Shown: positions 1-64,000 of the stretch, in pieces
Numbering within the stretch: the first letter of the stretch is position 1
How the letters are laid out: each line of letters begins with the position of its first letter
Assembly (NCBI RefSeq): GCF_004117075.1
Contig: NZ_CP026721.1
Span: forward strand, 62,001 to 126,000
Direction of reading: 5' to 3'
From: Fervidobacterium changbaicum
Lineage (GTDB): Bacteria > Thermotogota > Thermotogae > Thermotogales > Fervidobacteriaceae
DNA: 64,000 bases
Notes under the pieces: generated by a model
Told to the model about the DNA's origin: nothing
Databases searched by the model: none
Seen by the model: the letters and a program-made list of their open reading frames with translations, nothing else
Translations under genes and position numbers: made by a program

Positions 1-452
1 TCCTGGACCTCTCTGTTTCTGAATGGAAAAGGGTCATTGATGTAAACCTCACAGGATATTTTTTGATGGCCCGCTTCGGTGTCCCGATAATCCTCGAAAC
101 AGTGGGAAAAGGAGCCATAGTTAATATTTCATCGACTCGTGCTCTGATGTCCGAGCCAGGGAACGAAGCTTATAGTACATCAAAAGCCGGAATTTTAGGA
201 TTAACACACGCATTGGCAAATTCTTTAGGACCAAAAATAAGAGTTAATGCGATATGTCCTGGCTGGATCTTGCATGAAGGTGAGATTATATCAGAAAGAG
301 AACATTCTCAACATCTGACGGGCCGTGCCGGAACAATCTCCGATATAGCTGAGATGGTTGCATTCTTGGTAGATGAGCAAAAAAGCGGATTTATAACTGG
401 GCAATATTTCGTAGTTGATGGCGGGATGACTAAGAAAATGATTTATATTTAA
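1..452 (+). CDS. SDR-family oxidoreductase, 3' part
   Basis: C-terminal part of a short-chain dehydrogenase/reductase; the reading frame is open from base 3, so the gene begins left of the window. Visible family landmarks are the NVNLTG-like segment (VIDVNLTGYF), the ISS strand preceding the active site (IVNISS), the catalytic YxxxK (AYSTSKAG), the post-catalytic RVNAICPGW segment, and the C-terminal GQYFVVDGG motif typical of FabG-like members. The Rossmann NAD(P)-binding N-terminus is outside the window. Such enzymes oxidise or reduce alcohols, sugars or acyl-ACP keto groups with NAD(P); the substrate cannot be deduced. It ends 43 bp before the next gene, which has its own ribosome binding site. 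Confidence 0.9.
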   Translation, partial: LDLSVSEWKRVIDVNLTGYFLMARFGVPIILETVGKGAIVNISSTRALMSEPGNEAYSTSKAGILGLTHALANSLGPKIRVNAICPGWILHEGEIISEREHSQHLTGRAGTISDIAEMVAFLVDEQKSGFITGQYFVVDGGMTKKMIYI

Positions 453-495
453 AGTCTAAAAAACTTCCTTGAACACTGGAGAGGTGAAAGAATAG

Positions 496-2577
496 ATGAG
501 CTTATTATCAAAACTATCAGACTTAATATTCAGATACAAATTCTTAATCATCTCAGTCCTTTTATTAATTCTTTCCATTATTATTATTCTGAACAACGGT
601 AAGGTTGAGACAAGAATAGAGACCTTTTTGCCGGGTTACAAACCCGGAAGACCAATAACGGAAATTGAAGACCCGGCAGTGCAAAATCTTGTAAAGATGA
701 GCATGAAATTTGGTGATAGATACACGGTGTCTATTATATACAAATCTCATAACAGTTTAGATAATGCTGGAAGTTTGAAAGATTTAGAAAGGTTACATAA
801 GAAACTTGAAAGTCTTGCCAACGTTCAAATGGTGATTTCTATACTGAACTACCCTGGTTCCGAAAGATATATGCAAAACGATGCCCTGGATCTGCTGAAC
901 TTACCAAACGAGTTACATAGTTTCGTGTCATCCGATGGTAAATACGCACTATTTTTGGTTATACTCTCCGTTGATAAAATGGTAGAACCAATTGTGAGAA
1001 GGATAACGAATGAACTAAAAGGTGAACCCGTTGTCGTTCTGTCAGAGGCTTCTGTTAACAATAAACTCTTTGACGAACTTAGAAGATCGATGCTGTTTTA
1101 TCCAGTTGTTATGTTCGGCGTGATATTTGCAATATTTTTCTATCAAACTCGCTCTTTCAGGGCTACCTTGGTTTCGCTTTTTATACCTATAATAGCTTCC
1201 ATCTACACCTATGCTGTACACTTCGCTTTCGGAGGCATTCTTAACATCCTAACCTCAATGATAGCATCATTCTTGATTATCATTGGTTCTGCATATCCGC
1301 TGCACTACTATAACGCTTTGTTCAGGGCGGAAAATGCTCGAAAGCACATGTTCGCTCCGATATTCTTTTCGATGTTCACAACAGCGGTCGGATTTTTATC
1401 TTTTTTGTTCGTAAAGATACCAGCATTTAGGGAATTCGGAATTCTTGTTTCTATTGGACTTCTTTTTGATTTTTCACTTACCATGACTGTCGGAAACGAA
1501 CTATTGTTACACGCTCGTTCGAAGACAAAAAGAATGCCCAGCTCTTTTGGGATAAGGTACGTTGGTAATAAGGTCGCTTTGGGAATACTGGCAACTGTCT
1601 TGTTTTTCATTATCTTGTCTTTCTTTTTCATTCCAAAGATAAAGGTAGGACTAACGAGTACGGATTATTTTTCAAAAAACTCCGATATAACGAAAGCGTA
1701 TAGCCTTCTAGAAGAAAAGTTCGGTATGAAGGACGTTATCTATCTGGTTTTAGAAAAAGAAAATGGTGTTTTTCTACCGTTCGATAACAAAAACATAGAT
1801 GAGATAATTAAAGAGCTTTCGAAATACCCGGAAATAAGCAGTGTTGACTTTCCGAGAACAGTTCCAATTACAGTACTTGTATTAGCATCACGGACACAAC
1901 CTTTGTTGAGGCATTACATAGCCGATGGAAAGACAATCCGACTTTCAATAAATCTCTCACCTATGGGCTCAGAGAATCTGGAGAAAGTTACCCAAGTCGT
2001 CAATGAAATTATGAAAAAATACAACTATAAATACTATCTTGCAGGCAGTCCGTTTGTGTGGAAAGCTGTAAATGATAATATACTTGCGAGTCAAATTCAA
2101 AGTTTAGTAGCGGCGCTTATCATAGTATTCGTAACTCTACTCGTAGTATTCAGGGACTTCTCAGAGTCTTTAAAATTGGTATCGCCCGTACTTTTTGCAA
2201 CTGTACTTAATTTCTTTTATATGTCTGTTTTCAAGATGAAACTTGAGATTTCCACGGCGCTTACTTCGAGCATAATAATTGGACTTGCTATTGATTATTC
2301 TATCCACGTCGGTCACGATTACGGTAAGACAAAGAATATCTTCACAACGATAAAAAACGTTGGACCAGCGATATTAGGGAACGCTCTAGGAATTGTAGGA
2401 GGGTTCTTGACGTTGTTAATAGGTGGCGAGTTGAGTATGTTCAAAAGAATCGCAATACTTGTTTCTTTGGGAATATCCACTGCCGCATTATTGACATTGA
2501 CTGTGTTGCCTTATCTTCTGTCACTTGAGAAGGTTAAAGGCTTAAAAAAGGACATCACGAAAACAAGTAATAATTAG
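496..2577 (+). CDS. RND/MMPL-superfamily exporter
   Basis: A 693-residue integral membrane protein with the layout of the RND (MMPL/SSD) superfamily: one N-terminal membrane helix (about residues 13-33), a large extracytoplasmic loop (about 35-195), a block of helices (about 200-340), a second helix and loop (about 360-530), and a final helix block (about 540-680) containing GLAIDYSIHVGHDYG, which resembles the helix carrying proton-relay acidic residues in RND pumps. At about 700 residues it matches the small archaeal/Thermotoga-type predicted exporters, not tripartite AcrB pumps (about 1,000). The ATG follows GGAGAGGTGA. It probably exports lipophilic or lipid-like compounds; the substrate is unknown. 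It sits 18 bp upstream of nadE and may be co-transcribed with it. Confidence 0.85.
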   Translation: MSLLSKLSDLIFRYKFLIISVLLLILSIIIILNNGKVETRIETFLPGYKPGRPITEIEDPAVQNLVKMSMKFGDRYTVSIIYKSHNSLDNAGSLKDLERLHKKLESLANVQMVISILNYPGSERYMQNDALDLLNLPNELHSFVSSDGKYALFLVILSVDKMVEPIVRRITNELKGEPVVVLSEASVNNKLFDELRRSMLFYPVVMFGVIFAIFFYQTRSFRATLVSLFIPIIASIYTYAVHFAFGGILNILTSMIASFLIIIGSAYPLHYYNALFRAENARKHMFAPIFFSMFTTAVGFLSFLFVKIPAFREFGILVSIGLLFDFSLTMTVGNELLLHARSKTKRMPSSFGIRYVGNKVALGILATVLFFIILSFFFIPKIKVGLTSTDYFSKNSDITKAYSLLEEKFGMKDVIYLVLEKENGVFLPFDNKNIDEIIKELSKYPEISSVDFPRTVPITVLVLASRTQPLLRHYIADGKTIRLSINLSPMGSENLEKVTQVVNEIMKKYNYKYYLAGSPFVWKAVNDNILASQIQSLVAALIIVFVTLLVVFRDFSESLKLVSPVLFATVLNFFYMSVFKMKLEISTALTSSIIIGLAIDYSIHVGHDYGKTKNIFTTIKNVGPAILGNALGIVGGFLTLLIGGELSMFKRIAILVSLGISTAALLTLTVLPYLLSLEKVKGLKKDITKTSNN

Positions 2578-2595
2578 GATAGGAGGCGACTCTTC

Positions 2596-4347
2596 GTGAA
2601 AAAAGTAAGAATAGCATTGGCACAAATTAACACAACTGTTGGTGATGTAGAAGGCAACAAACAAAAGATTATCGAATTTATCAAGAGAGCTGCAGAGTAC
2701 GATTCAGATGTGCTGGTTTTTCCGGAAATGTCGATAACCGGCTATCCTCCGGAAGATTTGCTTTTCAAAACTCACTTCGTTCAGGACAACATAAAGGCGC
2801 TTGAGGAAATTGCCATGCACGTACCAAGATCACTTATCGCTGTTATTGGTTTTGTCGATAAGGATGGAGATATTTACAACGCAGCCGCGGTCGTGAACGA
2901 TGGCAAGATTGTGGCGAAATATCACAAGAATTATTTGCCAAACTACGGTGTTTTTGATGAAATGCGATACTTTCAAAAGGGCAATAGAGCGCTGGTAATC
3001 GAATTTGATAATGTGCGAATGGGTGTAACTATTTGCGAAGACATTTGGTATCCTGGTGGACCTGCACGAGCAGAAGCTCTTTACGCTGATGCGCAGATCT
3101 TAGTGAATCTTTCGGCCTCACCATACTATCAAGGGAAGCTTCTGTGGAGGGAGAAAATGCTTTCCACAAGAGCAAACGACAACCTTGCAGTCGTGGCTTA
3201 CGTAAACCTTGTCGGCGGTCAAGACGAGCTTGTCTTCGATGGTGCGAGTATTGTTCTAAATGAAGCTGGGCAACTTCTGGCTAGAGCAAAGCAATTTGAA
3301 GAAGATTTGCTCATAGTTGATGTGGATGTTGATAGTGTAGATAAAGCGCGTTTAAAAGATCCGAGAAGAAGGCAAGATAAACTTATGGTAACAAAAGAAG
3401 ATTTAGAGTGCATCGAGTTTGTCGGAATTCCATTTGAGAGAAAAGAAAAGAAGAACAAAATAACCAACCGAGTGGAACCTCTGCTTTCGGATGTCGCTGA
3501 AGTGTACAACGCACTGGTTGTTAGTTTACGAGACTATGCAACAAAGAACGGAATGAAGCAGGCTGTGATAGGACTTAGCGGTGGGATTGATAGTTCATTA
3601 GTAGCCTGCATTGCTGTTGACGCGTTAGGCAGGGAAAACGTGATTGGCGTTTCAATGCCCGGACCATTTTCGTCTGAACATAGCAAGGAAGACGCACAAT
3701 TACTTGCGGAAAATCTTGGAATAAGATTTTTGACAATCCCTATTGTCGATGCGTACAATACCTTATTGCGAACGTTAAAGCCTGTTTTTGGCGATTTACC
3801 GTTCGATACAACAGAAGAAAACTTACAGGCAAGGATACGTGGAGTTATACTTATGGCTCTCTCTAATAAATTCGGCTGGCTCGTCTTGACAACAGGCAAT
3901 AAGAGCGAAAGTGCAACAGGGTACTCCACACTGTACGGCGATACGGCAGGTGGGTACGCGGTAATCAAAGATTTGTACAAGACGATGGTTTACAAACTAA
4001 GCGAATATGTAAACCAGAAAGCTGGAAGAGAGATCATACCGCACAGGGTGTTCATAAAACCACCGAGTGCAGAATTGAGGGAAAATCAAACGGACCAAGA
4101 CAAATTGCCTCCTTACGAAGTCCTTGACCAAATATTGAAACTCTATGTCGAAGAAGATTGTAGCGTTGAAGAAATCGTGAAGCTCGGATTTGATGAAAAA
4201 ACAGTGAAAGAAGTTGCAAAAATGGTAAATATAAACGAATATAAACGAAGGCAAACACCACCAGGACCAAAGGTTACACAAAGAGCATTTGGAAAGGATA
4301 GGAGACTGCCAATAACAAATGGCTATAAAGAGCACAAAAAAAGCTAA
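2596..4347 (+). CDS. nadE: NAD+ synthetase, glutamine-hydrolysing
   Basis: A 583-residue two-domain enzyme making NAD+ from deamido-NAD+, ATP and glutamine, the last step of NAD biosynthesis. Residues 1-280 form the nitrilase-type glutaminase domain with the expected triad: E44 (VFPEMS), K111 (KYHKNYLPNYG) and C147 (VTICEDIWYPGG). Residues about 300-575 form the synthetase domain with the PP-loop SGGIDSS at 328-334. Length fits the bacterial glutamine-dependent class. The start is GTG, preceded by AGGAGGCGA about 7 bases upstream. It is followed by a strong intrinsic terminator. Confidence 0.97.
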   Translation: MKKVRIALAQINTTVGDVEGNKQKIIEFIKRAAEYDSDVLVFPEMSITGYPPEDLLFKTHFVQDNIKALEEIAMHVPRSLIAVIGFVDKDGDIYNAAAVVNDGKIVAKYHKNYLPNYGVFDEMRYFQKGNRALVIEFDNVRMGVTICEDIWYPGGPARAEALYADAQILVNLSASPYYQGKLLWREKMLSTRANDNLAVVAYVNLVGGQDELVFDGASIVLNEAGQLLARAKQFEEDLLIVDVDVDSVDKARLKDPRRRQDKLMVTKEDLECIEFVGIPFERKEKKNKITNRVEPLLSDVAEVYNALVVSLRDYATKNGMKQAVIGLSGGIDSSLVACIAVDALGRENVIGVSMPGPFSSEHSKEDAQLLAENLGIRFLTIPIVDAYNTLLRTLKPVFGDLPFDTTEENLQARIRGVILMALSNKFGWLVLTTGNKSESATGYSTLYGDTAGGYAVIKDLYKTMVYKLSEYVNQKAGREIIPHRVFIKPPSAELRENQTDQDKLPPYEVLDQILKLYVEEDCSVEEIVKLGFDEKTVKEVAKMVNINEYKRRQTPPGPKVTQRAFGKDRRLPITNGYKEHKKS

Positions 4348-4360
4348 GAAACTAATGTTA

Positions 4361-4387
4361 CCCCCACTTACAAAGGTGGGGGCTTTT
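4361..4387 (+). terminator. Rho-independent terminator after nadE
   Basis: CCCCCAC (4361-4367) pairs perfectly with GTGGGGG (4376-4382) around an 8-base loop, followed by CTTTTG. It lies 13 bases after the nadE stop and separates nadE from the convergent cation-efflux gene. Confidence 0.9.
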
Positions 4388-4440
4388 GTTAGTATCAAAA
4401 GAAATGAAGAATCCTATCGATGGTTTCGCTTTTGTGACAC

Positions 4441-5466
4441 TTAGTAACACGATATCAATCCTTGGCCTTTGCAACCATTATATTCGAATTGAATAGTTAC
4501 ATGGTTTATACCAACCTTTTCAAGTTCCGCTTTGATTTCAGTGTATACCTTCATTGTGTCGCTTACCTTAACGTCTTCCTTTAAATTCACATGAGCTTCA
4601 AAAAGGATGTTCTTCTCATCGAGCGCCCAAATGTGTAGATGGTGAATGTCTTTTATGACAGGGTTTTTCAATAGTGCGGAATTGATATTCTCTATATCAA
4701 TATTTACAGGCATACTTTCCATAAGAATCGATAATGAATCTCTCACGATTTCTATTCCCTCTTTAATCACGTATGCCGCAATTAAAATCGTCATTACTGA
4801 GTCCAGAAACTTGAAGTTGTATATCTTAATAAACACTGCACTCATCAAAACTGCGATAGAAGACAGAGAATCTATCAACATATGTAAGTACGCTGACTTT
4901 ATGTTAAGGCTCTCCTTCGACCATTTTCTTAGTATCAACATGCTAGTGAAATTAGCGATAAGTCCTATCAAGCCAACAACAAAAACAATACTAGTGTTTA
5001 TTGATACAGGCTTAAGAAGTCTCTTAATTGCTTCTATTATGAGTACTATACCTATTACCAACAGAGCAGTGGAGTTTAAGAACGCAGCTACTATATTGGC
5101 ACGCTTGTATCCAAAAGTCTTTTGGTAATTATTTGGCCGTTTCGAAATCCTTGCAGCTGCGTAAGAAATTATCAAAGACAGCGTGTCACCAAGGTTGTGG
5201 GCGGAGTCTGAGATCAGAGCCAAACTACCCGCAACGATACCACCTACAAACTCTGCCAATGTTATACCCAAATTTAATAGCACAACCATAGAGAAATGAT
5301 GAATATTAATTTCGCCGTTTGGGAGACCGTCCTTATGGGAATGTCCATGAGAATGTCTGTGTGAAGTAATTAGACCGTTTCTATTATGTTCCCTAAACTC
5401 TTCGTGGTTGTTTTGGCCACCGTGATTGTGTGTGATTATTTTCTTTGCACTATTTTTTAATGTCAT
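4441..5466 (-). CDS. CDF-family cation (zinc) efflux protein
   Basis: Cation diffusion facilitator (CzcD/ZitB type), an inner-membrane Me2+/H+ antiporter. A His-rich cytosolic N-terminus (several HxH repeats such as HRHSHGHSH) precedes six predicted membrane helices. The metal site is visible as SDSAHNLGD in helix 2 and HMLIDS in helix 5 (paired His/Asp residues), followed by a C-terminal metal-binding domain (about the last 85 residues). I place the start at the ATG at 5466 (AGGGG 10 bases upstream; 341 residues); an in-frame TTG 21 bases further upstream overlaps the repressor stop but has no ribosome binding site. It is downstream of an ArsR repressor with a CzrA-type zinc site, so zinc (or cobalt) is the likely substrate and regulation is likely by derepression. 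Confidence 0.93.
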   Translation of the reverse strand: MTLKNSAKKIITHNHGGQNNHEEFREHNRNGLITSHRHSHGHSHKDGLPNGEINIHHFSMVVLLNLGITLAEFVGGIVAGSLALISDSAHNLGDTLSLIISYAAARISKRPNNYQKTFGYKRANIVAAFLNSTALLVIGIVLIIEAIKRLLKPVSINTSIVFVVGLIGLIANFTSMLILRKWSKESLNIKSAYLHMLIDSLSSIAVLMSAVFIKIYNFKFLDSVMTILIAAYVIKEGIEIVRDSLSILMESMPVNIDIENINSALLKNPVIKDIHHLHIWALDEKNILFEAHVNLKEDVKVSDTMKVYTEIKAELEKVGINHVTIQFEYNGCKGQGLISCY

Positions 5467-5483
5467 ACCAGGAACGCCCCTTT

Positions 5484-5828
5484 TCAAAACGCAAATACTT
5501 TACTATCTGGAGTTCGCACTCTGTGTGCTAGGTGTTCGATGGTTTTAGTTATTATCTGTCTCACATGCTCATCGTCCAGTGAGTACAAAACATTCCTCCC
5601 AATTCGCCTGTACTTAACGATTCCAACCTGTCTTAAAATCCTCAGTTGATGTGATACAGCAGACTGGCTGATTCCAATAACCGATACAATATCGGATACG
5701 GTTCTTTCACCTTCCAGTAGTGAAAGAATGATTTTCAAACGCGTTTCATCAGAAAGAGCGGAGAAAAAATCACTTAGATAGAAGAAAAGGTACTCAGGCA
5801 CACTTTTCTTTTGCGCATTCTCAGGCAT
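5484..5828 (-). CDS. ArsR/SmtB-family metal-sensing repressor, CzrA-like
   Basis: A 114-residue winged-helix repressor. Recognition-helix region SQSAVSHQLRILRQ (about 54-67) is typical of ArsR/SmtB. The C-terminal alpha5 helix carries D86, H88, H99 and H102, the exact DxH-x10-HxxH spacing of the interfacial Zn/Co site of CzrA and SmtB. There is no CxC site of the arsenic/cadmium sensors. ATG preceded by AAGGAGG. It lies directly upstream of the CDF exporter, and a consensus promoter plus a perfect palindrome lie upstream of it, so it very likely represses its own operon until zinc binds. Confidence 0.95.
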   Translation of the reverse strand: MPENAQKKSVPEYLFFYLSDFFSALSDETRLKIILSLLEGERTVSDIVSVIGISQSAVSHQLRILRQVGIVKYRRIGRNVLYSLDDEHVRQIITKTIEHLAHRVRTPDSKVFAF

Positions 5829-5850
5829 ATTCTTGCCTCCTTATAATAAA

Positions 5851-5864
5851 TGAACATATGTTCA
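5851..5864. promoter_or_regulatory. ArsR/CzrA-type operator
   Basis: Perfect palindrome TGAACATATGTTCA, extended to 16 bp by flanking A/T. It matches the core of SmtB/CzrA 12-2-12 operators (TGAA-N6-TTCA). It lies at about +8 to +21 relative to the start point predicted from the upstream promoter, and 23 bp before the repressor ATG. Confidence 0.85.
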
Positions 5865-5877
5865 TATATCGAAACAT

Positions 5878-5906
5878 ATTATAAAGCACAAAATGGTGAT
5901 TGTCAA
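5878..5906 (-). promoter_or_regulatory. Consensus sigma70 promoter of the arsR-CDF operon
   Basis: Read on the minus strand: TTGACA (5906-5901), 17-base spacer, TATAAT (5883-5878). Both hexamers are perfect consensus. The predicted start near 5871 places the palindromic operator just downstream. Confidence 0.9.
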
Positions 5907-5937
5907 AATGCTCTTCAAAACAATTTCGGGAACTCAA

Positions 5938-6690
5938 TCATCCAAAGCTTTTAACAAGGCTAACAATCACCGATTCCCAGCCGTTTGCTAATATGAAAAC
6001 TAAGACTTTAAAGGGCAGAGAAACCAACACGGGAGGAATCATGATCATACCAAGTGAGAGTAAGATGCTTGCGACAATCATGTCGATTATTATGAAAGGC
6101 ACGTAAATAAGAATCCCCATTTTAAAGGCTATCTCTATTTCCCCCAAAACAAATGCGGACGTTAAAAGTGAATCTGGGGCTTCCTCTATGTTGTTAACCT
6201 TTTGATTGAGAGCGTTCGCAAGAACAAAGACGTTGTCTTCATTGTGGTGATTGACTAGCTCTGTTAGCATGAATTTTCTCACAGTTCCCATCGTACGGGA
6301 GAAAAACTCTTGATAAGTTATCTTTCCATCCATGTAGGGTTGCAACGCGTTTGCATTTATCTCGTTCCATGTAGGCTGCATAATAAAAAAGGTAAGAATC
6401 AAAGCAAGGCCAATGAGTACCTGGTTTGGAGGAACTTGTCTTGTACCTAAGGCATTTCTTACAAAGGAGAAAACGATAATTATCCGTGTAAACGAGGTAA
6501 AAAGCATCAAGATACTCGGCGCTAATGTCAGCACCGTTAGTACAAGTAGTATTTCTAATGTCGCAACAAGGTCTCTTGGGGATTGATTTGGTGTTACCTG
6601 GATGCGTATACCTGGTATAGGCACCTCGTCTTGAGGGAAGAAAGAGGTAGTTAATAAGAAGATAAAGAGCAACACGGCAAATCTCTTCAT
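5938..6690 (-). CDS. fliP: Flagellar export apparatus protein FliP
   Basis: A 250-residue membrane protein of the flagellar type III export gate, where FliP, FliQ and FliR form the pore. It has an N-terminal signal-like helix (FAVLLFIFLLTTSFF), the family block LTLAPSILMLFTSFTRI, the RNALGTRQVPPNQVL segment, and the C-terminal GMIMIPPVLVSLPFK block. Length is normal (about 245). The ATG overlaps the fliO stop (ATGA), implying translational coupling. It is the last gene of the leftward chemotaxis/flagellar string; fliQ is not found after it, since the zinc-resistance cassette follows. Confidence 0.97.
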   Translation of the reverse strand: MKRFAVLLFIFLLTTSFFPQDEVPIPGIRIQVTPNQSPRDLVATLEILLVLTVLTLAPSILMLFTSFTRIIIVFSFVRNALGTRQVPPNQVLIGLALILTFFIMQPTWNEINANALQPYMDGKITYQEFFSRTMGTVRKFMLTELVNHHNEDNVFVLANALNQKVNNIEEAPDSLLTSAFVLGEIEIAFKMGILIYVPFIIIDMIVASILLSLGMIMIPPVLVSLPFKVLVFILANGWESVIVSLVKSFG

Positions 6691-7010
6691 TTTTTACCAC
6701 CAACGAATTTTTGTAAAATTGATTCAAAGCTCGAATTTCTGCCAGCTTCGGTGTCTATCTCTCCCTCTTCTATAGTATCGAGTTTTTTGACTACTGTTGC
6801 CTGGTTTGGTCCTATAAGAATGACGTAGTATTCCTTCAAAATTCTAACAAGCACTAACGAAGTAGTTCTGTCCAAGTAAACTCTGCTAATTACCTTAGCA
6901 AAACGCCCCCCAACCGTGTTGGGGAGCTTTCTTTTCAATAACCAGTATGTGCCAAGAAGTATCGCTATTATTGAAATGAGGCCAATTAAGAAACTTACAA
7001 GCCCTCCGAT
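6687..7010 (-). CDS. fliO: Flagellar biosynthesis protein FliO, likely non-canonical start
   Basis: Small protein between cheY and fliP, the usual place of fliO, which assists FliP assembly. The conventional start would be TTG at 6938 (83 residues), but this would drop the membrane segment. The same frame is open upstream to a stop at 7026-7028 and encodes a hydrophobic helix (GLVSFLIGLISIIAILLG) followed by basic LLKRK, the expected FliO topology. No ATG, GTG or TTG exists in this extension. I place the start at ATC (7010), 7 bases after AGAGG, giving 107 residues. The soluble part (GGRFAKVISRVYLDRTTSLV..., LIGPNQATVVKKL) looks like the FliO beta-rich domain. FliO identity rests on context, topology and short motifs; the start codon is uncertain. 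Confidence 0.75.
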   Translation of the reverse strand: MGGLVSFLIGLISIIAILLGTYWLLKRKLPNTVGGRFAKVISRVYLDRTTSLVLVRILKEYYVILIGPNQATVVKKLDTIEEGEIDTEAGRNSSFESILQKFVGGKK

Positions 7011-7058
7011 TTTTCTTCCTCTCCCTTAGTAATTTTATGAGTAAAAAACCGTCTTGAA

Positions 7059-7418
7059 TTATTTCACCACTTTCTGAACAGCTTCAATAACCCTAGCCGC
7101 TTGGAAGGGTTTGACTATGAAGTCTTTCGCGCCGGCTTGTATGGCTTCTATCACCATAGCCTGCTGACCCATTGCACTACAAACAATAATTGTGGCGTTT
7201 GGGTCAATCTTTTTTATTTCTTTGATCGCGTCGATTCCGTTCATCTCGGGCATTGTGATGTCCATTGTCACAACATCCGGCTTCAGTTCTTTATACTTTT
7301 CTACAGCTTCAACACCGTTAGCAGCTTCACCAACAACCTCATGCCCCGCCTTTGTCAAAATGTCCTTCAACATCATGCGCATAAAAGCTGCATCATCAAC
7401 AACCAGAATACGTGCCAT
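7059..7418 (-). CDS. cheY: Chemotaxis response regulator CheY
   Basis: Single-domain receiver of 119 residues that, when phosphorylated by CheA, binds the flagellar switch. Acidic pocket D8/D9, phospho-acceptor D53 (TMDITMPEMNG), S81 (VCSAMG) and K103 (IVKPF) are all present. The length shows no output domain. It closely resembles Thermotoga-type CheY. The ATG is preceded by GGAGGTGG and lies 1 base after the cheW stop, so the two genes are tightly coupled. Confidence 0.97.
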   Translation of the reverse strand: MARILVVDDAAFMRMMLKDILTKAGHEVVGEAANGVEAVEKYKELKPDVVTMDITMPEMNGIDAIKEIKKIDPNATIIVCSAMGQQAMVIEAIQAGAKDFIVKPFQAARVIEAVQKVVK

Positions 7419-7419
7419 C

Positions 7420-7863
7420 TTATGCCACCTCCGACCCTATAATTTCTTTGACTATTTCTTCCAGGTTAAGATAAACTATCAGCCTTGAATCCTTTTTTAT
7501 GAGTCCTTTTGCTTTCTTGCCGTAAGTGTTCATTTTTCCAAGGTTAGTTTCCAATTCCTCGCTCTTCACTCTCATAACACCAACAACTTCATCGACCATT
7601 AAGCCAAACTCAACATCTTCGACTTTTGCGATGATTATCTTTTTGTATTCAACATTGCTCTCGTTAGCGAGTAACATTGGAAGGCTTATCACAGGAACGA
7701 TTTTTCCTCTTAGGTTTATTACACCTTCAATTATCTTTTTAGCCCTCGGGACTGGGGTTATCTCTGTCTTTTCTATCACTATTTCTACCATTTCAACACC
7801 AATTGCCATCTCTTGGTTAAGTGCCTTAAAAACAAGCACTTCAAATTCCATGCTCTCACTCAT
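7420..7863 (-). CDS. cheW: Chemotaxis coupling protein CheW
   Basis: A 147-residue CheW-domain adaptor linking CheA to chemoreceptors. Recognisable family segments: FEVLVFKALNQEMAIGVEMV, PRAKKIIEGVINLRGKIVPVI (the classic NLRGxIxPV signature) and LMVDEVVGVMRV. The start chosen is the ATG at 7863, six bases after GGGGGTG; a GTG at 7872 directly abuts that Shine-Dalgarno and is less likely. It sits 40 bp downstream of cheA and 1 bp upstream of cheY. Confidence 0.96.
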   Translation of the reverse strand: MSESMEFEVLVFKALNQEMAIGVEMVEIVIEKTEITPVPRAKKIIEGVINLRGKIVPVISLPMLLANESNVEYKKIIIAKVEDVEFGLMVDEVVGVMRVKSEELETNLGKMNTYGKKAKGLIKKDSRLIVYLNLEEIVKEIIGSEVA

Positions 7864-7903
7864 CGGCTCCACCCCCTAATTAGTTGTTGGTTAGTGCGCT
7901 TTT

Positions 7904-9946
7904 CTATGCCATTTCAACAACATTTGCTACGTCCAGTATCAGTGCTATGCTCCCATCTCCGAGCGTAGCTCCGCCACTGAAGATTTTCACATCGCTGAAG
8001 ATTTTTCCGAGCGACTTTATAACGATATCTTCCTGACCAATCAACGTGTCAACTGTGAGACCATATTTTCTGTTTCCATGCTTTACAACAACCACGTTCA
8101 TTTCGCTTGGATTTTCCTCGTGTGGGAAATTGAAAACATGCCACAGTTTGATAAGTGGTATAACTTCCCCACGTATTACAATAACCTCCTCATTTTGAAC
8201 AACCCTTATCTCTCCAGGGCTGATGATCAACGTGCTATCGATTATTGAAATAGGAATCGCGTAAACATAGTCGTTTACTTTCACAAGCAACGCTTGAATA
8301 ATGGCTAACGTAAGTGGTAAGCGTATTGTAACTTTTGTTCCTTTCCCGACTTTACTCTCAATTGAAACTGAACCGTTCAAAGATTCAATAGTGTTTTTGA
8401 CAACGTCCATTCCAACTCCTCGGCCCGAAAGTTCGCTGACCAGCTCTTTTGTAGAAAAACCAGGTAAGAATATGAAGTCGAAAACCTTCTCATCTGGTAA
8501 AGCTGCCGCTTTCTCTTCAGTTACTAAACCTCTTTCAATAGCTTTCTTCAAAATCTTATCTCTGCTCATGCCCCTTCCATCATCTTCAACTTCAATAACA
8601 ACGTTATTTCCCTCATGGCGAGCTGATAATTTGACAGTACCTATTGGTGGTTTTCCAAGAGCTATCCTCTCTTCTTTTGTTTCGATACCGTGGTCGATAG
8701 CGTTCCTTATAAGGTGCACAAGAGGATCCCCGATAACTTCAACAAATGTCCTGTCGAGTTCGGTTTCTTCACCTTCCATAATGAAGTTAATTTCTTTTCC
8801 TAAACTTCTTGCTAAGTCTCTTACCATCCTTGGGAACCTGTTGAAAACAAATTCAATAGGCACCATCCTAACCTTCATCACGATATTCTGTAGATCTAGC
8901 GTAATTCTGCTGAGCTGGGCCAGTGATTCATCTACTTCTTTTATATTGTATTTTTTCAGTATATCAGCTATCCTACTTCGTGCAATCACAAGCTCGCCCA
9001 TCAAATTCATCAAGGTATCCAGTTTTTCTGTGTCTACCCTGACAGTCTGAGTTATTTTTACTTTTTTCTGTTCCTTTTCCTTTTGTGGTTCACCCTCTCT
9101 ACTTTCGGTGGTAACAGCTTCTTCCTTTTTTCTCTCTTCCACTTTAAGCGGTTTAACAACGACGCTCTTGATCTCGGAAACACCCATTATCTTTTCGTAT
9201 ATCTTTTCTTGAGGCACGTTACCAACACCAATGAGTTCAACCGTCAAATCGAATTTCTCGTTCTCGATATCCTCGACAGATGGGACAGAGTGGATTATTT
9301 CGATACCGATCTCCTCAAGTGTATGAAAAACCATGTACATTCTCGCAGATTTAAGCTGTGTGCCTTCTTGGAGGTTCACAACTATATGATACGCTGGTAC
9401 ACCTCTTTTGGCTGCTTCCTCTAAAACGTCGTTGATAACCTCTTGTGTAAAACTTTCAGCAACTACTCGTTTTCTAGTTTCTGTTGTCGCTTCCACCTCT
9501 ACATTTCCTTCTTCAGACGATGGTACTCCGATTTTTTGAGTAACCTTTTCCACCTTTTCGCCTCTTGTGATCCTTTCAAATATATCTACAAGTCCCTCAC
9601 TATCTTCTTCCAACTCATCTGAGCCTTTAGTAACAATTGACTGGAGCATTTTTTCAATCATATCAAGACCGGCGAAAAGGTAGTCCAGCTCGTCGCTTGT
9701 GATTTTCACCTTCCCGCCTCTTACAGCATCCAAATAATTTTCCATCCTATGACATAACTTTGCAAGTCTTTCAAATCCCATAGTTCCGGCCATACCTTTT
9801 AGAGTATGTAAAGCACGAAATGCTCTGTTAATCTGTTCAACATCTGAGGTATTCTTTTCTAGCTCTAGTAAGGCATCGTTCAGTAGCTGGATGTACTCTT
9901 TTGATTCGTCGATGAAAACACTGAGATATTCGTTGTACTCTCCCAT
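7904..9946 (-). CDS. cheA: Chemotaxis histidine kinase CheA
   Basis: A 680-residue class II histidine kinase. Domains in order: P1 Hpt with phospho-His in [12 protein letters not shown] (about residue 47); linker; P2 CheY/CheB-docking-like region (about 170-260); a charged linker; P3 dimerisation helices ([17 protein letters not shown]); P4 ATPase with N box [13 protein letters not shown]1 DDGRGMS, G2 [14 protein letters not shown] and [12 protein letters not shown]; and P5 CheW-like regulatory domain at the C-terminus. It phosphorylates CheY in response to receptor signals. ATG at 9946 is six bases after AAGGAGGG; an ATG two codons earlier abuts that site. The methylation genes cheR/cheB are not in this window. 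Confidence 0.97.
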
Positions 9947-9960
9947 GCTCATCCCTCCTT

Positions 9961-11358
9961 TTAGGAGACAATTATCTTATAATAGCTAAAGTATCCTGAA
10001 CTGTACTTCCAAAATAACATCTTTGATGAAACACTAAAGCCTGTTGTCGATTTAATTATATCACCAATATCCAAAAGAATTTTAAAATCGTACGTTGACA
10101 GCTTTGAAAAGTCGTAGTACACTGGCAGGTCTTTCAACCGTCCTCGCGTTTTTTCATATTGCTCGTACTTGGTTTTGTCTATCGTTCCAAAAAAGCTTCT
10201 GTTTGAACTTGAATATACGTATAGCTTAAAATTTTGGAAAGTCATATTCCACTCCTGCTTTTGTGGATCGTACTTAGCTCCAAGTTTTGAAATGCTGGTT
10301 TCCAAGTTCTTCGTATTTGAGTTGTCAAATATAAATAGAAAGTCTCCAGTTTCTAATCTACCAACAACATAGACATTAGAAGAGGTCTTGGAAAGCGAAG
10401 AAACGAATTCAAGAACCCTTCCCAAATCTGCATTCGAGCCCTGCAACCACTGTTTGAGTATCTCGATAATACTCTCCGTGTCACTTGAAGGGACCGATAA
10501 ATAATAATTCCAAGCCAGTGGAATGTTTCCGATATTTTCAGTTATGCGTTTAGTTGTGACTTGCTTCTTATTTTTCTGCTCAAACGTTATGCTAAGACTC
10601 CCTGCAGAAACGGTGGAATAAAATATAACATATTCTGATTCTGAAGAATCTATCGATGCACCAGGTAAGTTGAATTTCAAAGTATCTGGTTTTGAGTAGC
10701 CACTCAAGAAGAATGTTCCTGCCTTCAACCTTTCAAAAACCTTTGAACTTTTCGACAACTGCATATCCGAAGTCGTGTAAGTTTTCAATGCTAGCTCCAA
10801 GGCTGTCTTGCTACCGGCGATTACAAGATACTTTCCATTATATCCACAGTACAACGAATCACCCAAGAGATACTGGTTATTTGGCAAAGATTTGTAACTG
10901 ACCGAAAGCATGTATGCCAATCCTTTTATGAGCTGCGATGGAGATTTCGTTTGAAATGCAAAGAAACTGTTGGCAGCAATGGTTTTGATAAAATCAAAGT
11001 AATAGTTTATGTCAAACGATATAACATTCGCTAGGTCAATTTGTAACCCCTTTGAAGCAAATAAAAGATCAGATGAAAGTGCTTCCTGAATGACAGAAGG
11101 AAGCACTCCTGTTCTGTAGCGCATATCCTCAAGTATTCGCAAAAAAGTATCCTCGAAACCCAAACCTTTTCTATTCAGAACGAAAGAAAAAAAAGGTACC
11201 TTCTTCAGTTCGTCGTACCAGGCGCCGCCATTAGAAACTCTGATGACAAAATCGTAGTCTTTGTGAACCAAGTCAAGTATGTCCGGGTCAGCAAAGACTG
11301 TTGTTAAGAAAACAACAAGAAGAATACTTAAGAAAGCCAACCTTGAAATCCTTGTCAT
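9961..11358 (-). CDS. Exported protein of unknown function
   Basis: A 465-residue protein that I do not recognise. It has a clear signal peptide (basic MTRISR, hydrophobic stretch, VFA-D cleavage-like site) and no lipobox, so it is probably periplasmic or toga-associated. The rest is Ser/Tyr/Phe-rich alternating beta-type sequence without obvious catalytic motifs. The start is the ATG at 11358, eight bases after GGGAGGAG; it overlaps the tlyA stop (TGATG), so translation is coupled to tlyA. An upstream TTG is an unlikely start. It lies 14 bp before cheA. The general appearance resembles DUF3352-type exported proteins, but this is only an impression. Confidence 0.7.
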
Positions 11359-12188
11359 CAGAAGAGCTCCTCCCAAGCTTTGTTTACTACTTCGACTAAT
11401 TCGTTATCAAGAACATTGCTATAAGAACAATTAGCATCTTTTTGAAAAACCGCGAAGAATTCAATATTTCCATCGCCACCGAGAATTTTGGAAAAGTCTA
11501 CATAGACAAGTCTTAAACCTCCGCCTGCCAAAAAATCTGTTAGAACTTCTCTCAGTACCCTCACATGTTCTAACTTATCTTTGATTACCCCCTGATGCTG
11601 GTAGCCCACTTCAAATTGAGGCTTTATTAGAATTATACCATACCCTTCTTCCTTGAGTAAATTTAGAATGTTACCTTTGATCTTTCTAACCGAGATAAAA
11701 GAAATGTCAACACTGACAATATCCACAAATTCCCCCAAATCTTCAAGAAATAAATCTTTTGCATTCTTTTGTATCTTTATCACTCTCTCGTTGGTCGCTA
11801 TCCTTGGATGCAGTTGGTAAGTATTTACATCAACCGCGTAAATTTTCCTAGCATTGTTTTGCAGAAAAAAGTCAACGAAACCTCCCGTAGAACTACCAAT
11901 ATCGCATATAACTTTATCCTTAATGGCTATGTTCGCGATACTGCTTTTTTGAGACATACTCTTAAATAAACCTTCGAGTTTATAACCAGCTCGGCTAACG
12001 TACTTGAGAGACTCCACGATTGATATTTTATCACCAAGACCGACCAATTTGGAAGGCTCTAAACACACCTCTCCATTGACGATAACATTACCAGTTTTTA
12101 TAAGTTGCTTAGCTTTGTTCCTACTTTCAGCCAGTCCATTTCTTGCCAAGAATACATCTAATCTCTCTTTTTGAGCGTTACCTGCCAC
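11358..12188 (-). CDS. tlyA: TlyA-family rRNA 2'-O-methyltransferase
   Basis: A 276-residue two-domain protein: N-terminal S4 RNA-binding domain (RLDVFLARNGLAESRNKAK..., VNGEV) and an FtsJ/RrmJ-type methyltransferase domain with SAM motif I DIGSSTGGFVDFFLQN and DVNTYQLH. TlyA enzymes methylate cytidine 2'-OH in 16S and/or 23S rRNA; the historical name is haemolysin A. Length matches the family (about 270). The start overlaps the upstream gene by 31 bases and its stop overlaps the next start (TGATG), so it is embedded in the operon. Confidence 0.93.
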   Translation of the reverse strand: MAGNAQKERLDVFLARNGLAESRNKAKQLIKTGNVIVNGEVCLEPSKLVGLGDKISIVESLKYVSRAGYKLEGLFKSMSQKSSIANIAIKDKVICDIGSSTGGFVDFFLQNNARKIYAVDVNTYQLHPRIATNERVIKIQKNAKDLFLEDLGEFVDIVSVDISFISVRKIKGNILNLLKEEGYGIILIKPQFEVGYQHQGVIKDKLEHVRVLREVLTDFLAGGGLRLVYVDFSKILGGDGNIEFFAVFQKDANCSYSNVLDNELVEVVNKAWEELF

Positions 12189-13414
12189 GTTCCCACTTCC
12201 GTTACTATGTTCAAAGTGTCTCTTGAAACAAACATATAAAAGATAGAATCACCTAAGAAAACACCTCTGTAAAAGTAGCCGGACCTTGAATTTTCAACTC
12301 CAGTAAAGTATGGGTAAACCTCCTTGTTTGAAAAAACATATTCAAACCCACTATCGACTTTGGTTGCGTTATTTTCCGTCAATACGTAGTCACCGTTCAG
12401 CGTCTTTAATATCACTTTTCCTAAGTTCCTGTCAAGGGTAAGAAAAAGAGCTCCATTGAAATTACCTAGAAAGGAAACTTTGCGACTCTTCAAATTAACC
12501 ACATAAACACCTTCCGTCACATCCAGCAAAAAAAGCGTATTGTCAATTAATAAAAAATCTAAAGGGGCATTCGAGACCTTCAACTTCCAGGCTAATGTCG
12601 TATCTGTTATTGAACCATCAGCGTAGATTAAAAATTTATCCCAACTAAATATGGGAGGCGAAGATATAAACTCTTTCTTACCTGTTCTCAAATTAAGTAT
12701 GTAATTGCCTGTTAGAATAGAATAACCGTTGTAGAGAATCGGTAAGGAATCAACTTGAATATTGTTTTTTTCTGAAGTGTACAGCACGCCATTCTTGTAA
12801 AAACTTCCATCTACAGTGACAACCGCAGGTATGAAATTTACATAATCTGGAACAACCAATAAAGGCAAACCCACTGGAACGACTGTAAATATTCTACTGG
12901 TCTTTGGCTCATAAACTACAGTCTCTGGGACGTTATTTCCAGTTTCACCAACAGTCGGGATAATATGACCCTCGAGATTAGTCATTTCTATAAAGTTTTT
13001 AACGAAGTGACTTCTAAAATCATCTTCAGAATCGAACACAGCTACACTATTCCCTATTCTTAATCTGATTTTATCTTCCATCAATTCGATTCTTATTTCA
13101 AGTGGCTCTAGAGTCATTGAATTCACGCAATTCGTACTTTCACATTGCGTATTGCCAAAAGATATGCTAATTGGGAAAAAACCTATCTTGGATAGCTCTC
13201 TGGCAACAAAAACAGAAAGTTGTGGAGAGATGTTTTCATCATAAATCACAACCTGAGGTCTTTGTAGCCACTTTTCAATGACAGCCAACAAGTGCTCATC
13301 TGGGCTTATATTTGGTATCTCAACACCGGCGAAAATAAACCCTAAAAGAGCACTTTGTACAAGAACAATCCATGCGCAGGTGCCAATCCAGCCGATTTTG
13401 AGCGATCCTTTGAT
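12158..13414 (-). CDS. Exported protein of unknown function, beta-rich, probable non-canonical start
   Basis: Unrecognised protein. The conventional start is TTG at 13291 (377 residues) without a convincing ribosome binding site. The frame continues upstream inside truA and encodes a good signal peptide: IKGSLKIGWIG, then a hydrophobic stretch ending LLGFIFAG. No ATG/GTG/TTG is available there, but an ATC at 13414 lies exactly six bases after GGAGGT, giving 418 residues. The mature part contains repeated short beta-strand/turn units (ILTGNYILNLRTGKKEFI, GVYVVNLKSRKVSFLG) suggestive of a beta-propeller, so a surface or periplasmic role is plausible. It overlaps truA and tlyA. Coordinates use the extended start, which is an inference. 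Confidence 0.6.
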   Translation of the reverse strand: MKGSLKIGWIGTCAWIVLVQSALLGFIFAGVEIPNISPDEHLLAVIEKWLQRPQVVIYDENISPQLSVFVARELSKIGFFPISISFGNTQCESTNCVNSMTLEPLEIRIELMEDKIRLRIGNSVAVFDSEDDFRSHFVKNFIEMTNLEGHIIPTVGETGNNVPETVVYEPKTSRIFTVVPVGLPLLVVPDYVNFIPAVVTVDGSFYKNGVLYTSEKNNIQVDSLPILYNGYSILTGNYILNLRTGKKEFISSPPIFSWDKFLIYADGSITDTTLAWKLKVSNAPLDFLLIDNTLFLLDVTEGVYVVNLKSRKVSFLGNFNGALFLTLDRNLGKVILKTLNGDYVLTENNATKVDSGFEYVFSNKEVYPYFTGVENSRSGYFYRGVFLGDSIFYMFVSRDTLNIVTEVGTWQVTLKKRD

Positions 13415-14082
13415 TCTAACACCTCCAGTACTTTCTCTGGTTCCCAGCTACCAATTCCCACCTTTACAAGGTTTGCAACAATGCTTCGTACCATACCACG
13501 CAGGTAAGATATTCCTTCTACTCTCACCAGTATAAGGTTTTTTCTGAGTCTCACGATCCGGATGTTCGTAATCGTTCTCTCAGTTCTCGTATCCTCTTCT
13601 CCTTTTTTGCTCAGAGCGGTAAAATCATGCGTACCAATAAGATATTTTGCACCTTGTCTCATCTTCGAGATGTCTAATTCGTACGGAAACCACCAAGTGT
13701 ACTTTCTTAGGAATATGTCGTTCATCTTAGAGTTTAAAATAAAGTAATGGTAAATCCTACACTTTGCTTCGTACCTGGGATTAAAATTATCGCTTACAAA
13801 CCAAACCTTCTTTACATAAATGTCCTTTGGCAGATTGGCATTTAATGCGTTTCTTATATCTGACTCTGAAAGCTTATCATTTGGGCAATCGAATGCTGCA
13901 ACCTGCCCGGTTGCATGAACTCCCGTATCTGTGCGACCTGCAGCATACGTTTGAATAGGGATTTTAAACACACGTTCGAGAGCTTTTTCAAGCTCTCCTT
14001 GTACAGTTCTTACACTATTTTGACGTTGATAGCCAAAAAAATCTGAGCCATCGTATGCAAATTCTATAGCGACTCTTCTCAT
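13342..14082 (-). CDS. truA: tRNA pseudouridine synthase TruA
   Basis: A 246-residue pseudouridine synthase acting on positions 38-40 of tRNA anticodon arms. The catalytic Asp lies in AAGRTDTGVHATGQVAAF. Other family blocks are FAYDGSDFFGYQRQ at the N-terminus, RIYHYFI, and FLRGMVRSIVANLVKVG near the C-terminus. Length is normal. The ATG overlaps the stop of the upstream GGDEF gene (ATGA). The downstream exported-protein gene probably starts inside truA. Confidence 0.96.
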   Translation of the reverse strand: MRRVAIEFAYDGSDFFGYQRQNSVRTVQGELEKALERVFKIPIQTYAAGRTDTGVHATGQVAAFDCPNDKLSESDIRNALNANLPKDIYVKKVWFVSDNFNPRYEAKCRIYHYFILNSKMNDIFLRKYTWWFPYELDISKMRQGAKYLIGTHDFTALSKKGEEDTRTERTITNIRIVRLRKNLILVRVEGISYLRGMVRSIVANLVKVGIGSWEPEKVLEVLESKDRSKSAGLAPAHGLFLYKVLF

Positions 14083-15728
14083 ATGTTTATTATACGCCCA
14101 CCTCCAGATTTTTTGCCAGCAACTAAGGCCATCTTGGCTTTGTTCAAGATTTCTTCTAAATTTACAGCATCCACAGGATATTTCACAACAGCGCCTGTAA
14201 TACTCACAAAAGGATATTTCTCTTTAATGTTTTCAATAACCTTTTGAACAAGAATCATCGCATCCGACTTGCTCTTAGTCCAAAGTAGGACCATGAATTC
14301 GTCTCCAGTTCGAGTATACAACCCGTAGTTCTTTATTTCGTCTTCTATCGCATTCTTAATCTCTCTTAGTATTTCATCTCCAATGGTGAAACCCTTTTCA
14401 AGGTTTATTCTGCCGAAGTTGTCTATATCTAAGTGTATGAATGAAAATGTTCGCTTCGTTTCTATTGCCCTTACCATTTCTTCAACAAACTCAGAAACCG
14501 TCGATTCTTCTGCATAGTGTCCAGCAAATAAACTCTTATACTTGCTCTCCTTAACAATTTGAACAAATTGCCAAGCAAAGAATTTTGATAGTTCGATCTC
14601 CCTCTTTGTTGGTCTCAAACCGTTTACTGGTTTATCAAAACTTATGTATCCGACGGTTCTATTATTTGACACCAATGGAACCAGGAACAAATCGTCAGGA
14701 TCCCAGGCATTGTCGGCGTCAAGTGCTGCATAATCCGAAGGTTTAAAAATGTAAGTTTGATCTAAAGCGATACTGCCCTTTGGAATGAAGTATACTCCTC
14801 CCAAATCAAATCGACTCTGCATGAGTAAAAGAGTATCTTTTATTTGAGGTTGTTTGCTTCTTAGCATTTCGAAATCTTCATCTTTTATTCCGTACTTTGA
14901 AACTCTTATAACCCTACCTGATTTGTAGTCGAAAAGGTTCAATAACGCTGCGGAAAACCCTATCAATTTGCATTCTACCTCGAGAAGGTCATTCATTATT
15001 CTATCCACATCCTCTGAACCGATTTTTTCTAAAACATCCGGTATTTTTGAAAGATTCTCAATTTCTCTTCTAATTTCATCCTGCTCGTATTTTAATTGTT
15101 GATACCATACCTGTGCTGTAACAGTGTAGTAAAGCTGGACCAAAAAACCGGCATATAATAGAAGTGTAAAGACCAAGTAAGAGAATTTGACTTCCGGGAG
15201 AAGATAAATTGTTGTAACTATAAGTGAAGCGTAAAGGCCCAAAACAAAGACAATCAAGGCTACGATGATGTAGTTCTTCAATTTTGTTCGTGTGAAAAAG
15301 TATACATAAACGAAACTTAAAAGAACATTAGTGGCGAAAAAGCCTATTGCGAAATATATTAATGAAAGATAATCAAAAACAGACCGTTTAAACAGGAAAG
15401 TACCAACTGAAATCTGAAGAAACTCAAAGCTGAGCCGGAGTAGTTTCCTATCCCAGGAAACATTCTTATTGATTGTACTTGTGATTAAAGAAAGCACCAA
15501 TATTGTTTCAGGACTTATGAAAGGGATTAAAAAGATGTACAAAAAAGGTTTTGCAGTAAATCTGATTCCACCAATAGGAATCTCGATATACTGAGCAACA
15601 ATCATGGCTACTAATACCGGCACAATGATACGCACATCATAACTAAAGACGAAAGGCTTTGAGAAGAACAAGAGCACAAAACTTGCCATAAATAACGATG
15701 AGACAAATATCAAAGCTTTTTTGTTCAC
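14079..15728 (-). CDS. Membrane protein with GAF-like and GGDEF domains
   Basis: A 549-residue putative diguanylate cyclase or degenerate relative. About residues 1-205 contain seven or eight predicted membrane helices; residues about 225-390 look like a GAF-type sensor domain; residues about 405-549 form a GGDEF domain with the FIHLDIDNFGRIN metal-binding strand and ITGAVVKYP. The signature is TGDEF instead of GGDEF (TRTGDEFMVLLW), so activity is uncertain, although first-Gly variants can be active. The start is GTG after GGGGGG. First gene of the leftward string containing truA, tlyA and the che/fli genes, which suggests but does not prove a c-di-GMP link to motility. Confidence 0.88.
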   Translation of the reverse strand: MNKKALIFVSSLFMASFVLLFFSKPFVFSYDVRIIVPVLVAMIVAQYIEIPIGGIRFTAKPFLYIFLIPFISPETILVLSLITSTINKNVSWDRKLLRLSFEFLQISVGTFLFKRSVFDYLSLIYFAIGFFATNVLLSFVYVYFFTRTKLKNYIIVALIVFVLGLYASLIVTTIYLLPEVKFSYLVFTLLLYAGFLVQLYYTVTAQVWYQQLKYEQDEIRREIENLSKIPDVLEKIGSEDVDRIMNDLLEVECKLIGFSAALLNLFDYKSGRVIRVSKYGIKDEDFEMLRSKQPQIKDTLLLMQSRFDLGGVYFIPKGSIALDQTYIFKPSDYAALDADNAWDPDDLFLVPLVSNNRTVGYISFDKPVNGLRPTKREIELSKFFAWQFVQIVKESKYKSLFAGHYAEESTVSEFVEEMVRAIETKRTFSFIHLDIDNFGRINLEKGFTIGDEILREIKNAIEDEIKNYGLYTRTGDEFMVLLWTKSKSDAMILVQKVIENIKEKYPFVSITGAVVKYPVDAVNLEEILNKAKMALVAGKKSGGGRIINI

Positions 15729-15757
15729 TTTTTTCCCCCCAATGTTCTGTTATACAT

Positions 15758-15786
15758 ATTGTAACATAGTGGCACTGTATTTTAAA
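15758..15786 (-). promoter_or_regulatory. Candidate promoter of the GGDEF-truA-tlyA-che-fli string
   Basis: Minus strand: TTTAAA (15786-15781), 17-base spacer, TACAAT (15763-15758), 30 bp before the GTG. The -35 is a weak match. It lies in the divergent gap shared with the decarboxylase gene. Confidence 0.45.
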
Positions 15787-15861
15787 CTCGTGTTTATGTA
15801 TATTATGGCAAATATATTCTATCATAAGACCGACAATTTACACAAGGAGGTATAGGAAGAG

Positions 15862-17049
15862 ATGGAAAAACTTAGACAAATCGCGGAAGCTTACGGAACA
15901 CCAGTCCTGGTAATGGACTTGAATGTGATCAGGCAGAACTATATGAACCTAATTGAGAACATAAAGAATTGTAAGGTTTATTATGCGGTTAAAGCGAATT
16001 CTCACATCGAAATCGTAAAACTTCTTAGAGACCTAGGAAGCTATTTCGACGTCGCATCAAGAGGAGAAATTGAGAAACTGCTTTCACTTGGTGTGGAACC
16101 GTACAGAATGAGTTTTGGTAACACTATTAAGAAGATAGAAGATATAAAATTCGCATACGACAACGGTATCAGGATGTTTGCAGTGGATTCCGAAATGGAG
16201 ATAGAAAAGATAGCAATGGTTGCTCCCGGTTCTGATATATATGTTAGAATAAGCACCAACGGCATGGAAGATGATGCTGACTGGCCACTTACAAGAAAGT
16301 TTGGAACAAGTGTGAGCCATGCAATTGAACTTGTGAAGTACGCAAAAACGCTGGGATTAAATCCCATTGGATTGAGCTTCCACGTTGGTTCACAAAACTA
16401 CAATCCAGAGAATTGGAGAACGGCTATAAGAGAAGCTTCCGTTGTTTTTGAAGAAGCAAAAGAATTTGGAGTTAATATGTCCATGATCAACACGGGCGGT
16501 GGAATGCCAGTCAAATACGTTAGGGATATACCAACCGTTAAACAAATCGCGAATGTTATAAATGAAGCTGTTGAAGAATACTTAGGTGATAACATAACCG
16601 TTATAGTGGAACCTGGAAGGTCTATGGTGGGTAATGCTGGTGTTATGATCACAAAAGTGATTCTCCGAAGCAAAAAAGGAGACGAAAACTGGTTGTATCT
16701 TGATGCTGGTGTATTTCATGGTTTGACAGAAACAATTCAAAACATCCGATACAGAATAACGGTTGATGGAAAAGAAGATGAAGAACTCGATACTTTTGTA
16801 CTAGCTGGTCCTACGTGTGATAGCGTTGATGTAATGTACTACGATGCCCAACTGCCGAAGAGTACAACACTTGGTGATATTGTTTACTTCCACACAGCTG
16901 GTGCTTATACCACCGAGTACGGAACGAATTTCAACGGAATCGCTTCGCCAGGGATAGTTTTCGTGAAAGGTATTTTGTCCGATGATGAAGAAACAGAAGA
17001 AGGAATTCCAGAAGTAGTGGAGATCAAAAGCGAAGAATCCAAGGAATAA
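15862..17049 (+). CDS. PLP-dependent ornithine/lysine decarboxylase (fold III)
   Basis: A 395-residue alanine-racemase-fold (type III) decarboxylase, the eukaryotic-ODC/LysA superfamily. The PLP lysine is in YYAVKANS near residue 43; SFHVGSQ and the Gly-rich phosphate-binding NTGGGMP follow, then EPGRS, and GPTCDSVDVMYYDAQLP carries the active-site Cys region. That last block (GPTCDSxD) is characteristic of ornithine-decarboxylase-like members more than of diaminopimelate decarboxylases, which usually read GPxCExxD. It therefore probably makes putrescine or cadaverine for polyamine synthesis. The start follows CACAAGGAGGT. It is monocistronic, with a terminator after it. Confidence 0.9.
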   Translation: MEKLRQIAEAYGTPVLVMDLNVIRQNYMNLIENIKNCKVYYAVKANSHIEIVKLLRDLGSYFDVASRGEIEKLLSLGVEPYRMSFGNTIKKIEDIKFAYDNGIRMFAVDSEMEIEKIAMVAPGSDIYVRISTNGMEDDADWPLTRKFGTSVSHAIELVKYAKTLGLNPIGLSFHVGSQNYNPENWRTAIREASVVFEEAKEFGVNMSMINTGGGMPVKYVRDIPTVKQIANVINEAVEEYLGDNITVIVEPGRSMVGNAGVMITKVILRSKKGDENWLYLDAGVFHGLTETIQNIRYRITVDGKEDEELDTFVLAGPTCDSVDVMYYDAQLPKSTTLGDIVYFHTAGAYTTEYGTNFNGIASPGIVFVKGILSDDEETEEGIPEVVEIKSEESKE

Positions 17050-17085
17050 ATTCTCAGGACGTTAGATACAAAAATTTTTGAAATA

Positions 17086-17105
17086 GGGCTGGGATTTCCC
17101 AGCCC
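17086..17105. terminator. Terminator between convergent genes
   Basis: GGGCTGGG (17086-17093), ATTT loop, CCCAGCCC (17098-17105), followed rightward by TTAGTTTTT. It lies between the decarboxylase and the convergent MFS gene and could serve both strands, though the leftward T-tract is poor. Confidence 0.8.
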
Positions 17106-17112
17106 TTAGTTT

Positions 17113-18477
17113 TTACCACCAACGATTTACTCTTCTCCTGCCTATAATGACTTCTGAGCGGTTACCTTCTTGGATTCTGACAACGTGCCTACCAGACAAA
17201 ACAGAAAGAACGTTCGTAAACAACGTTGGCAAAGAAACGTACTTTCTACTCGAAATCTTTGCAAAAAGAGGAATTACAGAGTATCTCAAAACGCTTTCTA
17301 TTATGAAAAAGATTTGAAGTCCGTAAATGTGAAAGCTTCCCGCATAGAAATCGAATGAATTGAAAAATCTTGCTATAGGTCCTCCAACAATTGAACCTAT
17401 CATACCACCTAGTCCACCGAGTGCAGAAAAGACTGCGAAATACATTGGCGAGTTTGAAGAAGCCGTTTCCATTGGAAGTGTTATAAACGCAAGATTCACA
17501 GCAGCCCAACCTACACCTGACAGTATTGCATCTAAAGTCATCGCCAAAATCCAATCTTTTTCGTTCATCAAGATCCAAATGGCTGGAGTAATTGAAACGA
17601 TAGATAACCCTGCGATTAAAACACTCTTATGGCCGAATTCATCTGAAAGTTTTCCCCAAATGGTGTAAAAAATCATAGATAACACCGAAGCTGCTATAGA
17701 AGCGTAACTAATGTAAGTCATAGGCAATTTAAGATTATGAAGTTGGTGGTAAGGGAAAAAAGGTGCTGCCATAAGAACAACAAAGTTCCAAGCAAAATAC
17801 GCTTTGGATAACCTCATGAAGTTCTTATCCGCAAGTACTAGTTTTAAATCGTTAACTGTACCTGTTTTGCTACTTCTTCTTTCCTTGAGGGGTATAAGTG
17901 TCAATAATGATACAAAACTTCCGAGCATTGCTGTGGTAATTATCAAAAGAAAGTTGAAGGGAATTTTAACATTATCGTTTATTACCGAGAACATGTAAAA
18001 TATCAATAACGTTGCAAGTGAGACGAAGAAATTCCTTAAACCTAGGTATTTTCCTCTTCGCTCTTCAGGTATCATGTCAGAAATCATACTAACCCAAATG
18101 TTACCTGCGAAAGCCGCAAAAATCTGGCTCAGAGCGAAGATAATTATGAACAGTTTTGGAGACCTCTGCTGAACGAATAGGAACGGAAGGAGCACCAACC
18201 AAAAGAATCGTCCGGAATTGAAGAATCCGAGAAGTATCTTCTTGCTCGGAATTTTTTCAATTACAGCTGGTGCAAAAAGCTGGAATACTTGGAAAGCCAT
18301 AGGAAAAGATGCCGCAAGTCCCAACCAAACTTCGTTGAGCCCAAAGTATATGGCTATCGCCGTAAATATCGCGGTTTGAGTCAAAACCAGATAAAACGAA
18401 GAGAAAACACCTTCAAGTGTTAGAAATAGTTCGTTCTTATTCTTGTGCAATCTCAGTCTTGCACCTTCTGTACTCAT
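17113..18477 (-). CDS. Major facilitator superfamily transporter
   Basis: A 454-residue protein with about 12 predicted membrane helices in two halves. The loop-2/3 region reads AVIEKIPSKKILLG and the equivalent in the second half is GKLSDEFGHKSVLIAG, typical of MFS carriers (GxLsDrxGrk pattern). MIPEERRGKYLGLRNF fits the helix 4-5 loop of this superfamily. The substrate is not deducible. The start overlaps the rtcB stop by 4 bases, so the two are co-translated. Confidence 0.88.
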   Translation of the reverse strand: MSTEGARLRLHKNKNELFLTLEGVFSSFYLVLTQTAIFTAIAIYFGLNEVWLGLAASFPMAFQVFQLFAPAVIEKIPSKKILLGFFNSGRFFWLVLLPFLFVQQRSPKLFIIIFALSQIFAAFAGNIWVSMISDMIPEERRGKYLGLRNFFVSLATLLIFYMFSVINDNVKIPFNFLLIITTAMLGSFVSLLTLIPLKERRSSKTGTVNDLKLVLADKNFMRLSKAYFAWNFVVLMAAPFFPYHQLHNLKLPMTYISYASIAASVLSMIFYTIWGKLSDEFGHKSVLIAGLSIVSITPAIWILMNEKDWILAMTLDAILSGVGWAAVNLAFITLPMETASSNSPMYFAVFSALGGLGGMIGSIVGGPIARFFNSFDFYAGSFHIYGLQIFFIIESVLRYSVIPLFAKISSRKYVSLPTLFTNVLSVLSGRHVVRIQEGNRSEVIIGRRRVNRWW

Positions 18478-19889
18478 CCTTTAACCACTCCAAGTGGAAT
18501 ACACTTGGCTACTTTTAGTGATATTCCGAGTTCATCAACAATTTGAACAACTTTGTCAACATTCTTGTACGCCTCAGGAGCCTCTTCAACTATGCCCTTT
18601 TTGGACTTTGCCATTATTTTAACACCTTTTGATTCGAGTTCTCGCATAACATGGTTCACCGTCAGTTCCCTCGTCGCTTCCCTTCTTCCAAGCGCTCTAC
18701 CAGCTCCGTGGGCAGTGGAGCCAAATGTCATTTCTTCAGCCTTTTTTGTACCAACCAATATGTACGAAGCTGTTCCCATACTACCGGGGATAATGACAGG
18801 TTGACCAGTCTTTTTGAATATATCTGCAAGTGCAGGATTGCCTGGTCCAAAAGCTCGTGTTGCACCCTTTCTGTGAACGATAAGCTTTCTTCTTTTTCCA
18901 TCAATTTCGTATTCCTCAACCTTTGCAATGTTGTGCGCAACATCGTAGACAAGCCTCACATTCATTCCCACAACACTTTTGAATGCTTTTCTAATCAAAT
19001 GTGTAATAATTTGCCTATTAACGAACGCGTAATTTGCAGCGCAGTTCATCGCACTGTAGTAAGCTTGTCCCCACTCGCTCTTAAAAGGCGCATTGATAAG
19101 TTGCTTATCTGGAAGATTTTTGTTATGTTCTTTTAGATTATCCCTCATGTATTTTATGTAATCCGTGGCTATCTGGTGACCAAATCCTCTGCTACCTGTG
19201 TGTATGAGTATTGTTATATCTCCCTTCTTAATACCGAACACAGTTGCTATTTCTTCGTCGTATACTTCTTCAACTTGCTGGATTTCAATGAAGTGGTTTC
19301 CTGCACCAAGAGTTCCGAGTTCGTCTTTGCCTCTGTCAAACGCTTCTTCGCTTACGTCAGAAAAATCGGCGTTCTCTAGCGTTCCACCATCTTCTATTCG
19401 TAACAAATCTTCTGCTGTTCCGTAACCCATTTCGACAACCTTTTTGGCACCCTGTTCAACGATTTTCTTAAAATCATTCTTCGAAAACCTCAAATCGCTC
19501 GTTTCCCCAACTCCGACTGGTACATTCTCGTAAATGCGTTTGATAAGAGTCTCCAAATTTCTTTTCACAATATCTGAGTCACCATCTACGACTAGCATTC
19601 TAACACCGCAGTTTATATCGAATCCAACGCCACCCGGACTTATTACACCATCTTCTGCATCAAATGCTGCCACACCACCTATGGGGAATCCGTAACCCCA
19701 GTGTATATCTGGCATTGCATATGCTGCTTTAACAATCCCCGGTAATGTTGCGACATTCTTGAGTTGTTCGATAGCTTCTTCGTCTATCGTCTCGTAATCA
19801 GCAAGGATAATCGCGTCAACACGCATACTGCCTGTCTTCTTGATCCTATAAACATATTTTCCTTCTTTTTCAGCTCCTGTTACAGACAT
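18474..19889 (-). CDS. rtcB: RtcB-family RNA ligase
   Basis: A 471-residue tRNA/RNA ligase that joins 2',3'-cyclic phosphate (or 3'-phosphate) and 5'-OH ends using GTP and Mn2+. Metal-binding and GMP sites are visible: AMPDIHWGYGFPIGG, VGFDINCGVRM (Asp and Cys ligands), GAGNHFIE, HTGSRGFGHQ, YDVAHNIA, and the guanylylated His region HGAGRALGR. The ATG at 19889 is preceded by AAGGAGGTGA, a perfect Shine-Dalgarno; a further-upstream in-frame start is unlikely. No rtcA or archease gene is adjacent. It is co-transcribed with an MFS carrier. Confidence 0.95.
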   Translation of the reverse strand: MSVTGAEKEGKYVYRIKKTGSMRVDAIILADYETIDEEAIEQLKNVATLPGIVKAAYAMPDIHWGYGFPIGGVAAFDAEDGVISPGGVGFDINCGVRMLVVDGDSDIVKRNLETLIKRIYENVPVGVGETSDLRFSKNDFKKIVEQGAKKVVEMGYGTAEDLLRIEDGGTLENADFSDVSEEAFDRGKDELGTLGAGNHFIEIQQVEEVYDEEIATVFGIKKGDITILIHTGSRGFGHQIATDYIKYMRDNLKEHNKNLPDKQLINAPFKSEWGQAYYSAMNCAANYAFVNRQIITHLIRKAFKSVVGMNVRLVYDVAHNIAKVEEYEIDGKRRKLIVHRKGATRAFGPGNPALADIFKKTGQPVIIPGSMGTASYILVGTKKAEEMTFGSTAHGAGRALGRREATRELTVNHVMRELESKGVKIMAKSKKGIVEEAPEAYKNVDKVVQIVDELGISLKVAKCIPLGVVKG

Positions 19890-19893
19890 AAAC

Positions 19894-19913
19894 TCACCTC
19901 CTTTTGAAGGTGA
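19894..19913 (-). promoter_or_regulatory. Small inverted repeat covering the rtcB Shine-Dalgarno
   Basis: TCACCT and AGGTGA arms separated by 8 bases; on the transcript the AGGUGA arm is the end of the rtcB ribosome binding site. A 6-bp stem could mask it but may be chance. Confidence 0.3.
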
Positions 19914-19959
19914 ACACCTCAAAACCAAGTTACAAAAACATCCGTACAGAGATTTTAAA

Positions 19960-19996
19960 GCAAACCACCCGCGACGTTACGTCTTGGGTGGTTTGC
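19960..19996 (-). terminator. Terminator after proS
   Basis: GCAAACCACCC (19960-19970) and GGGTGGTTTGC (19986-19996) form a perfect 11-bp stem; on the minus strand it is followed by TTTAAAATCT. It is 8 bases past the proS stop. Confidence 0.85.
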
Positions 19997-20003
19997 ATGT
20001 TAT

Positions 20004-21722
20004 TTATACTCTTTCATGTGGGTTGTATTTCTCTTTTGAAACATTCAAAGCTTCGTATATCTTTTCAAAGTCTGCTTCTACTCTAAGTTGATACCCTGTC
20101 CTCCATTTAATCTCAACAAATCCTTCATTTAGCGTCTTACCTATCGTGATTCTGAATGGGATACCTATCAAATCGGCATCGCTGAACTTAACACCCGGTG
20201 AAACATTTCGGTCGTCAAAGAGTACCTCTTCGCCTTTTAGAAGCAGGAATTCATACAGTTCTGTTGCGAATTTCATTAGATTTTCGTTATTGCTGACAGG
20301 TGTAATAATTGTTGTGAATGGGGCAACTGAAAGTGGCCAGATAATTCCTTTTTCGTCATGGAGTTGTTCTACTATAGCTCCCATTGTTCTTGAGATACCC
20401 CAGCCGTAGCATCCCATTATAAACGGTTTCAATTGACCATCTCTATCCATGTATTTTGATCCCATCGCTTCTGAATATTTCGTTCCCAGTTTGAAGATAT
20501 GGCCAAGTTCAATACCTTTCTTCATTTTCAATGGTTTGCTACACACTGGACAAGGATCACCTTCACGGGCAACAACAAGGTCTGTCCATTCATCCGGAAC
20601 AAAGTCTCTTCCAACGTTCACATTGACATAGTGATAATCTTTTTCCATACCACCAACCACGAAATTTTTCATGCCTTTGACTTGAGTATCAGCTATTATT
20701 CTGATACCTTTGACACCAACAGGACCTAAGAATCCAATGGGCACTCCAAAGTCTTTGAGTATCTCTTCAGGTGTGGCAAACACTAACGACTGGTCGTTAA
20801 CAAAAGCTTTCAATTTCTCTTCATTAAGTTCCCTGTCTCCAGGAACAAGTGCCATAAAGTAACCATTTCTACCCTTGTAGATAAGTGTTTTGACAATCTT
20901 TCTCACGGGAACGTTGAGGAAATTTGCAACATCCTCCACTGTCTTTACGTTTGGTGTGTAAGTCTTTTCGATAGGTTTTTCTTCTTCACTTTCATAAACA
21001 ACTTCGCCAACGTATGGAACGCGTTCGTCGTTCCCCGAATATCCACAGTCACAGTACAGTATGTTACTCTCTCCGGTGTCGGCAAAAGCTACGAACTCGT
21101 GGCTCTCACTACCACCAATAGCTCCCGATGAAGCTTCCACAATAGCGTATTTGAGACCTAAGCGCTCCATTATGTTAGAATACGCCTGTCTGTGAGCTTT
21201 GTACGTTTCGTGCAAGGATTCCCAGCTATCATGGAAACTGTAACCATCTTTCATGATGAACTCCCGGGCTCTTAACACTCCAAATCTTGGGCGAATCTCA
21301 TCACGGTATTTGTTTGCAATCTGATAGAGTGTCATTGGTAATTGTTTGTAGCTGTTGAGCTCGTTTTGAATAAGGAACGTGACTAGTTCCTCGTGGGTTG
21401 GTCCCAGTGTAAATTCTCTGTCGTGTCGGTCTCTGAGTTTCATCATCTCTGGGCCATAGTCATCCCACCTGCCAGATTGTTTCCAAAGTTCAGCGGGTTG
21501 AATTATTGGCATTAGTATTTCATTAGCACCTATTCTGTCCATTTCCTCTCTGACAATCCTTTCGATTTTAAGGAGCACTCGCCTGCCAAGTGGTAGGTAA
21601 GTGTAAACTCCTGCCGCGATTTTCCTTATGAATCCCCCTCTTATTAGTAACTCCTGACTGGGAACTTCAGAATCAGCTGGTGCCTCCTTTAGCGTTGGTG
21701 CGTAAAGTTGACTATACTTCAT
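20004..21722 (-). CDS. proS: Prolyl-tRNA synthetase
   Basis: A 572-residue class II synthetase of the bacterial type, with an INS editing domain (about 225-385) between motif 2 and motif 3. Motif 1 region: [18 protein letters not shown]; motif 2: [24 protein letters not shown]; motif 3 region: [16 protein letters not shown]. The C-terminal anticodon-binding domain starts around residue 460. The length matches bacterial ProRS. The cysS stop lies 3 bases before its ATG, so cysS and proS are one transcript. Confidence 0.97.
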
Positions 21723-21724
21723 TT

Positions 21725-23164
21725 CTATCCCTCCATTTTTCTTTCTTGCTCGATGATTTCGTATTTTGTGCCTTCTGGTGTATCGAACAATTTCACACCG
21801 GATTCGGATAAAACATTCCTGATCTTATCGGCTAATTCGAACTGTTTTGCTTTCCTAAATTCATTCCGCACTTCGATCAATGATTTTATCAGAACATCTA
21901 AGTTCGTTGAAACAGCTGAACTTTCCGATTTCTTTGGAGATTCCGTATCGAAAATTCCAAGAATAGGTCCAAAAACTCTCTTGATAAGGTGATACATCTT
22001 CAACGCTCTTTCATCATTTCCACTGTCCATTGATTTGTTCAACTCGCGAAGTGCATCGAAGATTACCGAGAGTGCGACAGGAGTATTGAAGTCATCTGAC
22101 AAAGCTTCTGTAAACCTTTGAATCATTCCCTTCATTTCCTCATCTTCTTTTGGGACAAGTGGGTATGGATATTTCTCTCTAAACCTGTTTAATGCAGCAT
22201 GCACTCTGAGCGCCGCTTTTGAATTATCGTCGAGTAAGTCGTCAGAAAATTCAATTGGCGATCTGTAGTGTTTCGACAACAAGAAGAGCTTTACACCGTC
22301 TTTTCCATATCTTCTCACCGCTTCTCGTAACAAGAAGGTATTCCCAAGTGACTTGCTCATTTTGTCACCACGAACTATAATCATTCCATTGTGCATCCAG
22401 TATTTTGCGGGAGGCTTTCCGGTTAGAGCTTCACTCTGAGCTATTTCATCTTCATGATGTGGGAATATGAGATCTTCGCCACCACCGTGTATATCGAACA
22501 TGTCGCCTAATAATTTTTGAGACATCACGGAACATTCGATATGCCATCCTGGCCTACCCGCGCACCAAGGACTCTGCCATGTCGGTTCACCGGGTTTAGC
22601 CGATTTCCAAAGGACAAAATCAATCGGATCACGCTTTAATTCGTTCACATCAACTCTTGCGCCAGCTCTTAGATCATCCGGATTTTTTCCAGATAGCTTG
22701 CCATAGTCTGCAAGCTTCCTTACGCTGAAATACACATCACCATTCGCAGCGACGTACCCATAACCATTCTTTATTATCTTTTGAACGGCATTTACAATAT
22801 CATCTACAAAATCTGTAGTTCTGGGATGGAAATTGGCAGCCCGTACTCCCAGCAGATGTGCATCGTGGAAATACTCCGCGATGAACGTATCGGCAACTGT
22901 CTTCCAATCAACACCCCATTCTTTCGCTTCGTTTATTATCTTATCATCTATGTCCGTGAAGTTTTGGACCATCACGACTTTGTATCCTATGAATTCAAGG
23001 AACCTTCTGAATGCATCGAAAACAACCATCGGACGGGCGTTTCCGATGTGGATATAGTTGTAAACGGTAGGACCACACACGTACATCTTCACAATACCAG
23101 GTTCAATTGGTTCGAGTGGAACTTTTTCTTTTGTTAAAGTATCCGTGATATAAACTTTGCTCAT
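21725..23164 (-). CDS. cysS: Cysteinyl-tRNA synthetase
   Basis: A 479-residue class I synthetase. It has the zinc-ligand Cys near the N-terminus (YVCGPTVYN), a HIGH-like motif (YIHIGNARP), further zinc ligands ([19 protein letters not shown]), and the KMSKSLGN loop. The C-terminal part is a helical anticodon-binding domain. Length is normal for CysRS. It is the second of three synthetase genes in a row (gltX, cysS, proS). Confidence 0.97.
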
Positions 23165-23204
23165 GCGCTATTCACCACTCTTCTTAAACGATTTTCCAGA
23201 AAAA

Positions 23205-24623
23205 TCAAACTTTCAGAAAGTTTTCAATGCGTGCTAAGACTTCTTCTTTTCCAAGTATTTCAAGAATGTCTATCAATTCTGGACCTTCGTGCTTACCTGT
23301 TAGAATAAGCCTGAGCGTCATGTAGAAGTCTTTACCTTTCAATTTAGCACCTTTCATCGCCGTCTTGAAGGCAGCGTAAATATTCTCTTTACTCCAGTTT
23401 TCCACTTTCTGCAGTTCATCAAGTAAGACCTTATACGTTTCAATTGCTTCGGTAGTCTTCTCAGGTAATGTTGTGGGTCGTTCAAAGAAGAAATCAGTAA
23501 GTTCTGGAAGCTGCGAAAGTTCTTCGATTCTGTCCTTTACAGCTGATAAAATCTTTTCCAAATAAGCATCATCCACTTCCCTGTTGATGAAGCTTTTGGC
23601 AATCTTTACAAGTTCCTTAGGGTCTTTCATTCTAATGTGTTCGGAGTTCATCCATCTCAGTTTTTCTGGGTTAAAGATTGCCGGATTCTTAACTAGTCGT
23701 TCCAAAGAAAAGCTGTTTATAAGTTCTTCCTTGGTGAGTATCTCTTTACCTTCTGGATGCGACCAGCCTAGTAGTGCCAAGAAATTAACCAGAGCTTCTG
23801 GTAAGTAACCTCTTGCTTTGAACTCTTCTACAGATGTGGCACCATGGCGTTTACTGAGTTTGCTTCCATCCGGTCCGAGAATCATAGATACATGTCCAAA
23901 CACGGGGACAGGCCAACCAAGGGCCTCGTAAAGTGCAACTTGTTTAACTGTGTTAGACAGATGGTCATCGCCCCTAAGCACGTGCGTAATTTTCATGAGA
24001 CCATCATCTATAACGCACGCGTAGTTGTAAGTCGGCATCCCGTTGCTTCTTAGCAGTGCAAAATCCCCAACACTACCCGCTTTAAAAACAACTTCACCTT
24101 TTACCACATCGTTTATCACGTAGTCTTTTCTTGGCATAGAGAAATATATCGCAGGCATTAATCCTTTCTCCTCGTATTCTTTCTTCCTTTCCGATGTGTT
24201 ATATGGCTCGAGCATTTCGCGTGTGTAGTGTGGCGCTTTACCTTCGGCAAGTAGTTTTTCGCGCAGCTGCTCTATTTCCTCAGGATAAGCGTAAACTTCG
24301 TAGGCTTTTCCCTGTTTTATTAATTCTTGGGCATAGTGATGGTAAAGCTCTGTTCTCTCACTTTGCCTGTAGGGGCCGTACGGACCACCGATATCAGGAC
24401 CTTCGTCCCAATCCAAACCAAGCCATCGCAATGCATTGATTAATTGCTCTTCGAAAATCTTCTCAGACCTTTCAACATCAGTGTCTTCGATTCTTAGAAT
24501 AAACTTTCCACCTGCCTTACGCGCAAAAAGGTAGTTGAACAAAGCGGTTCTTGCACCACCAACGTGAAGATATCCCGTTGGACTTGGCGCAAATCTCACT
24601 CTTACCTGGCCGTCACCTGCCAT
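23205..24623 (-). CDS. gltX: Glutamyl-tRNA synthetase
   Basis: A 472-residue class I synthetase of the GluRS/GlnRS family. N-terminal [17 protein letters not shown] contains the HIGH-like signature, and [17 protein letters not shown] contains the KMSKS-like loop. The C-terminal region is the helical bacterial GluRS anticodon domain. It may be discriminating or non-discriminating; this cannot be judged by eye. It lies upstream of cysS with a 40-bp gap. Confidence 0.97.
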
Positions 24624-24667
24624 TTTTATCCCTCCGAATCAAGTTTTAGTTTAATCTATACATAAAT

Positions 24668-24685
24668 CGGGGGGCATGCCCCCCG
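24668..24685. terminator. GC-rich perfect palindrome between rubredoxin and gltX
   Basis: CGGGGGGCATGCCCCCCG, an 18-bp perfect palindrome (20 bp with flanking T/A). It lies downstream of the rubredoxin gene and upstream of gltX on the same strand. Following minus-strand bases are ATTTATG, a weak T-tract, so termination efficiency is uncertain. Confidence 0.6.
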
Positions 24686-24749
24686 AATTCTGAACTTTAA
24701 AAATTAGAAAGAATTTGTAGCAATTTGTCCCTTTTTCCCTCAAAAAGTT

Positions 24750-24911
24750 TTACTCTTCAAGAGGTTCAAACATATCCTTGCTTACTCCACAGACCGGGCA
24801 TGTCCAATCATCTGGAAGATTCTCAAATGGTGTACCTGGTGCTATTCCAGAATCTGGATCTCCAACCTCTGGATCGTAAATGTAGCCACAAACGGTGCAT
24901 CTGTACTTCAT
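24750..24911 (-). CDS. Rubredoxin
   Basis: A 53-residue one-iron electron carrier. The two CxxC clusters are present: [20 protein letters not shown] at the N-terminus and [15 protein letters not shown] at the C-terminus, with the usual Gly/Pro-rich middle. The ATG at 24911 is preceded by GGAGGTGG. A good promoter lies upstream. Rubredoxins in anaerobes commonly serve superoxide reductase, rubrerythrin or flavodiiron proteins; no such partner is adjacent except a divergent metallo-beta-lactamase-fold gene that lacks a flavodoxin domain. Confidence 0.97.
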
Positions 24912-24944
24912 ATTTCCACCTCCATTCAGTTGCTTGGTAGAAGT

Positions 24945-24974
24945 ATTATACCACAAGAAGACCAAGATTTTCAA
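24945..24974 (-). promoter_or_regulatory. Promoter of the rubredoxin gene
   Basis: Minus strand: TTGAAA (24974-24969), 18-base spacer, TATAAT (24950-24945), about 34 bp before the ATG. Confidence 0.8.
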
Positions 24975-24993
24975 CCAATATTTTGCAAGAGCG

Positions 24994-25022
24994 TTGTTAA
25001 TTACCCAGTTAAGTGCTAAAAT
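24994..25022 (+). promoter_or_regulatory. Promoter of the MBL-fold/glgA/galT block
   Basis: TTGTTA (24994-24999), 17-base spacer, TAAAAT (25017-25022) with an extended TGC before the -10. Confidence 0.75.
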
Positions 25023-25090
25023 AAACTATGCCTAAGACCATCGCCAGCAAAACACAGAAACGTGTCACAAATTTCAAGGAGGGAATAGTA

Positions 25091-25729
25091 ATGATTGCAG
25101 AGATTATAAATTACGGTGGGAGCATAAGAGTCCCCAAAAGCGTCGAAGTAGCTTACTCAACACCGGTTCTGCTGAAGTACAATGAACGTATAATTCTTAT
25201 CGATCCGGGTGACTATGTCTCTTTTGGCTTTTTGGAAGAGTATTTTGAGAGCCACAATATCAGTTTAGAAGACGTGACAGACATCTTGTTAACACATCTC
25301 CACTTAGACCATGCTTATGCAACGAAACTTTTCACAAATGCGACAATTTACATCCATGCCGCATACAAATCAAAACCGTACAATAAGTTCGGCCTCATCA
25401 AGAGTAAGCTCTATCTTGAAATTATAAACTCTTGGAAAAATGTGGTGGAGATCGACGCGGGAGTGAAATTATTTGATGGAAAAATCCACGTATTTCACAC
25501 CCCTTGGCACGCAAAAGAACACTGTTCATTTACTATCGATACAGAAAATTTGGGAAGAATTCTGTACACCGGAGACATAGTTATGAATCGTGTAGAGTTT
25601 TATGATATAATAAGATGGCTGAGGAATGACGATTGTGCTCGATTTATCAATACTATCGGTCGGAAGTGTGATTATATAGTCTTTACGCATGATGAGTACG
25701 TAAAAAGCAGCGATTACTTCAGGGGGTGA
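25091..25729 (+). CDS. Metallo-beta-lactamase-fold hydrolase
   Basis: A 212-residue MBL-fold protein with the metal motif THLHLDHAYA (HxHxDH), a second-site His in HTPWHAKEHCSF, an Asp in LYTGDIV and a late His in VFTHDEY. It contains no flavodoxin or RNase-J domain. It probably hydrolyses a small ester, thioester, lactone or phosphodiester; the substrate is unknown. The ATG at 25091 follows AAGGAGGG; upstream in-frame starts would fall on the promoter -10 region. Its stop lies 5 bases before the glgA ATG, so the genes are co-transcribed. Confidence 0.88.
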   Translation: MIAEIINYGGSIRVPKSVEVAYSTPVLLKYNERIILIDPGDYVSFGFLEEYFESHNISLEDVTDILLTHLHLDHAYATKLFTNATIYIHAAYKSKPYNKFGLIKSKLYLEIINSWKNVVEIDAGVKLFDGKIHVFHTPWHAKEHCSFTIDTENLGRILYTGDIVMNRVEFYDIIRWLRNDDCARFINTIGRKCDYIVFTHDEYVKSSDYFRG

Positions 25730-25734
25730 GAATT

Positions 25735-27189
25735 ATGAGAATTGCTATGGTTTCTTACGAAGTTTATCCATTCGCGAAGGTCGGAGGACTTGCAGATGTT
25801 GTTGGAGCTTTGCCTAAATACATAGAAAGGCAAGGTTTGACGGTTGACATCTTCATGCCTTACCATAAGAAGGTTGATGAGAATGCTCCAAAATTCGGGT
25901 ATACGATTGAGAAAGTTTCCGAAGCTATCCCTGTTCCTCAACTGCTCACAGAAGAAAAATTTGATATCTACAAAACAACACTTCCTGGAAGCAGGAACGT
26001 GAACGTTTTCCTAATCTCCAATCGCTATTACTTCAGCGCTAACGAAGTCTACGAAGGACCGGATTTGGCAGAGCAGGCAATATTCTTCTCAGATGCAGTC
26101 CTTGAATCTATAAAAAAACTGGACTTTAATTACGATGTAATTCATGTCAACGACTGGCAAACTGCACTAATACCTGTTTATCTCAAATCCGTATACAAGA
26201 ACGATGAAAAGCTTTCAAAAATAGCTTCTGTTCTAACTATTCACAACCTGGGATACCAAGGCATTTTTGAACCGTCGTACATGAAATTCGCAGGTCTACC
26301 TGACTATCTTTTTAGCATCGATGGAATAGAGTTCTACGGTAATATCAATTTCCTAAAAGGTGGTATTCTTTTTGCGGACGTTATAAACACAGTAAGTCCT
26401 ACGTACGCACGTGAAATTCAGGCAAAGGAATACGGTGAGAAGCTTGATGGTGTGTTGCGTGTAAGGTCTGCAGACTTGTACGGTATCTTGAATGGTATTG
26501 ACTACGAAGAATACAATCCAGAAACTGACAAGAGGATATACGTAAATTACAACCTGGAAACTGTTGAAAAGAAGAGAGAAAACAAGAGAATGCTTCAACG
26601 TGAACTTGGATTGCCAGAGAGAGATGTTCCAATGATTGGTATGATAAATAGGCTCGTTGACCAAAAAGGGCTCGATATAATGGCTGAGGTAATGGATTAC
26701 GTTTCTTTATTTGATATGCAATTTGTTCTTCTTGGCACTGGTGACGAGAAGTACGAAGAGATGTTCAAAAGCCTTGGAGAAAAGTACCCGGAAAAGTATT
26801 CCATAAATCTTAAATTCGACATTGTACTTGCTCAAAGGATTTATGCTGGTGCGGACATGTTCCTAATGCCTTCAAGATACGAACCCTGTGGTCTTGGACA
26901 AATGTACAGCCTTAGATACGGAACAATACCGATAGTTAGGTACACGGGAGGATTAGCTGATACGGTAAAAGAGTACGACCCACAGACTAAAGATGGGAAC
27001 GGATTCGGATTTGAGCCTTACGACCCTGCATATCTATTAAAAGCAATAGCTAAGGCTTTGTATTACTACAACGAAAAAGAACACTGGATTACGTTGATTA
27101 GAAATGCCATGACAACGGATTTGAGCTGGGACAAATCAGCAAAGGAATATGTGAAACTTTACCAACGTGCAAAATCAAAAGTTCAGTAA
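25735..27189 (+). CDS. glgA: Glycogen synthase (ADP/UDP-glucose dependent)
   Basis: A 484-residue GT5 starch/glycogen synthase that elongates alpha-1,4-glucan from nucleotide glucose. N-terminal KVGGLADVVGALPK is the nucleotide-sugar binding KxGGL signature; HVNDWQTALIPVYL and TIHNLGYQGIF are conserved blocks; the C-terminal SRYEPCGLGQMYSLRYGTIP and TGGLADTV form the catalytic GT-B donor site. I use the ATG at 25735, preceded by GGGGGTGAG; a GTG three codons earlier lies in that site. galT follows, so the operon appears to handle hexose phosphate/nucleotide-sugar flux to storage glucan. Confidence 0.96.
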   Translation: MRIAMVSYEVYPFAKVGGLADVVGALPKYIERQGLTVDIFMPYHKKVDENAPKFGYTIEKVSEAIPVPQLLTEEKFDIYKTTLPGSRNVNVFLISNRYYFSANEVYEGPDLAEQAIFFSDAVLESIKKLDFNYDVIHVNDWQTALIPVYLKSVYKNDEKLSKIASVLTIHNLGYQGIFEPSYMKFAGLPDYLFSIDGIEFYGNINFLKGGILFADVINTVSPTYAREIQAKEYGEKLDGVLRVRSADLYGILNGIDYEEYNPETDKRIYVNYNLETVEKKRENKRMLQRELGLPERDVPMIGMINRLVDQKGLDIMAEVMDYVSLFDMQFVLLGTGDEKYEEMFKSLGEKYPEKYSINLKFDIVLAQRIYAGADMFLMPSRYEPCGLGQMYSLRYGTIPIVRYTGGLADTVKEYDPQTKDGNGFGFEPYDPAYLLKAIAKALYYYNEKEHWITLIRNAMTTDLSWDKSAKEYVKLYQRAKSKVQ

Positions 27190-27213
27190 TAAAAAACTTG
27201 GGGAGGAATCTTT

Positions 27214-28239
27214 ATGCCTGAATACAGAAAAGACCCAGTTGTAAAAAGGTGGGTTATTATTTCTACTGAACGTGCAAAAAGGCCTCACGATTTTCAAGTA
27301 ACGCCAGAGGAAGTGAAAACGGGTTTTTGTCCTTTTGACTACGGAAATGAACATACAACACCACCAGAGATCATAGCGTTCCGACCTGCAGATACACAAC
27401 CCAATACACCTGGATGGTGGGTAAGGGTCGTGCCAAATAAGTTCCCAGCTGTAGACCCCGAGCTGCCAGTTGATAGGTATGGGCACGGGATGTACGATGC
27501 GATGACGGGCTTTGGTTATCACGAGGTCATTGTTGAAACTCCTGACCACAACGCGACATTCGCATTACTTGACTACAAACAAGCTGAGGAAGTCATATGG
27601 GCTTACGTCACAAGGTTCAGAACTATCGCGAAAGATGAAAGGGTCAAATACATTCTCATCTTCAGAAACCACGGAAAAGAAGGTGGTGCATCTCTTGCCC
27701 ATCCGCACAGCCAGATCATAGCCACACCTGTTGTGCCAAAGACCGTTCAAGAAGAGCTTGACGGAGCAAAGGATTACTACTCCTACAAAGAAAGATGTGT
27801 CTTCTGCGATATGATAAACCAAGAAAAAATTGAGGGAAGACGTATAGTTGAAGAGAATGAACACTTCATAGCTTTTGAACCATATGCCGCAAGATTTCCG
27901 TTCGAAACTTGGGTACTTCCAAAAAGGCACTCTCACGATTTTGGTTCAATAAACCCGGAAGAAGTTAGAGCATTCGCACAAATAATGAAAAATGTTCTTC
28001 ATAGGATCTATGTCGTATTAAACAATCCACCTTATAACTTCTTAATCCATACCGCACCAGTTATGGAAGAAGGGAAAGTTTACTACCATTGGCATGTCGA
28101 AATCATTCCTCGCCTAACACGTGTTGCTGGTTTTGAATGGGGTTCTGGATTTTACATCAACCCTGTACCACCAGAAGATGCGGCGAAATATTTGGTAGAA
28201 AGCTATCAAGAGGTAATTGAAAAAACAAAATCAGAGTGA
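27214..28239 (+). CDS. galT: Galactose-1-phosphate uridylyltransferase
   Basis: A 341-residue GalT of the HIT superfamily, exchanging UMP between UDP-glucose and galactose-1-P (Leloir pathway). The active-site HPH-x-Q is in SLAHPHSQIIATP. Zinc-site candidates are present: CPFDYGNEHTTPPE near the N-terminus and a later Cys pair (RCVFCDM). YYHWHVEIIPRLTR is the C-terminal His block. The start follows GGGGAGGA. It is downstream of glgA by 24 bp. Confidence 0.95.
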   Translation: MPEYRKDPVVKRWVIISTERAKRPHDFQVTPEEVKTGFCPFDYGNEHTTPPEIIAFRPADTQPNTPGWWVRVVPNKFPAVDPELPVDRYGHGMYDAMTGFGYHEVIVETPDHNATFALLDYKQAEEVIWAYVTRFRTIAKDERVKYILIFRNHGKEGGASLAHPHSQIIATPVVPKTVQEELDGAKDYYSYKERCVFCDMINQEKIEGRRIVEENEHFIAFEPYAARFPFETWVLPKRHSHDFGSINPEEVRAFAQIMKNVLHRIYVVLNNPPYNFLIHTAPVMEEGKVYYHWHVEIIPRLTRVAGFEWGSGFYINPVPPEDAAKYLVESYQEVIEKTKSE

Positions 28240-28278
28240 AAAACATTAAGTGTAAAAGGAGAAAAAGGAGGATAACAA

Positions 28279-29085
28279 ATGGGCACAAATTTCAGTTTGA
28301 ACCCGGATCAAAAGATTTCAGAGCTTAAAGAGAACGTCAAACACTTTATTGCTGTGTTGAGTGGAAAAGGAGGAGTTGGAAAAACCACTGTTGCTGTGAA
28401 TCTGGCAACAGCACTTGCAGAAAGTGGTTACAAAGTTGGGATTCTTGATGTTGATATACATGGTCCTGACATAGTCCGCATGCTCGGTGGGAATGCTGTT
28501 CCATTGGTTGATGAAGACGATAAGATAATACCCGCAGAAGTGCTACCAAATTTGAAAGCTTTATCCATTTCCATGATGGTTGAGGAGGGTAAACCTATAA
28601 TTTGGAGAGGCCCGCTTAAACATTCTGCAATTAAACAATTTCTTGGCGATACAAAGTGGGGAGAACTTGATTTCATGATCTTCGATCTACCACCGGGAAC
28701 TGGTGACGAAGCTCTTAGCCTTTTCCAAACGATAGGTCAAACTGATGGGGTGTTAATGGTAACAACACCACAAAAAGTTGCGCTCGACGATGTCAGAAGA
28801 GCGATAGAATTTGTAAGAGCAATGAATCAGAAAGTATTAGGAATCGTCGAAAATATGTCGTACATGAGATGTAAAGATGAAATCGTCTATCCATTCGGAA
28901 AAGGCGGTGCTGATACGTTGTCCCAAGAATATGGAGTGCCTGTGCTTGGGAGGATTCCAATGGACCCCAAGGCACTCGAACTACTTGACGAAGGAAAACC
29001 AATAACACTTTACTACAGAGGAAGTGAAGTGGAAAAGGCATTTAGAGAACTCGCCGAAAATGTAGCGAAAGCTGTCGAAAAATAG
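28279..29085 (+). CDS. Mrp/ApbC-family P-loop ATPase (Fe-S carrier type)
   Basis: A 268-residue MinD/Mrp-family ATPase, usually an Fe-S cluster scaffold or carrier. Deviant Walker [15 protein letters not shown], switch region [14 protein letters not shown] and [10 protein letters not shown] are diagnostic of Mrp/NBP35. The C-terminal cluster-bridging CxxC, normally found in a MSYFxCPxCG-like context, appears as [10 protein letters not shown] with only one Cys, so classical CxxC cluster binding may be altered. It lacks the N-terminal DUF59/MIP18 domain of the longer family members. ATG after AAGGAGGA; 39 bp downstream of galT. Confidence 0.93.
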
Positions 29086-29135
29086 TGAAAGAGAACTCCA
29101 AAATCAAATTTTAAGACATAAAGGTGGTATAAATA

Positions 29136-29597
29136 ATGCGCATAGAACCACCGTCGAACGATCCAAAATTTAAGAGTTCCTCTGTAAAAGGTAAGAAAAC
29201 AAGTAAGAAAGAACACATAGGCTCGAGTGAGAAGAGCTCATTTTTAGGTGTTTTTGAAGAAGCAGAAAATGAGGCAATTAGAAAGACCATAGAAGAAATG
29301 ATAAGTGATGTTGTAGAAGCAGGAAATGATTTCGTGAGGTCTCCAACATCAGAGAATCTTAAAAGGTACAAAGAAAAAATCAAAAACGTTTTGAAGTATG
29401 TCGAGAAGAACTTATACAAATTAGCTGGTAAGTACGATTACGCACTTTCTCAGCCAAGGCTACACATAATAGTGGAACAAATCGACGAAAGATTAGAACA
29501 ACTTACGAACTTACTAATCGAGGCTGAAAAGAACACACTTAAGCTTGCGGAAAAAGTAGGAGAGATCAACGGCATCATCTTTGATTTGTACAAGTAG
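29136..29597 (+). CDS. YaaR-family (DUF327) protein
   Basis: A 153-residue, charged, mostly helical protein with the shape of the YaaR/DUF327 family of Firmicutes and Thermotogota: an unstructured Ser/Lys-rich N-terminus (about 1-40) and a helical core with [14 protein letters not shown] and [19 protein letters not shown]. Its function is unknown. ATG preceded by AAAGGTGG. It lies between the Mrp ATPase and uppP, 20 bp before the latter's ATG. Confidence 0.8.
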
Positions 29598-29617
29598 AAT
29601 TGAAAGGAGAGAATTTA

Positions 29618-30364
29618 ATGAAAGAGTTCTTGCTCGGGATCGTTCAAGGATTGACGGAATTTCTTCCGGTGTCGAGTTCAGGGCACCTGAGTTTATTCTC
29701 GAAGTTTTTCGGACTATCGCAGAATCTTTCCTTATTTGCTTTTCTTCACTTGGCAACTTTCTTGGTAGTTCTGATACTCTTGTGGGAAGATGTGTGGAGT
29801 ATTATAACCGGCTTAATCAAGCTCGACACGACAATGTGGAGTCTTGCACTTAAAATCATCGTTGCATCCATACCAGCAGACCTTGTAGGTGTGTTTTTTG
29901 AAAAGAAAATCGAGGAAGTGTTATCTTCTCAAGCTTTAATTGGTGTATTTTTTCTAGTCACAGCGGCAGCATTATGGTTGTCTGACTCGCTAGCTGGAAA
30001 AAAGTCACTGAGCGATATTTCTTACCTTGACGCATTGATAGTAGGAGTTTTCCAAGCGATTGCCATATTACCTGGGATATCTCGAAGTGGTTTTACATTG
30101 ATAGGTGCACTTTTGGTCGGAATGAACCGAACTGATGCCTTTAGATTTTCTTTCTTATTAAGCTTACCAGTCACACTTGCAGCAGGAATTTTCGAACTCA
30201 AAGATATTGCTTTCTCGGCAGGTGTATTGGCTGGGTTCGGAGGCTCATTTGTTGCAGGTCTGGTTGCTTTAATCGTTGTTAGACAACTAACCATATCAGC
30301 GCACCTAAAGTTCTTTTCTATGTACCTTATTATACCCGCACTGCTCAGCTTTTTTGTCAGGTGA
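29618..30364 (+). CDS. uppP: Undecaprenyl-diphosphate phosphatase
   Basis: A 248-residue BacA/UppP-family membrane phosphatase that recycles undecaprenyl pyrophosphate for cell-wall and glycan synthesis; it also confers bacitracin tolerance in known cases. Signatures: [16 protein letters not shown] (first conserved box with catalytic Glu/Ser/His) and [18 protein letters not shown] (second box with PGxSRSG). About eight predicted helices. The ATG at 29618 follows AAAGGAGA; the upstream in-frame TTG overlaps that Shine-Dalgarno and is unlikely. Confidence 0.96.
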
Positions 30365-30409
30365 GAATTGATTACTCTTAATCAAGTCCTACCAATTCTG
30401 AAGAAACGT

Positions 30410-30447
30410 AATCCCAGGGAGTAAAAAAAACCTGGGATTTTTCTTTT
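30410..30447 (+). terminator. Rho-independent terminator after uppP
   Basis: AATCCCAGG (30410-30418) pairs with CCTGGGATT (30431-30439), followed by TTTCTTTTT. It ends the MBL/glgA-uppP block. Confidence 0.9.
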
Positions 30448-30510
30448 TGAAAATTGGGAATAAGATTGTGGTGGTTGTCGAATTCTTTGTGTGTATGAAC
30501 TTTCAGTCTG

Positions 30511-30519
30511 TGGTATAAT
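30511..30519 (+). promoter_or_regulatory. Extended -10 promoter before the exported-protein/DUF2201/mutS2 block
   Basis: TGG followed by perfect TATAAT (30514-30519), 53 bp before the GTG start. The -35 is poorly conserved, as common for TGn-extended promoters. Confidence 0.65.
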
Positions 30520-30571
30520 CATCTTTGTGGAGTTGCAAATTTAAAACAATTAGAACTGGGAGGGAACTTTT

Positions 30572-31225
30572 GTGTCTTTGAGATTTGTTCTTCTCAGATC
30601 GAAATTGGTTGTCTTTCTCATCACAGCGATTAGTATCTTAAGTTTCAGTGCAAGCTTTTACTTCAGTACGAGAGATGGGATGGGGATATCCGGTTCTTTC
30701 GATTCCATTAATTATTTGCTTGGTTTTCCCTATAGTGAGGTCGGTTTCAAACTACCTTTGGATGAGACCAACACCATCTTCCTCTCAGCATTCGGAGGGT
30801 ACGATTTTATTAGGTCGACGTATTTTATGCGGCTGAGTCCAGATTTCAACGTTGAAAAAATAAGTGTCTCTATACCTTTGGAACTGTCAACCAGAATTGT
30901 GCAAACAGATGAAGCAACTGAAACTGGTAGGTTCAATATCGGTATTGCAACGTCCATACGTTTCGAGAATATTGACTTTGCTATATCGGCGTATTATTCT
31001 GCCTTTTATCTTTTCTACGACCCAGCGTTCAGTGTGAACATCCCAACAGTCTATACCGACGATATCTTCCGCTCCGCTTTGAACATCAAGGTCTCTTACA
31101 TCCAACCGTCTTTCTCGATTTCTTTTGGTTACTTCGCTTCACTTTGCTGGCTTTCTTACAGGGCTTCGTTTATAACAGGTGAGAACTCAGCTTACGTTGA
31201 AGCAAAATTGAAAATCCGATTTTGA
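30572..31225 (+). CDS. Exported, possible beta-barrel outer (toga) membrane protein
   Basis: A 217-residue protein that I do not recognise by family. N-terminal signal peptide (LRSKLVVFLITAISILSFSAS), then alternating polar/aromatic residues in short strands (SFSISFGYFAS, YVEAKLKIRF) and a C-terminal Phe, a pattern typical of outer-membrane beta-barrels. If so, it would have about 8-10 strands in the toga. The start is GTG after GGGAGGG. Its stop overlaps the start of the DUF2201-like gene. Confidence 0.6.
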   Translation: MSLRFVLLRSKLVVFLITAISILSFSASFYFSTRDGMGISGSFDSINYLLGFPYSEVGFKLPLDETNTIFLSAFGGYDFIRSTYFMRLSPDFNVEKISVSIPLELSTRIVQTDEATETGRFNIGIATSIRFENIDFAISAYYSAFYLFYDPAFSVNIPTVYTDDIFRSALNIKVSYIQPSFSISFGYFASLCWLSYRASFITGENSAYVEAKLKIRF

Positions 31226-32427
31226 AACAATTAGATGTTTTGGGGGCTTTTGAATTGACAAGTGGAGAAGGAAAAATTAACGAGATTATCGGCAAACTTA
31301 TAAAACAAAACGCGTTTTATGGATACATTCTGATGGGGGCTAAATACAAAGAAGGTAACGTAAAAAACTTAACAATGACCGTTACAAGAAACGGGGACCT
31401 GTTGTTTATCTACAATCCAGTTAGCATAGCAACAAAAAGCGAAGTGATGATTGAAGGACTGATCTTGCACGAGCTAATGCACTTTATTAATAGGCATTAC
31501 TTAATTAAACCCAAGGATAAGCGCGACAAGGCTGTATGGGACCTTGCAAAAGACGTTGCAATTAATCAATTCATACCACAACTCGATGCACTCAGCGTCC
31601 CGTTAAACGTTCTAATTGAGGAAGGTCATGGAACAGATAACGATATCATATTTGCAGGTCCGCCTATGACTATGCTCAATAGAACGGCTGAGGAATATCA
31701 TGATTACATAATTGAAGAATTCATGAAACGTGGAAATTTTGATATCGAGGCAATCGCTGACAAACTGCCAGATAACCATGAATTTACAAGTGATGTACCG
31801 ATTGAAATGGTTGTTGAATTGATGGAACAAAAGGTTGGAAAAGCGTTCAACCTTTTTGGCGGGGAATTGCCATCCGGAATGAAACAAAACATCGAGCTGT
31901 CAATAAGAAAACCAGTAGTTAATTGGGAAGTAGCGATTAGAAGGTTTGTCGGGCTTTCACAAAGAGGGGATAAGTATTCCACACCGTTAAGACCCAACAG
32001 GCGATATGACGACCAGCCTGGTTGGAGGTACATATATACCCCTAAGCTTTGCGTTATCATAGACACAAGTGGGAGCATCCTTGAGGAGGAAATTAATTCC
32101 TTTATGAGCGAATTAGATGCTATAGCAAGACAAGAAGTTTCTTTAAAGGTTATACAAGTCGATAAGTCCGTAACGTTCGTTGGTGACTACAAACCTGGCG
32201 GATGGAAGGACTTTGAGATTTACGGTGGAGGCGAAACAGACCTCCAGCCAGCTGTAGATATGGCTGAGAATCTATTTAGAAGCGAAGGCATAATAATATT
32301 CACAGATGGATACGTTGATTTGCCGAAAGTCAGTAGGAGGGTCCTTTTCGTTTTGAGCAAAAAGCACAATCCCGATTTTTATATCGACGCAAAACGAATA
32401 TACGGAAGCGTGTATATAATCGATTAA
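31222..32427 (+). CDS. DUF2201/VWA-like putative metallopeptidase
   Basis: A 401-residue protein with two recognisable parts. Residues about 20-130 form a putative metallopeptidase domain with HExxH-type HELMHF and a nearby NRHYL. The C-terminal half (about 270-400) is a von Willebrand factor A-like domain with a MIDAS-like DTSGS and a later TDG. This layout matches DUF2201_N + VWA-like proteins, usually encoded next to a MoxR-type AAA ATPase; none is adjacent here. The TTG start at 31222 overlaps the preceding TGA and lacks a clear Shine-Dalgarno, so translational coupling is likely. Confidence 0.85.
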   Translation: MKQLDVLGAFELTSGEGKINEIIGKLIKQNAFYGYILMGAKYKEGNVKNLTMTVTRNGDLLFIYNPVSIATKSEVMIEGLILHELMHFINRHYLIKPKDKRDKAVWDLAKDVAINQFIPQLDALSVPLNVLIEEGHGTDNDIIFAGPPMTMLNRTAEEYHDYIIEEFMKRGNFDIEAIADKLPDNHEFTSDVPIEMVVELMEQKVGKAFNLFGGELPSGMKQNIELSIRKPVVNWEVAIRRFVGLSQRGDKYSTPLRPNRRYDDQPGWRYIYTPKLCVIIDTSGSILEEEINSFMSELDAIARQEVSLKVIQVDKSVTFVGDYKPGGWKDFEIYGGGETDLQPAVDMAENLFRSEGIIIFTDGYVDLPKVSRRVLFVLSKKHNPDFYIDAKRIYGSVYIID

Positions 32428-32461
32428 ACAAAATCTGAGAGAATCATCAGGAGGAAGCAAA

Positions 32462-34894
32462 ATGGAAGAATTTGGCAGGAACTTTGATAAAGCTTTGGAC
32501 GATAAAAGTCTCAACGAAAAGGAGCATGAAAAGATAGAATACTTCGGATTCTTAAAGAATAAGATAGAATACGACCTTGTTTTGAACAAATACAAAACCT
32601 ATTGCTTTTCTGCGCTTGGTAAAGAATACCTGGAATCATTATCTCCGTACAACATCGATGCTCAGCAGGAGTTGTCATATGTTTCAGAGCTCTGTGATTT
32701 TGTAAGGGCAAACGGTTATCCTACATCTGATGCTTTCATCGACGTTAGACCCATCTTGCAAAAAATCGCAGATGGTCTTTTGGTAGAAGGAGAAGAATTC
32801 CTATTACTACTAAGATTTCTCATTGGTGTTAAATCCTTGAGGGAAATGTTCAAAAACCAAAGATTATTTAACCTGCAAAACTCCGTGGTAAACTTCGTCC
32901 TAAAAATAGGTAACTACGATGAGATTATAGATAGGATAAGACAAGTCATAGACGATAATGGGAAGGTAAAAGACAGCGCCTCTTTACTTTTAAAAAACAT
33001 CAGGAACGAATACTCTGAAACATTGCGAGAAATACGAAAACGTGTTGAAAGGTTCATCTCGCAGCATCAAAACCTGCTTCAGGAGAATACTTACACTATC
33101 AAAAACGACAGGTACGTACTGCCAGTAAAGGCTAACGAACGTGGGAAACTGAAAGGAATTGTTCACGGAAGCTCTTCTTCTGGTTCCACTTTGTATTTTG
33201 AACCCGAAGAGTTAATACAGCTCAACGACAAGCTGAGGATACTGTCCGAAGAGGAGGCAAAAGAAGTCGCAAGAATTCTCAGAGAACTGACATCAAAAGT
33301 GTTTGACAGGCTTCAGTCGCTTCTTGGTGATATCGAGATTCTAAAAAGGCTAGACGGGTTATTTGCAAAGGTGCGATACGTCATTGAGAAAGGTGGACAG
33401 ATAATCTTTCCTGGTGGAAATTACCTAAAACTCTCAAAGGCAAGACATCCGCTTATACCGGAAGATAAAGTAGTGCCAATCGACATTGAACTTCCAACAG
33501 ACAAACTCGGTATAGTGATAACAGGTCCAAATACAGGTGGAAAGACTGTATCACTCAAAACTATAGCGTTATCAATAGTTCTAGCGCGCAGTGGCTTCCC
33601 CATTCTGGCGGGTGAAAGCTCTCGAATTCCAAATTACGATGTCTACGTTGACATAGGTGACAGTCAAAGTATCTTGGAAAATTTGAGTACGTTTTCTGGC
33701 CATATCGTAAATATCGCAAAGGCATTGAGATTAGCTGATGAGAATTCTATAGTCCTCATTGACGAACTCGGTTCTGGAACGGATCCATACGAAGGGAGTG
33801 CCATAGCACTTGGTATAATCGAAGAACTTATTGCAAGACGTGTTAAGTTCATCGTTACTACACATTTAACTCCAGTTAAACTATATTCGATGAGTCACGA
33901 CAAACTTATCACAGCTTCGATGGAATTCGACCCAGAAACGCTATCACCAAAATACAGAATCCTTATGAACATTCCCGGTGCGTCACATGCATTTGAGATT
34001 GCACAAAAGTATGGTTTGGACAGCAGAATCTTGGAAAGGGCAAAAGAGCATCTCGATGAGGAACACGTAAGGATAGAGGAATTGATAAAAAATTTGAACA
34101 AACATATAAGCGAACTCGAGCAGAGAAAACGAGAACTCGAAAACACTTTGCGCGACTATCAAAAGCAAAAACGCGAATTTGAGGAGAAATACAAGCTCTT
34201 GAAGATAAAGAAGATGGAGGAGTTTGACAAAGAACTCCGAGAAGTTTACAAAGACATTCAGAAGGCAAAAAGAGACTTACAAATCACACTACAAAGCAAG
34301 AACACCGAAAGTGAACAACTCATCAAAAAAAGGTTGAAAGAGATTGAAGGAGAAGTAAAGCATATCGAAGAGGTCCAAGAAAAGCTTGAAAAAGTCTTCT
34401 ATGAAACTGCTCTTTCAGAAGAAGAAAAGAGCATTGGAATAGGCGATTCCGTAACACTTGTTGATGGCACTGCTATCGGAAAGGTGGTAGATATCAAAGG
34501 TTCAAAAGTGATTGTGGACTTTAATGGAATAAAGCTGGAAGTGAAACCCGAAAAGCTCAAAAAGATCACGCTACCGAATGTTTTAAATTCTGAAAGTACG
34601 AAGCACCAGACACAGGTACCAAAGATCCCGGCAAAAGTTTACTCTTCTGGCCTAACGAAGAATGAAATAGACGTTCGAGGTATGACAGTAGAAGAGGCTG
34701 TTGAAAAGATTGATGAATTCATAGATCAGCTCCTCATGTCCGACTTTACAATAGGTTACATAATCCATGGAAAAGGTACAGGAAAGCTTGCAACCGGAAT
34801 ATGGAACCATCTACGGCATGACAGACGCATTAAGAACTACCGATTTGGCAGACCAGATGAAGGCGGAGTAGGTGTAACCGTTATCGAATTATGA
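32462..34894 (+). CDS. mutS2: Endonuclease MutS2
   Basis: An 810-residue MutS2. N-terminal clamp/core region; ABC ATPase with Walker A GPNTGGKTVSLKT (about residues 355-367), signature region TFSGHIVNIAKAL and Walker B IVLIDELGSGTDPYEG; a long coiled-coil (about 520-660); a KOW-like segment; and a C-terminal Smr nuclease domain (EIDVRGMTVEEA... and HGKGTGKL). MutS2 suppresses homologous recombination and in some bacteria rescues collided ribosomes. ATG follows CAGGAGGA. Confidence 0.96.
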   Translation: MEEFGRNFDKALDDKSLNEKEHEKIEYFGFLKNKIEYDLVLNKYKTYCFSALGKEYLESLSPYNIDAQQELSYVSELCDFVRANGYPTSDAFIDVRPILQKIADGLLVEGEEFLLLLRFLIGVKSLREMFKNQRLFNLQNSVVNFVLKIGNYDEIIDRIRQVIDDNGKVKDSASLLLKNIRNEYSETLREIRKRVERFISQHQNLLQENTYTIKNDRYVLPVKANERGKLKGIVHGSSSSGSTLYFEPEELIQLNDKLRILSEEEAKEVARILRELTSKVFDRLQSLLGDIEILKRLDGLFAKVRYVIEKGGQIIFPGGNYLKLSKARHPLIPEDKVVPIDIELPTDKLGIVITGPNTGGKTVSLKTIALSIVLARSGFPILAGESSRIPNYDVYVDIGDSQSILENLSTFSGHIVNIAKALRLADENSIVLIDELGSGTDPYEGSAIALGIIEELIARRVKFIVTTHLTPVKLYSMSHDKLITASMEFDPETLSPKYRILMNIPGASHAFEIAQKYGLDSRILERAKEHLDEEHVRIEELIKNLNKHISELEQRKRELENTLRDYQKQKREFEEKYKLLKIKKMEEFDKELREVYKDIQKAKRDLQITLQSKNTESEQLIKKRLKEIEGEVKHIEEVQEKLEKVFYETALSEEEKSIGIGDSVTLVDGTAIGKVVDIKGSKVIVDFNGIKLEVKPEKLKKITLPNVLNSESTKHQTQVPKIPAKVYSSGLTKNEIDVRGMTVEEAVEKIDEFIDQLLMSDFTIGYIIHGKGTGKLATGIWNHLRHDRRIKNYRFGRPDEGGVGVTVIEL

Positions 34895-34927
34895 GTGCTA
34901 AGCAAAGAAGTAAACGGGGGTGAAATC

Positions 34928-37039
34928 TTGATCTTTGCGTTAGATATCGGGACAAGAAAAATTGCAGGATTACTTGTTGACATGGACGAAAATGGAAAAA
35001 TGATAGTACATGATGTGATACTGAGAGAACATGAGCATAGAGCCATGCTCGATGGTCAAATCCACGATGTTGAAAAGGTTGCAAGGGCTGTAAGCATTGT
35101 AAAAAGTGAATTGGAAAATAGAAACAATGTGAAACTTGACAAAGTAGCGGTCGCACTTGCTGGCAGATTTTTGAAAACGTACTTTGGGGAAGCATCCGCA
35201 GATGTCAGTGAAGTTGGTGAAATCACTTCGGATGTTGTAACGAAATTGGAACTTGAGGCTGTTGCAAACACGATGGAGAATGTCGAACCCAGCATGTACT
35301 GTGTTGGTTACTCAGTAGTTAAATACGAACTCGACGGCATGTGGTTTAAAAAGATAGAAGGGTTAAAAGGTAATCAAGCGAGTGTAAAAGTAGTCGCTAC
35401 ATTTTTGCCTAGTCATGTAGTCGAAGCGATGCTCTCAGTATTGAAGAAGGTCAGTTTGACAATTACTCATCTCACACTCGAACCCATTGCTGCAGTGAAC
35501 ATAACCGTGCCTGAAGATTTGAGGATACTGAACATCGCACTTGTCGATGTCGGAGCAGGAACGAGCGATATCGCTATATCAAAAGACGGAACAATTATAG
35601 CTTATGGAATGGTTCCGTTAGCCGGTGACGAAATCACAGAGGCCATAACTAAGACGTTTTTGCTCGACTTCTCAACAGCTGAGTTTGTGAAGCGCAATCT
35701 CGAATCAAGCGAGATATTGAAGGTTAAGAACATCCTCGACAAAGAGAAGGAGATAAGACGGGCAGACGTGCTGAAAGCAATTGAACCAATTGTAGATTAC
35801 ATGACCAAACAGATTGCAGATGAAATAGTTGAGCTCAACGGGGGAAAGCCACAAGTGGTAATGATAGTTGGTGGTGGTGCGAAGATACCGATATTTGCAC
35901 ATCATTTAGCCAAACACCTCGAAATGGATGAAGAATTTGTCTCGCTGAAGATGGCGAAGAACTTGGATTTCATCGACGAAACAGGTCAAATTTTTGGGAG
36001 TGAATTCATAACACCTCTGGGAATTGGATACACAGCATTGACAAAAACTGGTAGCGTCTTTGAACATGTAACTGTAAATGGCGAAAGGGTTCAGCTTATA
36101 GGATTCAAAGGTACATATACCGTTTGGGAAGTTTTGGCACAAATGGGTAAAGACATCCATGCCCTGCTTGGAAAACCAGGGAAGTCTGTTGTGATTGAAA
36201 TAAACGGTACTCCGGTAGTTGTAAAAGGTAAAATGCCAACACCTGCCAGCGTTAAAATCAACGGAATCCCCGCTTCATTGCGTGATACTGTGAAACACGG
36301 TGATGTCATAGAAGTTGGGGAGGCTACCGATGGCGAAGATGCAAAGCCAAGTTTGTACGACATGGTGAAACCTATATACCTTCGTTCGATTGAAACAGAG
36401 CAAGTCATTGAATACTATCCAAGAGTAAAATTGAACGGCAAGGAAGTTTTCCAAAACGTTGAACTTCAAGATGGCGATAGCATAACTTATGAAAAGATAA
36501 AAGTCCGAGAAATAAGGGAGTTCTTAGCGCAAGATTTAATAAAGATTGAGTACTCCATAAACGGTGTGTACAAAGAAGCAGAAGCTGGAGAAGTAAAAAT
36601 TTTTAAGGATGACATGGAACTGAGAGACGAAAACACTGTTGAACCGGGAGAAGAACTTCGGTACGCACTTGTACTGAACTATCCGAGGATACGAGACCTT
36701 CCAGAAATGGAAAAAATAAGCATTGTTATAAAAGTAAACGGACAACCAACGGTTTTAACAAAAGATGGGTTTTTAGTCTGGGTCAACGATCAGCTTGTCA
36801 CACCAGATTATGAGATCAAAGACGGGGACAAGATAAGAACGCAAATCCCCGAAGAACAGAACTTTATCGTTGCAGACGTCTTAAAACTGTTCGATTTCGA
36901 TCCAAGAAAAGTCAGAAGATATACGTTACTCAAGAATGGTGAAAAAGTTGGTTTTACAGACGTACTAAACAGCGGAGACGAAATAACGTTCGAATATGAG
37001 ACAATTGAAACTGCAGAGAGGGAAAATGAAAGTTCTTAA
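34928..37039 (+). CDS. Long FtsA-like ATPase-fold protein
   Basis: A protein of about 703 residues. The N-terminal half (about 1-375) is an actin/Hsp70-fold ATPase of the FtsA/PilM type: phosphate-1 motif FALDIGTRKIAGLLVD, phosphate-2 region LVDVGAGTSDIAI, adenosine motif IVGGGAKIPIF. The C-terminal half (about 380-700) is a non-FtsA extension of repeated beta-rich modules with KINGIPASLRD, VKLNGKEVFQN and VKVNGQPTVL, each followed by a GD(x)I/V-type turn. This matches the long FtsA-domain proteins of Firmicutes/Thermotogota whose role is unclear. The start is TTG at 34928 after GGGGGTGA; a GTG at 34895 abuts the mutS2 stop. Confidence 0.85.
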   Translation: MIFALDIGTRKIAGLLVDMDENGKMIVHDVILREHEHRAMLDGQIHDVEKVARAVSIVKSELENRNNVKLDKVAVALAGRFLKTYFGEASADVSEVGEITSDVVTKLELEAVANTMENVEPSMYCVGYSVVKYELDGMWFKKIEGLKGNQASVKVVATFLPSHVVEAMLSVLKKVSLTITHLTLEPIAAVNITVPEDLRILNIALVDVGAGTSDIAISKDGTIIAYGMVPLAGDEITEAITKTFLLDFSTAEFVKRNLESSEILKVKNILDKEKEIRRADVLKAIEPIVDYMTKQIADEIVELNGGKPQVVMIVGGGAKIPIFAHHLAKHLEMDEEFVSLKMAKNLDFIDETGQIFGSEFITPLGIGYTALTKTGSVFEHVTVNGERVQLIGFKGTYTVWEVLAQMGKDIHALLGKPGKSVVIEINGTPVVVKGKMPTPASVKINGIPASLRDTVKHGDVIEVGEATDGEDAKPSLYDMVKPIYLRSIETEQVIEYYPRVKLNGKEVFQNVELQDGDSITYEKIKVREIREFLAQDLIKIEYSINGVYKEAEAGEVKIFKDDMELRDENTVEPGEELRYALVLNYPRIRDLPEMEKISIVIKVNGQPTVLTKDGFLVWVNDQLVTPDYEIKDGDKIRTQIPEEQNFIVADVLKLFDFDPRKVRRYTLLKNGEKVGFTDVLNSGDEITFEYETIETAERENESS

Positions 37040-37084
37040 CGTAAGCGAAAAACCGCTGAACTTTTTCAAAAACTGTTGCCTTAC

Positions 37085-37135
37085 AACGCGAGCTTTCAAT
37101 TGTACGGAGGATCTAAAGAAAGCTCGCGTTTTTTT
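37085..37135 (+). terminator. Rho-independent terminator
   Basis: AACGCGAGCTTTC (37085-37097) and GAAAGCTCGCGTT (37118-37130), 13-bp perfect stem with a 20-base loop, followed by TTTTT. It ends the mutS2/FtsA-like transcript and separates it from the sugar locus. Confidence 0.93.
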
Positions 37136-37300
37136 ATTATAGGTTTTAACTTAAACAAGAGTATAATTCCAGTATCAATGGTTAATATATGCTTAACACA
37201 CCACGAGTAAATTTAAAGCAACAACTATGACTCTAACTTAGGTTCTGTGTTTAACTTACCTTGGGCTCTTTTTTCCTCATCCAAAAAGGGAGGTGGCAGT

Positions 37301-38599
37301 ATGAAGCGGTTTTTGGTGGTTTTGCTGGCTCTTTTAGTTGTTTTTGGTTTTTCGGAAGTAAAGATCCAGTTCTGGCATGCAATGGGCGGATGGAGAATCG
37401 AGCTCATTCAAGGAATGGTTAACGACTTCATGAAAGCAAATCCAGATATCAAGGTGGAAGTCCAATACGTTGGTAGTTATGAGGAAATCCTTGCCAAAAC
37501 TATCGCTGCTTTGCAAGCAGGGACTCCACCACACGTTGTCCAGCTTAACGAAATTAGTACGAAAAAGATGATCGATAGTGGCGTTATAGTCCCCGTTGAA
37601 GACATGATAAAGAAAGACCGTACGTTTGACAAAAACAAGCTTGTTCCGCAAGTGCTGAAATACTACAGTATCGGTGGAAAACTGTACTCAATGCCCTGGA
37701 ATAGTTCTACACCTCTGCTTTTCTACAACAAAACCATGTTCAAGCAAGCAGGACTTGACCCCAACAAGCCTCCAAAAACCTTTAGCGAAGTTATTGCATA
37801 TTCCAGAAAACTGCTAAAGAAAGATGAAAAAGGAAATATAGTGAGGACAGGGATAACCTGGCCACTTTATGCTTGGTTCTTCGAGCAGTGGATGGCAGAA
37901 CAGAATAAGCTTTTGGTTGATAACAACAACGGTAGGACTGGCGAACCAACGAAAGTTTTGTTCAACAACGAAGCTGGTTTGAAAATCTTGGAGTTTTGGA
38001 ACACGCTAACAAAAGAAGGGCTCATGATAAACACGAAGAAAGGGGATTGGACTGCCGCAAGACAGCTTTTCATATCGCAAACTGTTGGTATGATTATCAC
38101 TTCGACATCCGATGTTGCACTACTCACTTCAGAAGCACAAAAGCAAGGATTTGAAATAGGAGCTGCGTACATACCAATTCCCGATGGAGTTCAAAGGGCG
38201 GGCGTTATCATCGGTGGAGGTAGCCTCTGGTTAATCAAACAGAAAAACCCTGCCGAAGTTGAAGCTGCTTGGAAATTGATAAAGTACCTTGTGGATGTTG
38301 ATCCTCAAATAGCCTGGCACAAGGGAACGGGGTACTTCCCAGTAAGGTTAGATGCTATTGAAAAACTTGAAAAGGAAGGATACTACAAACAGAATCCTCT
38401 GCATTATATAGCAATTAAACAACTACTTGACACGATACCATCGTACGCAACAATGGGAGCAGTTACCGGTGTGTTTCCTGAAATAAGAAATGCCATAGAA
38501 AATGCCGTAGAAAAGATGCTCAATGGGCAACTCACTCCAAAGCAAGCGCTTGAGGAAGCAGAAAAAGAAGCAAACAAAGCTATTAAACAGTACTTCTAG
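37301..38599 (+). CDS. ABC sugar-binding protein (CUT1 family), copy 1
   Basis: A 432-residue extracellular solute-binding protein, family 1. Signal peptide MKRFLVVLLALLVVFGFS, then mature EVKIQFWHAMGG, a typical CUT1 beginning. Interior landmarks: GTPPHVVQLNEIS, KLYSMPWNSSTPLLFYNK, and C-terminal hinge helices ending in EKEANKAIKQYF. It resembles glycerol-3-phosphate/oligosaccharide-binding proteins (UgpB/MalE group). The ATG follows GGGAGGTGG. It is separated from its two permeases by an intrinsic terminator, which would raise binding-protein level relative to permease. Likely ligand: a beta-gluco-oligosaccharide, inferred from the locus only. Confidence 0.92.
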   Translation: MKRFLVVLLALLVVFGFSEVKIQFWHAMGGWRIELIQGMVNDFMKANPDIKVEVQYVGSYEEILAKTIAALQAGTPPHVVQLNEISTKKMIDSGVIVPVEDMIKKDRTFDKNKLVPQVLKYYSIGGKLYSMPWNSSTPLLFYNKTMFKQAGLDPNKPPKTFSEVIAYSRKLLKKDEKGNIVRTGITWPLYAWFFEQWMAEQNKLLVDNNNGRTGEPTKVLFNNEAGLKILEFWNTLTKEGLMINTKKGDWTAARQLFISQTVGMIITSTSDVALLTSEAQKQGFEIGAAYIPIPDGVQRAGVIIGGGSLWLIKQKNPAEVEAAWKLIKYLVDVDPQIAWHKGTGYFPVRLDAIEKLEKEGYYKQNPLHYIAIKQLLDTIPSYATMGAVTGVFPEIRNAIENAVEKMLNGQLTPKQALEEAEKEANKAIKQYF

Positions 38600-38614
38600 G
38601 GAAAGGCTTTTCTG

Positions 38615-38643
38615 TAGGCTGGCGTTCAGCCAGCCTATTTTTT
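38615..38643 (+). terminator. Intra-operon terminator/attenuator
   Basis: TAGGCTGGC (38615-38623) and GCCAGCCTA (38629-38637) form a 9-bp stem with GTTCA loop, followed by TTTTTT. It lies between the binding-protein gene and its permease genes. Confidence 0.88.
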
Positions 38644-38694
38644 ACACTTTTAGGTGCAGTTAGATCTGTTCCAATAATAAGGGGTGGAACCGCT

Positions 38695-39561
38695 ATGCGA
38701 AAAATACTGCCATATTTGTTCATACTTCCAACACTTTTTATAGTATCTGTTTTCATATACTTGCCAGCACTAAATTCTTTTTATCTAAGTTTTTTCAAAG
38801 TTTCTGTGTTTGGGAACAGGAAAAAATTCGTATGGTTTCAAAATTACATCGAGTTGTTCTCAGACGATAGATTTCTAAAATCGTTTTCGTTTACTATCAC
38901 ATTTACAATCGTAACTGTTGTTGTTTCCATTTTTTTAGCCTTCTTTATAGCCCTTCTACTAAACCAAAAAGTACCTGGTGTGCGAGTTTTTCGAACGTTG
39001 ATATTCGCGCCGTACGCTGTTTCCACAGCGGTTGCTGGTGCGCTTTGGAGTTTTCTCCTGAACCCTGTAGTTGGGCATGTCAATTATCTCATGACTCGCT
39101 TATTCGGAATTCAAACCAACTGGCTCATAACTGCACCATACGCAGCTTATGCGGTTATAACCGCCGCAATTTGGAAGACGTTACCGTTCAACATAATATT
39201 TTACATTGCCGGTTTACAGAGCATTCCCGATGAACTTGTCGAGGCCACCAAATTGGACGGAGCCAATGCGTGGACAAGGACATGGAAGTTAATCTTTCCG
39301 CTCTTGTCTCCAATTACTTACTATTTGGTAATTATGAGCATCATAAGTGCTATGTTCCAGTCGTTTGCGATTATCGATGTCATGACAAGAGGCGGACCGG
39401 GTGATTTTACAACTAATATGATTTACAAAATATACATGGACGGGTTCAGATTCTCAAGGACCAGCATAGCATCTGCAGAAAGTGTAATACTTTTCCTAAT
39501 AATGGTAGTTGTGACGGTTATATATTTCCGACTAGGAAGAAAATCGGTCCACTATCAATAA
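38695..39561 (+). CDS. ABC sugar permease, MalF-like (CUT1)
   Basis: A 288-residue inner-membrane permease with six predicted helices. The EAA loop that docks with the ATPase reads EATKLDGANAWTRTWKLIF. The N-terminal LPYLFILPTLFIVSVFIYLP is typical of the MalF/UgpA branch without the large periplasmic loop. ATG preceded by GGGGTGG. Works with the permease downstream and binding protein upstream. Confidence 0.95.
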   Translation: MRKILPYLFILPTLFIVSVFIYLPALNSFYLSFFKVSVFGNRKKFVWFQNYIELFSDDRFLKSFSFTITFTIVTVVVSIFLAFFIALLLNQKVPGVRVFRTLIFAPYAVSTAVAGALWSFLLNPVVGHVNYLMTRLFGIQTNWLITAPYAAYAVITAAIWKTLPFNIIFYIAGLQSIPDELVEATKLDGANAWTRTWKLIFPLLSPITYYLVIMSIISAMFQSFAIIDVMTRGGPGDFTTNMIYKIYMDGFRFSRTSIASAESVILFLIMVVVTVIYFRLGRKSVHYQ

Positions 39562-39580
39562 AAAATGGGCGGTGAGAACA

Positions 39581-40420
39581 GTGAAGAAGAAGACAAGAAA
39601 AATTTTGAACACAATACTTATAGAAATTGCACTTGTGTTATTTGCTATTTTCATGTTTGCTCCTATTTTCCTTGCTTTTACAATGAGTATTCAGTCTCCG
39701 GAATTCATATTTGCATATCCTCCGAAGGTGCTTCCGAGAGGCTTTCATCTTCAGAACTATGCCCAGGCATTCAAAATAGTTCCTTTCTTGAGGATGATGT
39801 GGAACAGCTTTGTTGTAGCATTTTTCATAACACTCGGCAAATTGATTACGGGTATTTTAGCGGGATATGCTTATGCAAATTTCAAATTTAAAGGTAGTTC
39901 ACTGACCTTCGGTATCATTTTTGCAACTCTATATATGCCTGCTGAAATCTTGTTGATAATTCCTCTTTTCCAAATCATTAGTAAACTCGGCTGGGTAAAT
40001 ACATACCAAGCAATGATACTGCCATTCATAGCTAGCGCAACAAATGTTTTCCTTTTTCAGCAGCATTTTAAGACAATCCCGAGGGATTTTGAAGACGCCG
40101 CTAAGATCGATGGTGCGACTCCTATACAATACCTTGTTAAAATCGTCCTTCCACTTTCTCGCCCCGTTATCGGTGGTGCAGCAATTATAAACTTCACTTA
40201 CGCATGGAATATGTATCTCTGGCCCATGATAGTTGCCATGAGAGATGATATGAAAACCGTTCAAGTTGCAATAAACATGATAATGAACGCAGAATCATCA
40301 AATAATTGGGGCGTCATTATGGCCGCTACCATGATCGCTCTTTTCCCAACCTTGTTACTCTTCTTCCTTCTTCAGGATCTGTTTGTGAAATCACTCGTTG
40401 GAACGGGATTAAAAGGCTAA
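39581..40420 (+). CDS. ABC sugar permease, MalG-like (CUT1)
   Basis: A 279-residue permease with six predicted helices; EAA loop DAAKIDGATPIQYLVKIV. The LAFTMSIQSPEFIFAYPP segment after helix 1 and the C-terminal VKSLVGTGLKG are characteristic of MalG/UgpE-type partners. The start chosen is GTG at 39581, five bases after GGCGGTGA; another GTG nine bases upstream overlaps that site. No ATPase gene follows, so the complex probably uses a shared ATPase encoded elsewhere. Confidence 0.95.
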   Translation: MKKKTRKILNTILIEIALVLFAIFMFAPIFLAFTMSIQSPEFIFAYPPKVLPRGFHLQNYAQAFKIVPFLRMMWNSFVVAFFITLGKLITGILAGYAYANFKFKGSSLTFGIIFATLYMPAEILLIIPLFQIISKLGWVNTYQAMILPFIASATNVFLFQQHFKTIPRDFEDAAKIDGATPIQYLVKIVLPLSRPVIGGAAIINFTYAWNMYLWPMIVAMRDDMKTVQVAINMIMNAESSNNWGVIMAATMIALFPTLLLFFLLQDLFVKSLVGTGLKG

Positions 40421-40499
40421 ATGGTAGAAACAATCCCCGTGTTAAGAGAGCGTCATTATTGACGACATAACGGATTCCAAAATTCGAGCGAACTAAATT

Positions 40500-40537
40500 A
40501 GCCGCTTCAATAAGTAATAGCGACTTTTTTGTTTTTT
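40500..40537 (+). terminator. Possible terminator after the first permease pair
   Basis: GCCGCT...AGCGAC with one mismatch, followed by two T-runs (TTTTTT G TTTTTTT). The stem is short; a separate small inverted repeat CGTCA-TTAT-TGACG lies at 40451-40464. Confidence 0.4.
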
Positions 40538-40538
40538 T

Positions 40539-40563
40539 ATGTAACATGTTACATGAATATAAT
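40539..40563 (+). promoter_or_regulatory. Palindromic operator overlapping the GH30 promoter
   Basis: ATGTAACATGTTACAT (40539-40554) is a perfect 16-bp palindrome; TATAAT follows at 40558-40563, so a bound repressor would occupy the -35/-10 spacer. The centre is AT, not CG, arguing against a classical LacI operator. The GH30 start is 53 bp further on. No other exact copy was seen in the window. Confidence 0.8.
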
Positions 40564-40615
40564 CTTATCACAACATCCTTCGTTGATAATTTCTAACCCA
40601 AAGTGAGGTGAAAAA

Positions 40616-42109
40616 GTGTTAAAACGTCTAAATTTCTCGCCGCACAGTAATTTCCGAATCTATTCCCTATTTCTGATGGGCGTTTTGATGATAGTTCTTT
40701 TTATTTCCTCTAGCTCCACACCAGTTTTATACTCTGAAAGGAAGGAAGGTGAGATAAAAGTGAGTGAGTTGAAAGTATGGCTTACAACGTCTGACCAGAA
40801 GCATCTTTTGAAAGAAGTCGATCCTTCAATTAGTTTAGCTTCAAGTTACCAAGAGCAGTTTAAGATCGTTGTCGACGAAAGGAAAAAATATCAGCAGATG
40901 GATGGTTTTGGTGCTTCTTTCACTGATGCTTCTGCTTATCTTGTGTACAACAAACTTACCCCAGAGAAGCGAAGGGAGGTTATGGAAAAGCTTTTTGATA
41001 GGGAGAAAGGTATAGGTATTTCGTTTTTGCGACAGCCGATGGGCGCAACGGACTACACAACAAAGATTTACAGTTACGACGATCTTCCTGCGGGAGTTAC
41101 TGAAGATACCGAATTGAAGTATTTCTCGATTGAGCACGACAAACAATACATTATCCCACTATTAAAAGAAGCCATCCAAATAAATCCTGAAATAAAGATT
41201 ATGGCTTCCCCGTGGAGTGCTCCGGGGTGGATGAAGACCACGGGCAGTATGATAGGCGGCTCTCTCAGGAGGTCTTATTACGGAGTTTACGCTCAGTATT
41301 TTGTGAAATTTATAAAAGCTTACGAAGCTGAAGGTATACCGATTTATGCTATTACAGTTCAAAATGAACCACTGTATGTTCCAAAAGAATACCCAGGAAT
41401 GAAAATGGATTGGGTTGAGCAAGCAGATTTCATTGGTGAATACTTAGGTCCTGCTTTCGAAAGTGCGGGGATTAGGACAAAGATTCTTTGCTATGACCAT
41501 AACTGGGATAACACAACGTACGCTGCGTACGTACTTTCCAACGAGAAAGCTTCAAAATACGTCGCAGGTTCTGCTTGGCATTTCTACGGTGGAAAGCATG
41601 AGGCAATGAGTAAGATAAAGGAAATGTTCCAGGACAAAGAGATCTGGTTCACAGAAGGTTCTGGAGGAGACTGGGTTCCTGCGTTTTTCAACGCGTATAT
41701 GGACCAAATGATGCACGTGATAAGAATTCCAAGAAATTGGGCAAAGACCGTCGTATGGTGGAACATTGCGCTGGATGAGAAAAGAGGTCCAACAATATTA
41801 TCGAACAGCACGTGCAGAGGCCTAATCGAAATCAATCAACAAACGGGAGAAGTTAAGTACAACGTAGATTACTACACGCTTGGACACATCAGTAAGTTTG
41901 TTCGACCCGGAGCATACAGAATAGATTCTTACACGTACATGGACAAACTGGAATCCGTCGCGTTCTTGAACCCAGATGGTTCAAAGGTTCTCATCATTTC
42001 GAATAGAACGAATACTGCTAAAAAGATTCAGGTTATCAAAGACGATACAGAACTCTTTTCGTATGTTCTTCCAGGCTACGCATCAGCCACTTTTGTTTGG
42101 AAGGAATAA
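40616..42109 (+). CDS. GH30-family glycoside hydrolase, exported
   Basis: A 497-residue retaining glycosidase of GH30 (clan GH-A). N-terminal hydrophobic signal/anchor (YSLFLMGVLMIVLFISS) suggests export. The TIM barrel contains MDGFGASFTDAS, SFLRQPMGATDY, SPWSAPGWMKT, acid/base Glu E251 in VQNEPLYVP, and nucleophile E347 in IWFTEGSGGDW; a C-terminal beta-sandwich of about 70 residues follows. The sequence resembles the glucosylceramidase/beta-1,6-glucanase side (subfamilies 1 and 3), not the xylanase subfamily 8. Start is GTG after GAGGTGA. It has its own promoter with an operator. Together with GH3 and the phosphorylase it suggests beta-glucan use. Confidence 0.92.
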   Translation: MLKRLNFSPHSNFRIYSLFLMGVLMIVLFISSSSTPVLYSERKEGEIKVSELKVWLTTSDQKHLLKEVDPSISLASSYQEQFKIVVDERKKYQQMDGFGASFTDASAYLVYNKLTPEKRREVMEKLFDREKGIGISFLRQPMGATDYTTKIYSYDDLPAGVTEDTELKYFSIEHDKQYIIPLLKEAIQINPEIKIMASPWSAPGWMKTTGSMIGGSLRRSYYGVYAQYFVKFIKAYEAEGIPIYAITVQNEPLYVPKEYPGMKMDWVEQADFIGEYLGPAFESAGIRTKILCYDHNWDNTTYAAYVLSNEKASKYVAGSAWHFYGGKHEAMSKIKEMFQDKEIWFTEGSGGDWVPAFFNAYMDQMMHVIRIPRNWAKTVVWWNIALDEKRGPTILSNSTCRGLIEINQQTGEVKYNVDYYTLGHISKFVRPGAYRIDSYTYMDKLESVAFLNPDGSKVLIISNRTNTAKKIQVIKDDTELFSYVLPGYASATFVWKE

Positions 42110-42152
42110 GAATATCCTTGTAACCACCATACTTCAAAGGGAGGGATGAAGG

Positions 42153-43541
42153 ATGAGAAAAAGTTTTTTGGTTCTGATGATACTCTTAGTTGTGAGCGTT
42201 TCGATTTTTGCTAAAGTCACGATTACGGCGGCAGTTTGGAGTTGGGATTTAGAAAAATACAAGAAAATTGCAGCAGAGTTCACAAAACTTTACCCAGATA
42301 TTGAGGTTCAGTTCGTTGTGAACGAGCCAGATGTAAACGGCTTTTTGACAGCGCAGGTATCTGCCAAGAAACCTCTTCCTGATGTTATTGTTCAGTCATG
42401 GGAAGCCCTACCGTATCCTGTTTCACAGGGATGGATTTATCCAGTCGACGAATTCCTGAAAAACGACCCCGACATCAAGTATGTTCCGAAAGCATTGAAA
42501 GAAGCATTCATGTACAACAACAAAACATATGCACTTCCAGAAAGACTTCACTTCCAAGGCATCTACCTCAATTTAGATTTACTTAAAAAACTGAACCTAA
42601 CAAAACCACCATACGAATGGTCGGTTGATATGTTTAAGACATACTTGAGAAGGTCTACAACCCGTGAATATTCTGGTATAAACCATTTATGGGACTTTGA
42701 CAACGTGATGGCGGCAGTACTCAACAAAAATACGACGTTCTGGAGTTTCAACCCATCAAAATGGGAATTTGACCTTGTAAATGGCGGATGGCTACCAGCA
42801 ATTAAATTGCAAAAAGAATTAAAATCAATACCAGGTCTCGTATCAGATGACTTGAAAAACGACGAACTTAGAAACAAAGGACAGATGGACGATTACCAGA
42901 AGAAGTTCGGTAAAGATGCTGATGCGTTTAGAGAATCGAAGGTATTAATGGGATTGCACGGTACGTGGGATTGGAGCTGGATCAGGACCCTGCCTTGGAA
43001 TTTCGATTTTTATCCACTTCCGCTCGATCCAAAAATCGGCTTGAGATTCCCTGTTCACGTTAACTACGCATTTATGACATCAACGACGAAATATCCGAAG
43101 GAAGCGTTCTTGTTCTTGAAGTTCTTAACATACGACCCAAGAGGCGTTGTGGCCAGATTGAGAATCGACAACGCAAACGGTGTTGAAAACGGTTGGAACA
43201 TTGATTGGTTCATCCCTGCCACGATGCACCCAGACGTGATTAAGTATTTTGATACATTGAAAATACCAGACGGTGTGAAGTGGCTATTGAAGAAACTTGA
43301 TAAAGCGGTACGAGTGGACATGTGGAAGACGGTACCCGGTTGGGATCAAGCAACTTGGGATGTCATATTCCCCATCAGCGAAAAAGTCAGAAAAGGAGAA
43401 GTACAACCTGAAGTTGTTGCGGCAGAAACGCAAGAAAAGGCCAATAAGATTATAAAAGAAGCCTGGGCAGAATTTTCCAAAAAGTTGGCAGAGGTTGAGA
43501 AGAAATTTCCAGAAATAAGGAAACAGGTTGAGGGAAAATAA
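42153..43541 (+). CDS. ABC sugar-binding protein, copy 2
   Basis: A 462-residue CUT1 solute-binding protein. Signal peptide SFLVLMILLVVSVSIFA, mature start KVTITAAVWSWD. Very similar along its full length, by eye, to the 462-residue protein at 46414, including identical stretches such as PAIKLQKELKSIPGLVSDDL and QKKFGKDADAFRESKVLMG. It is followed by a strong terminator and has no dedicated permeases next to it; it may feed any permease pair in the locus. ATG after GGGAGG. Confidence 0.93.
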   Translation: MRKSFLVLMILLVVSVSIFAKVTITAAVWSWDLEKYKKIAAEFTKLYPDIEVQFVVNEPDVNGFLTAQVSAKKPLPDVIVQSWEALPYPVSQGWIYPVDEFLKNDPDIKYVPKALKEAFMYNNKTYALPERLHFQGIYLNLDLLKKLNLTKPPYEWSVDMFKTYLRRSTTREYSGINHLWDFDNVMAAVLNKNTTFWSFNPSKWEFDLVNGGWLPAIKLQKELKSIPGLVSDDLKNDELRNKGQMDDYQKKFGKDADAFRESKVLMGLHGTWDWSWIRTLPWNFDFYPLPLDPKIGLRFPVHVNYAFMTSTTKYPKEAFLFLKFLTYDPRGVVARLRIDNANGVENGWNIDWFIPATMHPDVIKYFDTLKIPDGVKWLLKKLDKAVRVDMWKTVPGWDQATWDVIFPISEKVRKGEVQPEVVAAETQEKANKIIKEAWAEFSKKLAEVEKKFPEIRKQVEGK

Positions 43542-43561
43542 GTATCATATCGAAAAATTAT

Positions 43562-43594
43562 AAAAAGACCCGTGATTTTTCACGGGTCTTTTTT
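43562..43594 (+). terminator. Rho-independent terminator
   Basis: AAAAAGACCCGTG (43562-43574), six-base loop, CACGGGTCTTTTTT (43581-43594). Confidence 0.93.
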
Positions 43595-43655
43595 ATTAAA
43601 TCGCTTTCTGACTGTAGTACTACAAAAGTAGGACCTTTTATGTATATATGATGAT

Positions 43656-43684
43656 TTGAGTGGAACAAGTTTCAAAAGTATAAT
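43656..43684 (+). promoter_or_regulatory. Promoter now separated from the CBM gene by an IS
   Basis: TTGAGT (43656-43661), 17-base spacer, TATAAT (43679-43684). It points rightward toward the IS element and, before insertion, toward the carbohydrate-binding protein gene. The rest of the 43,595-43,890 gap holds only a tiny reading frame. Confidence 0.75.
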
Positions 43685-43811
43685 GTAACAGGAGCTGGAA
43701 CACTTTCAAATTGTTTCACTAATTTAATTAATAAATGCAAATTTTGTTTTTCTAACACAAACGAAGCGGCAAGTGAAACAGAAGAACTTAACAAAGAGGA
43801 GGCGCGTGGAT

Positions 43812-43892
43812 ATGAAGGAAGTATTTTTGGTGGGCACACGTTTTTCAGAAACTCGTTTGGCGTTCTTAACATTGAACGAAAATATTACATGA
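43812..43892 (+). other. Small reading frame with a good ribosome binding site, running into the IS
   Basis: ATG preceded by AGAGGAGG (12 bases upstream) begins a 26-codon frame (MKEVFLVGTRFSE...) ending in the TGA created at the IS junction. Without the IS it would extend to 35 codons and overlap the start of the CBM gene. It may be a leader peptide, a gene remnant, or chance. Confidence 0.25.
43882..43890. repeat. Target-site duplication, left copy
   Basis: ATATTACAT, identical to 44932-44940 on the other side of the IS. Confidence 0.85.
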
Positions 43893-43897
43893 TCCTG

Positions 43898-44827
43898 TTA
43901 ACTTGTAGTGATGGAAGACAATAGAACACAGATAACACGCGCAATATCATTGTTGTTCAGTTTCAAGAGATTTCTCACTACACAAAAGCTGTTCACGTAC
44001 ATTGGAAGATTGTCAATATTCTTAAATCCACGCTTGGCTCGTACAAAGTCTTGGAATAACGAAAACTTCGATTCACATTGTTTGTTTTGCCCAAGTCTCA
44101 CAACAATATGATTGATATTCTTGTATAGTATCTTCACTGCACCATATGCACCAAGTCCATCTGTAATTAGTTCGATTGTTCTTTCGTTGTTACCAAAGAA
44201 CTTCTCTAACAATATCTTCACTTGACCCATATCGCGATATTTGGATACATGCCAAGCAACAATAAGATTCGAATCGTGCTCAACTAAGAACCAAACGTAG
44301 TACTTTTTGGATTTAAACAAAACGACAGTTTCATCACCATGGACTTTGAAAGCATCTACAGGAACGAGGATGGAAAAGAAACAAGACAACTTAAGGATCC
44401 ACTTGTAGATAGCGACATGAGAGACTTTGATATTAAGTGAGTCTCTGATGGAACGCAAGGACACAGCTTTGAAATAAAGGACGAAGGCTTTAAGGACAAT
44501 AAAGATAGGGAAACGGAAGAACTTGAAAGAGTCGAAAGGAAGAGGGACAAATTGAGGTAAGTTAGTTGGGATTTCGTCTCTGGTATGGCAAGAACGGCAA
44601 CGGAACTTAACGAAGGCTTTTTTGATTTTGTGGATTTGCATAGTTTTTCCACAGACAGGGCATTTAGGATAAGGGAAAGAGAAGAGCTTGTGTTTTTTTG
44701 AATGAACAAGTCTGAAAGTGCGCTTACAGTCTTTGCAAAAGTATTGTTGGTTACCGTACTTATCATGACCGTTTTTGTAGATGTTGGTAGAGCCGCATTT
44801 GGGGCAAGAGACTACAGAATTTTGCAT
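43898..44827 (-). CDS. DDE transposase with N-terminal zinc ribbons
   Basis: A 309-residue transposase. Two CxxC...CxxC zinc ribbons occupy the N-terminus (VSCPKCGSTNIYKNG...CKDCKRTF; YPKCPVCGKTM...CRSCHTRDE). A helix-turn-helix-like segment (SLRSIRDSLNIKVSHVAIYKW) follows. Candidate DDE triad: Asp/Glu in VHGDETVV, Asp in ELITDGLGAYGA, and Glu in KQCESKFSLFQDFVRAKRGF. The ATG at 44827 follows AAGGAGGT; an upstream in-frame start would lack a site. Intact, so potentially active. Confidence 0.9.
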   Translation of the reverse strand: MQNSVVSCPKCGSTNIYKNGHDKYGNQQYFCKDCKRTFRLVHSKKHKLFSFPYPKCPVCGKTMQIHKIKKAFVKFRCRSCHTRDEIPTNLPQFVPLPFDSFKFFRFPIFIVLKAFVLYFKAVSLRSIRDSLNIKVSHVAIYKWILKLSCFFSILVPVDAFKVHGDETVVLFKSKKYYVWFLVEHDSNLIVAWHVSKYRDMGQVKILLEKFFGNNERTIELITDGLGAYGAVKILYKNINHIVVRLGQNKQCESKFSLFQDFVRAKRGFKNIDNLPMYVNSFCVVRNLLKLNNNDIARVICVLLSSITTS

Positions 44828-44882
44828 AGTGGAGTACCTCCTTTTTGTGAGAATTGATGGTGGGGGGTGTTCCACTAATAAG

Positions 44883-44911
44883 AAGATAATACGGTTTTTG
44901 GAAATTTTCAA
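44883..44911 (-). promoter_or_regulatory. Transposase promoter near the right IS end
   Basis: Minus strand: TTGAAA (44911-44906), 17-base spacer, TATCTT (44888-44883), about 56 bp before the ATG. Confidence 0.6.
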
Positions 44912-44931
44912 TACTTTTAGTTAACAGCATC

Positions 44932-44940
44932 ATATTACAT
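44932..44940. repeat. Target-site duplication, right copy
   Basis: ATATTACAT, matching 43882-43890. It lies 16 bp upstream of the CBM gene ATG. Confidence 0.85.
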
Positions 44941-44956
44941 CAAGGGGGGTATTTGT

Positions 44957-46099
44957 ATGCGCAAACTGACAAAGGTTCTGATTAGCATTTTTCTTATTCT
45001 ATTGCTCTTCGCTTACAACAGGGAAGTGGTGGCAGATGGTACCAGTCAATTTCAATTAAGTGGTACAGCAACGAGCTTACTCAACAATTGGAATTTCTGT
45101 TCGAATATCAGAAATGACCAAGTAAACGCTCCTTTTGAATGGTGGTTGTGGGAAGCAGCAAAATATGGCGTCAGCGATGGAAGTGTTGCAGCATACGGTG
45201 TAAAGGATGGGTATGCCTTTATCAAAATCGCAGCTTCCGGGTCTGATACATGGCACATCCAATTCAATCAGTGGGTAAAGCTCAAACAAAAACAGTACTA
45301 CATGATTTCCTTCAAAGCTAAAGCTGACCAACCAAGAACGATCAACGTCAAGATTTTGATGAACCACGATCCTTGGGTGAATTACTTTGCTCAAACAGTC
45401 GAACTCACAAAGGAATGGAAGACATACACGTTCTATTATAAGCACCCAGATAAAGCGGACGAGACCGTCAATTTCTGTTTTGAACTTGGAAAAGGCGAAG
45501 TAACTACGGTTTACATAGCCGATGTCATTCTCAGACCAGTGGATGAATCGGAAGTCCCAGAAGAATTCAAAGAAGAAGAACCTGAAACCGTAGAATATGA
45601 ATTCGAAGATGAAGAGGAACCTGACAATCTTGTAAACGATGGGGATTTTGCTTACAGAATCATCAATGATCAAGCCAGTATGCCGTTTGAATGGTGGATT
45701 TGGCAGGCGTCAACTTACAATATAAGCCCCGCAAAAGTGGAAAAGTACGGCGTTGTAGATGGTATCGGATTTATAAAGGTAGAAAATCCTGGACATGAGA
45801 CATGGCACATCCAGTTCAACCAGTGGGTAAAGCTGAGAAGAGGGAATAGCTACGTTATCTCATTTAAGGCAAAAGCAGACACTCCAAGAAAGATTTGGGT
45901 TAAGCTAGTTCAAACCGGCGCACCATACGGTGTATACTTTGCACAAGAAGTTGAACTCACAACAGAGTGGAAGACATTCACATTCGAACACGCTCATCCT
46001 AAAGATGGCGATCCTGTCGTAACGCTTAGTTTTGAACTTGGAAAGGATGTACCAACCACAGTTTACTTCGATGACATTACAATAAGCCCTAAGAAATGA
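44957..46099 (+). CDS. Exported tandem carbohydrate-binding-module protein
   Basis: A 380-residue protein with a signal peptide (KVLISIFLILLLFAYN) and two homologous beta-sandwich modules (about 40-195 and 225-380) joined by a very acidic linker (EEFKEEEPETVEYEFEDEEE). Each module contains FEWWxWxA, TWHIQFNQWVKL, ISFKAKAD and a C-terminal FELGKxxxTTVYxxDI, the layout of CBM4/CBM9/CBM22-type modules in laminarinases and xylanases. No catalytic domain is present, so it probably binds polysaccharide at the cell surface or acts as a soluble binding factor. ATG after GGGGGGT. The IS ends only 25 bp upstream, so its original promoter is displaced. Confidence 0.85.
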   Translation: MRKLTKVLISIFLILLLFAYNREVVADGTSQFQLSGTATSLLNNWNFCSNIRNDQVNAPFEWWLWEAAKYGVSDGSVAAYGVKDGYAFIKIAASGSDTWHIQFNQWVKLKQKQYYMISFKAKADQPRTINVKILMNHDPWVNYFAQTVELTKEWKTYTFYYKHPDKADETVNFCFELGKGEVTTVYIADVILRPVDESEVPEEFKEEEPETVEYEFEDEEEPDNLVNDGDFAYRIINDQASMPFEWWIWQASTYNISPAKVEKYGVVDGIGFIKVENPGHETWHIQFNQWVKLRRGNSYVISFKAKADTPRKIWVKLVQTGAPYGVYFAQEVELTTEWKTFTFEHAHPKDGDPVVTLSFELGKDVPTTVYFDDITISPKK

Positions 46100-46413
46100 A
46101 ATCTGAAAACCGCTAGAGAACAACCAGCCCTCTGGGTAATCCATGTATCTGCGCATGGTTACCCAGAGATTCTACGAATAATTAATTGCGCCATGTTTAA
46201 ATTCAAAAGGATAATGACAGAGATAACTTTACACTCTCCTTAGTAGACTTTTACTACCTTAACTTGATCTTCGGCACAGAAGTAAGAAGCGGTTCTATAG
46301 CGAAAATTAAGCTTACTTTACTGAAATATTATAAACACAATGTTGGTTGTTGAAACAAAACATAGAACTCCTAATAGAGTCAGCAAGCGCAGAATATTTT
46401 CGGAGGTGTTCGT
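46100..46413. other. 314-bp gap with a long two-part hairpin
   Basis: Contains CTCTGGGTAA (46130-46139) pairing with TTACCCAGAG (46159-46168), with an inner CCATG/CATGG stem. There is no T-run after it, so it is a weak terminator or an RNA structure. The remainder is AT-rich leader ending in GGAGGTG before the next gene; I see no convincing promoter or other gene. Confidence 0.55.
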
Positions 46414-47802
46414 ATGCGTAAAGTATTTATGATTTTATTCTTGACGCTCTTAAGTATTTCCCTCTTTGCGAAGGCAACGATCACAGTTTCTGTCTGGAGC
46501 TGGAACGTAGATAGGTACCAGAAGTTAGTTAAAGAGTTTAACAAGTACTATCCTGATATCGAAGTCAAGCTGGTTGTAAACCAGCCGGAAGTGAACAGTT
46601 TCTTAACGGCGCGTGTTTCTGCAAAACAAGCCCTTCCCGATGTTGTTGCGGAGTCTTGGGAGCCACTCTCTTACCCAGTCTCACAAGGTTGGGTCTATCC
46701 ACTGGACGAATTTTTGAAAAACGACCCAGATTACAAATATGTTCCAACAAGTGCACAGGAAGCGTTTAAGTACCGCGGAAAGACCTACGCACTTCCTGAA
46801 AGACTTCATTTTGAATGTATAGTACTCAACCTTGACCTACTCAAAAAGTTGAATCTGCAGGTACCAAAATACGAAGAATGGACAGTTGATTTATTCAGAC
46901 AATACGCTCGGAGAGCTACAACGAAAGAATATTCTGGTATAAATCAGTTGTGGGAATTTGACACATTCATGGCAGCAGTTCTTAGCAAGCATACGACGTT
47001 CTGGAGTTTCGACCCGGTAAAATGGGAGTTTGACCTTGTCAACGGTGGATGGATACCGGCCATTAAGTTGCAAAAAGAACTCAAATCAATTCCTGGCTTG
47101 GTATCAGATGACCTTATAAATCAGGAACTAAGGAATCAGGGTCAGCTCGATGATTACCAGAAGAAGTTCGGAAAAGATGCTGATGCTTTCAGGGAATCAA
47201 AAGTGTTGATGGGATTTGAAGCAACTTACGATTGGAGCTGGCTACATACAGTACCTTGGAACTTTGATTATTATCCTCTTCCGTTCGACCCGAAGATTGG
47301 TATACGACTTCCGGTACATATTAATTACACCTTTGTAAGCGCAACAACGAAGTATCCAAAAGAAGCGTTCCTCTTCGCTAAATTCCTATCTTACGATCCA
47401 AGGGGTGTCGTTGCAAGGCTGAAACTTTACGAGTCGGAAGGTATCGAAAAAGGAAGACTAGTTGATTGGTTTATCCCGGCAACAATGCATCCAGACGTGG
47501 TGAAGTATTTTGACACACTAAAAATACCGAATGGAATTAAATGGATGCTGAAAAACCTTGATAAAAGTGTCCGAGTCGATATGTGGAAAATCGTTCCTGG
47601 ATGGTTCGAAGCAATATGGGATGTTATATTCCCCGTTAATGAAAAGATTAGGCGCGGAGAGGTAACACCTGAAGCAGTCGCTGCAGAAACTCAAGAAAAG
47701 GCAAATAAAGTAATCAAAGAGAACTGGGCAATTTTCGAAAAGAAGTTAATAGACGCAGAGAAGAAATTCCCACAACTAAGAAAACAGATAGAAGGTAAGT
47801 AA
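46414..47802 (+). CDS. ABC sugar-binding protein, copy 3 (paralog of copy 2)
   Basis: A 462-residue CUT1 solute-binding protein with signal peptide (VFMILFLTLLSISLFA) and mature start KATITVSVWSWN. It aligns with the 42153 protein without visible gaps over most of its length and has the same size, so the two are duplicates around the CBM gene. Differences cluster in short segments (for example RLKLYESEGIEKGRLVDWF versus RLRIDNANGVENGWNIDWF), possibly giving different ligand chain-length preference. ATG after GGAGGTG. A hairpin follows. Confidence 0.93.
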   Translation: MRKVFMILFLTLLSISLFAKATITVSVWSWNVDRYQKLVKEFNKYYPDIEVKLVVNQPEVNSFLTARVSAKQALPDVVAESWEPLSYPVSQGWVYPLDEFLKNDPDYKYVPTSAQEAFKYRGKTYALPERLHFECIVLNLDLLKKLNLQVPKYEEWTVDLFRQYARRATTKEYSGINQLWEFDTFMAAVLSKHTTFWSFDPVKWEFDLVNGGWIPAIKLQKELKSIPGLVSDDLINQELRNQGQLDDYQKKFGKDADAFRESKVLMGFEATYDWSWLHTVPWNFDYYPLPFDPKIGIRLPVHINYTFVSATTKYPKEAFLFAKFLSYDPRGVVARLKLYESEGIEKGRLVDWFIPATMHPDVVKYFDTLKIPNGIKWMLKNLDKSVRVDMWKIVPGWFEAIWDVIFPVNEKIRRGEVTPEAVAAETQEKANKVIKENWAIFEKKLIDAEKKFPQLRKQIEGK

Positions 47803-47837
47803 TTCACACTGAATACGATTTTATCTTGTTGATTCAT

Positions 47838-47892
47838 CCCGTCGGCTGAAACGCTCTGGTGAATCTCATATAGCTGCCAGCCGACGGGTTTA
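47838..47892 (+). terminator. Hairpin after binding-protein copy 3
   Basis: CCCGTCGGCTG (47838-47848) and CAGCCGACGGG (47878-47888), 11-bp perfect stem, 29-base loop, then TTTATG. Short T-tract, so termination may be partial. Confidence 0.7.
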
Positions 47893-47942
47893 TGTGAAAA
47901 ATCATAAGGGAAGATAAAAAGCAGATGAGGGGTTGATTATAC

Positions 47943-50909
47943 GTGAAGAAAATTCTGATTTGGTCTGGGATAATAGCTTTAACAGTAATTGCTGTTATGC
48001 TAGTCCTTTATTTCTCTGGTAGAAGTGTATATACAAGATTTATTACCGCAATTGCACAGCTTGTGGAAAAGTCCACAAGCAAATCGCAAGGTATATCTAC
48101 TATCTCTAGTTTTGATGCGTACAAAAAACTTTCTGAACTGAGGTTTTCTGATACAACGAACAATGCTGTGTTTAAGTTAGATCTTGAAAATCCACTGGTC
48201 CTTGGAAACGATGAAACGACGACAATTCTTTTTTCTGTTCCTAACGATGGTGAGTATGCGGTAGTTATTAAATACAGGTATGATAACTTCACAACAAGTA
48301 GTGGAACTTTGGAGTTCGAAGTAGAGAAAAAGACCTACCTTGGAATTCTGGATAACTTTACTTATTATGACTTCAATGAAAAAGTTTACGATAGATACGG
48401 TAATGAAATAACACCAGAGCAAAAACCCTTTGAAGGAACGTACCTAACCTTTGTCAAAGACGCAAGTAGGATATCACACTATCCACTGCTTCTTAAACTT
48501 AACGCAGGGGAGAATCTAATTTCTGTAAAGAACACACGTTCACCGATAGTTATCGAAGGCATTTATTTGGTGGCTGGATCCTCTCTGTTTGTTAGTCAAC
48601 CGTACGCTGAGTATAGAAGTGTAAAAAGGCACGAAGGTAAAAGCGGTGAAGATATTATCGTGATAGAAGCTGAAGGGATTTCATTTAAGTCAGACTCGCT
48701 AATATCGTTAACCAATGAACAAACCGCTTTAGTAACGCCTTATGAAATTCTGAGAAGAAAGATAAACGTTATAGATGAAACTACTTTCAAACAGTCCGGG
48801 CAAGAGATTTTTTGGAGTTTCTACGTTGAGACTCCGGGTTATTACAAGATCGCGTTCAGATACAAGCAAGCAACGAACAGAGGTATTCCAATCTTTAGAA
48901 GGATTTACTTAGACGGCAAAGTTCCATTCAAAGAGTTCGTGGAATATCCATTTCCCTACACGGGCTATACTTGGAAAGATTATGTACTGAAAAATGAGCA
49001 AAATGAACCACTGGAAGTTTATCTCGACAAAGGGTTCCACATTCTCTCGATGGAAGTTACCACCGGAATGTACGAAGATACGATCAAGTTTCTACAAAAT
49101 AGTGTAAAGAAGTTACAAGAAATAGGTTTGGAATTGAGAAAGCTTGTTGGGAATAATTTAGACCCAAACAGGACATGGAACATTGAGAAATATATGCCAA
49201 ACGCAGTACCGGATCTAACGCACATATCTCAAAGCCTAAAAGCGGAACATGAAAAACTGGTCGGTATCGTCGGCAAACAGGGACTTCCATCGATTGCAGA
49301 TATGCTTGTCTGCGCTGGGATAATAGACAACATCCTACGAAAGCCTGAAAAATTGCCGTTCTACATCGACGTTCTTAGCGAAGGAGCTTCCTCCATTGCC
49401 CAAAGGCTTTCAGAACTTTCCATGAGACTAAAAGAACAACCGATGGGCATAGACAAGATTTATGTTTTTCAAGGAAGTCTCGATAGATTTGCCTACCCGA
49501 AATCAACATTCTTGATTACGGCCTATGAAGAACTACAAAAATTATGGCTTTCTCTTTTCAACAAGAACGAAGCTTATTCCATATATGAAAAGGTCGATGA
49601 GGCAAGCTTGAGAGTTTGGGTTAACAGACCAGTCCAATACGTTGAGACATTGCAGTATCTCACAGACAGTGATTTTACGAGAAAGACAGGCATTAAGGTT
49701 ATATTCTCCATAATGCCGAACGAGCAAAAGCTTGTCTTAGCAAGTGCTGCAAACACAGTACCTGACGTTGCAATGAGTATCAGCAACTGGATACCGTTTG
49801 AACTTGCAATAAGAAATGCTCTATTCCCGCTTTCATACTTCCCCGACTTCTTCACGTTCGCTGAAAAGAATATAAACGTGGAAACTCTGTTACCGATGGT
49901 TGTTGACGACAAAGTTTACGGTATAACCGAAACCCAGAACTTTTATGTTCTCTTCTACAGAAAAGACATTATCGAGAAACTCAGTATACCGATACCGGAT
50001 ACATGGGACGATGTAAAAAAGATTCTCCCAGAACTTCAAAGGCGTGGGATGAATTTCTCAATCCCCATGTGTGAACAGACAACAAAATACTTCAACACCA
50101 CCGGACCTTTCTTCTTCCAGAACAAAGCAAGACTTTACACAAAGGATGGTATGAAAACTGCTATAAACGAGGAAAATTCGGTAAAAGCTTTCGAATTAAT
50201 GACCGACCTTTTCGCTATTTATGGAATCCCAGAGCAGGTAGCAAGTTTCTACAACTCTTTCAGATACGGGCGGATTCCGATTGGCGTTGGTGATTTTGGC
50301 CTTTACGTAACGCTTTTGAATGCAGCGGATGAAATTTACGGACTTTGGGATATCGCACCCTCTCCAGGTGTTCGGACCGAAAACGGAGAAATTTTGAGAT
50401 ATCAAGTAGCTGGAGACAGAGCTATAGTTATATTTGCGAACTCCAATAAGAAGGAAAAGGCTTGGGAATTTATAAAGTGGTGGATGTCCAAAGATACACA
50501 AGTAAAATTCGCGAGGATGATGGTCAACAGGTACGGTCCAACGTATCTTTGGAATACTGCTAATATAGAGGCATTCAAAGAGCTCGATTTCATCGATGAA
50601 AAACACAAAAAGGTCATCCTTGAACAATGGAAGTGGATTCGAGAAGTACAGAGACACCCTGGCGGTTACATGGTAGAAAGGGAAGTAAGCAACATTTGGA
50701 ATAGTGTTGTTATCGAGGGTAAACCACTACGTACATCTATCGATAGGTCCGTAATATTGATAAACAGAGAATTAGAAAGGAAGCTCACAGAATTCGGTTA
50801 CATAATAAACGGCAAGAAGATCAAAGATTATAGGATGTACGACAGTATGGAAGAGTTCATAGAGACGGTAATAAATCGGGGTGAGGGTGAGTCAACCACC
50901 CACCACTGA
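47943..50909 (+). CDS. Membrane-anchored CBM-like/solute-binding fusion protein
   Basis: A 988-residue protein. An N-terminal membrane anchor (LIWSGIIALTVIAVMLVLYF) is followed by two beta-sandwich, CBM6/35-like regions (about 75-220 and 235-400), a helical linker (about 390-520), and a C-terminal extracellular solute-binding domain (about 535-960) with KVDEASLRVWVNRPVQYVET, YGITETQNFYVLFYRKDII and a typical hinge. It is far larger than normal binding proteins (about 420) and lacks a cleavable lipoprotein motif. It probably captures polysaccharide at the surface and feeds oligosaccharides to the permeases that follow. GTG start after GAGGGG. The last residues (GEGESTTHH) may come from an inserted structured element. 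Confidence 0.88.
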   Translation: MKKILIWSGIIALTVIAVMLVLYFSGRSVYTRFITAIAQLVEKSTSKSQGISTISSFDAYKKLSELRFSDTTNNAVFKLDLENPLVLGNDETTTILFSVPNDGEYAVVIKYRYDNFTTSSGTLEFEVEKKTYLGILDNFTYYDFNEKVYDRYGNEITPEQKPFEGTYLTFVKDASRISHYPLLLKLNAGENLISVKNTRSPIVIEGIYLVAGSSLFVSQPYAEYRSVKRHEGKSGEDIIVIEAEGISFKSDSLISLTNEQTALVTPYEILRRKINVIDETTFKQSGQEIFWSFYVETPGYYKIAFRYKQATNRGIPIFRRIYLDGKVPFKEFVEYPFPYTGYTWKDYVLKNEQNEPLEVYLDKGFHILSMEVTTGMYEDTIKFLQNSVKKLQEIGLELRKLVGNNLDPNRTWNIEKYMPNAVPDLTHISQSLKAEHEKLVGIVGKQGLPSIADMLVCAGIIDNILRKPEKLPFYIDVLSEGASSIAQRLSELSMRLKEQPMGIDKIYVFQGSLDRFAYPKSTFLITAYEELQKLWLSLFNKNEAYSIYEKVDEASLRVWVNRPVQYVETLQYLTDSDFTRKTGIKVIFSIMPNEQKLVLASAANTVPDVAMSISNWIPFELAIRNALFPLSYFPDFFTFAEKNINVETLLPMVVDDKVYGITETQNFYVLFYRKDIIEKLSIPIPDTWDDVKKILPELQRRGMNFSIPMCEQTTKYFNTTGPFFFQNKARLYTKDGMKTAINEENSVKAFELMTDLFAIYGIPEQVASFYNSFRYGRIPIGVGDFGLYVTLLNAADEIYGLWDIAPSPGVRTENGEILRYQVAGDRAIVIFANSNKKEKAWEFIKWWMSKDTQVKFARMMVNRYGPTYLWNTANIEAFKELDFIDEKHKKVILEQWKWIREVQRHPGGYMVEREVSNIWNSVVIEGKPLRTSIDRSVILINRELERKLTEFGYIINGKKIKDYRMYDSMEEFIETVINRGEGESTTHH

Positions 50910-51145
50910 AGTGGCGGGATTGAGAAAGCCCTGGTTGACTACCCTCAGCCAGGACCGAAAGGTTACCAGGCTACGTAATGAGTAGAGGATACTTTTCGAT
51001 TAGTAGTCTTAGCGGAGAAAAGATAAGCGACAGTGTAAAGTATACGAAGCTAAGGCTTATTGAGAGAAGTAAGACACTAATGTTAAAAGGAGGGTAGAGG
51101 CTGCTTGTTCGTGGCGAAGCCACGTGTGTCCGCAGCCAAGTTTCT
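50888..51145 (+). other. Structured, non-coding stretch, possible transposon end or RNA relic
   Basis: No gene fits here. AGTCAACCA (50890-50898) is complementary to TGGTTGACT (50932-50940); CCTGGTTGA can alternatively pair with TCAGCCAGG (50945-50953); an ACC-GAAA-GGT tetraloop hairpin follows; and GGCTGC (51099-51104), CGTGGC-GAA-GCCACG and GCAGCC (51132-51137) build a hairpin just before the permease ATG. The multi-hairpin layout recalls IS200/IS605-type right ends or TnpB-associated RNAs, but no tnpA/tnpB is present. This identity is a suggestion only. Confidence 0.4.
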
Positions 51146-52039
51146 ATGAAAATAAGCTCTAAAAAAGACCGAGGACACTGGCTTTTGTTGTCACCATACC
51201 TGGTTCTATTCATCATATTCATCGCACTACCTGTTGTGGTAGCTATATACCTGTCTTTTACCTACTTCAACGCCATCGAGAGGCCTAAATGGATAGGAAT
51301 ACAGAACTATATCACACTCTTAACACGAGACACACTCTTCATGCAAAAAGTTCTCCCGAATACAATTAAATACGCATTAATTGTTGGTGTTGGTGGGTAT
51401 GTCCTTTCATTTGTGTTAGCTTGGCTCGTTGCCCAGCTTACAAGAGTTCCTAGAACTATATTCGCTTTGATAATCTACTCTCCATCCCTCACCGCGGGTG
51501 TAACAATGTCGGTAATTTGGCGAGTGCTTTTTAACGGAGACCAACAGGGTTATCTGAATGCCCTCTTGCTCAAGCTCGGAATTATCGATAAACCCGTACA
51601 GTGGTTGCAGTCGCCACAGCATTTGATGGATATTATGATTCTCGTTTCCCTTTGGAGCAGTATGGGGGTAGGATTTTTGGCTATGCTTGCCGGTATCTTA
51701 AACGTTGACGAGCAACTTTACGAAGCTGCGTATATCGATGGTATAAAGAATCGCTTGCAAGAAATCATCTACGTGACAATACCCGCAATGAAACCCCAAA
51801 TGCTTTTTGGTGCTGTTATGTCAATAGTAAACACGTTCACATCGGCTGGCATCGGTGTGGCATTGTCCGGTTCGAATCCTACACCACAGTACGCTGGTCA
51901 ATTGATAGTCAACCATATAGAGGACTATGGATTCTTAAGATACGAAATGGGGTACGCGGCTGCACTTTCCGTTGTTCTACTCTTGATAATTTGGTTCTTT
52001 TCAAGAATTGCGTGGCGTTTGTTTGGCGAACGGTACTAG
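51146..52039 (+). CDS. ABC sugar permease, MalF-like, pair A
   Basis: A 297-residue CUT1 permease with six predicted helices; the EAA loop is [17 protein letters not shown]. The N-terminus [20 protein letters not shown] matches the MalF/LacF branch. The ATG at 51146 has no Shine-Dalgarno because structured DNA lies directly upstream; AAAAGGAGGG sits 45-60 bp earlier, six bases before an in-frame CTG (51101), which could be an alternative start adding 15 residues. Pairs with the next gene. Confidence 0.92.
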
Positions 52040-52062
52040 ATTGGAATTGGGGGTGAAAATCT

Positions 52063-52935
52063 ATGGCCAAGTTTACAACGAAAACGAATCCAAGATACTT
52101 TCACAAAAGTCAACTCAAGTTCTACTTTATCCTGACACCAATTGCGATATTCATGATGTTACCCATTATATTCATCTTCTCGCAGGCTTTTAAGCCTGTT
52201 GATGAGTTGTTCCTCTATCCTCCGAGATTCCTTGTTAGAAGACCTACTTTAAGTAACTTCTATGAATTATTCCAAATAACGAGAGCTTCTGCAATCCCAG
52301 TTTCAAGATATTTGATGAACAGCATATTGACTGCATTCTTGACAGTATTCTTCACCATAATAATATCCGTTTTCGCAGGATACGCGCTCTCTAAGAAACA
52401 ATTTAAAACAAAGAATCTGTTGTTTACCGTAAATAACCTCGCACTTATGTTCGTCCCAATCGCAGTAATTATCCCAAGATACCTGATAGTTCAACAACTT
52501 GGACTCATCGACACATTCTTCATTAATGTACTTTCGTTACTAGCCATGCCGATAGGTGTATTTCTTGTGAAGCAGTTCATCGACCAGATACCTGATGCGC
52601 TATTAGATGCTGCCCTTGTTGATGGTGCAAACGATTTTCAGATTATATTCAATATCATAATGCCACTTTTGAAACCAGCCATATCGACTGTGGGAATTTT
52701 GGCATTCCAGGTTGCTTGGAACAGCGCAGAAGCATCGACTTACTACATAAATAACGAAAACTTAAAGACATTTGCGTTTTACGTTTCCAACCTTACTCAG
52801 ACAACTGGTAATACAGTCGCAGGTCAAGGGATAGCGGCCGCAGCCGGGCTTATCATGTTCGTTCCAAACTTGGTGCTGTTCATAATTATGCAGTCCAGAG
52901 TTATGAATACGATGGCTTACAGTGGTCTAAAATGA
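52063..52935 (+). CDS. ABC sugar permease, MalG-like, pair A
   Basis: A 290-residue CUT1 permease with six predicted helices; EAA loop [37 protein letters not shown] after helix 1 is typical of the MalG group, as is the C-terminal [12 protein letters not shown] after GGGGGTGA. The stop is followed almost at once by the NHL-TPR-Yip1 gene. Confidence 0.95.
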
Positions 52936-52973
52936 TGGTTCTCCAAAGCCTTTTGTTGGGTGGTGTGAATATC

Positions 52974-55007
52974 GTGGAAAGGGAAATTAAATTCAAAATG
53001 GAATCTTTGATGAGACTTATCATAGTTTTACACGTGCTGCTGATCTTAAGCAACGGTTTACTAGCCGTGAACAGTCCGTTTCTTACGTACACGATATCTG
53101 GAAAGAACGAATGGAAAATAACGCAGGATGCGTACGTGGTTAGTGAAGTCCTTTTCAAGGACTTAGACTTGTATTATCCAGATGATATCTTCATCTGGGA
53201 GAACAAAATGTACATTGCCGATTCGGGTAATGCAAGAATTGTCGTTTTCGATATGATAACCCGCGAGGCTACTTATGTTGGTGATATGTCCTTGTTCCAG
53301 CCGACGGGAGTATTTGTCGATGATGATTACATTTACGTGGCTGATCCTGGCACTTCAGAGATTGTTATATTTGACAAATCTGGGAATGAAGTTAAAAGGA
53401 TAGGCAGACCTACGAATCCGCTATTCGGTGAAACCGCGAACTTTAAACCGAAGAAGCTTGTTGTCGATAAACGAGGTAATTTTTACATAGTTAGCGAAGG
53501 TACGTTTGAAGGCATTATTCAACTCGACCAAAATGGTGAGTTCCTCGGATATTTTGGAGCAAATACCGTCGGGATAACGTTCTTGGATAAGTTCATCGAT
53601 ATATTCTACACAAAGGAGCAGAAAGAAAAGTTCCTCAATAGAATTCCAAAACCCTATACTAACATTACGATAGATTCCAAAGGTCTTATTTACACAGTAA
53701 CTCAAAAGGAACGTGGAAATGCCATAAAAAAGCACAATACAATAGGTCTAAATATACTTCCCGCATCCAAGGAAAGGAGAATGATAGACGAGCCGAACTT
53801 CATAGATATCGCTGTGGATAACAACGGAAGGATGTTTGCGTTAACAGAAACTGGCCTTATATACGAATACGACTCAGAAGGTAATCTGCTGGTTTCGTTC
53901 GGTGGACGTGCGATCGCAACGGAAAGAAATGGTTTATTCACCGTTGCATCCGCTATCACTGTTGATGCTGATGGAAAAGTTTACGTCCTCGATAGGGAAC
54001 GAGGTCTTGTCCATGTGTTTAACCCTACTCAGTACATTCAGACTTTACACAAAGCGCTTGAACTCTACTCTCAAGGGAAGTATCTGGAAAGTAAAGGGCT
54101 TTGGAAAGAATTAATGATTTACGACGGGTACTCGAAAATTGCGCATTACGGTCTTGGGAAAGCGTACTTCCAGGAAGGAAATTACAGAGCCGCGGCAGAT
54201 GAATTCAAAAAGGCCTACGCGAAAAGAGACTATTCTGATGCATACTGGGAGATTAGAAACGAGTTCTTGCAAAAGAACGCAGGAATTATATTGCTTGGTT
54301 TCATACTCTTTATAGCACTTCTTGTAGCACTTGATGAGTTATCCAAACGTGGTCTGATAAAGAAGAGACTAAAAATTAGTTCGAAGTTTTTGAACGACAT
54401 TATCTACATCAAAAATATATTAAGACATCCACTCGATACATTCTACTACATTCAAAGAAGAAAACATGGTTCAGTGCTGTCAGCTACCATTATCTATGTA
54501 ATTTTCTTCCTAGTGATACAATTTGACTACTTCGGTAGAAGTTTTATCTTCAACTTAAACGTTCACGACCGTTCTGTTGGATTTGTTCTGCTTGCAAGTG
54601 CTGCTCCAACAATGTTGTGGGTTTTCGCAAATTATTTGGTAAGTTCCATTAACGACGGTCGTGGAACTTTAAGAGATATTTATATATTTACGGCGTATAG
54701 CTTTGCACCTTACATCCTCTTCCAACCGTTTGTTATACTGCTTACTTACATTCTCACTTATAATGAAGCGTTCATTGTATCCTTTGTATCAATGATTCTG
54801 ATAACCTGGTCGGCGGTTCTACTTTTCACGGGTGTTAAAGAAATTCATGACTACGGTGTTCTGGATACGATAAAGAGCATATTGCTCACTTTGGTTTGGA
54901 TATTCGTGATAATACTTGTTTATTCCATAGTCTACATGCTTTGGGACCAGCTCGCGCAAACCATTTACGCAATTGTTCAGGAGGTGCTCTACCGTGCAAG
55001 AAAATAA
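52974..55007 (+). CDS. NHL-repeat/TPR/Yip1-domain membrane protein
   Basis: About 677 residues. A signal peptide or N-terminal anchor (LIIVLHVLLILSNGLLAV) precedes NHL/SMP-30-like beta-propeller repeats (about 50-350: MYIADSGNARIVVFD, IYVADPGTSEIVIFD, VYVLDRERGLVHVFN), a short TPR-like helix pair (about 360-425), one membrane helix, and a C-terminal Yip1-like block of about five helices (LRHPLDTFYYIQRR... onward). Start taken as GTG at 52974, which gives a normal signal peptide; an ATG at 52932 overlapping the permease stop is the alternative. Function unknown; the propeller is presumably extracytoplasmic and could organise the neighbouring transporter. Confidence 0.82.
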   Translation: MEREIKFKMESLMRLIIVLHVLLILSNGLLAVNSPFLTYTISGKNEWKITQDAYVVSEVLFKDLDLYYPDDIFIWENKMYIADSGNARIVVFDMITREATYVGDMSLFQPTGVFVDDDYIYVADPGTSEIVIFDKSGNEVKRIGRPTNPLFGETANFKPKKLVVDKRGNFYIVSEGTFEGIIQLDQNGEFLGYFGANTVGITFLDKFIDIFYTKEQKEKFLNRIPKPYTNITIDSKGLIYTVTQKERGNAIKKHNTIGLNILPASKERRMIDEPNFIDIAVDNNGRMFALTETGLIYEYDSEGNLLVSFGGRAIATERNGLFTVASAITVDADGKVYVLDRERGLVHVFNPTQYIQTLHKALELYSQGKYLESKGLWKELMIYDGYSKIAHYGLGKAYFQEGNYRAAADEFKKAYAKRDYSDAYWEIRNEFLQKNAGIILLGFILFIALLVALDELSKRGLIKKRLKISSKFLNDIIYIKNILRHPLDTFYYIQRRKHGSVLSATIIYVIFFLVIQFDYFGRSFIFNLNVHDRSVGFVLLASAAPTMLWVFANYLVSSINDGRGTLRDIYIFTAYSFAPYILFQPFVILLTYILTYNEAFIVSFVSMILITWSAVLLFTGVKEIHDYGVLDTIKSILLTLVWIFVIILVYSIVYMLWDQLAQTIYAIVQEVLYRARK

Positions 55008-57345
55008 GTCCAACTTAAAAACCACCGCAATTTTGTCATTATTTTTTGCTATCACCACGTTTGTTTTATCTTTCAGTTCTGCATTCGCTCAAAGCATCCA
55101 GACGATTGGAAATGATTATCTGTCAAACAGATTTACAAGGCCTGAAACAATAGCTTTTGTTAAATCACCTTTCACACTGGATGGATATACCAAAATAGCT
55201 GAGAGTTCCGACCTAGAACTTTGGTTCAATCTGGAGACCACATCGTTACGAGTTGTAGATAAAAGATCAGGATACATATGGGGGGATGTCTCAGAAGAAA
55301 CTGATGCATACAAAGAAATGAACGCTACTTACCAATCCATAGCTAGGTCTCTTGTACTACTGGAATATTTCGATGAACGTGGCATATCGAACGTCGTTGG
55401 CTCTGCTGATGAGGAAGTTAAGAAATCTTGGAAAAAAATCCAAAACGGTATCATCTATTCACTGTTCTTTGAACCACTCGAGATTAGATTCGATGTTCGG
55501 ATAACCGTTAAAGACGATACGATAAAATTCGAACTGCCGCAAAATACTATAAAAGAAGGAAGCAAATTCACAATGGCATCTGTTGTATTCGCTCCTTTTC
55601 TGGGAAGTACAATATCCGATGAAATAAACGGGTACGCTTTTGTGCCAGATGGACCTGGTGCACTTATAAGGTTTTCGAAACCGGCTCACTATTTGAACTG
55701 GTTTGAAAAGAGAGTATACGGAAAAGATTATGCCATAGAAAATCTGGTTACCGTTAACGACTTGAGAGCAAACAGACCAAACGACTTTTTAAGGGAAGAG
55801 CCCACTGCCCTAATACCGGTATTTGGAATTGTTCATGGAGTAGACCAAAACGCGTTTTTGGGAATAATCACCTCTGGACAAGAATACAGTGCGATAATCT
55901 CATATCCGAGCGGCCTTCTCAGCAACTACAACTGGACTTCAGCAAAATTCATATACAGGCAGAAATACCTTCAACCGACAACAAGAAGTGGAGCTGGTAT
56001 ACAGGTCGCTCAAAAGTACAGAAACATTTTCGATGCGGCACTTGAAATTTCTTTCCTCACAGGTAAGTTGGCAAACTACGTAGGAATGGCGAAGTATTAC
56101 AGGGATAAGTTTGCAGACCAGCTCTTCGGTAAGGCACACAAGTACAACAACCAAACCAACGCTACGTCGAAATCAGATGTGCCACTGTATTTGAGCGTGA
56201 TTGTTTCAGACATAGAAAAGATGTTGATAGGACAACGCGTCATAGCAATTTCGTCCGTTGAGCAAATCAAACAGATTCTCAAGGAATTGACAAGCAAAGG
56301 AATCAACAGAATCGTTCTTTTGATAGAAGGTTGGCAAGATGGAGGACTGCACGGAAACAAGGTCGGGAAATTTGGATTGGAGAAGAAGACCGGCGATTTT
56401 CTTGACCTTTTGAAGTACGTCGTCGAGTTCAACACGATGAACAAATCAAATGGGAAGAGTGTAGAACTATATTTCGTTGACAACGTGACAAAGGTAACTG
56501 AAAAACAACTGAATTTGAGAAAAGAAGTTGGACTGAACCTGTCGCAATCGATAATCACCGAAGAGAGGGATAACAAAGACCTCTGGCTTTACAAAAGTTA
56601 CTATGTCAGAATTGATCTTGCATCTGAATACCTTTCAATGCGCGTCTCAAAGCTTTTAAAACTTGGATTTAAGAACTTCGCGGTCAGGGAGTACGCGAAT
56701 AAGCTCTACGGGAACTTGAAGATGAACGCTGAGATACATCGTTTCAAAGCCAAGAAATTGGTTGAAAAAACTCTAAGCGATATTTCTTCAATAACAGATA
56801 ACCTGATTCTATTCGAGCCAAACGATTACACTTGGAAGTACGCAGATACAATAGGCTCCGTACCAATGAATTCAAGTCAATACCTTTTTGAAACGGATAC
56901 AGTTCCGTTCCTCCAGATAGTCTTGAGCGGCCGAATAAACTACTTTACTCCGTATATGAATAACGGATTCTTTTCAAAAATGGACGTCCTGAAATCGATA
57001 GATTATGGTGCATATCCTTCGTTCTTGATAACATGGCTCGATAACGCATCATTGAAAGACACACCACTGTGGGACTATCCTTCGACTCGCTACGAAGATT
57101 GGAAAGAGAAGATAGCCGAGATTTACAAAACCATAAATAGTGTTCTCAAATATGTGAAAGGTTCAAAGATAGTTGACCGCATCGTGTTGAAACCAGGTGT
57201 TGTGAAAGTTGTTTACGACAATGGATGTGAAATATACGTTAACTACACAAAGGAAATCTACAAAGATGGTTCAGTAACCGTTCCTGCTGAGTCACCCAAG
57301 GTTGTGAAGTCTATAAATTCTGCAAATGGAGTTGGTTCCAAATGA
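54994..57345 (+). CDS. Exported DUF5696-like protein, possible glycosidase fold
   Basis: A 783-residue exported protein. GTG start at 54994, seven bases after AGGAGGTG, overlaps the previous gene by 14 bases; a TTG upstream is less likely. The signal peptide ends FSSAFAQS. About 80-330 is beta-rich with GYAFVPDGPGALIRF; about 380-700 has an alternating beta/alpha pattern (INRIVLLIEGWQDGG, LYFVDNVTK, FAVREYANKLYGN) resembling a TIM barrel; a small beta domain ends the protein. It is similar in layout to DUF5696 proteins that accompany sugar transporters. Acidic residues on candidate barrel strands hint at a glycosidase, but no known GH family is recognised. Confidence 0.72.
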   Translation: MQENKSNLKTTAILSLFFAITTFVLSFSSAFAQSIQTIGNDYLSNRFTRPETIAFVKSPFTLDGYTKIAESSDLELWFNLETTSLRVVDKRSGYIWGDVSEETDAYKEMNATYQSIARSLVLLEYFDERGISNVVGSADEEVKKSWKKIQNGIIYSLFFEPLEIRFDVRITVKDDTIKFELPQNTIKEGSKFTMASVVFAPFLGSTISDEINGYAFVPDGPGALIRFSKPAHYLNWFEKRVYGKDYAIENLVTVNDLRANRPNDFLREEPTALIPVFGIVHGVDQNAFLGIITSGQEYSAIISYPSGLLSNYNWTSAKFIYRQKYLQPTTRSGAGIQVAQKYRNIFDAALEISFLTGKLANYVGMAKYYRDKFADQLFGKAHKYNNQTNATSKSDVPLYLSVIVSDIEKMLIGQRVIAISSVEQIKQILKELTSKGINRIVLLIEGWQDGGLHGNKVGKFGLEKKTGDFLDLLKYVVEFNTMNKSNGKSVELYFVDNVTKVTEKQLNLRKEVGLNLSQSIITEERDNKDLWLYKSYYVRIDLASEYLSMRVSKLLKLGFKNFAVREYANKLYGNLKMNAEIHRFKAKKLVEKTLSDISSITDNLILFEPNDYTWKYADTIGSVPMNSSQYLFETDTVPFLQIVLSGRINYFTPYMNNGFFSKMDVLKSIDYGAYPSFLITWLDNASLKDTPLWDYPSTRYEDWKEKIAEIYKTINSVLKYVKGSKIVDRIVLKPGVVKVVYDNGCEIYVNYTKEIYKDGSVTVPAESPKVVKSINSANGVGSK

Positions 57346-58193
57346 AAAGAACTACAAGAAAAGCATTATCAGGTTACATGTACGTACTTCCATGGATAAT
57401 AGGCTTTGGTGTCTTCACAGCATTCCCGTTCTTTTACTCACTGTACCTGAGCTTTTTCAACGTAAATTTTACAGTTCACGGAATCGAAGCCACATTTGTA
57501 GGTTGGAAGTATTACATTTACGCTTTCCGAACAGATCCTGCATTTCCTCTGAACTTTTGGAACACGTTACTCAACATTGTATTATCCACGCCCTTGATAA
57601 TTATCTTCTCGCTGATAGTTGCAATACTACTCAACAGAAAACTCACAGCAAGAACGTTCTTCAGGCTGCTCTACTTCTTACCGGTTGTTATCGTAAGTGG
57701 ACCCGTTGTGGCTGAATTGGTTGCAAATAACGCTGCAAGTATCGTTGACCCGAGAAGATACTTCATTTATCGGTTCTTCCAGATGATACCAAACACGATA
57801 AGTTATCCGTTTCTGTATATGTTCAACAACCTGGTTTTGATTCTCTGGTTCTCTGGTGTACAAATCATCTTCTTCCTCGCAGGTTTGCAGAAGATAAGTA
57901 GTAGCATATACGAAGCGGCACAAATCGACGGTGCAAATGACTGGATCATGTTCTGGAAAATCACATTGCCACTCATCAAGCCATTTGTCTTGGTAAACAC
58001 CATTTACACTATCGTTGATCTAGCATCTTTTGCAAATAACCCTGTGAACACAAGTATCACACAACACATGTTCGACATAGATAAACCGTATTCCTACTCA
58101 GCTGCTTTATCTTGGATATACTTCACCGCAATCATGGTGATACTCGGTATCGCGTATCTACTCTTCCGTGAAAGGAGGAAAAACAGAATATGA
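57342..58193 (+). CDS. ABC sugar permease, MalF-like, pair B
   Basis: A 283-residue CUT1 permease, six predicted helices; EAA loop EAAQIDGANDWIMFWKITL. N-terminus GYMYVLPWIIGFGVFTAFPF is typical of MalF-type partners. The loop between helices 3 and 4 (DPRRYFIYRFFQMIPNTISY) is longer than in pair A. The ATG overlaps the stop of the DUF5696-like gene (ATGA), so the two are co-translated. Confidence 0.95.
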   Translation: MKRTTRKALSGYMYVLPWIIGFGVFTAFPFFYSLYLSFFNVNFTVHGIEATFVGWKYYIYAFRTDPAFPLNFWNTLLNIVLSTPLIIIFSLIVAILLNRKLTARTFFRLLYFLPVVIVSGPVVAELVANNAASIVDPRRYFIYRFFQMIPNTISYPFLYMFNNLVLILWFSGVQIIFFLAGLQKISSSIYEAAQIDGANDWIMFWKITLPLIKPFVLVNTIYTIVDLASFANNPVNTSITQHMFDIDKPYSYSAALSWIYFTAIMVILGIAYLLFRERRKNRI

Positions 58194-59110
58194 AGAACAA
58201 AGAACGAAGATTTCGCATTTCGTATTACAAGACATTCAAAGAACCCGCTACAAAGACAATTATCTACGTTGTCTTGATAGGTATCGGATATGCTTACCTT
58301 TATCCTCTGCTTTACATGATAACCTCATCTTTCATGAGCGTCGAGGACTTAGTGAATCCAACGGTTGTCTGGGTACCGAGTAAGCTCACGTTGGATAATT
58401 TCATACGAGCTTGGAAAGTTCTGGAGATGCCAAAATCGTTGTGGAACAGCGTTTATACATCTGTCATACCTGCGCTTGCGCAAAGTTTAATAACTGCACT
58501 TATCGCGTACGGACTTTCACGTTTCGAATTTCCACTAAAGAGATTTTGGATAGTTTTAATGCTCGCAACATTTTTGATTCCAACACAGGTTACTCTCGTC
58601 ACCAAATATGTTCTGTTCAGCACGTTGAGACTAACCGATACAATTTACGCAACATTCTTACCTGCAATTCTTGGCCAAGGCATTAGAAGTGCGATATTCA
58701 TACTACTCTATCTAAATTTCTTCAACATGCTACCCAAGGCTTTTGACGAAGCGGCGGAAATAGATGGTGCTAACACTTTTCAAGTTTTTTACAAAATCAT
58801 GATTCCCCTTTCTTTGCCAGCAATTGTGACAACATTTATCTTCTCTTTGGTGTGGTACTGGAACGAAACACTACTATCAGGCCTTTTGCTTGGCAACAAA
58901 ATTAAGACCCTTCCATTGGAACTCAGAGATTTCGTTGCTAGATATGCTGTCATGTTCCCGACAGCTGACGGTAGTGCAGCAAACAGAATTAACGAAGGCA
59001 TAAGAATGGCAGCAACTATGATTACGATTCTACCACTCTTGATAACTTATCTGTTCTTGCAAAGACAGTTCGTGGAAAGTTTGGAGAGAACAGGTATCAC
59101 TGGTGAATAA
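58190..59110 (+). CDS. ABC sugar permease, MalG-like, pair B
   Basis: A 306-residue CUT1 permease, six predicted helices; EAA loop EAAEIDGANTFQVFYKIMI. The ATG is preceded by AGGAGGA inside the upstream gene and overlaps its stop by 4 bases. A second full permease pair without its own binding protein is unusual; it may share the large anchored binding protein or use copies 2/3. Confidence 0.95.
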   Translation: MKNKERRFRISYYKTFKEPATKTIIYVVLIGIGYAYLYPLLYMITSSFMSVEDLVNPTVVWVPSKLTLDNFIRAWKVLEMPKSLWNSVYTSVIPALAQSLITALIAYGLSRFEFPLKRFWIVLMLATFLIPTQVTLVTKYVLFSTLRLTDTIYATFLPAILGQGIRSAIFILLYLNFFNMLPKAFDEAAEIDGANTFQVFYKIMIPLSLPAIVTTFIFSLVWYWNETLLSGLLLGNKIKTLPLELRDFVARYAVMFPTADGSAANRINEGIRMAATMITILPLLITYLFLQRQFVESLERTGITGE

Positions 59111-61292
59111 TATATATCAACAAATGCTAAGAAGGGAGATGGCTAAAGTGGAATTCGATATCGAAAAGCTGATTTCTGAAATGACTGTTGAAGAGAAGAT
59201 CAACTTTGTCGTGGGAGCTGGTATTCTCTGGTTGCCAAACAACCCTGCACCAAAGGTCAAAGGTGAAGCAGGCGAAACTCGTGAGATAAAAAGGCTTGGC
59301 ATTCCAAAAGCAGTACTTGCCGATGGACCTGCAGGACTTAGAATCGATCCAGAACGTGAAAACGATGAGAATAAATACCATGCTACAGCATTTCCGATAG
59401 AGACCATGCTCGCTTCCACTTGGAACAGACAAATTCTAAGAAAAATCGGAGAAGCAATGGGAGAAGAAGTAAGAGAATACGGTGTCGATGTATTGCTTGC
59501 ACCTGCCATAAACATCCACAGAAATCCACTGTGTGGCAGGAACTTCGAATACTACTCTGAGGATCCATTACTAACAGGTGAAATGGCTGCGAGCTTCGTC
59601 GAAGGTGTTCAATCCCAAGGCGTTGGTGCTTGTTTGAAACATTTTGTTGCCAACGAACAGGAAACCAATCGTATGAGTGTTGATACGATAGTTTCAGAAC
59701 GAGCTTTGCGTGAGATTTATCTAAAACCGTTCGAGATAGCCATCAAGAAAGCAAAACCTTGGACTGTGATGAGCTCGTACAACAAGCTGAATGGTAAGTA
59801 TACATCGCAAAACAAGTGGTTATTGAAAGACGTGCTTCGTGATGAATGGGGATTTGAAGGATTTGTGATGACGGATTGGTTTGCTGGTGATAATGCGGCA
59901 GAACAGATAAAATCATGGAACGATTTATTGATGCCGGGGAACACATATCAGATATTCAAGAACAGAAGGCCGGAGATAGAGGAGATAAAGGGAGCGTACG
60001 AACGAGGGGAAATAACGGAAGAGATGTTAAATGAAAGAGTGAGGACGATATTGAAGGTGCTTGTCAAAACGCCATCGTTCAGAGGTTATAAGTACAGCAA
60101 CAAGCCGAACTTAGAAGAACATGCTCGTGTAGCGTACGAAGCAGGTTGCGAAGGTGTTGTGCTACTGAAAAACAACGGGGCGTTACCCATAAAACCAGAA
60201 ACAAGAGTTGCAATTTTTGGCACAGGTCAGATAGAGACGATAAAAGGAGGAACTGGTAGTGGAGATACGCACCCAAGATATGTGGTCAACCTTCTTGACG
60301 GATTGATCGAAAAAGGTATCAAAATCGATGAAGAACTATCGGAAGTTTACAAACAGAAGATATCCGAACTAAGAGCTTCTGACTATAAGATTACGAAGAA
60401 CGAATGGGGAGACAACATAATTCCACGACTACCTCAGGACCTGTTAGCTGAAGAGGAAATCAAAAGATACGCAACGGTAAATGACATAGGTGTTTTTGTT
60501 ATAACCAGAATCTCCGGAGAAGGAGTAGATAGGAAACTTGTAAAAGGCGATTTCTACTTGGCAGACGATGAGATTCACATGTTATCGAAGCTTTCAAAGG
60601 CATTTAGAGAGCAAGGAAAGAAACTGGTTGTTGTACTTAACGTAGGCGCACCTATAGAGATTGAAAGTTGGAAGGATATGTGTGATGCGATTTTATTGAT
60701 ATGGCAGCCAGGTCAAGAAGCAGGAAGAATCTTTGCAGATGTGATAAGTGGGAAGGTTAATCCTTCCGGCAAGCTACCAACAACGTTCCCGAAACGATAC
60801 GAAGACGTTCCGTCAAGATCGTTCCCAGGAGAACCGAAAGACAACACTGAAGTTGTCGTCTACGATGAAGATATCTACGTGGGCTACAGGTATTACGATA
60901 CATTCAGAGTAGAACCTGCTTTTGAGTTTGGATTTGGGTTATCGTACACGACATTTGAATATTCGAACTTGAAAATATACAGAGACGGTGGAGATATCGT
61001 TGTGAGGTTTGAGGTGACCAACACTGGTGAGGTTGCTGGGAAAGAAGTTGCACAGGTGTACGTGAGAGCGCCGAGAGGGAAGATAGACAAACCATACCAA
61101 GAGCTCAAAGGTTTTGACAAGACGAAGTTGCTTGGGCCAGGTGAAAAGCAAAAGATAGAAATCAGAATTCCGGTCTCAAGTCTTGCAAGCTTCGATGGTC
61201 GGTGCTGGGTAATTGAGAAAGGTGAATATGAAATCAGAGTAGGTGCTTCATCAAGGGATATCAGATTAAAGCAAACCTACATTCTGGACTAA
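59103..61292 (+). CDS. GH3 beta-glucosidase, cytoplasmic
   Basis: A 729-residue GH3 enzyme without signal peptide. Domain 1 (TIM-like) contains ADGPAGLRI, GRNFEYYSEDPLLTGEMA, KHFVANEQETNR and the nucleophile D258 in GFVMTDWFAG. Domain 2 carries KGGTGSGDTHPRYVV and the C-terminal fibronectin-III-like domain ends with EIRVGASSRD. Size and layout match Thermotoga Bgl3B-type beta-glucosidases, which cleave beta-1,2/1,3/1,4/1,6-linked gluco-oligosaccharides from the non-reducing end. The start overlaps the permease stop; GTG at 59103 is used, though GTG at 59148 is better placed after AAGGGAG. It acts downstream of import. Confidence 0.94.
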   Translation: MNNIYQQMLRREMAKVEFDIEKLISEMTVEEKINFVVGAGILWLPNNPAPKVKGEAGETREIKRLGIPKAVLADGPAGLRIDPERENDENKYHATAFPIETMLASTWNRQILRKIGEAMGEEVREYGVDVLLAPAINIHRNPLCGRNFEYYSEDPLLTGEMAASFVEGVQSQGVGACLKHFVANEQETNRMSVDTIVSERALREIYLKPFEIAIKKAKPWTVMSSYNKLNGKYTSQNKWLLKDVLRDEWGFEGFVMTDWFAGDNAAEQIKSWNDLLMPGNTYQIFKNRRPEIEEIKGAYERGEITEEMLNERVRTILKVLVKTPSFRGYKYSNKPNLEEHARVAYEAGCEGVVLLKNNGALPIKPETRVAIFGTGQIETIKGGTGSGDTHPRYVVNLLDGLIEKGIKIDEELSEVYKQKISELRASDYKITKNEWGDNIIPRLPQDLLAEEEIKRYATVNDIGVFVITRISGEGVDRKLVKGDFYLADDEIHMLSKLSKAFREQGKKLVVVLNVGAPIEIESWKDMCDAILLIWQPGQEAGRIFADVISGKVNPSGKLPTTFPKRYEDVPSRSFPGEPKDNTEVVVYDEDIYVGYRYYDTFRVEPAFEFGFGLSYTTFEYSNLKIYRDGGDIVVRFEVTNTGEVAGKEVAQVYVRAPRGKIDKPYQELKGFDKTKLLGPGEKQKIEIRIPVSSLASFDGRCWVIEKGEYEIRVGASSRDIRLKQTYILD

Positions 61293-61326
61293 ATGTTTCT
61301 GAATTCTTAAAACGGGAGGTCTCAAG

Positions 61327-64000
61327 ATGGTCAGATACTATTTCGATGAAAACAAAAGGTTCGTTATAGAAGAGTACAATAATTCTAAACCGTTTTCAAG
61401 CTTTTTACCAGGAATAGCGGGTAAGAAAGGCATCCCATTGTGGGTATTTTACGTGAATAGAGCACAAGCGATAGCTTCGTTCGGTATAGCTCACAAAGAT
61501 AATCCGATTATGGAATTTCATCCGGCCTTCAGGTCTTACCAAGTCGTTTTCACTCATGGATTCAGGACATTTGTCAAAGACTTGTCCAAGAATACATTCT
61601 TTGAGCCTTTTGGAAAGGTGTCTAATGAAAAGGTAGTTCAGAGAATGTACATCACAAGAAACGAAGTGGAGCTAGAAGAGATAAATGAAGCTCATGGCCT
61701 AAAAACGAATGTGCTTTATTTCATGTTGCCACAAGAAAATTTGGGTGCATTGATTAGAATCGTTAAGTTCCAAAATATATCAAACGAAGTCAAAAAGTTT
61801 GAGATCCTCGACGGACTGCCGGCTCTTCTTCCGTACGGAACCAATGACTACGGACTAAAGCATGTTGGTAATACACTAAAAGCATGGATGGAAGTCTACA
61901 ACCTGGAAAATAAAATACCTGTATTCAAACTGAGATCAACAGCCGAGGACGTAGCAGCTGTTTCCGAGTTTAAGGAAGGTAATTTCTATGTCTCTTTCAA
62001 AATCCAGTCGCAAGCCAAAGAACTTTTGATGCCTTTGGTAGACCCAGATATTGTCTTTGGAATGAATACATCGTACATTACACCAGATGTCTTTCTTGAC
62101 CAAAATTTAAGCGAAATCAAAAAAATGAAGCAAATCACATCAAACAAGGTTCCATGCGCATTTTCACCTGTTGAGGCTATATTGCAACCTGGTGAAGAAC
62201 TACATCTTTACACAGTTACTGGACATACCCCAGATATGAACTTACTCAAAGAATACGCAGAGAGGTTTTCGAGCCAAGAATACCTTGAAAGAAAAAGAAG
62301 AGAAGGCTCGCAAATAATCGAAGAAATTGTCTCCGATGTGTGGACAAAAACATCGTCTGACCTGTTCGATGAATACACAAAGCAAACATACTTGGATAAT
62401 GTTCTAAGAGGGGGATATCCAGTAGTTTTACGTGAAGGTAGCGACAGTCTGGTCTACCACGTATATTCAAGAAAGCACGGTGATTTAGAAAGAGACTACA
62501 ACTACTTCGTTTTGCTACCTGAGTACTATTCTTCAGGAAACGCAAACTACAGAGACGTTAACCAGAACAGAAGAGAGGATGTTGTGTTCCATCCAGAAAT
62601 TGGAAACTACAACATCAGATTCTTCGTCAATCTAATCCAAGCTGACGGTTACAATCCTTTGGTGATTAACGGTGTGAGGTACTCTCTCAACCCAGACTGC
62701 GAAGTAGAAGAATTCTTAAAAAGTGAATTAGAAAATCACAAAGACGTTGAAAAACTTCTCAATTTCCTGAAAGCTGGAAATTTGACTCCTGGTAAGTTGC
62801 TGAGGTTTATTGAGAAGGAAAATATAAGGCTAAAAAAAGAATTTGAAGAATTCCTGAGAAGCTTAGCACACTATTTGGTCGAGGAAACAGATGCTGTCCA
62901 TGGCGAGGGTTTTTGGACAGACCACTGGACGTATAATTTGGACCTCATTGAAAGTTACTTGTCCATCTATCCAGAAACTAAAGAAAAACTGCTCTTCGAA
63001 GATAAGTCCTACACTTACTATGACAATGCGGAATGTGTTTTACCGAGATCTAAACGTTACGTCTTCGTTGATGGAAAGGTAAGGCAGTACAATTCGCTAT
63101 ATTTAGACGAGGACAAGAAGAAGCTCATTGAATCAAGAGGTAAGTTCAAAAACATAGTTAGAACGAACAAAGGGAAAGGTGAGATATACAGAACGACACT
63201 GATATCGAAACTTGTAAACTTAGCGGCGATAAAGTTCGCAACAACAGACCCGGCTGGTGTTGGTATAGAGATGGAGGCTGGAAAGCCAGGATGGTACGAT
63301 GCACTTAACGGGCTACCTGGTCTGTTCGGTTCATCCGTAGCCGAGAGTTTTGAGCTCTTAAGACTGATGAATTTTATTGTTGATGCACTGAGGGAATATA
63401 AGCATCAAATGGTAAGCTTGCCAATAGAAGTTATGAACCTTATAGAAAAAACGCACGAAATAGTTCAGTGGTATGAAAACTCAGATGAGGAAGATAAAGA
63501 CTTCAAGTACTGGGAGAAAATGTCTGACCTAAGAGAATCGTACCGTGAGGATGTAAAATTTGGCTTCGGCGGTGCTGAAATTCAAATAGAAGCAGAAATA
63601 CTTTCAGACATTTTTGATAAATTCCGTATGAAGCTCAAGGCTGCGCTTGATAAAGTTATTTCTGAAAACAATGGTCTGATGCCAACGTACTACTATTACG
63701 AGGCAGTAGAGTACGAAATCATCAACGAGGAAGGTAATCAGAAATTCGTTAATGTGCGCAAATTTAAACAGAGATCAATGCCTCTGTTCTTGGAAGGAAT
63801 GGTTCGCGGCTTCAAAGCTTACGCAACTGATAGGGAATTGCTGAAAGAAATTTACAGAAAGGTAAAACTGTCCGAGTTGTACGACAGGAAGCTGAAAATG
63901 TACAAAGTAAATGCTCCATTAACAAACGAAACAATAGAGATAGGTCGTGCAAAGGCATTTACTCCCGGATGGCTTGAAAATGAGTCGATCTGGTTACATA
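61327..64000 (+). CDS. GH161/GH94-like glycoside phosphorylase, 5' part
   Basis: Open from the ATG at 61327 (after GGAGGT) to the window edge, at least 891 codons. No signal peptide. The N-terminal MVRYYFDENKRFVIEEYNN, SSFLPGIAG, and RAQAIASFGI resemble the N-terminal beta-sandwich of cellobiose-phosphorylase-like enzymes. A later block KPGWYDALNGLPGLFGSSVA has the general-acid Asp (D658) position of clan GH-Q phosphorylases, where GH94 has DWND. The large size (already over 890 residues) points to GH161 (beta-1,3-glucan phosphorylase) or GH149, rather than ordinary GH94 (about 800). It would release glucose-1-phosphate from imported oligosaccharides. Family assignment is from memory of motifs and needs a search. 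Confidence 0.82.
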   Translation, partial: MVRYYFDENKRFVIEEYNNSKPFSSFLPGIAGKKGIPLWVFYVNRAQAIASFGIAHKDNPIMEFHPAFRSYQVVFTHGFRTFVKDLSKNTFFEPFGKVSNEKVVQRMYITRNEVELEEINEAHGLKTNVLYFMLPQENLGALIRIVKFQNISNEVKKFEILDGLPALLPYGTNDYGLKHVGNTLKAWMEVYNLENKIPVFKLRSTAEDVAAVSEFKEGNFYVSFKIQSQAKELLMPLVDPDIVFGMNTSYITPDVFLDQNLSEIKKMKQITSNKVPCAFSPVEAILQPGEELHLYTVTGHTPDMNLLKEYAERFSSQEYLERKRREGSQIIEEIVSDVWTKTSSDLFDEYTKQTYLDNVLRGGYPVVLREGSDSLVYHVYSRKHGDLERDYNYFVLLPEYYSSGNANYRDVNQNRREDVVFHPEIGNYNIRFFVNLIQADGYNPLVINGVRYSLNPDCEVEEFLKSELENHKDVEKLLNFLKAGNLTPGKLLRFIEKENIRLKKEFEEFLRSLAHYLVEETDAVHGEGFWTDHWTYNLDLIESYLSIYPETKEKLLFEDKSYTYYDNAECVLPRSKRYVFVDGKVRQYNSLYLDEDKKKLIESRGKFKNIVRTNKGKGEIYRTTLISKLVNLAAIKFATTDPAGVGIEMEAGKPGWYDALNGLPGLFGSSVAESFELLRLMNFIVDALREYKHQMVSLPIEVMNLIEKTHEIVQWYENSDEEDKDFKYWEKMSDLRESYREDVKFGFGGAEIQIEAEILSDIFDKFRMKLKAALDKVISENNGLMPTYYYYEAVEYEIINEEGNQKFVNVRKFKQRSMPLFLEGMVRGFKAYATDRELLKEIYRKVKLSELYDRKLKMYKVNAPLTNETIEIGRAKAFTPGWLENESIWLH

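Follow-up and report, generated by a model that had tools for sequence, protein, structure and literature searches.

The structured stretch that separates the gene of a membrane-anchored solute-binding protein from that of an ABC permease is very probably an ISC (IscB/HEARO) element, of the IS200/IS605 superfamily, that has undergone an internal deletion. The element inserted directly 5' of the ATGA shared by the stop of the binding-protein gene and the start of the permease gene, without target duplication, and about 1.25 kb then dropped out of its middle, with both ends left in place. The patterns found in related right ends also raise the possibility, which we regard as about evenly balanced, that the element carries a split ribosome-binding site that serves the permease.

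The insert and its locus

The window (the whole stretch of DNA analysed, 64,000 nucleotides) is C1:62001-126000 of a 2.27-Mb genome whose nearest genomes belong to one genus and are Thermotogota-like. A sequence-only reading of this DNA had described a structured insert that interrupts an operon, and that description is borne out: the insert lies between the binding-protein and permease genes and folds 4.6 standard deviations better than its dinucleotide shuffles (z about -4.6; 0 of 200 shuffles were equal), with RNA and DNA parameters alike. The place given for the insert was also right, but its borders had been put at 50888-51145 and are exactly 50891-51145. A repeat finder run on the insert at its default setting listed no inverted repeats, an uninformative result because the hairpin arms are short or imperfect; they are revealed by folds and comparative data. 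A pattern scan of the insert found no intrinsic terminator and no outward promoter. The features of the locus are collected in Table 1.

Table 1. Features of the element and of the flanking genes (positions in the window; a slash marks the point of insertion)
Feature	Position	Strand	Basis or remark
Membrane-anchored solute-binding protein gene	47943-50909	+	Pfam SBP_bac_8/SBP_bac_1; last residues STTHH come from the element
Native Shine-Dalgarno region of the permease, GGGGTGAGGGTGA	50878-50890	+	Cut off from the start codon; relatives have cgaggtgaaacaga/ATGA
Whole element, internally deleted ISC (IscB/HEARO) insertion, 255 bp (very probable)	50891-51145	+	HEARO position 1, empty sites, ends of full copies
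Left end, 5' part of HEARO/omega-RNA	50891-50976	+	Closing stem GTCAACCA (50891-50898) with TGGTTGAC (50932-50939)
Deletion junction, placed within a few bases	50976-50977		Alignment to full copies
Relic of the iscB 3' end (contains GYFSISSLSGEKISDSVKYTKLRLIERSKTLM)	50977-51097	+	1-nt frameshift near the end; stop TAG at 51095-51097
AAAGGAGG, Shine-Dalgarno-like, proposed 5' half of a split ribosome-binding site of the permease	51086-51093	+	AAGGA.G invariant across 16 related right ends
Right-end hairpin	51099-51137	+	Outer stem GGCTGC (51099-51104)/GCAGCC (51132-51137); inner stem around 51110-51124
ABC permease gene, 3' of the insertion	51146-52039	+	Pfam BPD_transp_1
ATGA target (predicted target-adjacent motif)	51146-51149	+	Permease start codon and former binding-protein stop

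Identity of the element

When the genome was searched with the insert, its two halves were found apart at five places, in constant order and with about 1.3 kb between them. Full-length copies are 1495-1510 bp long and have the same architecture as the insert, with a HEARO/omega-RNA at the 5' side followed by iscB and then by the right-end hairpin. Their interior is occupied by one long gene, identified as iscB by its RRXRR (E 5e-69) and HNH domains, and the 5' part of five full copies scores 153-165 bits against the HEARO model (RF02033). The window copy was found with the same model by cmscan at 35.9 bits (E 8e-6), with model position 1 falling exactly at 50891; this is below the gathering score of 83 because the copy is truncated. 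No other significant Rfam match was found in the insert. The left end (about 86 nt) is 93-95% identical to five full copies over its first 60 nt, the right end (about 170 nt) matches the full copies at their 3' ends with 80-86% of nucleotides identical, and subterminal hairpins are found at both ends of the element.

What the window copy has lost is also clear from this comparison. The missing stretch of about 1.25 kb comprises two-thirds of the omega-RNA, on its 3' side, and roughly nine-tenths of the iscB gene. Only the first 80 or so of the 211 HEARO positions are truly present, the forced remainder of the alignment being iscB coding sequence, and the pseudoknot partner and later stem-loops of the omega-RNA are absent. 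Since the RRXRR and HNH domains are not in the window copy, in which only the 3' end of iscB is left, the copy is filed as an internally deleted derivative and not as an autonomous element. The 80-86% identity of the right end implies that the genome does not contain the copy from which it directly derives, and the deleted 255-bp form occurs only once there, which favours a deletion in place.

The sequence-only reading had compared the hairpin set to the right end or guide-RNA region of a TnpB element of the IS200/IS605 type. The superfamily, the insertion as such, the guide-RNA-like hairpins, the altered protein tail and the displaced Shine-Dalgarno sequence all stood up, but the family and the end were wrong. 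Nor is the insert a right end alone, since it represents an entire element whose two ends remain and whose middle is gone. The full copies encode IscB and no TnpB, which already refutes a TnpB element; moreover, their RNA is HEARO, at the left (5') end, and the target motif lies on the right, whereas tnpB elements have a 3' omega-RNA and a motif on the left. A TnpB element is therefore scarcely credible as the source of the insert.

Insertion site and consequences for the flanking genes

The two closest relatives (G002 and G004) have no insert at the orthologous junction, and their sequence there can be aligned gaplessly with the joined flanks of the insert (cgaggtgaaacaga/ATGAGAATAAG in the relatives versus cggggtgagggtga/ATGAAAATAAG in the window). 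Around the target, the empty site reads cga ggt gaa aca gaA TGA and the joined window reads cgg ggt gag ggt gaA TGA. These gapless empty sites fix the extent of the element, show that no target duplication was made, and identify the target as the ATGA stop/start overlap. For four further insertions in the genome, relatives show an exact empty site whose target is ATGA or GTGA; the empty site of copy 0646 is exact once the right border is shifted to GTGA. Insertion sites of the ATGA/GTGA kind are reportedly mentioned in a paper of 2009 on HEARO.

The empty junctions also bear on a second proposal of the sequence-only reading, an operon-internal riboregulator, considered here as a regulator or attenuator that arose at this site. 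Its strong structure and its position within an operon and beside a start codon would suit such a device, but the relatives examined have no such stretch at the orthologous junction, copies of it lie at unrelated loci, and it has neither an Rfam match to any regulator nor a terminator. A regulator evolved in place is thus very improbable, and the stretch is best taken as an inserted ISC element.

The insertion had effects on both sides. The binding protein of the relatives ends in NRGETE; in the window the native stop codon was lost and the native end ...NRGEGE was extended to ...NRGEGESTTHH, so the altered C-terminus noticed from the sequence alone is real. On the other side, the native Shine-Dalgarno region of the permease (anti-Shine-Dalgarno duplex of -9.3 kcal/mol) was displaced 255 nt away from the start codon. 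The earlier view that the permease was left without a Shine-Dalgarno sequence holds at the usual distance, but AAAGGAGG lies upstream of the right-end hairpin (see below). The permease gene is intact and its protein is 97% identical to orthologues (91-97% among the orthologues in relatives), and it is therefore probably still in use.

Other copies in the genome illustrate the variety of sites. A copy with a frameshifted iscB (L020, C1:1295439-1296952) lies at an ATGA stop/start overlap between the genes of an ABC ATPase and its membrane partner, and the ATPase has acquired the same STTHH tail as the binding protein of the window. A full copy (L017, C1:1399761-1401249) splits the gene of a PelG-like membrane protein whose joined flanks are in frame. 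At L016, a different insertion sequence lies beside the ISC copy on its right side (about 3000-4500 of the oriented locus) and encodes a transposase of about 500 amino acids that is IS1182-like by appearance only.

The target agrees with what has been established for related systems. HEARO is the guide RNA of IscB (PMC9755519), and the target-adjacent motif of the IsrB nickase was measured as NTGA (PMC9581776). An intact copy with such geometry would copy its guide from the left flank, which here is the region of the displaced Shine-Dalgarno sequence.

A candidate split ribosome-binding site at the right end

Right ends were compared across several genomes of the same order, Thermoanaerobacter and other Bacillota. 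The related right ends share an arrangement in which AAAGGAGG is followed by a covarying hairpin, then by 6-9 nt and the ATGA; in the window, 8 nt separate the end of the hairpin from the ATG of the permease. Among 19 right ends, picked for a recognisable motif, the linear distance from the Shine-Dalgarno-like sequence to the ATG is 52-64 nt, and with the hairpin excised it becomes 10-15 nt, with 11 of the 19 at exactly 10. The loop within the outer stem varies from 27 to 42 nt. All 19 have the outer stem, built from 13 different arm strings that are all self-complementary, and a stem of six or more was found in 2.8% of the shuffles used as a control. RNAalifold returned no structure from a MAFFT alignment of the right ends, because MAFFT leaves the 3' arms out of register; the search for arms in each sequence, with shuffles, was its replacement. 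At the level of sequence, these 19 right ends thus have the architecture of a split site, in which a hairpin would bring a Shine-Dalgarno sequence and an AUG near each other.

The motif itself stands out from its surroundings. In the window, AAAGGAGG is a stronger Shine-Dalgarno sequence than any other segment in the scanned remainder of the element, and in almost every element whose hairpin is well placed the motif likewise outranks that remainder in its match to the anti-Shine-Dalgarno sequence. It is retained where IscB is no longer encoded, namely in the window copy and four copies from other genomes (G001c, G016a, G016b and G016d). The exact motif is absent from 6 of 22 type-A right ends, and several elements from Bacillota are without any.

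Just over half of the insertions of this kind (12 of 22) lie just downstream of a strong Shine-Dalgarno sequence, versus 7.8% of the ATGA sites of the window that served as controls, a comparison in which insertions from one genome may share ancestry and surviving insertions are a biased sample. A weaker enrichment, 34% versus 11% of control windows, was seen for Shine-Dalgarno sequences to the left of the element at the 77 loci with enough flank (from Thermotogota, Bacillota and one Psychromonas).

We propose, at about even odds, that the element brings its own split site, in which AAAGGAGG, the hairpin, a gap of 8 nt and the ATG would replace the displaced Shine-Dalgarno sequence. Such a site would keep the permease translated, as in gene 25 of phage T4. 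A spacing of 13 nt across the split site is longer than the usual optimum.

It is quite possible, if somewhat doubtful, that the insert has no role and is just a decayed ISC remnant of the ordinary kind, that the permease is poorly translated or unneeded, and that AAAGGAGG is simply a run of iscB codons for Glu-Arg-Arg. This explanation contests the ribosome-binding site alone and not the identity of the element. The remnant is indeed frameshifted and truncated. The motif also encodes Glu-Arg-Arg at the C-terminus of IscB, where AGG is a common arginine codon (about a third of iscB arginine codons), and some of its conservation may reflect this coding role. Copies 1399, 1557 and 1083 lie in genes or in a terminator loop, where a ribosome-binding site is unneeded, and the geometry of the transposase may be what fixes the 6-8 nt from the hairpin to ATGA. 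Against an absence of any role, the permease is intact and closely similar to its orthologues, the effective spacing of 10-15 nt is held despite differing loop lengths and stem sequences, and the right end of a second, distant family rebuilds a Shine-Dalgarno sequence too (GGAG/GTGA).

The genome's second IscB is more distant (35% identity) and its family has a right end of its own. In this family GGAG or a comparable stretch of purines closes the element and GTGA follows, which makes the junction GGAGGTGA or close to it. In most cases the empty site of such a copy is a Shine-Dalgarno sequence in its own right (aaaggg/GTGAAGAAGAATGG and agaag/GTGAAAGCATG). Loci of the second family in the genome itself are L021, L022, L023, L024 and L130. 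A remnant of the same family (L131, C1:1083488-1083662, minus strand) apparently lies in the loop of a hairpin that resembles an intrinsic terminator (aaatcccctacc...ggtaggggattt).

Remaining capacity and mobility

The window remnant encodes no protein, cannot make IscB and is taken to be inert as a guide-nuclease system. Its omega-RNA is presumably dead, because everything past about model position 80 is missing. One can nevertheless imagine a live non-autonomous element, or a stand-alone omega-RNA that guides IscB made elsewhere in the genome. There are four intact iscB copies in the genome, IscB has been reported to work with stand-alone omega-RNAs (PMC9581776), and omega-RNA-only elements with a common scar at three loci occur in a related genus. 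Set against this, the part of HEARO that the window copy lacks includes the pseudoknot partner and later stem-loops, and the deleted form is found only once in the genome. A live guide RNA is accordingly quite unlikely here, and an inert remnant is the better description.

The three elements from the related genus (genome G016) have a complete omega-RNA and are 90-94% identical to one another, and the presence of one and the same deletion scar at three loci suggests that elements without iscB can multiply in trans. Omega-RNA-only elements of about 340 bp that lack iscB are found at L116, L117 and L119 in this genome, and also at L115 in G001; the HEARO sites in G016 are at C1:1317608, 639317 and 1159043.

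The window element has kept both ends and could in principle be moved in trans by a Y1 transposase. The sole intact Y1 transposase of the genome (L058, C1:2159697-2160056, minus strand) is found within an IS605 tnpA-tnpB element. The end hairpin of this IS605 element and the second ISC family have a GACTGAAGTC loop in common, a sequence likeness that hints at mobilisation of ISC elements in trans by that Y1 transposase.

Relation to known systems

The window remnant is a degenerate further example of the known ISC/IscB elements. Like the ISC/IscB-HEARO elements described before (RF02033; PMC9755519), which are usually without tnpA, the family has HEARO at the left, iscB with RRXRR and HNH, subterminal hairpins and insertion at NTGA; the window copy differs in its internal deletion to 255 bp. 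No study was found in the literature on a ribosome-binding site at the right end of ISC elements.

The IsrB system of Desulfovirgula thermocuniculi (PMC9581776) is similar in its NTGA motif (cut at TTGA/ATGA), its guide taken from the left flank and its 5' omega-RNA. It differs in that IsrB is without HNH, and in that the Shine-Dalgarno sequence found in the terminal hairpin of the omega-RNA serves IsrB itself and not a downstream host gene.

The closest parallel for the proposed split site comes from genes 25 and 38 of phage T4, where a hairpin between the Shine-Dalgarno sequence and the AUG shortens their spacing from 27 to 11 nt and from 22 to 5 nt, respectively (PMC3014915). The same arrangement is predicted here from sequence, with the difference that the candidate split site would travel with a mobile element and form anew each time the element inserts. 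IStrons (PMC4227781) offer another parallel, as IS605-related mobile elements with a device that eases the cost of insertion; however, IStrons splice out of the RNA, whereas in the present case translation would be restored.

Implications

In Thermotogales and some Bacillota, IscB elements are repeatedly found exactly between a ribosome-binding site and a start codon. The NTGA target would steer many ISC/IscB elements to start codons, stop/start overlaps or Shine-Dalgarno sequences, and two portable forms of ribosome-binding site may have arisen at the right ends, one consisting of AAAGGAGG and a bridging hairpin at ATGA and the other of a terminal GGAG that would rebuild GGAGGTGA at GTGA. We tentatively suggest, from these sequence arrangements, that ISC/IscB elements are translation-friendly, and that a portable ribosome-binding site, by which the host gene is translated again, may have evolved at their right ends.

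The window remnant is in itself one more decayed IscB element, and the portable ribosome-binding site of the family is the more general point. If confirmed, it would explain how IscB elements, transposons of the Cas9 ancestor, persist inside operons, it would provide natural split ribosome-binding sites outside of phage, and it would suggest why selection might favour the [A/G]TGA target.
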